Below, in pieces: positions 1 to 26,164 of a DNA stretch of 26,164 bases (positions within the stretch are counted from its first letter, which is position 1; the number at the start of each line of letters is the position of its first letter). The notes beneath the pieces are model-generated. The model was not told the origin of the DNA. It saw nothing but the letters and a program-made list of their open reading frames with translations, and did no database searches. The DNA lies in IMG/VR virus record IMGVR_UViG_3300046463_000073, positions 1-26,164 of that record, one strand, 5' to 3'. The position numbers and the translations under genes were made by a program. Source of the stretch: a virus.

Positions 1-347
1 CTATCGTACTCGCTCGCGCTGCTGGGACGTGGACTAACTCGGACCTAGTGCTAGCTGCCAATCTGGCCCGCTGCCAATCCGATATTGTCCGCCTCCAGGT
101 AGACCTAGAGGTAGAAGGAGACGTGTCCACGTCCCAGAAGGGTACGCCGGTAGTAAATCCGAAACATGCCCTTATCGAAACCCTCTCACGGCGCGCAGTC
201 GCTCTTAGCCGTGCCCTCCACGTCCACGCAGAGGCTACGCAGGGCCGCTCCCGAGACGCTGGCAATAAGCTAGGTGCGGAGCAGGCCGCTAGAGACGTAG
301 TGCAGGACGACGAGGACGGGCTTATCCCGCGTCTCCGCGCTGTATGA
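1..347 (+). CDS. terS: Terminase small subunit, P27-like (5' partial)
   Basis: The reading frame is open from the first bases of the window, so the true start lies upstream; the GTG at 48 is only an internal candidate. The visible 114 codons begin within a segment reading GTWTNSDLVLAANLARC, followed by a KGTPVVNP motif and a helix ending in acidic residues. That pattern (W..D......A, then KG..V.NP) is typical of P27-family small terminase subunits, which recognise packaging sites on phage DNA and hand them to the large subunit. The stop overlaps the next start as ATGA, which indicates translational coupling with the large terminase. Family assignment is by pattern only; position next to the large terminase strongly supports it. 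Confidence 0.8.
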   Translation, partial: IVLARAAGTWTNSDLVLAANLARCQSDIVRLQVDLEVEGDVSTSQKGTPVVNPKHALIETLSRRAVALSRALHVHAEATQGRSRDAGNKLGAEQAARDVVQDDEDGLIPRLRAV

Positions 348-1897
348 CGAAACGCCCACTTACACGGGGCGAAAAGGTAATTGCATTCTGCGAAAAGTAC
401 TGCCGTGTGCCCGAAGGGGCGCTTGTGGGCCTGCCTCTCAAGTTCGAAGACTTCCAACGCAAGTTCATCCTTGATGTCTACGATAACCCGCACGGGACGA
501 AGAACGGCTACCTCAGTATCGCCCGAAAGAACGGTAAGAGCGCAGTAATCGCAGCCCTCCTCCTCGCCCACTTGGTAGGCCCGGAAGCGAAGCTCAATAG
601 CCAGATTGTCTCCGGGGCTATGTCCCGCGAGCAGGCAGCGATTATCCACGCGCTGGCCTCGAAGATGGTCCAGCTATCCCCGGAGCTTTCCTCCCTCGTC
701 CGTATCGTCCCCTCGGGGAAGCGGCTGTACGGCCTTCCTCTCAATGTGGAATACAAGGCCCTCTCCGCAGAAGCGAAGACTACGCACGGCCTCTCCCCTA
801 TCCTCGCAATCATTGACGAGGCGGGCCAGATTCAGGGGCCGCAGTCGGACTTTATCGACGCTATCACCACGGCCCAGGGCGCGCACGAGAATCCTATGAT
901 TCTGGTAGTGAGCACGCAGGCGGCTTCGGACGCGGACTTGCTCTCTATCTGGATCGATGATGCTCTCGCAGCGAATGACCCTCATACGGTAGTCCATCTC
1001 TACGCGGCCAAGCAGGACGCGGAGCTTATGGACCGTGAGGCGTGGCGTGCGGCTAATCCTGCCCTCGGTATCTTCCGCTCTGAGGCGGACGTACTGAATC
1101 AGGCACAGAAAGCCGTCCGGATGCCTACCAGTGAGAACACGTTCCGGAACCTAATCCTTAACCAGCGCGTATCCACGGTCTCTCCGTTCATCTCTCGGGA
1201 TGTCTGGAAGTCCTGCGGCCTCGCTCCGGTGGAATTCGACAAGGATACGCAGGTATTCGGCGGGCTGGACCTCTCCTCCCGTACCGACCTTACCTCGCTC
1301 CAGCTTATCGGCAGGGTTAAGGGCGTGTGGCAGGTAGCGTCCTACTTCTGGACCCCGGAGGCTGGCCTCTCGGACCGGGCCAAGACAGACCGTGCTCCGT
1401 ACGATGTCTGGGCCAAGGAAGGAAGCCTCCGGCTCACTCCCGGTAAGACCGTGGACTACGAGTACGTAGCCAAGGACATAGCGGAAATCTGCTCCGGCCT
1501 GCGCCTCCATTCCATCGCTTACGACCGCTGGCGTATCGACTTGCTGAAGAAGGAATTTTCCGACATCGGCATAGATACGGAGCGGCCCGCGAAGGAAGGC
1601 GGAATCCTGCCCCTCGTCCCTCACGGGCAGGGCTATAAGGACTTCGCCCCTGCTATGGACCTGCTGGAGGAAGTCCTCCTTAACGGCCAGCTTGCACACG
1701 GGATGCACCACGTACTAACCATGTGCGCGGCTAACGCCGTGGTAGCCAAGGACCCGGCAGGGAACCGGAAGCTAGACAAGAAGAAGGCCACAGGCCGTAT
1801 CGACGGTCTGGTAGCCCTAACAATGGCTTTCGGAGCTACGGTCCTCGCGGCTGGAGACCTAGAGCCGGAGAAACAATTCCAATTCTTCGCCCTATAA
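344..1897 (+). CDS. terL: Terminase large subunit (ATPase/nuclease)
   Basis: This 517-aa protein is the packaging motor that pumps DNA into proheads and cuts the concatemer. A Walker A-like RKNGKSA lies at residues 61-67, and a hydrophobic strand ending in the Walker B acidic pair (ILAIIDEA) at 153-160. An STQA coupling motif is at 190-193. The nuclease domain opens with GGLDLSSRTDLTSL at about 306-319, where D309 is the expected first metal ligand. Length and motif order fit the Terminase_1 (HK97/P27-associated) family. It starts inside the terS stop codon and ends 6 bases before the protease gene. Assignment is secure at family level. Confidence 0.96.
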   Translation: MTKRPLTRGEKVIAFCEKYCRVPEGALVGLPLKFEDFQRKFILDVYDNPHGTKNGYLSIARKNGKSAVIAALLLAHLVGPEAKLNSQIVSGAMSREQAAIIHALASKMVQLSPELSSLVRIVPSGKRLYGLPLNVEYKALSAEAKTTHGLSPILAIIDEAGQIQGPQSDFIDAITTAQGAHENPMILVVSTQAASDADLLSIWIDDALAANDPHTVVHLYAAKQDAELMDREAWRAANPALGIFRSEADVLNQAQKAVRMPTSENTFRNLILNQRVSTVSPFISRDVWKSCGLAPVEFDKDTQVFGGLDLSSRTDLTSLQLIGRVKGVWQVASYFWTPEAGLSDRAKTDRAPYDVWAKEGSLRLTPGKTVDYEYVAKDIAEICSGLRLHSIAYDRWRIDLLKKEFSDIGIDTERPAKEGGILPLVPHGQGYKDFAPAMDLLEEVLLNGQLAHGMHHVLTMCAANAVVAKDPAGNRKLDKKKATGRIDGLVALTMAFGATVLAAGDLEPEKQFQFFAL

Positions 1898-1903
1898 GGC
1901 CCC

Positions 1904-2527
1904 ATGCAAACTAAAGCATTCTCGGCTATCACAATCAAGGCTCTCCACGAGGACGAGCGGAAGATTGAAGGTATCGCCAGTACCCCGGCTCTGGACCGGG
2001 TTAAGGACATCGTAGAGCCTACCGGGCTTTACTTCGCAGCGGACGCCCCGCTCCTCCTGAATCACGATCATTCCCAGCCCGTAGGCAGTGTCCAATTCGG
2101 AACGCCCACGGATAAGGGTCTCCCCTTTACGGCCACTATCGCAAAGGTAGCCGAAGCGGGCGTAGTGAAGGACCGGACGGACGAGGCGTGGCATAGCGTA
2201 AAGAGCGGCCTTATCAAGGGCGTCTCTATCGGATTCATCCCGGACGAGTACGAACTCCTCGGGGAAGGGAAAGGCGTTCGCTTTACCAAGGCGAGCGTCC
2301 ACGAGTTATCCCTCGTGGCTATCCCGTGCAATCCGGAAGCGGTAATCACGGCTTTTAAGAGCCTAGCAAAGTCTGAGACTGCGGTAGCAGTCGAAGTACC
2401 GGGCGAAAACCCCGGAGAAGCAGCGCCGCAGGGCGAAACCCAAGGCGATAAAGCGGCCCCGGTCGCACCCGTTGTTAAAACCCCTCGTTCGGTCGCTATC
2501 GACCTTTCGTTTCGCCGTTATCAATAA
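1904..2527 (+). CDS. HK97-type prohead maturation protease
   Basis: This 207-aa protein belongs to the caudoviral prohead protease family (U35/S78 type). The family cleaves the N-terminal scaffold-like delta domain of the capsid protein and then itself during head maturation. Visible hallmarks are the LNHDHSQPVG motif with H54, the KGVSIGF motif with the probable nucleophile S108, and HELSLVAIPCNP from H133. The C-terminal 60 residues are Ala/Pro/Gly-rich and probably a disposable tail. An AAGG lies 4 bases before the ATG. It sits directly after terL and before the capsid gene, with no portal between, which departs from the usual order. Confidence 0.93.
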   Translation: MQTKAFSAITIKALHEDERKIEGIASTPALDRVKDIVEPTGLYFAADAPLLLNHDHSQPVGSVQFGTPTDKGLPFTATIAKVAEAGVVKDRTDEAWHSVKSGLIKGVSIGFIPDEYELLGEGKGVRFTKASVHELSLVAIPCNPEAVITAFKSLAKSETAVAVEVPGENPGEAAPQGETQGDKAAPVAPVVKTPRSVAIDLSFRRYQ

Positions 2528-2537
2528 GGACTACCTA

Positions 2538-3866
2538 ATGTCTATCGCAGAAAAAATCAAAGCACTCCGCGCACGCCTCGCACAAGCTGAAGCAGCGCGT
2601 AACGACCTCGTAGCTAAGTCGGTCGCAGAAGATCGCAGCCTCACGGACGACGAAGTTAAGCAATATAACGACTTCGGCTCGGAACTCGACGCAGGCGCAG
2701 CAGAATTGGGCCGTCTGGAGACCGTGGAGCGCTCGATTGCAGCGCAGGCCGTGGCAGTGGCTAAGGGCGGCGTCCCGGTCCAGAATCCGGCTACCCTCGA
2801 AGTCAAGCAGAACGCCCCGAAGGGTTCGGCATTCACGCGTACCGCTATGGTGCTGGCGAAGGCTAACGGCAATCTGTCGGTAGCTAAGGACCTCGTGGAA
2901 GCCCACTACAAGGACGACGCGGTTACGACCGGTATTATCAAGTCGGCAGTCTCGGCAGGTTCTACGCAAGTCGCAGCATGGGCCGGTAACTTGGTGTACC
3001 CGGAGCAGTACGGCGGTGACTTTATCGAACTCCTGTACCCGCAAACGGTCCTTGGTCGCCTGTCGCTGAAGAAGGTTCCGTTTAACGTCCGCATCGCGGG
3101 TATGACGGGCGGTACTTCGGTAGGCTGGGTGGGCGAAGCTGCACCGGCGCCGGTTACTTCGGCAGCGTTTAACGCTGTGTTCCTGACGTGGAGCAAGGTG
3201 TACGCCCTGTCGGTCCTCTCGCAGGAAATTATCCGCTTCAGCAATCCGGCAGTGGAAGCGATGGTTCAATCGGACCTCGTGCGCGCTACGGCACAGGGTA
3301 TCGACGCCACGTTCCTCGGCAGCGCGGCAGCAGTGCCGAACATCTCGCCCGCAGGTATGCTCAACGGCGTTACGCCTGTCGCAGCTACCGGCTCGGATTA
3401 CGAGTCGCTGCGTAAGGATGTGCAAGCCCTGATTGCTCCGGTTATCGCGGCTAACTATAACCTCTCGACTGCGGTTCTGGTTATGTCCCCGGCCCGTTCG
3501 CTGGCTATCGCTTCGATGCTTACCCCGCTGGGTACGCTGGCATTCCCGACTATGAACGGCACGGAAGGCGGCTACCTCATGGGTCTGCGTGTTATCACGT
3601 CGAATAACGTGAGCGGCTCGGCTATCTACCTGTTTATCCAGGATGAAATCTTCCTGTCGGAAGACGCAGGCCCGCAGATCGACATCTCGACGGAAGCCAG
3701 CATCATTATGGACAGCGCACCGGGCACGGGTGGAGCACTCACGGCACAGCCTACGAGCATGTTCCAGAATAACCTCGTGGCTATCCGTATCGGCCAGTTC
3801 ATTAACTGGGCGAAGCGTCGTAACCTCGCGGTCGCTTCCATCTCGGGCGCAGCCTACGGCTCGTAA
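2538..3866 (+). CDS. Major capsid protein, HK97 fold
   Basis: The 442-aa protein starts at the ATG preceded by AATAAGGA; an in-frame upstream start at 2472 lies inside the protease gene and is not needed. Residues 1 to about 100 are charged and helical (SIAEKIKALRARLAQAEAAR...), the expected delta domain removed by the protease. The rest has HK97-family features: AGNLVYPEQYGGDFIELL, then a Gly/Val-rich E-loop and P-domain region, and an A-domain with VLVMSPARSLAIASML. Codons differ from neighbours, with many TCG, CTG and GGT, as expected of a very highly expressed gene. A GC-rich hairpin follows the stop. Confidence 0.95.
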   Translation: MSIAEKIKALRARLAQAEAARNDLVAKSVAEDRSLTDDEVKQYNDFGSELDAGAAELGRLETVERSIAAQAVAVAKGGVPVQNPATLEVKQNAPKGSAFTRTAMVLAKANGNLSVAKDLVEAHYKDDAVTTGIIKSAVSAGSTQVAAWAGNLVYPEQYGGDFIELLYPQTVLGRLSLKKVPFNVRIAGMTGGTSVGWVGEAAPAPVTSAAFNAVFLTWSKVYALSVLSQEIIRFSNPAVEAMVQSDLVRATAQGIDATFLGSAAAVPNISPAGMLNGVTPVAATGSDYESLRKDVQALIAPVIAANYNLSTAVLVMSPARSLAIASMLTPLGTLAFPTMNGTEGGYLMGLRVITSNNVSGSAIYLFIQDEIFLSEDAGPQIDISTEASIIMDSAPGTGGALTAQPTSMFQNNLVAIRIGQFINWAKRRNLAVASISGAAYGS

Positions 3867-3873
3867 TACTAAC

Positions 3874-3893
3874 GCCCCGCTTCGCGGCGGGGC
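3874..3893 (+). terminator. GC-rich hairpin after the capsid gene
   Basis: GCCCCGC and GCGGGGC form a perfect 7-bp stem around a 6-base loop, 7 bases after the capsid stop. There is no run of T after it, so it does not look like a strong intrinsic terminator. It could be a partial terminator or an mRNA-stabilising 3' end that keeps capsid transcript high relative to downstream genes. Confidence 0.4.
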
Positions 3894-3909
3894 ATAGCTT
3901 AGGATACCT

Positions 3910-4089
3910 ATGCGTCCACGCGACATTCTGCAAATCTATAACGCTATCAAGGCGGGCCTTATCGTCCTCCAGTTCTCGGGTAGCGCCCCTGCTGTCGGCA
4001 CGGGTGTTAATGGGAGCATCGCTCTCGACGCGAAGGACGGGAAGCGGTACGTGAAGGCCGCAGGCGCTTGGAGCGTCGCTTCTGTTTAA
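3910..4089 (+). CDS. Small head-region protein, 59 aa, unknown
   Basis: A short ORF, starting MRPRDILQIYNAIKAG, with an AGGA 5 bases upstream of its ATG. The C-terminal half contains GVNGSIALDAKDGKRYVKAAGAWSV. This resembles the short 'G..ALD...G..Y.K..GAW' elements seen in many phage structural proteins, where they form small beta-structured modules. Position right after the capsid gene and before the portal suggests a minor head or decoration protein. That is inference from context; I do not recognise the family. Confidence 0.65.
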   Translation: MRPRDILQIYNAIKAGLIVLQFSGSAPAVGTGVNGSIALDAKDGKRYVKAAGAWSVASV

Positions 4090-4108
4090 TCATTAGCTCG
4101 GAGGGCTT

Positions 4109-4276
4109 ATGCCTCAAAAAGTAACGGTACAAGCCCTGCGGGATATCGATTTTTCCCCGCCTCTCAAGGAGGGCGAACGCAGGGACTTTAGTCCCACAGA
4201 CGCCCGCCTCCTTATCTCTATGGGCTGGGCGAAGCCAGTAAATAAACCGGGCCGCCCTCGGCAGGAGACCAAATGA
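4109..4276 (+). CDS. Small head-region protein, 55 aa, unknown
   Basis: The ORF begins MPQKVTVQALRDIDFSPPLKEG with a GGAGGG Shine-Dalgarno just upstream, and ends RPRQETK. It overlaps the portal start as ATGA, so it is probably translated in a coupled way with the portal. Its layout (short strand, a DARLLISMGWAKP helix, basic tail) resembles small proteins that commonly sit among phage head genes and have no known function. It is too short for firm family assignment. Confidence 0.7.
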   Translation: MPQKVTVQALRDIDFSPPLKEGERRDFSPTDARLLISMGWAKPVNKPGRPRQETK

Positions 4277-5616
4277 ACCTTTTTAGCTGGGTCGGTAAGG
4301 CTGTAAAGAAGCGCCCTGCTGCATCGGTCGGGGCCTCCGCTGTCGGGGCACCCGGAGCAGCAGGCTACATCAAAGAGCCGTACACGGGCGCATGGCAGCA
4401 GAACCAGACCCTAACCACGCGGGACGGGATGCTTGCAAGCTCCGCCGTCTTCGCCTGTACGGACCTTATCTCCTCGGACGTGGCGAAGCTCCGCGTTAAG
4501 TACGTTGCCCTCAAGGACGGCGTATGGCAGGAGTCCAGCGCGCCCCGTTATACGAAGGTGCTCCGCAAGCCCAATCATTACCAGACGCGGGACCAGTTCT
4601 TTAAGGCGTGGGTTAGCTCTAAACTGGCCTGGGGAAATACCTACGTACTGCTGAGTCGGAATAACACCGGGGCCGTAGTCTCGATGGAAGTCCTTAACCC
4701 TAAGTATGTAGTCCCGCTCGTGTCCCCGGACGGCTCGATATTCTATCAAGTCACGGTCTCTCCCCTGCAAGTCACGCAGATGGAAACCGTTGTTATTCCG
4801 GCTCGGGACATTATCCACGATAGGGGTATCACGTCCTGGCATCCGCTCGTAGGTATGTCGCCTATTACGGCCTGCGCGGCTGCGGCCCTGCTGGCGAACG
4901 GCATTACCACGAACTCCGCAGCCTTCTTCGCCAACGCTTCCCGCCCCTCCGGCTTCCTCACGGCTCCGGGTGCTATCAGCAATGAGACAGCAGCCCGCCT
5001 CAAGGCGCAGGTAGAGGCGAACTACAGCGGGGCGAACGCGGGTAAAACGCTCGTGGGCGGGGACGGCCTTACGTACCAGCCTATGACTATGAGTGGGGCA
5101 GACGCCCAGCTTATAGAGCAGCTTAAATGGTCTACCGAAGACGTAGCCCGCTGCTTCCACGTCCCGTTACACAAGATCGGGGCGGACACAGGGAGCCGCA
5201 CGGCTAATAGCTCTGCTATCTACGAGGCTATGTATTACTCGGACTGCTTGCAGGGCTACCTAGAAGCTATCGAAAACCTGCTGGACGACTCGTTAGAGGT
5301 TCCGGACGGCTCGGGCTTCGAGTTCGATACTACCGGCCTTATGCGAATGGACGAGACGGCACGCCACACGGCTAACGCGCAGGCGGTAGGCTCGGGCGTT
5401 ATGAAAATTAACGAGGCTCGCGCAACTATCGGCCTCCCGCCCGTCGAAGGCGGGGATACCCCGTACCTCCAACAGCAGAACTACGCCCTGTCCGCCCTCG
5501 CACGGCGGGACACGCAGCCCGCACCCAGCGACGCCGCCCCGAAGCCCGCAGACGCGGCGCAGGCGGACAAACCAGCAGAGAAACCCCAGCCGAAGGAGGC
5601 CGTTCCGAATGAATGA
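4273..5616 (+). CDS. Portal protein, HK97 family
   Basis: This 447-aa protein forms the dodecameric portal through which DNA is packaged and ejected. Family-typical segments include CTDLISSDVAKLRVKYV near residues 60-77, the NPKYVVPLVSPDGSIFYQV strand pair, and DIIHDRG.....PLVGMSPITACAAA around 180-200. FHVPLHKIG follows about 290-300, and an acidic MRMDETARH.N helix lies near 355. The last 35 residues are Pro/Ala/Lys-rich and low-complexity. It overlaps the upstream small ORF (ATGA) and the downstream connector gene. It is placed after the capsid gene, whereas most HK97-like cassettes run terL-portal-protease-capsid. Confidence 0.95.
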   Translation: MNLFSWVGKAVKKRPAASVGASAVGAPGAAGYIKEPYTGAWQQNQTLTTRDGMLASSAVFACTDLISSDVAKLRVKYVALKDGVWQESSAPRYTKVLRKPNHYQTRDQFFKAWVSSKLAWGNTYVLLSRNNTGAVVSMEVLNPKYVVPLVSPDGSIFYQVTVSPLQVTQMETVVIPARDIIHDRGITSWHPLVGMSPITACAAAALLANGITTNSAAFFANASRPSGFLTAPGAISNETAARLKAQVEANYSGANAGKTLVGGDGLTYQPMTMSGADAQLIEQLKWSTEDVARCFHVPLHKIGADTGSRTANSSAIYEAMYYSDCLQGYLEAIENLLDDSLEVPDGSGFEFDTTGLMRMDETARHTANAQAVGSGVMKINEARATIGLPPVEGGDTPYLQQQNYALSALARRDTQPAPSDAAPKPADAAQADKPAEKPQPKEAVPNE

Positions 5617-5899
5617 CCTTATTACGCTGGACCAAGCCAAGGCCCAGCTCCGTATTGATGATACGGAGTCGGATACGGAGCTTGCGGGCATGGTTACGGC
5701 AGCTAGCGCGATCATCGTTAGCTACCTGAAGTCCCCGGAGGCTGCGGCCTACACAGTGGACACAGTTCCGCCCCACGTCCGTACAGCCGTCCTCCTCGTG
5801 CTCGCCTCCCTGTATCAGGACCGGGAGGGCATGGAAGACCCGATAGGCGTAGCGGTACAGTCGCTCCTCCGTAGGGACCGGGACCCGGCCCTCACATGA
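5609..5899 (+). CDS. Head-tail connector, gp6-like
   Basis: A 96-aa, mostly helical protein starting MNDLITLDQAKAQLRIDDTESDTELAGMVTAASAIIVSYL. The 'LITLDQAKAQLRID....D..L......A' opening is the signature of the HK97 gp6/QLRG-type connector family, which forms a ring beneath the portal. An AAGGAGG lies 9 bases before the ATG, and the start overlaps the portal stop by 8 bases. Its end overlaps the next gene (ATGA). Confidence 0.88.
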   Translation: MNDLITLDQAKAQLRIDDTESDTELAGMVTAASAIIVSYLKSPEAAAYTVDTVPPHVRTAVLLVLASLYQDREGMEDPIGVAVQSLLRRDRDPALT

Positions 5900-6255
5900 G
5901 TAAGACGAATCCACACAGGCTCGCGCAGGGCCTCCAGGCGGGCACGCTGGACGTGCGGGTATCTCTCCAGCGTCGCACCTCGGGCAAGGACGCCCTAGGC
6001 CAGCCTGTGGACTCGTGGACGGAATACGCGAAGGTCTGGGGAGACGTGCGGCAGCTTTCGGGCCGTGAGACCGTCTCCAGCACCTCCGTAGACACGGGTA
6101 ACGCCAGTATCCGCATTCGATACCGCACGGACGTAACCCACGCGGACCGGGCAGTAGCCCAAGGCATCGTGTTTAACATTGCCTCGGTTCTCCCTAACGT
6201 CAAGTCCCGCGAGTACACGGACTTGGTTTGTACGCAGAATGCAAATGACGGCTGA
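5896..6255 (+). CDS. Head closure / head-tail joining protein
   Basis: A 119-aa beta-rich protein. After a short N-terminal tail it reads LDVRVSLQRRTSGKDALGQPVDSWTEYAKVWGDVRQLSGRE, which is the recognisable core of the SPP1 gp16-like head-tail joining family (Phage_H_T_join). Such proteins form the stopper ring that closes the filled head and docks the tail. It overlaps the connector upstream and the tail terminator gene downstream, consistent with a tightly coupled connector block. Confidence 0.87.
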   Translation: MSKTNPHRLAQGLQAGTLDVRVSLQRRTSGKDALGQPVDSWTEYAKVWGDVRQLSGRETVSSTSVDTGNASIRIRYRTDVTHADRAVAQGIVFNIASVLPNVKSREYTDLVCTQNANDG

Positions 6256-6592
6256 AGCCATTATCTATAGCGCTCTCGTCTCTCTCGCCTCCGGGCGGGT
6301 GTTCCCTGACGTGGCCCCCGGATCCACGCCCGCACCCTGGCTAACCTATCAGGTAGTCGGCGGGCAGTCCTTCGCCACGGTGGACGCGGCCACGCCCGTA
6401 ACCCGTAACGCTCGGGTGCAGGTATCCGTATGGGCTAAGTCCCGTATGCAGGCTGCGGACCTAATGGAGCAGGCCTTCCAGTCGCTCGCTAACCCAGCAG
6501 TAAAGGCCGTGCCTATCGGCGGGCCGGTTAGTACCTTCGAGTCCGATACGTTGCTATACGGCTCATCCCTAGATTTTTCGATTACATATTAA
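6239..6592 (+). CDS. Tail terminator-like protein (DUF3168)
   Basis: I chose the ATG at 6239 (MQMTAEAIIYSAL); the ATG at 6245 two codons later is equally possible because neither has a clear Shine-Dalgarno. A longer in-frame start at 6179 lies deep inside the upstream gene. The sequence TAEAIIYSALVSLASGRVFPDVAP, then PWLTYQVVGGQSF and NARVQVSVWAKSRMQAADLMEQA, matches the DUF3168 pattern found in minor tail or tail-terminator proteins that cap the tail tube at the head-proximal end. It lies between head closure and tail tube genes, the normal place. Confidence 0.85.
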   Translation: MQMTAEAIIYSALVSLASGRVFPDVAPGSTPAPWLTYQVVGGQSFATVDAATPVTRNARVQVSVWAKSRMQAADLMEQAFQSLANPAVKAVPIGGPVSTFESDTLLYGSSLDFSITY

Positions 6593-6601
6593 GGATTGCA
6601 A

Positions 6602-7024
6602 ATGAGTTCTACTGCACAAACGGCACAAGGTACTGTTATTGCCATTGATACCGGCACGGGTACGCCCACTTGGACGCCTATCGTTAATGTCTCGGACATT
6701 AGCGGCTTCGATGGTAAGGCCTCGGAGATTGACACCACGGACCTTAGCTCGACGGCGAAAGAGCGTCGCCTGGGCTTGCAGGACTGGGGTAACGTTACCC
6801 TCGCCCTCAATATCAACCTGAAGGACGCTAGCCATTCGGCCCTTCTCGCAGCGAAGAAGGCAGGCACGCAAAAGAGCTTCAAAGTTACGCTCTCGGACGC
6901 TACCACGCTGGCCTTTAGCGCGTTCGTGGCTACGTTCCCCATCTCGGCAAAGGTGGACGGCGTGTACACGGGTTCGGTTAGCTTGACGATTACGGGCGAT
7001 ATTACCGTTACTGTCGGCTCGTAA
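6602..7024 (+). CDS. Major tail (tube) protein
   Basis: The ATG at 6602 follows AAGGA with 6-base spacing; an in-frame TTG two codons upstream is unlikely. The 140-aa product has the sequence course of lambda gpV-like tube proteins: a polar N-terminus, WTPIVNVSDISGFDGKASEIDTTDL, then LGLQDWGNVTLALNIN and a beta-rich C-terminus ending GDITVTVGS. Subunits of this protein stack as hexamer rings around the tape measure. Like the capsid gene it is enriched in TCG, CTG and GGT codons, fitting high expression. Confidence 0.88.
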   Translation: MSSTAQTAQGTVIAIDTGTGTPTWTPIVNVSDISGFDGKASEIDTTDLSSTAKERRLGLQDWGNVTLALNINLKDASHSALLAAKKAGTQKSFKVTLSDATTLAFSAFVATFPISAKVDGVYTGSVSLTITGDITVTVGS

Positions 7025-7173
7025 TGGACCGTGTAGAGCAATTGGTCCGCGAAGCAATGGAAGAAGTCCAGCGTAACGCGGTCCCCGTAATCCGTGGCCT
7101 CCTCGCAGCAGTCCGCGAGGAAGCGCCCCCGAAAATGTGCAGCTTCGAAGAAGGCTGCGAAAGCTGCCAATAA
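7024..7173 (+). CDS. Small Cys-tailed protein, 49 aa, unknown
   Basis: It starts at the A of the tube protein's TAA (TAATG overlap), which is good evidence that it is translated. The product is an amphipathic helix (MDRVEQLVREAMEEVQRNAV...AAVREE) followed by MCSFEEGCESCQ, giving three cysteines (C39, C45, C48) in the last eleven residues. That could bind metal or form disulfides, but nothing in the context proves it. I do not recognise a family. It ends 7 bases before the tail chaperone gene. Confidence 0.6.
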   Translation: MDRVEQLVREAMEEVQRNAVPVIRGLLAAVREEAPPKMCSFEEGCESCQ

Positions 7174-7180
7174 GGACGAT

Positions 7181-7513
7181 ATGAATAAGCTTGAACTCCT
7201 CGCAGCCCTCGCCCCAGAGATTAAGGACGTGGAAGTAAAGGCCCTCGGGACCTCGCTCCGGTTTAAGGTCCTTACGGGCCGTGCTCGGGACGCGCTGTAC
7301 TCGAATGCCGTTGCGAACGCGGATACCAGCCATTACGAGGCTAGCCTTATCGCTGCTTCCGTGGTGGACGCGGACGGCTCCCCGATGTTCTCCCCGGAGG
7401 ATGTGGATACCCTGCGCGATAGTAACTCTACACTCCTTACGGAACTCGCGGGCGCAGCTATGGCGGTTAATAAGCTGGGTGCGGACGCGGAGAAAGCCGC
7501 AGTAAAAAACTAA
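7181..7513 (+). CDS. Tail assembly chaperone, gpG-like (0-frame product)
   Basis: This 110-aa protein starts at the ATG preceded by AAGGA (7172-7176). It is the 0-frame product of a G/GT-type pair: abundant short chaperone that coats the tape measure during tail assembly. The sequence (MNKLELLAALAPEIKDVEVKALGTSLRFKVLTGRARDAL...) resembles tail-chaperone proteins found between tube and tape measure genes. It ends ...AAVKN at a TAA placed directly after a slippery A AAA AAC. Position, size and the frameshift signal support the assignment more than sequence similarity does. Confidence 0.8.
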   Translation: MNKLELLAALAPEIKDVEVKALGTSLRFKVLTGRARDALYSNAVANADTSHYEASLIAASVVDADGSPMFSPEDVDTLRDSNSTLLTELAGAAMAVNKLGADAEKAAVKN

Positions 7514-7884
7514 AGGCCAGCCCGGACCGTGTAATGTGGTTCCGGCTGGCTAAAGAGTTAGGCATGAGTGTTAGACGCTGCCAGCAGGAAGTAGACAGCG
7601 CGGAATTTACGGACTGGATAGCGTATTACGGTATCGAACCCTTCGGGGAACGGTTCGCGGACATCCGGGCGGGCACGATAGCCAGCGTGGTAGCGAATGC
7701 GAACCTCAGCAAGGACTCGAAGCCATTCTCTCCGCTGGACTTCGTGCCGTGGGCCAAAGAGCCGGAACCGGAAGGCCCTCCACCCTCCCCGGAGGCCGTG
7801 GCTGCGGCCGTCTTCGGTATTAACCTCGCGGAACTCAAGCAGAACGGAACCAAGACGATAGTTATCAAGGGGCGTAATGGCTAA
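7181..7884 (+). CDS. Tail assembly chaperone fusion, gpGT-like, via -1 frameshift
   Basis: Slipping back one base at 7504-7510 joins the 110-residue chaperone to a second frame that continues LKASPDRVMWFRLAKELGMSVRR..., giving about 234 aa. The T-like part contains FRLAKELGMSVRRCQQEVDSAEFTDWIAYYGIEPFGE, the recognisable core of DUF4035/gpT-like domains, which recruit tube subunits to the tape measure. A separate start at the ATG at 7534 is possible but has no good Shine-Dalgarno and sits in the loop of the predicted hairpin. In lambda-like phages the fusion is made in small amounts relative to G; the ratio controls assembly. Ends by overlapping the next gene by 8 bases. Confidence 0.85.
7504..7550 (+). 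promoter_or_regulatory. -1 programmed frameshift site: slippery heptamer plus stem-loop
   Basis: The heptamer A AAA AAC occupies 7504-7510 in the correct phase (0-frame codons AAA 7505-7507, AAC 7508-7510), followed at once by the 0-frame TAA. Five bases later, 7516-7526 pairs with 7541-7550: ten Watson-Crick pairs, nine of them G-C except two A-T, with one bulged C at 7523 and a 14-base loop. Spacing and strength match known stimulatory stem-loops. The -1 frame stays open through the T-like domain. Confidence 0.9.
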
Positions 7885-8308
7885 GACATTCGAGATTCAA
7901 AACCCGGACGCCCTGGCTAACGCTATCGCTAACTTGGAGGACTCCCTCGCGGAGTCCACCCTCCGGAAGGCTGCGGCTGCGAGTGCGACAGTGTTTAAAA
8001 ACGAGGTATTCCGGTACGTCCCGCGCGATACGTGGGACCTAGCGAAGGGCCTTACCGTGGCCTTCCTCCCGGAGGACAGCGTTACCGGGAAGATTGCTAC
8101 CTATGAGATGGTCTTCGTAGGTGACACAAAGCCCAAGGGCAAGCGGCAGCGGAAGGTTTCCCGCCGTGCCCTCGCGGGCTGGCTGGAGAACGGTACTTCG
8201 AAGAAGGCGGCTAGGCCGTTCGTGCGGCCCTCCTTTGAGGCTGCGAAAGAACGCGCAGCAGAAGCAGGGCAAGCAGAGATAACGAAGGCACTTAAAGCCA
8301 AGGGGTAA
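7877..8308 (+). CDS. HK97 gp10-like tail-completion protein
   Basis: A 143-aa protein beginning MAKTFEIQNPDALANAIANLEDSL. It has a middle FVGDTKPKGKRQRKVSRRALAGWLENGTSKKAARPFVRPSFEAAKERAAE, the characteristic 'YA..LE.GTS...A.PF.RPA....' pattern of HK97 gp10-like proteins. These normally act at the head-tail junction or tail terminator step and sit between the head-closure and DUF3168 genes. Here the gene lies between the tail chaperones and the tape measure, so its place is unusual although the family pattern is clear. It overlaps the chaperone stop by 8 bases. Confidence 0.82.
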   Translation: MAKTFEIQNPDALANAIANLEDSLAESTLRKAAAASATVFKNEVFRYVPRDTWDLAKGLTVAFLPEDSVTGKIATYEMVFVGDTKPKGKRQRKVSRRALAGWLENGTSKKAARPFVRPSFEAAKERAAEAGQAEITKALKAKG

Positions 8309-8309
8309 T

Positions 8310-11114
8310 ATGTCTACCAGTAACAATAACACTACGATTAAAGTCTCGGTAGACGCCTCCGGGGCGGAGTCCGGGGTTAATAAGCTCAAGTCCGCAGCCA
8401 CTCAAGCCACTGCGTCTATGGACGCTATGCGGGAGCGGCAGCGGCTCGTTACACAGGCAATGCAAGAAGCCGCTAACAACGGCTACCCAATTACGGCGCG
8501 AGAGGCTAACAAGCTCGCGCAGCAGTACCAGAAGCTAGCAGAGACAGCGGGCAAGTCCCGCGTAGAGATTCTGAATCAGACAGCCGCGAACAAGGGTATC
8601 AAGGATACCTTCGCGGATATGGGGAAGCAGATTGCGGACGCCAGCGAGCATACGCACGAGTTCGGCCTGAAGACGGCAGCGGCTCGGCGGGAACTCCTCG
8701 TGCTGGCTCATGAGGCCTCACAGGGAAGCTGGAAGAAGTTCGGCGGCTCCCTTATGGTGCTGGGCGAACAAACGGACTTTCTCTCGATGGTCCTTAACCC
8801 GCTGGGCCTCGCTCTCGGGGCGGGTGCTGCGGCTGCGGCCTTGTTCGCCCTCCAGGTGTACCACGGACACGAGCAGGTAGAGGCGTTCAATAAGGCGATT
8901 GTCTCTACGGGCGGCTACCTCGGCCTGTCTGCGGAGCAGATGATAGCTATGTCTAACGGCCTCCAGACGGCCCACGATAGCCTAGCTACGGTCCGTACGG
9001 CAATGGCGGAGGTAGCGAATACCGGGGCCTTCACGGCGGACAATCTCGCCCTCGCTACGCGGGCGGCTGTCGCTATGTCCTCGGACATAGGCATAGGCAC
9101 GGACAAGGCTGCTGAATCCCTCGCCAAAATCCGCGACGATGTAATGAAGTGGGTAGAGGAGTACCAGCGGGCGCACCACACGTTTAACGCGGCCCAAATC
9201 GAAGAGATTGATAACTTCGTAAAGCAGGGAGACACGGCCTCCGCCGTCAAGTCTATTATGCTGGACCTCGCCTCCGCCCACGAGAAGGTAGCGGATGATG
9301 CTGATAAGCATATGGGGGCGGTCCTGAAGTGGTGGCGAGAATGGGGCGACATCATAAGCCGGGTGAAGAACTCGATTATGAATATCGGCGTTCCGGACGG
9401 TATCACTACGCAGGTAGGGAACCAGCTTGCCACGGTAGAGGCTGTCCAGCGCAGCATTAACGATCAACGGCGCATGGGGAACCTAGCAGCCGCTCGCGCT
9501 GCTGAAGCGCAGCTTGTCGTAGAGCAAAAGAAGCTGCAAGTACTGCGGGACCAGCAGGCGGAAGAATTCAAGGCCCAGAGGGCCAAGGAAGCGAACGCAA
9601 AGAGCGGGGACCAGAAGGTAGCCGTTAATAGCTACCTCGGCTCCACGAAGTACGCCAATGCGGGGGACAAAAAGACCCTAGAGCTTGAGCAGGAAAATCA
9701 AGCCTTCGATAAGGCTACGAAGGACCTAGATAAGAACTCTGCGGATTATCAGGCCGCGCTTAAGCGACACTACGGGAACGTCCAGCAAATCGAAGCGGAG
9801 TACGCGAAGAAGACGAAGGGTAAGGCCCCAGGCGAAGGCGGGATTAATGCCCGTATGGCGGACCTCCGGGGGCAGAACACCCTTCTGGAGGCGGAGGCCA
9901 AACGCTCCGAGACTGTCCTTAAGGGGCAGCGGGACGCGGGGCTTATCGACGCGGAGGACTACTTCTACGGCCTGCACGATATACAGGCCAAACTCCTAGA
10001 CGCGGAGATTAAAAACGCGGAGCAGCGCGCGAACGTTGCCAAGGGCAAGAAGGAGCAGGCCGCGTACGAGACGGCACACGCGGAGTATCTGAAGCTCGTA
10101 GAGCAGCGTAAGAAGGTGGACGACGATTTAACGTCCTCCCTCGAAAAGCACGCGAAGCAGCGCGCGGACGATGTGGCGAAGTACGCTAAGCAGCAGAACG
10201 AAGCCACGCAGAAAGCAGCGGCCCAGTATCAGGAAGCCTTTGATACGCGGAACATGCTGCCCCGCGACAAGGCCGCATACGACGCCCGCCAAAAGCTACA
10301 CGAGAGTTTTCTCATTGCGGCCCGCGCGCTGGACGAGGAGTTTAACTCCGGGAAGACGGACTTCGAAGGCTGGACGGAGAAGCGAGCGATTGCTCAGAAG
10401 GGATACGACGACCAGCTAGCCATGCTGGAAGCGAACCTCCAGCAGCAGCAGCAGATTCGAGAGAACTACAGCGAGCAGTTCGCCCAGGTCTTCAAGGGCT
10501 ACGCGGCCCAGTCCCAGACTAGCGCGGAACTCGCGGCTACGGCGTTCGATACCTCATTTAAGGATATGAACTCCGCGCTGGAGACGTTCGTTACCACGGG
10601 TAAGCTTAACTTCTCGTCCCTCGCCTCCAGCATCCTCGCGGACCTCGCAAAGATTGCCCTACACGCGGCAGAGGTGCAGATTTTTAAGAGCCTCGGTACG
10701 TCTATGGGCTTCTTCAGCGAAGGCGGGGAAGTCGGACATTACGCGGACGGCGGGCACATCTCCGGGGCCGGTACGGGTACTAGCGATAGCATCCCGGCCA
10801 TGCTCTCCAATGGGGAGTACGTGGTTAAGGCCTCGCAGGCTGGCAAGTACCGTAGCCTCCTCGAAGCAATCAATAACGGGCATATGTCGCACTTCGCCAC
10901 GGGCGGGGCTGTGGGGGCTGTCCCGGCTAACACCTCGGGCGGTTCCGTAACTAACCTACAGATGAACCTCCAGGCGGGCGGCTCTAACGGCCTCTCGCAG
11001 GAGGACCTTCTCGCCCTCGCCCCGCTTTTCCAGAGCCTCATTGATAAGCGCCTAGCGCAGAAGATGAACGGGCAAGGCGGGTACGCGTACAAAATGAGGC
11101 ACGGCCAAATCTAA
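8310..11114 (+). CDS. Tape measure protein
   Basis: At 934 aa this sets tail length and is ejected ahead of the DNA. It opens VKVSVDASGAESGVNKLKSAATQATASMDAM, the usual amphipathic start. A hydrophobic Ala/Gly-rich membrane-like stretch lies at about residues 160-190 (LNPLGLALGAGAAAAALFAL). Long charged coiled coils fill about 370-770. A lambda gpH-type C-terminal module follows, with SILADLAKIALHAAEVQIFKSLG and then GGEVGHYADGGHISGAGTGTSDSIPAMLSNGEYVV near 800-840. By the rough 0.15 nm per residue rule the tail would be about 140 nm (inference). AAGGGG precedes the start. Confidence 0.95.
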   Translation: MSTSNNNTTIKVSVDASGAESGVNKLKSAATQATASMDAMRERQRLVTQAMQEAANNGYPITAREANKLAQQYQKLAETAGKSRVEILNQTAANKGIKDTFADMGKQIADASEHTHEFGLKTAAARRELLVLAHEASQGSWKKFGGSLMVLGEQTDFLSMVLNPLGLALGAGAAAAALFALQVYHGHEQVEAFNKAIVSTGGYLGLSAEQMIAMSNGLQTAHDSLATVRTAMAEVANTGAFTADNLALATRAAVAMSSDIGIGTDKAAESLAKIRDDVMKWVEEYQRAHHTFNAAQIEEIDNFVKQGDTASAVKSIMLDLASAHEKVADDADKHMGAVLKWWREWGDIISRVKNSIMNIGVPDGITTQVGNQLATVEAVQRSINDQRRMGNLAAARAAEAQLVVEQKKLQVLRDQQAEEFKAQRAKEANAKSGDQKVAVNSYLGSTKYANAGDKKTLELEQENQAFDKATKDLDKNSADYQAALKRHYGNVQQIEAEYAKKTKGKAPGEGGINARMADLRGQNTLLEAEAKRSETVLKGQRDAGLIDAEDYFYGLHDIQAKLLDAEIKNAEQRANVAKGKKEQAAYETAHAEYLKLVEQRKKVDDDLTSSLEKHAKQRADDVAKYAKQQNEATQKAAAQYQEAFDTRNMLPRDKAAYDARQKLHESFLIAARALDEEFNSGKTDFEGWTEKRAIAQKGYDDQLAMLEANLQQQQQIRENYSEQFAQVFKGYAAQSQTSAELAATAFDTSFKDMNSALETFVTTGKLNFSSLASSILADLAKIALHAAEVQIFKSLGTSMGFFSEGGEVGHYADGGHISGAGTGTSDSIPAMLSNGEYVVKASQAGKYRSLLEAINNGHMSHFATGGAVGAVPANTSGGSVTNLQMNLQAGGSNGLSQEDLLALAPLFQSLIDKRLAQKMNGQGGYAYKMRHGQI

Positions 11115-11131
11115 TTAAGGAGTAAGGCTGT

Positions 11132-11464
11132 ATGACAGCGACTTTCACATGGCAGCCTTCCCTTGATGTGGTTGGCACTACTACGGATTCGGTCCGTACG
11201 GCCCAATTCGGGGACGGGTACTCGCAGACCGTCCCTAACGGTATCAATAGCGTCTATGACTCGTGGCCCCTCACCTTCTCCGGGGACGGTTCGAAGATTG
11301 CGACCATTAAGGCCTTTCTCGATGCTACGCAGGGGGCTACTAGTTTCTTCTGGACTCCGCCCCTACGCGCGCAAGGCCGGTTCCGCTGCGGCCCCCGCAC
11401 GGTCCAGCCCCACGGCGCGAACTCCTACACGCTAACCGTAACCTTTACTGAGGTCTTCTCTTAA
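11132..11464 (+). CDS. Minor tail protein, gpM-like
   Basis: A 110-aa beta-rich protein with the course FTWQPSLDVVGTTTDSVRTAQFGDGYSQTVPNGIN..., ..LTFSGDGSKIATIKAFLDATQGATSFFWTPP and ..NSYTLTVTFTEVF. These are hallmarks of the phage minor tail family related to lambda gpM, which helps form the ring joining tail tube and tip. AAGGAG at 11117-11122 supports the start. In lambda-like tips gpL follows directly; here two other genes come between, and gpL is part of a fusion. Confidence 0.88.
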   Translation: MTATFTWQPSLDVVGTTTDSVRTAQFGDGYSQTVPNGINSVYDSWPLTFSGDGSKIATIKAFLDATQGATSFFWTPPLRAQGRFRCGPRTVQPHGANSYTLTVTFTEVFS

Positions 11465-12738
11465 TGGCAGCATTGCAAACCGTAGCCTTTGGCGCGGCCT
11501 CGGACGGTAGCCAAGGTGACAGCGTACGGACAGGCTTTACCAAGGCCAATTCTAATACCGCGATTCTCCAGGCGCAGGCCGCGCTGGTCTCTAACGCTGC
11601 CACGATTACCACGGCGCAGGCGCTTACTAACACGCATGTGGGTAAGCGAGTAAATATCAGCCTCGCCACGGCGGGGACTATCAACCTACCGTCCGCTGCT
11701 ACGTGCGCTGCTGATAACGTAATTCTCCTGCGTAACCTCGGGACCACTGTAGTTACCCTGGCGATTACTACCGGCTCGGGCGACACGGTAGCCCTCTCCA
11801 AGCTCAATCCGGGAGAGTCCGCCCTTATTGATACGGACGGTGTGCACGCGTGGTCTGTCCTTATGCGCGGGCGGGCCAGTACGGATAACGAGACTGTAAA
11901 CGGGAACTGTACGGTAAACGGCAGCGAAACCGTTAGCGGAAACCTAACGGTATCCGGTCCCGTGGTTACGTTCAGTGGCGCGCGTCCTACATGGGTCGGG
12001 GTTACACCGTGGGATAGCGGCAATTTCACCCCGGCCAGTTACGCCCGCCTAGACGGGAGCACCTCGCTAACGGGTATGCAGACGCAGGCCGGGTTCTCCT
12101 CCACCGTGGGCGCCTACCGTGTGACAGCCAATTTGGCTACGGCTTTCGCAAACTTCAACTCCGCTGCGGCGTCGGCTTTGCAGGTGGACTGTCCCACGGA
12201 TAGCGCGTGTTACTACGGTCTCCGCTGGACAAATTGGGGTAGCCGACATCTCGCGGGGATAGCTGCGTACTCCGGGGGCACGTCATCCTCGGTAACGCAG
12301 ATTGTGTTTTCCTTCCAGAATGCGTCGCAGGCCCACATATTCAAGGACGGGGGCGCGGCTATCTTTGCGGGTGCGCTTACACAAAACTCCGACTACCGGA
12401 TTAAGGGGGATGTCTCGGAGATTGACCCGGACGCAGCCCTTGCTGCCCTCCTCCGTGCGCGCCCTGTGGAGTACGCCCGGACGGACATCCCAGACGACAG
12501 CCGACACGCGGGATTTATCGCCCACGAGCTACAGGAAGTTCTACCCCTCCTCGTGGAGGGCGAAAAGGACGCCACGCGGGACGAGATGCAGGATATGTCT
12601 ACCGGTCCGCAGTTGCCTCCTAAGCAGGTCCCGGAACTCCAGAGTGTGAACTACATCGGCCTAGGCCCGTATCTCGTAGCAGCCGTTAAGGCGCTTGCGG
12701 AGAGAGTGGCCGCCCTCGAAGCTAAACAGGCTGCGTAA
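11464..12738 (+). CDS. Tail fibre with C-terminal S74 chaperone
   Basis: A 424-aa trimeric-fibre candidate. The N-terminal 140 residues include a beta-structured ITTAQALTNTHVGKRVNISLATAGTINLPSAAT segment. Short repeats follow at 141-166 (NETVNGNCTVNGSETVSGNLTVSG), typical of a beta-helix. The C-terminus is an intramolecular chaperone of the peptidase S74 family: NSDYRIKGDVSEID from N308, IAHELQEVLPLLV, and a final coiled coil VKALAERVAALEAKQ. In this family self-cleavage occurs just before the serine, here S309, after trimer folding. Start overlaps the gpM stop (TAATG). A fibre between gpM and gpL is unusual and suggests an added receptor-binding arm. Confidence 0.85.
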   Translation: MAALQTVAFGAASDGSQGDSVRTGFTKANSNTAILQAQAALVSNAATITTAQALTNTHVGKRVNISLATAGTINLPSAATCAADNVILLRNLGTTVVTLAITTGSGDTVALSKLNPGESALIDTDGVHAWSVLMRGRASTDNETVNGNCTVNGSETVSGNLTVSGPVVTFSGARPTWVGVTPWDSGNFTPASYARLDGSTSLTGMQTQAGFSSTVGAYRVTANLATAFANFNSAAASALQVDCPTDSACYYGLRWTNWGSRHLAGIAAYSGGTSSSVTQIVFSFQNASQAHIFKDGGAAIFAGALTQNSDYRIKGDVSEIDPDAALAALLRARPVEYARTDIPDDSRHAGFIAHELQEVLPLLVEGEKDATRDEMQDMSTGPQLPPKQVPELQSVNYIGLGPYLVAAVKALAERVAALEAKQAA

Positions 12739-12762
12739 GCCCGAACTAATTTAGGAGCCTCT

Positions 12763-13176
12763 ATGGCAAGTAATCTTAAGTACTCCGCAGCATTGAAGAA
12801 CGCGCAGCAGGACGCTATCACTACGAAGCTCGGTGCGAATGCCGTGCTCAATCTCTATAGTGGCTCGCAGCCCGCCTCTCCGGATACGGCAGTAGGCGCA
12901 CAGGTTCTCCTCTCGTCCCACGCGTGTAACGCCACTTTTGCCCCCTCGTCTTCGGGCGGGGTCCTCACGCTTAACAGCATTGCGAACGGCACGGGTACGG
13001 CAGGCGCAGGCGGCGGTACTAACGCTACGTGGTACCGCCTTACTACCTCGGGCGGTGTGGCGCATGTGGACGGAACCGTAGGTATCTCGGGTGCAGACTT
13101 GAATATCAACAATACCAGCATCGCTACGGGACAGACCGTGAGCGTTACCGGCTTTACCCTGGCAAACGGCAACTAA
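12763..13176 (+). CDS. Putative tip-associated structural protein, 137 aa
   Basis: Start supported by TTAGGAG 6 bases upstream. The sequence reads ALKNAQQDAITTKLGANAVLNLYSGSQPASPDTAVGAQVLLSSHAC, then GTAGAGGGTNATWYRLTTSGGVAHVDGTVGISGADLNINNTSIATGQTVSV. The 'A..ITT..G..A.L.LYSG..PA.PD.A' pattern recurs in phage proteins coded beside tail-fibre genes; no defined role is known to me. It is predicted to be small and beta-rich. A 50-base gap with a CCCGCGCGGG palindrome follows before the next gene. Confidence 0.7.
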   Translation: MASNLKYSAALKNAQQDAITTKLGANAVLNLYSGSQPASPDTAVGAQVLLSSHACNATFAPSSSGGVLTLNSIANGTGTAGAGGGTNATWYRLTTSGGVAHVDGTVGISGADLNINNTSIATGQTVSVTGFTLANGN

Positions 13177-13226
13177 TAGCGCATCCCGCGCGGGTTAGCC
13201 TGCGTACGCGTTAATTAGGAGGCCTT

Positions 13227-15110
13227 ATGGCGCAAACTGTTTTACTAGTTACAGCCGGGACTACTTGGACGGTCCCTGCCGACTGCTCGGGAACTCTGGA
13301 CCTCGTGGAGGTCTGGGGAGCGGGGGCAAGCGGTAACGCGGACGCCCCGAACGGCTCGGGCGGTGGTGGCTCGGGCGGCTACTCCAGTAGTGCGGGTCTC
13401 ACAGGCTACACCCCAGGTGCGTCTATCCCGATTGGGCTGGGCGCAGGCGGTCCCTCGTCTTCTAACGGCACGGGCGCGGGCTTCGCGGGCGGGGACTCAT
13501 GGTTTAACGGGACATCCGCTGCTACCGGCGTAGTTTCCGCTAAGGGTGCTCCGGCCACGGCCAGCGGCTCCACGGCGGGCGGTGCTGGGGCAAGCACTAC
13601 CGGGGCCAACGGTACTACGAAGCGGGCTGGATCAGCGGGCGGCTCCGGGCGCAACGCAGCGAACGGCGGAGCAGGGGGCGGGGCAGGTGCTCCCGGCCCG
13701 GACGGTCTGGGCGCAGTCGGCGCCGCGTCCACTACCAGCGCGGGCGGTGCGGGCGGCGCAGGCGATAACAGCCTGGGCGGCGCAAAGGGCACGGCAGGCG
13801 CAGCCACAGGCACGGGTAACGGGGGCGTAGGAGCAGCCAACGCTAACGGCGGTGGGGGCGGCGGCGGAGGCGGGGGCGGTGCTACCGGCTCTACTTCGAA
13901 CGGCAATAACGGCGCAGACGGGGGCTTCCCCGGCGCAGGTTCGGGCGGATCGGGCTGGGGCGGAAGCTACAGCGGCAAAGGCGGGGACGGACAAATCCGG
14001 ATTACCTACACGCCCGCATCTACCGGCATTACCGGCACGGCAGCGAGCACGCAGGCCGCGAACACGGGCGCAGCTACGGCTAGCGTTACGGTCTCGGGCG
14101 CGGCAGCAGCCACGCAAGCGAAGAACACTGCCACGGCCTCCGGCTCGGTAGCTATCTCCGGCTCGGCGGCGTCCACGGACTCAAAGGACACGTCCTCCGC
14201 CTCGGGGTCTGTCGCGGTCTCTGGGGCTGCTGCGGCCACACAGGCTAAGAACACCTCCAGCGCTACAGCTAGTGTTGGTAACGGGACAATACAAGGCAGC
14301 GGGGCCAGCACGCAGGCTAAGAACGTCTCTGCCGCTACGGCGAAGGTCTCCGTATCCGGCTCGGGTGCAGCTACTCAGGCTCGGAATATCAGCACGGCTA
14401 CGGCATTCTCCGCAGCCCCCGCCCCCGTTATCACGGGAGGCATTACCGCAGCCGTCCAGCAGCTAGAGCCGGGTGCGCTGATTGAGCTTTACGAATTGGA
14501 CTGTACGGAGATGGGCGGAGACGTTCTGCGTTTTCACGCCCTCCTTCAGACCGGCCCTATCGTATGGCAGGGTAACTCGTACTCTCCGTGGCCTATCACA
14601 GCAGCGGGCTTCGAGCGGACCGGGGACAGTAGCCAGCCCTCCCCGACTCTCACAGTAGCGAACGTGGACGGCAGTATCTCCGCCCTCTGTATCTTCCTCG
14701 GGGACCTCGTAGGCGCGAAGGTAACGCGCAGGCGCACCCTAGCGCAGTATCTCGACGGCCAGCCGGGGGCGGACGCTACGCAGGAGATGCCTCCGGAGAA
14801 GTGGTACGTGGAGCAGAAGACCTCGGAGGATAACCTCCAGGTGGAATTTACGCTCTCGTCCGTGCTGGACTTCTCGGGACGGCAGCTTCCCTCGCGGCAG
14901 GTAGTCGCTACGCTTTGTCAGTGGGATTACAAGGGTACGGAGTGCGGCTGGACGGGCGTTACCTTCTTCGATAAGGACAATAACCCTGTCTCGGACCCTT
15001 CGCAGGACCGTTGCGGGAAGCGGCTGTCTAGCTGTAAGTGTCGCTTCGGGGCTACTAACGCCCTGCCCTTCGGCGGGTTCCCGTCTGCTGGTATCTCGGG
15101 GACTATCTAA
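13227..15110 (+). CDS. Glycine-rich/repeat/gpL fusion minor tail protein
   Basis: A 627-aa three-part protein with a TTAGGAGG Shine-Dalgarno. Residues 1-260 form a glycine-rich domain opening VLLVTAGTTWTVPADCSGTLDLVEVWGAG and including eleven glycines in a row at 208-218; the style matches Gly-rich phage adhesin domains with polyglycine helices. Residues 271-396 are six tandem units of about 21 aa. Residues 400-627 are gpL-like: LIELYELDCTEMGGDVLRFH, IVWQGNSYSPWPITAAGFERTG and VLDFSGRQLPSRQVVATLCQWDYKGTECGW. Cysteines 564, 573, 596 and 603 have spacing C-x8-C-x22-C-x6-C, the pattern I associate with the Fe-S cluster of lambda gpL. Lambda gpL is about 232 aa, so the N-terminal 400 residues are extra. 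Confidence 0.88.
   Translation: MAQTVLLVTAGTTWTVPADCSGTLDLVEVWGAGASGNADAPNGSGGGGSGGYSSSAGLTGYTPGASIPIGLGAGGPSSSNGTGAGFAGGDSWFNGTSAATGVVSAKGAPATASGSTAGGAGASTTGANGTTKRAGSAGGSGRNAANGGAGGGAGAPGPDGLGAVGAASTTSAGGAGGAGDNSLGGAKGTAGAATGTGNGGVGAANANGGGGGGGGGGGATGSTSNGNNGADGGFPGAGSGGSGWGGSYSGKGGDGQIRITYTPASTGITGTAASTQAANTGAATASVTVSGAAAATQAKNTATASGSVAISGSAASTDSKDTSSASGSVAVSGAAAATQAKNTSSATASVGNGTIQGSGASTQAKNVSAATAKVSVSGSGAATQARNISTATAFSAAPAPVITGGITAAVQQLEPGALIELYELDCTEMGGDVLRFHALLQTGPIVWQGNSYSPWPITAAGFERTGDSSQPSPTLTVANVDGSISALCIFLGDLVGAKVTRRRTLAQYLDGQPGADATQEMPPEKWYVEQKTSEDNLQVEFTLSSVLDFSGRQLPSRQVVATLCQWDYKGTECGWTGVTFFDKDNNPVSDPSQDRCGKRLSSCKCRFGATNALPFGGFPSAGISGTI
14037..14411 (+). repeat. Six tandem 63-bp coding repeats (21-aa units)
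   Basis: Within the gpL fusion the units share the pattern AAxTQAKNTxxATxSVxVSG. Five are 21 residues and the fourth has three extra (GNGTIQG variant); the sixth runs into the gpL domain. DNA copies have diverged in sequence, so this is an old protein-level repeat rather than a recent expansion. It probably forms a repeated Ser/Thr/Ala linker or small beta modules joining the glycine-rich arm to the tail tip. Confidence 0.8.
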
Positions 15111-15436
15111 TGCTCTCGGACAAACTGCGGGCGGCTGTCCTCCGCCATGCTCTGCGGGCGTATCCGGAGGAGTGCTGCGGCTTAATCGTATCGGGTCGCT
15201 ACCGGCCCTGCGCTAACTCCTCGTCCACGCCTACGGAGGCCTTCTCTATCTCGCCTGAAGACTGGGCGCAGGCGGAGGACTCGGGGGACGTGGAGGCTGT
15301 GGCCCATTCGCACCCGGACGGCGCAGCGTTCCCTAGCGCTGCGGACTTCTCCGCCCAGGCGGCTACGGGCCTGCCGTGGGTAATCGTGGCCCTCGGGCCG
15401 GACGGCGTGCGGGGCTGGTATGAGTTCGGAGCTTGA
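15110..15436 (+). CDS. JAMM/Mov34 metallopeptidase, gpK N-terminal half
   Basis: A 108-aa protein with a complete JAMM zinc site: E20/E21 in the YPEECCGLIV strand, then H66-S-H68-P and PSAAD with S76 and D79. Lambda gpK carries this domain fused to an NlpC/P60 domain; here the two are separate overlapping genes. It is expected to act in tail-tip assembly, possibly as a peptidase. It overlaps gpL (TAATG) upstream and the NlpC/P60 gene by 17 bases downstream. Confidence 0.88.
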   Translation: MLSDKLRAAVLRHALRAYPEECCGLIVSGRYRPCANSSSTPTEAFSISPEDWAQAEDSGDVEAVAHSHPDGAAFPSAADFSAQAATGLPWVIVALGPDGVRGWYEFGA

Positions 15437-15818
15437 GGCCCCTCTAGTGGGCTGTGAGTACCGCTACGGCTCGGACGATTGCTACGGCCTCGTAAGGCGC
15501 TGGTACTGGCAGACACGGGGGATTGTCCTCCGGGACTTCCCACGCGGCGCGGAGACGGCGGACGGAGACGGGAACGCCTTTACCGCCTACTACGCGGAGG
15601 CAGGCTTCCTGCCCGTGCCCCTCGATGCCTCTCTAGAGGTCGGGGACATGCTCCTTATGCGAGTCGCCAGCCGGAACCATGCCCCGAACCACTCGGGCGT
15701 GTACGTGGGCGGGGACCTCCTGCTCCACCACTTACCCAAGCGGCTTTCCATGCGGGAGAGCCTGCCCCGCTACCGGGACCGGGTTACGCACATTCTCAGA
15801 TATAAGGAGGCCCCTTGA
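15420..15818 (+). CDS. NlpC/P60 peptidase, gpK C-terminal half
   Basis: A 132-aa protein beginning MSSELEAPLVGCEYRYGSDDCYGLVRRWY. The catalytic cysteine is C21 in SDDCYGL, the histidine H91 in NHSGVYVG, and H103 or H104 in LLHHLPKRLS provides the third polar residue. It therefore keeps a full NlpC/P60 site, which in tail tips probably cuts peptidoglycan during DNA entry or assists assembly. It begins 17 bases before the JAMM stop in another frame and ends by overlapping the TTG start of the gpI gene; TATAAGGAGG near its end serves that next gene. Confidence 0.88.
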   Translation: MSSELEAPLVGCEYRYGSDDCYGLVRRWYWQTRGIVLRDFPRGAETADGDGNAFTAYYAEAGFLPVPLDASLEVGDMLLMRVASRNHAPNHSGVYVGGDLLLHHLPKRLSMRESLPRYRDRVTHILRYKEAP

Positions 15819-16393
15819 CGGAGGCAGTAAGAACAATCCGCCTTTACGGCAAGCTCGGGGCACAGTTCGGGCGGGTACATCGGTTCGTGGTGGGTTCTCC
15901 TCGGGACGCCCTCCGCGCGCTAATTCGTATGGTCCCCGGCTTCGAGCGGGAGCTTATGACGAGCAAGGACCGGGGCGTTAGCTACGCGGTCTTCGTGGGT
16001 AAGCGGAACATAGACGAGACCCAGCTAGCGCACCCCAGCGGGCAGGACGATATTCGAATTGCTCCGCTAGTCGGCGGGCGTAAGGGCGGGCTATTCGCGG
16101 CTATCGCGGGGGCCGTGCTCTTTGTGGCTGGGGCAGTCTCCGCCTACTTCGGGAACCCGTACGCGGGCCAGATGATGCTCATGGGTGCGTCCCTCGCGTT
16201 CGGCGGTATCTCGCAGATGCTCTCGGCCCACGCTGCCGCGTCCAATGGGACGAGCGGGGCTACGAAGACTTCGTATTACTTCAATGGGGCGGATAACGTT
16301 ACGTCTCAGGGCGGGCCGGTCCCGCTTCTCTACGGGCGTATGCGCGTGGGTAGTACCGTTATCAGCATGGGTACGCAGTCCGTGGACGCTTAA
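15815..16393 (+). CDS. Tail assembly protein, gpI-like (TTG start)
   Basis: A 192-aa protein starting at TTG. The start is supported by ATAAGGAGG 4 bases upstream, by overlap with the preceding stop, and by a natural family N-terminus (TIRLYGKLGAQFGRVHRFVVGSPRDALRAL). The N-terminal half is ubiquitin-like in sequence course and ends APLVGGRKGG. Two Ala/Gly-rich hydrophobic stretches follow (about 90-125). The C-terminus ends PVPLLYGRMRVGSTVISMG, as in lambda gpI. The family is needed for tip assembly but its exact action is not settled. It leads into gpJ after a 17-base gap. Confidence 0.88.
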   Translation: MTEAVRTIRLYGKLGAQFGRVHRFVVGSPRDALRALIRMVPGFERELMTSKDRGVSYAVFVGKRNIDETQLAHPSGQDDIRIAPLVGGRKGGLFAAIAGAVLFVAGAVSAYFGNPYAGQMMLMGASLAFGGISQMLSAHAAASNGTSGATKTSYYFNGADNVTSQGGPVPLLYGRMRVGSTVISMGTQSVDA

Positions 16394-16410
16394 CTATAGG
16401 GTAAGACAAT

Positions 16411-19400
16411 ATGCCGACACAGGCCGATGATTCGCTTAGTAGTACAGCGTATGCTCAAATACTGGACCTCATATCCGAAGGTCCGATTTTTGGCCCCGCT
16501 AATTCAGAAACCCCGGCCCGCTCGGTATATTTCAACGGGACCGTAGTCCAGAACTCGGACGGGTCCAATAACTTTAATGTTAAGCAAGTAGACCTTCGGA
16601 CGGGCACGCTTACGCAGGACCCGATTAGCGGCTTCGATAGCACGGAAAATGAGGTAGGCGTGGGCGTGGAGCTTAAGGCTTCTGCCCCTTGGGTTCATAC
16701 CGTAACTAACCTCGCCCTCTCTGCCCTGCGCGTTACGCTCAGTGTTAGCGCCCTCTCGAAGACGAACTCCAATACCGGGGACGTAACGGGCTATCAGGTC
16801 GCGTACCAGATTCAGCTATCGAAGGACGGCGGGCAGTACACCACGGTAGTAGACACGTCCTTTAATGGTAAGGCCTCGTCCGTCTACCAGCGCTCGCACC
16901 GTATCGAACTCTCCGGGGCCGCGTCGCAGTACACGGTTAAGGTTATCCGCATTACGGGGGATACCTCGGATGTCTACACCCAGGACACTACGAACGTAGT
17001 TAGCTACACGGAACTTATAGACGCGAAGCTCCGCTACCCCCTGAGTGCGCTCTGTGGCGTACAGCTAGACGCCTCGGAGTTCTCCAGCGTTCCTACGCGT
17101 TCGTACGATATGAAGGGGCTACTTATCAAGTACCCCAGTAACTATAACCCGCTGCTCCGCTCGTACGGCGGGACGTGGGACGGCACGTTTATTACGGGCT
17201 GGACGGATAACCCCGCGTGGGTCTTCTATGACCTCGTGCTTAACTCCCGCTACGGCCTCGGCAAGTGGGTAGACGCAAGCATGATAGACCGTTACGCGCT
17301 GTACCAAATCGCCCAGTACTGCGATGTCATGGTATCGGACGGTGCGGGCGGGCTGGGGCCTCGCTTCTCCTGCAATTGCTACATCGCTTCTCGGGAGGAC
17401 GCGTACAAGGTCCTCCAGGACATCGCTAGCGTCTTCCGTGGTATGGCGTACTGGTCCGCAGGCAGCGTTACGGCTACCTCGGATATGCCTCTGGACACGG
17501 CGTACGTGTACACGGCTGCTAACGTTATCGGCGGGTCCTTCAAGTACGTAGGCTCCAGCCTGAAGACGCGCTATACCTGTGCCGTGGTTACATGGAATGA
17601 TCCGGAGAACGGCTATCAGCAGGCAGTAGAGTACGTGGAGGACGCGGACGGCGTAGCTCGGTACGGAATCAATAAGGCCCAGCTTACGGCCTTCGCCTGC
17701 ACGAGCCGCGCGCAAGCGCAGCGCGTGGGCCAGTGGACGCTTCTTACCTCGCGGTACGAGACGAATACGGTTACGTTCTCCGTGGGGCTGGACGGGACGC
17801 TTGCACAGCCCGGACAGATTATCGCAGTAGCGGACCCCTCGCGCGCTGGGAAGCGCACGGGCGGGCGTATCAAAGCGGCCAGCCTCACCACTCAGGTAAC
17901 ACTCGATAAGGCGCTAGACGGGACGGCAGCGGGCGATACGCTTACTGTAATCCTCCCGTCCGGGAAGGCGGAATCCAAGACCGTAAGCGCGGTCTCGGGG
18001 GCGGTTATTACCGTCTCGCAGGGATTCTCCGTGGTTCCGGCTGCGGGTTCCGTGTGGATGCTTGAAAGCTCTACGCTTAAGTCCCAGCTATTCCGCGTGG
18101 CTTCGGTCGCAGAGAAGGACGGGATTACGTTTGAGATTACCGCTACCCAGCACGAGCCGGGGAAATACGCGGCTATCGACAACGGCGCGGCTATCGACTT
18201 CCGCCCGATCACAGGTAACACGCTTACCGTGCAGGCCCCGCCCACTGGCGTAACCGTCTCGCAGTACGTGGTTACGGACCAGGGTATATCTAAGACCAAT
18301 ATGTCCATCTCGTGGGCGGCTGCGGCTAACGCGGTCTCCTACACGGTCCAGTGGCGTAAGGATAACGGGGACTGGATTACGGCAGGCACTACGGGCGGGC
18401 TGTCGCTGGACGTAAGTAACATATACTCCGGCAGCTACACGGCCCGTGTCCGCGCTACGAACGGGCTAGACATTAGCTCCCCGTACGCGTACTCGTCCCT
18501 TACCGGCCTGCTGGGTAAGACGGGTGCTCCTCCTGTGGTCGCTACTCTCACGGCCAGTACGGATAAGGTCTTCGCTGTCAATGTGGCGTGGACGTTCCCG
18601 GCGGGTGCGGGAGACACGGCGTACACGGAGGTGTATTACAGCCACACGGCTAACTTTGCCTCCGCTACGCAGCAAGGGCGCTACAGCTATCCGACTACCA
18701 GCGCGAACCTGCTGGGCCTCTCGGCGGGGTATGACTTGTACTTCTGGGTCCGCCTCGTAGACACTACGGGTAACGTAGGTGCGTTCTATCCGGCTACCAC
18801 AGCGGCAGGCGTACACGGCCAGTCCAGCGCGGACGCTACGGCGGTCCTCGCGTACCTAACGGCGCAGATTACGCAGACGCAACTAGCACAGGATGTGCTC
18901 GCACCCGTGCAGGCTATCCCAGGTATTCAGACGAGCATTGCGGCCAATAGTACGGCTATCTCGCAGGAGGTAACGAACCGGACTACGGCTATCGCCAACG
19001 AGGCCGCAGCGCGCGGCGCAGCTATCACCTCGGAGGCTAACACCCGGCAGGCTGCGGACGACTCCCTTAGCTCCCGTATCGATACGGTTACGGCTTCGGC
19101 TACGTCCAATGCCTCCGCGATTCAGGCGGAGCAAACGGCGCGTGCTAACGGGGATTCGGCTAACGCCACGAGCATTACGGCCCTTACGGCTGTGGTCGGA
19201 ACTAAAAATACAACATTCCGCCAGAACATCCAGCCGGTAGCGCAGGCTGTCGGGGACACGTGGGTAGACACTGGCAGCACTAACCTCCTCAAGTACTCGG
19301 GCACGTTCGGTGATGCTTCGTGGACGAAAGTCCAGGGGTCCATTACGGCGGGTACGGGGACTGCTCCGGACGGTACGCCCTTCTTCAAGTTCGTAGAAGA

Positions 19401-20865
19401 CACTACCAATACCCAGCATTACCTAAGCCGTACGGACATCTCCATAACGGCGGGCCTTGCTTACACGGTAAGCGCGTACGCCAAGGCCGGAGAACGTAGG
19501 TATCTCTGCCTCGGGTTCCGTACCGGGGCGAATTGGGCGGGCGCACAACCGTCCGCTACGTTCGATCTTACTTCGGGGACTGTGAACCTCCAAGGGACGC
19601 AGGCCACGGCTAAGATTGTCGCGTGCGGAGGCGGGGTATATCGATGCTCCGTAACGGCTACGGCATCTGCCACGTTCTCAAGCGGACCGTTCCTCCAGTT
19701 GCTCGCAGCGGGGGGGACCCTCGGCGTGTCATACGCTGGGGACGGGGCCAGCGGCCTTTATATGACGGACGCCCAAGTAGAGCAATCCACCGGGGCGGGC
19801 CGCTACATCCCGACTGCTGCCGCTTCCGTAAGCACGGTAGGAAACAATAACCTCCTCGTGTGGGACGGTGCTACGTGGGTTCTGTCGCAAGACGCGGCAA
19901 TCCCCGCTAACACTGCGGCCATTACTTCGGAGGCCACTACCCGCGCTACGGCGGACTCAGCATTAAGCACGCGTATTGATACGCTCTCGACTACGGTATC
20001 CGGCAACACGTCCGCTATCTCGTCCGAAGCTACTACGCGGGCTAACGCAGATTCGGCAATGGCTACGCAGATTACGCAGCTTCAGGCGCAGTACTCCCCG
20101 GCCCCGCTCGCGGGAGACCCGGCGGGCTTCGCAGGTAATCCTACTGCGTACGCAGGCGTCTATTCGGAGATGACTGCACGGGCGGAGGCGGACCTCGCGC
20201 TCTCCCAGAAGACGGACACGGTATCCGCAGCGATCACCACAGCCAGTAGCAATATGACTGCGGCAATCAACGCAGAGACCCAGGCACGGGTAGACGCGGA
20301 CTCGGCTACCGCCTCGCAGATTACGACTGTGCAGGCCAGCGTTACTACGGTGCAGTCTAACTTAGACGGCGTTAATAACACGCTAACAGCAGCCGTACAG
20401 ACCAACGCCAACGCGTACGCGGACCTTAACGGACGTGTAGCGGCCTCGTACACAATCAAAACTCAAATAACGAGCAACGGGCGTACGTACATCGCGGGTA
20501 TCGGCGTAGGCGTGGATAACTCTAGCGGGACGGTGGAATCTCAGGTGCTCGTAGCGGCGTCGCGGTTCGCCATTCTGGACCCTAACGGGACGGCAGTCTC
20601 CTCGCCTTTCGTTGTGCAGGGCGGGCAGGTGTTTATGTCGTCGGCGTTCATCGCGGACGCGTCCATTACGAACGCGAAGATTAGCGGGAATATTCAGTCT
20701 AACGCCGTGGGCGCTAATGGACAGCCTCGATGGGTTCTCAATCGGGACGGCACTCTCCAGCTTAACGGAGCAAACGGGGGTAGCGGATACTTGCTTATGA
20801 ATGACTCACAGTTGCTCGTCTATGACGGTAATAACACGCTCCGCGTCCGTCTGGGTCTCTGGTAA
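16411..20865 (+). CDS. Tail tip attachment protein, gpJ-like, with inserted lectin-like domain
   Basis: This 1484-aa central tip protein is the probable receptor-binding spike. The N-terminal 560 residues follow lambda gpJ (LSSTAYAQILDLISEGPIFG..., ...LLIKYPSNYNP...GTWDGTF..GWTDNPAWVFYDLVLNSRYGLG). Two fibronectin III-like domains lie at about 610-700 and 705-793. Helical stalks at about 809-934 and 1160-1300 carry repeats like EATTRA.ADSALSTRI. A DUF1983-like C-terminus (about 1310-1484) reads ASYTIKTQITSNGRTYIAGIGVGV...SQVLVAASRFAI. Residues about 959-1145 (NLLKYSG.F...SWTKV...GTAPDGTPFFKFVED...) look like a carbohydrate-binding jelly-roll inserted into a short WVDTG...LLVWDGATW module. Confidence 0.93.
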   Translation: MPTQADDSLSSTAYAQILDLISEGPIFGPANSETPARSVYFNGTVVQNSDGSNNFNVKQVDLRTGTLTQDPISGFDSTENEVGVGVELKASAPWVHTVTNLALSALRVTLSVSALSKTNSNTGDVTGYQVAYQIQLSKDGGQYTTVVDTSFNGKASSVYQRSHRIELSGAASQYTVKVIRITGDTSDVYTQDTTNVVSYTELIDAKLRYPLSALCGVQLDASEFSSVPTRSYDMKGLLIKYPSNYNPLLRSYGGTWDGTFITGWTDNPAWVFYDLVLNSRYGLGKWVDASMIDRYALYQIAQYCDVMVSDGAGGLGPRFSCNCYIASREDAYKVLQDIASVFRGMAYWSAGSVTATSDMPLDTAYVYTAANVIGGSFKYVGSSLKTRYTCAVVTWNDPENGYQQAVEYVEDADGVARYGINKAQLTAFACTSRAQAQRVGQWTLLTSRYETNTVTFSVGLDGTLAQPGQIIAVADPSRAGKRTGGRIKAASLTTQVTLDKALDGTAAGDTLTVILPSGKAESKTVSAVSGAVITVSQGFSVVPAAGSVWMLESSTLKSQLFRVASVAEKDGITFEITATQHEPGKYAAIDNGAAIDFRPITGNTLTVQAPPTGVTVSQYVVTDQGISKTNMSISWAAAANAVSYTVQWRKDNGDWITAGTTGGLSLDVSNIYSGSYTARVRATNGLDISSPYAYSSLTGLLGKTGAPPVVATLTASTDKVFAVNVAWTFPAGAGDTAYTEVYYSHTANFASATQQGRYSYPTTSANLLGLSAGYDLYFWVRLVDTTGNVGAFYPATTAAGVHGQSSADATAVLAYLTAQITQTQLAQDVLAPVQAIPGIQTSIAANSTAISQEVTNRTTAIANEAAARGAAITSEANTRQAADDSLSSRIDTVTASATSNASAIQAEQTARANGDSANATSITALTAVVGTKNTTFRQNIQPVAQAVGDTWVDTGSTNLLKYSGTFGDASWTKVQGSITAGTGTAPDGTPFFKFVEDTTNTQHYLSRTDISITAGLAYTVSAYAKAGERRYLCLGFRTGANWAGAQPSATFDLTSGTVNLQGTQATAKIVACGGGVYRCSVTATASATFSSGPFLQLLAAGGTLGVSYAGDGASGLYMTDAQVEQSTGAGRYIPTAAASVSTVGNNNLLVWDGATWVLSQDAAIPANTAAITSEATTRATADSALSTRIDTLSTTVSGNTSAISSEATTRANADSAMATQITQLQAQYSPAPLAGDPAGFAGNPTAYAGVYSEMTARAEADLALSQKTDTVSAAITTASSNMTAAINAETQARVDADSATASQITTVQASVTTVQSNLDGVNNTLTAAVQTNANAYADLNGRVAASYTIKTQITSNGRTYIAGIGVGVDNSSGTVESQVLVAASRFAILDPNGTAVSSPFVVQGGQVFMSSAFIADASITNAKISGNIQSNAVGANGQPRWVLNRDGTLQLNGANGGSGYLLMNDSQLLVYDGNNTLRVRLGLW
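19281..19857 (+). repeat. 10-bp direct repeats bounding a domain insertion
   Basis: TAACCTCCTC occurs at 19281-19290 and at 19848-19857, exactly 567 bases (189 codons) apart and in the same codon phase. The copies coincide with the two edges of the lectin-like domain inside gpJ. Removing one unit would restore a continuous WVDTGSTNLLVWDGATW. The repeats could mark the recombination that brought the domain in. Confidence 0.65.
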
Positions 20866-21176
20866 TGGCAGCGGGCTTGCAAATCTGGGACGCGTCCGGG
20901 GTGCTTCTCGTGGACTTCACGAGCCGCCTTGGGCGTGTCATCAGTTCCTACTATATCGACGGCTCGCTTACATCCGGCTCCGTGTCTGACGCGGCCTTCT
21001 CTCAGGGAGAGGGCTTCTACGCCTTCCAGCAGGACCGGCTATGGGGCTACATCAATGGGGACGTAAGCCGCCCTGTCTTCACCCTCTCGGGTAATACGCT
21101 CTCGTGGACTTACACGGCGGGCTTCAGTGGTAATAACCAGCGGATGCAAGGCTGGCTTATATACGGGGTTAGATAA
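20865..21176 (+). CDS. Accessory tail-tip protein, 103 aa (DUF6453-like)
   Basis: Starts on the gpJ stop (TAATG), so it is coupled to gpJ. The opening GLQIWDASGVLLVDFTSRLGRVI is the 'G(L)Q.(F/W)(N/D)ASG.L..D' pattern of small phage proteins coded after gpJ; I associate it with DUF6453 but cannot verify that here. The rest is beta-rich and ends in GWLIYGVR. A role at the distal tail is inferred from position. Confidence 0.7.
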   Translation: MAAGLQIWDASGVLLVDFTSRLGRVISSYYIDGSLTSGSVSDAAFSQGEGFYAFQQDRLWGYINGDVSRPVFTLSGNTLSWTYTAGFSGNNQRMQGWLIYGVR

Positions 21177-21934
21177 TGCCTTCTGGTTTTCAATGCTTCG
21201 CGGCGGACGGGTCTAACGTGGTCCAGATTGACAGCGACACGGGATTACCTAACCTTCAGTTGCGCACGAAGATAACGCAGACCCTACAGGCCTCGGCTAT
21301 CCCTGTGTACACGGTCTCCAACGGGGCGCGCTATAACTCGTCCGGCTTCAGTACTACGTTCTCATTCGCTGCCGTGTCTCCGCTCGTCGCTTTCGAGTGC
21401 TCGGGCGGGTACATGGTCCCTATGACGTGGACCAAAAGCGGGAACGTCTACACGGTTCTCGTAGCGGGTACGTCCGGGGCCGCTGTAACGATATACGTAT
21501 TCGATAAGAACGACTGGGCCTCAAGTGCGAGTCATTACGGCCTCCAGGTGTTTAACGCCTCGGGTACGCTCGTAGCGGACGCCCTCTCGCCCTTCGTTAA
21601 GCCTGTGGGATTCGCACAGGGTAACCCTAAGTACACGTACGGTTCCACGGGCTACGCCTCCGATAGTGGCACATGGGCGCAGGCGCAGGGTAGCTACGGC
21701 TTCTCCGTGCTTAACCGTGTCGCTATCGCCTGCGTGCAGCCTGCCTACGTTGTCGGCGGGACGGCAGGCGGGTCCAGTAACGCAGGGGTCTATATGTCCA
21801 CGTTCAATACGAGCGGGGGCACAGTTAATGTAAATATGGACTCCTTCGGGGATAACCGTAATTACAATAACTACGTAGGCTTCCGCGAGGCCCTTAGCTG
21901 GCGTTTCATGGGGATAGACGTTTCTAACCTTTGA
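21176..21934 (+). CDS. Accessory tail-tip protein, 252 aa
   Basis: Again starts on the preceding stop (TAATG). Two copies of the same opening theme occur: GFQCFAADGSNVVQID at residue 4 and YGLQVFNASGTLVAD at about residue 120, so it looks like a two-domain relative of the gene before it. The C-terminal half is Gly/Ser/Asn-rich (VVGGTAGGSSNAGVYMSTF...) and ends WRFMGIDVSNL. Probably a structural protein of the distal tail; no enzymatic motif is visible. Confidence 0.7.
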   Translation: MPSGFQCFAADGSNVVQIDSDTGLPNLQLRTKITQTLQASAIPVYTVSNGARYNSSGFSTTFSFAAVSPLVAFECSGGYMVPMTWTKSGNVYTVLVAGTSGAAVTIYVFDKNDWASSASHYGLQVFNASGTLVADALSPFVKPVGFAQGNPKYTYGSTGYASDSGTWAQAQGSYGFSVLNRVAIACVQPAYVVGGTAGGSSNAGVYMSTFNTSGGTVNVNMDSFGDNRNYNNYVGFREALSWRFMGIDVSNL

Positions 21935-21984
21935 TCTCATAACCTTAAATCAGATAGGCCCCGGCCTGTCCTCTATGCACATAA

Positions 21985-22248
21985 ATGGGCCTTTTCACAC
22001 GCGCGGCGGAGTCCGCCTCTGGTACGCAAGTCGTAACCAGTGTGGCAGGGGCGGCGTATAGCCTGTCCTCCCTGCCCCTTAGTTCCTACGTCTCTCTCGC
22101 CACTCTCGTACTCACCTTGTTCTATCTATTCGGCGCACTGCCCCGGATGTGGAGGACATCGGTAGCCCTGAAGCGAGGCATTCTAAATAAGGATTGGTCC
22201 CTCTGGCAGAAGCTCGGGGACCAGCCTACCCCGACAAAGGACGATTAA
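21985..22248 (+). CDS. Putative holin, 87 aa
   Basis: One clear membrane segment lies at about residues 36-54 (VSLATLVLTLFYLFGALPR), preceded by a weakly hydrophobic Ala/Ser-rich stretch and followed by a charged tail (RGILNKDWSLWQKLGDQPTPTKDD). Size, topology and position just before the spanins suggest a holin, which would open the inner membrane at the end of infection. The Shine-Dalgarno is poor. A 50-base gap before it holds only a weak AGGCC/GGCCT hairpin. Function is inferred mostly from context. Confidence 0.65.
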   Translation: MGLFTRAAESASGTQVVTSVAGAAYSLSSLPLSSYVSLATLVLTLFYLFGALPRMWRTSVALKRGILNKDWSLWQKLGDQPTPTKDD

Positions 22249-22607
22249 TGTTCTCTCCTCTCGTGGAAAAGGTCCTGCTTGCAACGGTAGGACTCCTAAT
22301 GGCTGCGGGCGTAGCTCTCGCTCTGTACGCAGGCGTGGAGCATAACAAGGTACAGGCCGGCCAAATTGCGGCCCTCTCCCTCGCTGCCTCCCAGGCGGAG
22401 GCGAATGCTGCTACCGCTGCGTCTGAGGCCTCGGCTACCCGTGCTGCCTTCGCGGCCCAGGCTACGGCCCTCCAGGCGGCGCAGAAGACCCACGCTGCCG
22501 CTACTACCCGGCTGGCCTCTGCGGTCTCGGCTAACCCTTCGGCGGCTGCGGCTATCGTGGCTGCGGACGTGTGGGACGCTATCGACGGGGGCGAAGATGC
22601 TCCGTAA
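22248..22607 (+). CDS. Inner-membrane spanin, Rz-like
   Basis: The ATG at 22248 overlaps the holin stop (TAATG); the longer in-frame start at 22194 lies inside the holin gene. The 119-aa product has one N-terminal membrane segment (LLATVGLLMAAGVALALYAGV) and then a long Ala/Gln/Thr-rich helix suited to a periplasmic coiled coil. The o-spanin gene begins in another frame inside its last codons. This Rz/Rz1-type layout bridges inner and outer membranes during lysis of Gram-negative hosts. Confidence 0.82.
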   Translation: MFSPLVEKVLLATVGLLMAAGVALALYAGVEHNKVQAGQIAALSLAASQAEANAATAASEASATRAAFAAQATALQAAQKTHAAATTRLASAVSANPSAAAAIVAADVWDAIDGGEDAP

Positions 22608-22863
22608 TAATCTCGTAATCCTCGTCCTGCTCGCGGCCTGCGCTTGTATGTCCGGCTGTGCGGCCCCGGCCCCTGTGGTCCAGGTTAAGGCCCTCGTGCC
22701 TCCGGATGAATTCCTGAAGGACTGCACGCACGCCCCCCGCCCTGCTGGCAGGACCGTAGCGGACCTCGCCCAATGGCTAATCAACGAACGCGGCCAGCTA
22801 GACGCCTGCACGGCGGACAAGGCAGCGCTCCGCGCGTGGAAGGCTGGGGTAGCTACGCCGTGA
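22597..22863 (+). CDS. Outer-membrane spanin lipoprotein, Rz1-like
   Basis: I chose the ATG at 22597 because it begins a lipoprotein signal (MLRNNLVILVLLAACACMSGC) with possible lipobox cysteines at C15, C17 and C21; an Arg-rich extension to an upstream start at 22366 is a shadow of the Rz-like gene. The 88-aa product is Pro/Ala-rich after the lipobox (AAPAPVVQVKALVPPDEF), as usual for Rz1. It overlaps the i-spanin by 11 bases and ends in a GTGA overlap with the next gene. Confidence 0.82.
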   Translation: MLRNNLVILVLLAACACMSGCAAPAPVVQVKALVPPDEFLKDCTHAPRPAGRTVADLAQWLINERGQLDACTADKAALRAWKAGVATP

Positions 22864-23177
22864 GGTCTACGTACACGGTGCAGCCGTATGGTCTGAAGAT
22901 TGTTTATACGGACACGGTGAAGGAGTTCCACGCGCTCCGACACTCGGGCGTGGACTTCCGGGGAACGGCGGGCGGCTTCGATGCTGGTAAGAAGGTAGAC
23001 GGAGTGATTGGGGTTTTCGACGGGAAGTTAATGACGCTTGTACACGAGTGCGTACACGCGGCCTCCGCCCTGCTCCAGACGTGCGGGATTGACCCGCTAT
23101 CGAATACTGCGGAGCCTCTGGCGTACTTGGTGGATCACCTCGTAGCCGTGGGCCGGAAGCGGCTAGCATTGCGCTAG
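22860..23177 (+). CDS. Small HExxH putative metallopeptidase, 105 aa
   Basis: A GTG at 22860 overlapping the o-spanin stop (GTGA) is the most likely start; the longer in-frame ATG at 22773 lies wholly inside the spanin gene. The protein is GLKIVYTDTVKEFHALRHSGVD...DGVIGVFDGKLMTLVHECVHAASALLQTCGID...NTAEPLAYLVDHL. H62-E63-x-x-H66 is a zincin motif, and E85 in EPLAYLV could be the third ligand. Similar small HECVHA proteins occur in other phages without known function. It is the last late gene, in the place where lysis accessories sit. Whether it degrades protein, peptidoglycan or nothing is unknown. Confidence 0.75.
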   Translation: MRSTYTVQPYGLKIVYTDTVKEFHALRHSGVDFRGTAGGFDAGKKVDGVIGVFDGKLMTLVHECVHAASALLQTCGIDPLSNTAEPLAYLVDHLVAVGRKRLALR

Positions 23178-23184
23178 CTCCGTC

Positions 23185-23208
23185 TGTGGGTAACTGCCCT
23201 GTGGATAA
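23185..23208 (-). promoter_or_regulatory. Two DnaA boxes
   Basis: TGTGGATAA at 23200-23208 is the exact reverse complement of the consensus TTATCCACA. TGTGGGTAA at 23185-23193 differs from it by one base. The two are in the same orientation, 15 bases apart start to start, directly beside the iteron-like repeats. Confidence 0.75.
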
Positions 23209-23211
23209 GTA

Positions 23212-23309
23212 AGATAGTCCTCACCCATGAGGAGTGTTGCGGAAAAACTACAATCACAGGTGAGGACTAAATGGGCATTTTCGGGGTAGATAGTCCTCAC
23301 CCATGAGGA
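23212..23309. repeat. Iteron-like repeats with core TAGTCCTCACC
   Basis: A 22-bp identical sequence occurs at 23212-23233 and 23288-23309, starts 76 bp apart. Each contains TCCTCA-CCCA-TGAGGA, an inverted repeat of 6 bp arms (7 bp in the second copy). The core TAGTCCTCACC is repeated once more in the opposite orientation at 23259-23269. They are likely binding sites of the neighbouring winged-helix protein, as initiator iterons or autoregulatory operators. Confidence 0.75.
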
Positions 23310-23352
23310 CCTATAAAGACTCTATATATCTAAAGCTTTTAAAGTCTCCGGC

Positions 23353-23937
23353 CTATTCGTCTGATGTGGTGCTGTCCTTGGGGATAACTTCTATCGTCCC
23401 GTTGTAGTAGGTGTTATTGACTACGCTATTCGGGGCCTGCGTTATAAAGTTCGCATTGAGGGTAATCTTTACCTCTAGGCCCTTTCCTAGCTTCCCGGAC
23501 GAGGCCAGCCCCTCAAGCTGCTTACGCAGGGCTTCGAATTGGAGCGGGATGTACTTCGCCTCGCCCTGCCCTACTACCTGCCGGGAGGCCTTGTCTACGA
23601 GCGGGATAGCCTCTACGAGTTCGTACTCGTTACCCCGGCTGTCCTTGCCCGTGCTCTTTTGCTTTTTCACGAGACCTAGCTCCACGAGGCGGTTAATAGC
23701 GCGGTCTACTGTCGGCTCGGACGCCCCTATGTGGCGCGCTATCAAGTCCCGTCCGGGGTTACTGTAGCCAGCCTCCAGAGAGGCGTAGCTCTTTAGCACC
23801 ACGTAGACGCAGAAGGCCGTAGCGCCCATCTCCGCGATTCTGTCCCGCTGGACCATCGCCCGTAGGACGTGAAAGAAAAGCGTCTCCGCCTGCACGTTAT
23901 CCGGCCAGAGTTCGCCCTGTACCTCCTCTTCTTCCAT
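23353..23937 (-). CDS. Putative plasmid replication initiator (winged-helix)
   Basis: A 194-aa protein. After an acidic N-terminus (MEEEEVQGELWPDN) comes a helix-turn-helix of the HTH_36 type: GATAFCVYVVLKSYASLEAGYSNPGRDLIARHIGASEPTVDRAINRLVELGLVKKQK at about 38-94, as in several plasmid and phage initiators. The C-terminus is unlike anything I know (KITLNANFITQAPNSVVNNTYYNGTIEV). Its start overlaps the stop of the RHH gene upstream, so it is the third gene of parA-RHH-rep. Together with the iterons and DnaA boxes just beyond its 3' end it fits an initiator. A purely regulatory role cannot be excluded. Confidence 0.65.
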   Translation of the reverse strand: MEEEEVQGELWPDNVQAETLFFHVLRAMVQRDRIAEMGATAFCVYVVLKSYASLEAGYSNPGRDLIARHIGASEPTVDRAINRLVELGLVKKQKSTGKDSRGNEYELVEAIPLVDKASRQVVGQGEAKYIPLQFEALRKQLEGLASSGKLGKGLEVKITLNANFITQAPNSVVNNTYYNGTIEVIPKDSTTSDE

Positions 23938-24332
23938 TACCCGCCCCTCCCGTGCTTCGCGGCCCGCTCCCCCTTCAGGGCGGCTAGCTGCTTCCGCAGG
24001 GCCACGGCTACTACGTCCTTCTGCTTCAGGCGAGTAAGGAGGCAGAACTCCCGCAGTTCCTCGGATAGGTCTGTAGGGATTCTCACGTTAAGGGGTACGC
24101 CGGGGTCCGGCCTCTCCTCCCGCGTAGCGGCCCACGCGGGATAGGCGGGCTTCGCAGGGTCCGGGAGGTGCGCTGATACCTCCGAGGGTGCGGGAGGGGC
24201 ACTGAGGGGCTGTACGGCGGTCTGGTCCGGGTCCGGGACAGCATTAATCACCGTGGAAGCCTTCTGTAAGTCTTCCAATACCGTGCTGCGGTTCGGGCGG
24301 GCAGCGGACATTGTGGGCTGTGGCTTCGTCAT
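23937..24332 (-). CDS. Ribbon-helix-helix partition protein (ParB-like adaptor)
   Basis: A 131-aa protein with a flexible Pro/Ala-rich N-terminal 75 residues. Its C-terminal ribbon-helix-helix fold has a strand LNVRIP at 81-86, helix DLSEELREFCLLTRL, and helix QKDVVAVALRKQLAAL. It is coded directly after parA with an ATGA overlap, the arrangement of type Ib partition systems. In those systems a small RHH protein binds the centromere, represses the operon and stimulates the ParA ATPase. The long disordered N-terminus would carry the ParA-interacting segment. The start at residue 8 (MSAARP) is an alternative. Confidence 0.8.
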   Translation of the reverse strand: MTKPQPTMSAARPNRSTVLEDLQKASTVINAVPDPDQTAVQPLSAPPAPSEVSAHLPDPAKPAYPAWAATREERPDPGVPLNVRIPTDLSEELREFCLLTRLKQKDVVAVALRKQLAALKGERAAKHGRGG

Positions 24333-25003
24333 TTTCCGTAGACCTCCAAGTAGACGGACTTAATCTCGTGGGCTGCTTTGGCGTCGAAGTCATCGCCCGC
24401 CATCTCACACACGCCCCGGCCCTGCGCCATAGCTAGCTTGAAGGATTCGCGGGAGCCTACTAGCGTGCTGCACCTCGGTAGTAGGTCGGAGAATTGTTTC
24501 ATCTCCTCAATCATTACTTTAGTCAGACGTTTGCGCGGGTCCGCCTCATTGAGCACCACTTGAGCGTTAATGCTGCGGCCTAGCGTCTCCGTGAGGCTCC
24601 CCAGCGCTGCGTACAGAGCAGGAACCGTCTTCAGGTCCGCAGGCGAGGGCTTGAGGGGCACTACGATAGCGTCCCCGGCAGCGAGAGCAGCACGGGCTAG
24701 CCTCGTGTCCTTGCCCCCTACGTCTATGAAAACGTCCGTGTAGCCGTCTATCGCTTCTGCCAGCAAGGCTCCGAACTCGTCTACAAGGTCGCCTTCCAAC
24801 AAATGTTTAAGCGTACGGCCCTCGATACGCTGCACGTCCGCTAGCCCGCTACGCTCCTCTACCCACGCTTGGCTAGTCTCCTGCCCGTCTAGGTCCAGAA
24901 GCACACACTTGTAATTCAATGCGGCCCGAATTGCGGCTAGGTTCTGACAAAACGTGCTTTTCCCCGTGCCGCCTTTCTGTGCGACTACACAAGTAACACT
25001 CAT
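24329..25003 (-). CDS. parA: ParA-family partition ATPase, type Ib-like
   Basis: A 224-aa P-loop ATPase of the ParA/MinD class. The deviant Walker A is KGGTGKST at residues 10-17, with the signature lysine K10. The Walker A' strand is CVLLDLDGQETSQAW with D37 and D39, and the Walker B-like strand FIDVGGKD lies near 92-99. There is no N-terminal DNA-binding domain, so it is a short type Ib ParA; the RHH partner would supply DNA binding and autoregulation. AGGA lies 8 bases before the ATG on the minus strand. It should segregate the phage genome as a low-copy plasmid during lysogeny. Confidence 0.93.
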   Translation of the reverse strand: MSVTCVVAQKGGTGKSTFCQNLAAIRAALNYKCVLLDLDGQETSQAWVEERSGLADVQRIEGRTLKHLLEGDLVDEFGALLAEAIDGYTDVFIDVGGKDTRLARAALAAGDAIVVPLKPSPADLKTVPALYAALGSLTETLGRSINAQVVLNEADPRKRLTKVMIEEMKQFSDLLPRCSTLVGSRESFKLAMAQGRGVCEMAGDDFDAKAAHEIKSVYLEVYGK

Positions 25004-25177
25004 GTTTTAGTCCTAGGAGTGGTGAATTGTTGCAGTAGCGTAGCCTATACGGCGGGGTAGTACAAGGGGAGTAAAGACGGGCCGCTCTATTACGAGGGAT
25101 ACGGAAAACAAACTAGCAAACTAGCTAGGCGGGTAGCTAGTCGGGGAGAGGCCCGTAAGCCCCTCCGTCCGGCTGTA
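25004..25177 (-). promoter_or_regulatory. par operon promoter/centromere region
   Basis: This 174-bp gap separates parA from the lipoprotein gene; both are on the minus strand. It holds a TCCTAGGA palindrome at 25011-25018, just before the parA Shine-Dalgarno, and a CTAG-rich repeat cluster at 25110-25141. No convincing sigma70 hexamer pair stands out; TTGTAC near 25056-25061 is a possible -35. A GC-rich imperfect hairpin near 25144-25170 could end lipoprotein transcription. Confidence 0.5.
25110..25141. repeat. CTAG-centred direct and inverted repeats (candidate parS/operator)
   Basis: AAACTAGC is repeated back to back at 25110-25117 and 25118-25125. Overlapping the second copy, ACTAGCTA (25120-25127) and TAGCTAGT (25134-25141) form a perfect 8-bp inverted repeat with a 6-bp spacer. 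Four CTAG occur within 33 bases. RHH partition proteins bind short tandem direct and inverted repeats upstream of parA, so this is the best candidate centromere. Confidence 0.65.
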
Positions 25178-25975
25178 TTACTTACCTTCTGCCGTGAGCT
25201 TCAGGCGGTTAGCGATGTCTGCGGCTACTGCCTGCGTCCGCAGGTTAAGCAGGTAGGCGTCCGGGGTGCGGCAGTCCTCGCCCATGTGGCCCGCCGTGAG
25301 GGTATCCACGTTCCTACCGTCCGGCCCTACGACAATCGGGCCAGCACCAAGGCCCGTCTGGAAGGCGAAGCCTGCAATGGCAGCTTGGGTAATCGCGTTC
25401 CGCAGGCCCTCGGTAGCGGAGAAGCCCACGGGCGAAGCGTCGCAACTCTGAATAGGCATAACGATAAACGTATTCTTTCCCGAGACGTGGCCCCGCTGGA
25501 TGAATACCGTAAGGTCCTGCTGGAATTGCGCGAGGGACGCTGCTTGGCTCGGGACGTCGATCGTAGATACCATATCGTCCAGCGTGAAATTAACGATAAG
25601 CCACTCGCTCGGGTCCGTCTTGAACTGGTCCGGAGTCGGCGGGAGGCCGTTGTTCTCGCCCATAACAATAGCGTGCAGCGTGGTTCCGTCCATCACTTGG
25701 GCGGTTACGTTCGCCGTAACGCCTTGGGCTGCGAGGGCGTCCGTAAGGCTCTGGACCGTCTCGGCTGCTGCGTCCGAGGCGGAGACCGGGGCGGCTGCGC
25801 TGGCAGCGTCCGAAGCTGCGGCCTTCGCGGTGGATTTCACGGTAGCGCCCAGCGGATTCCCGTAGAAGGACAGAGTAGGGTGCTTGACAGTCGGGGCCGG
25901 GGTGGAATCGCTACCTCCGCCTCCGCAGGCTGCGAGGGAGAGGGCAAGGGTTACGGCAGCGGCAAGTTTGTACAT
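25178..25975 (-). CDS. Putative lipoprotein, possibly degenerate SGNH hydrolase fold
   Basis: A 265-aa protein with a lipoprotein signal peptide MYKLAAAVTLALSLAAC and lipid-acceptor C17, then a Gly/Ser/Pro linker. PTLSFYGNPLGATVK at 33-47 resembles an SGNH block I (FYGDSL) with the Ser-containing GDS changed to GNP. WLIVNFTLDDMV near 125-136 resembles the INFG.ND block, and TAGHMGEDCRTPD near 228-239 the C-terminal His region. C178 and C235 could form a disulfide. If right it is a surface pseudo-enzyme. It is separate from the par operon and may be expressed in lysogens, for example for superinfection exclusion or conversion; this is inference. Confidence 0.6.
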   Translation of the reverse strand: MYKLAAAVTLALSLAACGGGGSDSTPAPTVKHPTLSFYGNPLGATVKSTAKAAASDAASAAAPVSASDAAAETVQSLTDALAAQGVTANVTAQVMDGTTLHAIVMGENNGLPPTPDQFKTDPSEWLIVNFTLDDMVSTIDVPSQAASLAQFQQDLTVFIQRGHVSGKNTFIVMPIQSCDASPVGFSATEGLRNAITQAAIAGFAFQTGLGAGPIVVGPDGRNVDTLTAGHMGEDCRTPDAYLLNLRTQAVAADIANRLKLTAEGK

Positions 25976-26034
25976 TTTGAATCTCTCAGGTGGAAGCCGG
26001 TAATAACGGCGGGGAATTGTAATACTTTAGTTAC
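25976..26034 (-). promoter_or_regulatory. Possible lipoprotein promoter
   Basis: On the minus strand TACAAT at 26016-26021 is a good -10 match, about 40 bases before the lipoprotein ATG, but the -35 side is weak. The Shine-Dalgarno is GAGAGA about 6 bases before the ATG. A GCCG/CGGC short inverted repeat lies between. Confidence 0.3.
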
Positions 26035-26164
26035 TTACTTGTTCGCGGCTAGGATTGCGATACTAGCGATAGAACGCGCTTCTTCTATTTCGTCCCAATC
26101 TCCGCCGTACATTTTGTTTTCGATGGCTGCAATCTTCCGTAGAGCTTCGAGAAGCGCCGCATCC
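26035..26164 (-). CDS. 3' end of a small unknown protein (partial)
   Basis: The minus strand is open from the window edge to a TAA at 26035-26037, giving the last 42 residues: ...ALLEALRKIAAIENKMYGGDWDEIEEARSIASIAILAANK. The 'IAAIEN.MYGGDWDEIEEAR.IA' pattern resembles short C-termini of small phage proteins coded in early regions; no function is known to me. It is upstream of the lipoprotein gene on the same strand. Its start lies outside the window. Confidence 0.7.
   Translation of the reverse strand, partial: DAALLEALRKIAAIENKMYGGDWDEIEEARSIASIAILAANK

Follow-up and report, generated by a model that had tools for sequence, protein, structure and literature searches.

The locus described here raises the question of whether a short gap between the lysis genes of a phage and a winged-helix gene is a plasmid replication origin, and whether the phage is maintained inside its host in plasmid form. 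The whole stretch of DNA analysed, called the window (26,164 bp), is a fragment of a phage genome, as it is shorter than its near-complete relatives (46.9-48.3 kb). It carries terminase and portal genes (PF20441, PF04860, phrog_9, phrog_12), tail genes and spanin-like genes, followed by a leftward operon, and thus phage structural genes, ParA and the proposed rep are found on one molecule. A sequence-only reading of this DNA had proposed an iteron-type plasmid origin beside the winged-helix gene. Our analyses strengthen that proposal through family-wide conservation that extends to plasmids, covariation between a protein helix and the repeats, and the replacement of the unit by a Rep_3 cassette in a sister phage. 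Based on these comparisons, we consider it very probable that positions 23178-23937 form a self-contained iteron-type plasmid replicon (origin plus the initiator gene, which is read towards it) in a phage that probably persists extrachromosomally. The features discussed are collected in Table 1.

Table 1. Features of the proposed replicon and its surroundings (window coordinates unless a relative is named).
Feature	Position	Strand	Remarks
Convergent late gene	22773..23177	+	phrog_1365; beside Rz/Rz1-like spanin genes; 3' end borders origin
Candidate plasmid replication origin (oriV)	23178..23352	.	DnaA boxes, three iterons, AT-rich segment
DnaA-box-like site	23185..23193	-	TTACCCACA, one mismatch
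Perfect DnaA box	23200..23208	-	TTATCCACA
Iteron 1	23212..23233	+	22 bp, AGATAGTCCTCACCCATGAGGA; palindrome TCCTCA-N4-TGAGGA
Iteron 2	23254..23269	-	Inverted, partly degenerate; one full half-site TAGTCCTCA
Iteron 3	23288..23309	+	22 bp, AGATAGTCCTCACCCATGAGGA; same palindrome
AT-rich segment, candidate unwinding element	23309..23343	.	77% AT
Proposed rep, winged-helix replication initiator	23353..23937	-	194 aa; HTH_36; phrog_270
Small gene, predicted probable RHH-type centromere-binding partner of ParA	23937..24332	-	131 aa
ParA partition ATPase	24329..25003	-	224 aa; PF13614, PF01656, phrog_164; NF041546 below its cut-off
Repeat cluster, candidate centromere	25105..25140	.	CTAGCTAG/GCTAGTTT; upstream of parA
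Tyrosine-recombinase homologue	G003 34865-35764 (L020:2865-3764); G004 998-1891; G006 about 937-1755; G007 18611-19501		

The gap spans the 175 bp between the stop codons of the late gene and the 194-aa frame, in agreement with its earlier placement 3' of rep between convergent operons. Two DnaA boxes had been claimed; one is perfect, and TTATNCACA occurs only once in the 26,164 bp, at that site, while the other carries a single mismatch. In the relatives G001 and G003, both positions read TTATCCACA. The three TAGTCCTCACC elements described before, two of them within identical 22-bp copies, could all be located: the 11-mer is confined to the gap within the record, lies inside each of iterons 1 and 3 (100% identical, 76 bp apart) and recurs inverted in iteron 2 at 23259-23269. 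The palindrome within each 22-bp copy is an addition to that description. The figure of 77% AT also holds, and the segment ranks first in AT content among all 35-bp windows of the record. None of 200 dinucleotide-preserving shuffles of the window produced three copies of any 11-mer inside 175 bp, and none produced a 22-bp repeat inside 200 bp. A coarse count of degenerate 16-mer repeats in the window alone was unremarkable (matched by 22% of background windows), so the significance of the repeats in the window rests on the exact copies and not on the degenerate count, which was significant for many of the related loci. Exact 6-mer copy counts detected arrays poorly because the array copies are degenerate.

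The 194-aa protein encoded next to the gap matches HTH_36 in domain searches and the replication initiation protein family phrog_270 (E 4.4e-10). The Rep_3 family (PF01051, Rep3_N model) was matched neither in the window (G000) nor in plasmid W01; the Rep3_N model was matched by G004 and G005. In an AlphaFold2 model, built from an alignment that left out the Polaromonas sequence, the part that includes a helix at residues 74-86 was predicted with high confidence and the C-terminal part with low confidence. The best structural matches of this model were RepA_N initiators (4pql, 4pt7; Z 9.5), tied with MarR-type proteins, and a sequence search of the PDB returned weak matches to regulators alone.

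When the window protein was used alone as a query, no relatives were found among 50,697 phage records; three close phage contigs and one full-length plasmid match (pA29BJ2) were recovered. The wider family came to light through alignments only, which added seven bacterial-genome contigs and some thirty viral contigs. In nearly all of these relatives, whether on phage contigs, in bacterial genomes or on plasmids, palindromic repeats directly follow the 3' end of the gene, with a half-site that varies by lineage, ATAG commonly in front and an AT-rich stretch present. At 16 of 21 loci the 300 bp 3' of the gene contain a DnaA box, compared with 2 of 1853 background windows (0.1%) taken from the same loci; the remaining 5 of the 21 had none by the pattern used. 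No iteron array was found 3' of the gene in the distant relatives L104 and L105. A ParA Walker motif was seen about 0.9-1.3 kb upstream at 19 of 31 loci, and a protein search added L098. The same initiator family also occurs in Desulfocapsa-type MAGs (L046 7947-8561 and its 3' region; L048, L049), whose hosts are far from the other hosts of the family and whose long palindromic arrays contain about eight or more CGGTC elements.

Two members of the family are on plasmids that deserve separate mention. The 104-kb Polaromonas plasmid pA29BJ2 has the order ParA, small gene, winged-helix gene, similar to the window, followed by the palindrome CCCTTA-N4-TAAGGG three times, at spacings of 33 and 32 bp, together with three DnaA boxes. 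Neither Rep_3 nor any other recognised initiator was found among its annotated products and ten scanned proteins, and its annotation names no phage structural gene. The open papers searched do not name this plasmid, and a 2018 survey of Polaromonas plasmids does not mention that strain series. A more distant member resides on the circular Acinetobacter plasmid pRBH2-3 (NZ_CP110465.1; L073, L111; 75,126 bp), which encodes an N4-type capsid gene; its locus has a less clear iteron array and no DnaA box by the pattern used. Over 95% of a 22-kb stretch, pRBH2-3 shares 98.6% identity with the isolated Acinetobacter phage vB_IME_Ab2712 (OK149216.1), which suggests that one element is on record both as a phage and as a plasmid. 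It is likely that pRBH2-3 is an N4-type phage-plasmid.

Four relatives of the window phage (G003, G004, G006 and G007) look near-complete judging from their contig ends. G003 (47,705 bp) has a 127-bp terminal repeat, and its ends are adjacent in G004. The ends of G004 and G005 lie about 300 bp upstream of a small-terminase-like gene, and G006 breaks close to the same position, a pattern expected of a cos-type site. G003 encodes a T7-like RNA polymerase, a family A DNA polymerase, a primase, a DnaB-like helicase, an ATP ligase and a lysozyme. The T7-like RNA polymerase and replication genes (L018:4032-6419, L020:12883-15285, L020:7767-10454) stand beside an HK022-like terminase and long-tail genes, a combination of terminase and RNA polymerase that recalls Xanthomonas phage Xp10. 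HNH-endonuclease-like genes dot the early regions (L018:549-1046, L020:2300-2605, L020:12374-12859, G007 13554-14057 and 2777-4018), and one of those in G007 appears by eye to be fused in frame before an exonuclease-like domain.

This gene content bears on whether the gap could be a lytic origin, like the lambda O/ori pair, in a phage with no plasmid prophage state. The weak matches of the 194-aa protein to O-like and DnaD-like phage replication families fit such an origin. However, the phage family already possesses its own T7-like RNA polymerase, family A DNA polymerase, primase, helicase and ligase, so that a DnaA-dependent origin would be superfluous for lytic growth and probably serves the prophage. 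In addition, a parA operon is attached to the cassette, and cassettes of this kind are also carried by one non-phage plasmid and by one circular phage-plasmid. We therefore regard a purely lytic origin as unlikely.

An integrase and att site elsewhere in the genome had been named in advance as evidence that would speak against a plasmid prophage. A tyrosine-recombinase homologue is indeed present in the near-complete relatives (G003, G004 and G007 by Pfam, G006 by protein search), yet it lacks catalytic residues; none was found in the 26-kb window fragment. In alignment with XerA, the position of Arg-I is occupied by Glu, and GxxR replaces HxxR in G003 and G004, while the GH motif is also gone in G006 and G007. 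The gene is still an open frame in both lineages. The recombinases of other phages that carry the same replicon have intact catalytic motifs, which indicates that the alignment method is able to detect them. Chromosomal integration by this degenerate homologue is unlikely. No lysogeny repressor was recognised among the scanned proteins.

If the 194-aa protein is an initiator that binds the gap repeats, its DNA-reading residues and the repeats might be expected to change together. Across 24 loci, with repeat words counted automatically and rest-of-protein similarity controlled for, repeat-word similarity correlated with identity at four variable positions of the helix (partial Mantel r 0.51, P 0.0002); the remainder of the protein gave r 0.28, and Mantel tests may exaggerate significance when sequences are related. 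A column-by-column test with no prior choice of positions ranked window residues 75, 74 and 78 first, third and fourth of 150, so that three of the top four predictors of the repeats fall in the recognition helix. These residues form the start of helix 74-86 in the AlphaFold2 model. With half-sites assigned by eye, KAQVH is paired with GGTCTC, KSQVL with GGTGTC and RQ(I/V)IN with GGTGCA. The covariation is indirect evidence for the predicted binding of the gap repeats by the recognition helix of the 194-aa protein.

A comparison of the sister phages G003 and G004 provides a further line of evidence. The two are about 97% identical across the lipoprotein gene, parA and the small gene. What follows in G003, beginning immediately behind the start codon of rep and ending a little beyond the DnaA boxes, has in G004 been replaced by a Rep_3 cassette comprising an opposite-strand Rep_3 gene (PF01051, PF21205), three 21-bp iterons and a DnaA box. 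Short flanks of 75-85 bp on either side of the cassette are 97.6% and 96% identical. In sequence terms, this difference is the exchange of one initiator-origin unit for another.

The exchange also bears on the possibility that the small RHH-like protein binds the gap repeats as a partition centromere (parS). Such a role would suit the position of ParA and the small gene next to the cassette, and mycobacteriophages Miko and Rachaly have a parS array immediately 3' of their repA gene (PMC7157519). The gap repeats do not appear to be the centromere, because the small protein is kept in G004 while the repeats are lost; relative to the window, identity in G004 and G005 is 91% for the small protein and 93% for ParA. 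Moreover, the repeat sequence tracks the recognition helix of the winged-helix protein, and the cluster upstream of parA is conserved in 6 of the 6 genomes compared (G000, G001, G003, G004, G006 and G007) whatever the rep type. That cluster is a better centromere candidate on comparative grounds, and a centromere in the gap is very unlikely. With respect to the partner gene, the parA and RHH genes claimed earlier for this operon fared differently: ParA stands on its family matches, whereas the 131-aa protein matched no family in domain and phrog searches, and its model (pLDDT 53) has a helix-helix C-terminus that resembles, with low confidence, ribbon-helix-helix, the fold of the second protein in type Ib partition systems (ParA plus RHH). 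Upstream of parA, a leftward lipoprotein-like gene (phrog_8011; 25178-25975) accompanies the par genes in close relatives and is possibly a prophage-expressed surface protein.

The winged-helix protein could instead be a transcriptional regulator, either a lysis-lysogeny repressor or an autoregulator of the par operon, with the palindromes as its operators. Its winged-helix domain does resemble MarR-type regulators, its structural match to initiators is tied with regulators, and palindromes with 6-bp arms are typical of operators. Yet the sites are located 3' of the gene, where two transcription units converge, a scan of 22900-25300 detected no promoter-like site, DnaA boxes accompany the palindromes, the unit is swapped one-for-one with a Rep_3 initiator cassette, and pA29BJ2 has no other recognised initiator. 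Regulation as the main function is accordingly highly improbable, and the protein may have an additional regulatory role beside initiation. A bidirectional transcription terminator, suggested by the converging genes and by arms of 6-7 bp with a 4-nt loop, is extremely unlikely, as no terminator-like site was scored in the gap and the DnaA boxes, the covariation and the conservation would be left unexplained.

Taken together, the occurrence of the cassette on both plasmids and phages, the helix-repeat covariation and the swap in a sister phage suggest that the window phage is probably maintained as a plasmid by its host. We predict that the winged-helix protein would bind the iterons through its recognition helix, recruit DnaA to the adjacent boxes, open the AT-rich segment and load the host replisome. 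Partition of the copies would be the task of ParA and the small protein, acting from the separate site upstream of parA. In this way, the rep-origin cassette would keep the phage extrachromosomal as a phage-plasmid prophage, and the T7-like polymerase, primase and helicase would replicate it in the lytic cycle. Read-through from the late genes into the gap is possible because the gap contains no terminator-like site, and late transcription running into the origin could be a point of conflict, although opposing transcription can activate an origin so placed, as in plasmid RA3 (PMC9455977).

Several known systems share parts of this arrangement. Gram-positive RepA_N initiators (4pt7, 4pql, 5kbj, 4pta) and DnaD would share with the modelled protein an extended winged-helix N-terminal domain; the Z 9.5 matches are tied with transcription factors, and there is no sequence match to these structures. 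P1 is a phage-plasmid. Cluster A mycobacteriophages carry parABS/repA in place of integration functions (PMC7157519). Like the window phage, both couple the structural genes of a phage to rep and par functions typical of plasmids, but here an HK022-like terminase and a T7-like RNA polymerase accompany the plasmid functions, and a degenerate recombinase remains. HTH_36-domain Rep proteins with iterons are known from the Paracoccus plasmids pAES7, pMARC3 and pMOS2 (PMC3832669), which are similar in having an HTH_36 initiator and iteron-like repeats at the origin. By its published description, pAES7 differs in that a partial iteron overlaps the start codon of rep; in the window, the array is palindromic and 3' of rep, and belongs to a parA operon in a phage. 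Rep_3 replicons share iterons, a DnaA box and an AT-rich segment; however, the Rep_3 gene of G004 lies on the opposite strand with iterons upstream of it, and the window protein has no Rep_3 match. The oriV of IncU plasmid RA3 lies at the 3' end of its initiator gene, where opposing transcription activates rather than harms the origin (PMC9455977). RA3 thus resembles the window in having an origin 3' of the initiator gene that faces opposing transcription, but its repeat anatomy differs.

Our search of open papers found none on this family with 3' palindromes or on a phage-plasmid with T7-like replication genes. We lean slightly towards the view that ParA, a small RHH-like gene, a winged-helix initiator and 3' palindromic iterons define an undescribed replicon family common to diverse phages and plasmids, in which helix and half-site would coevolve as a readable code that sets incompatibility, and in which phages would escape it by exchanging whole rep-ori cassettes, with the start codon of the initiator gene as the junction.

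In conclusion, this study provides a specific sequence signature by which a plasmid replicon can be recognised in metagenomic phages and in isolates, where current annotation says no more than 'helix-turn-helix protein'. A strictly lytic life is usually assumed for phages with T7-like replication genes, but this group appears to keep a plasmid lifestyle. The swap of unrelated initiators at one site, together with the correspondence between helix and iteron, makes phage-plasmid incompatibility and initiator specificity directly testable.
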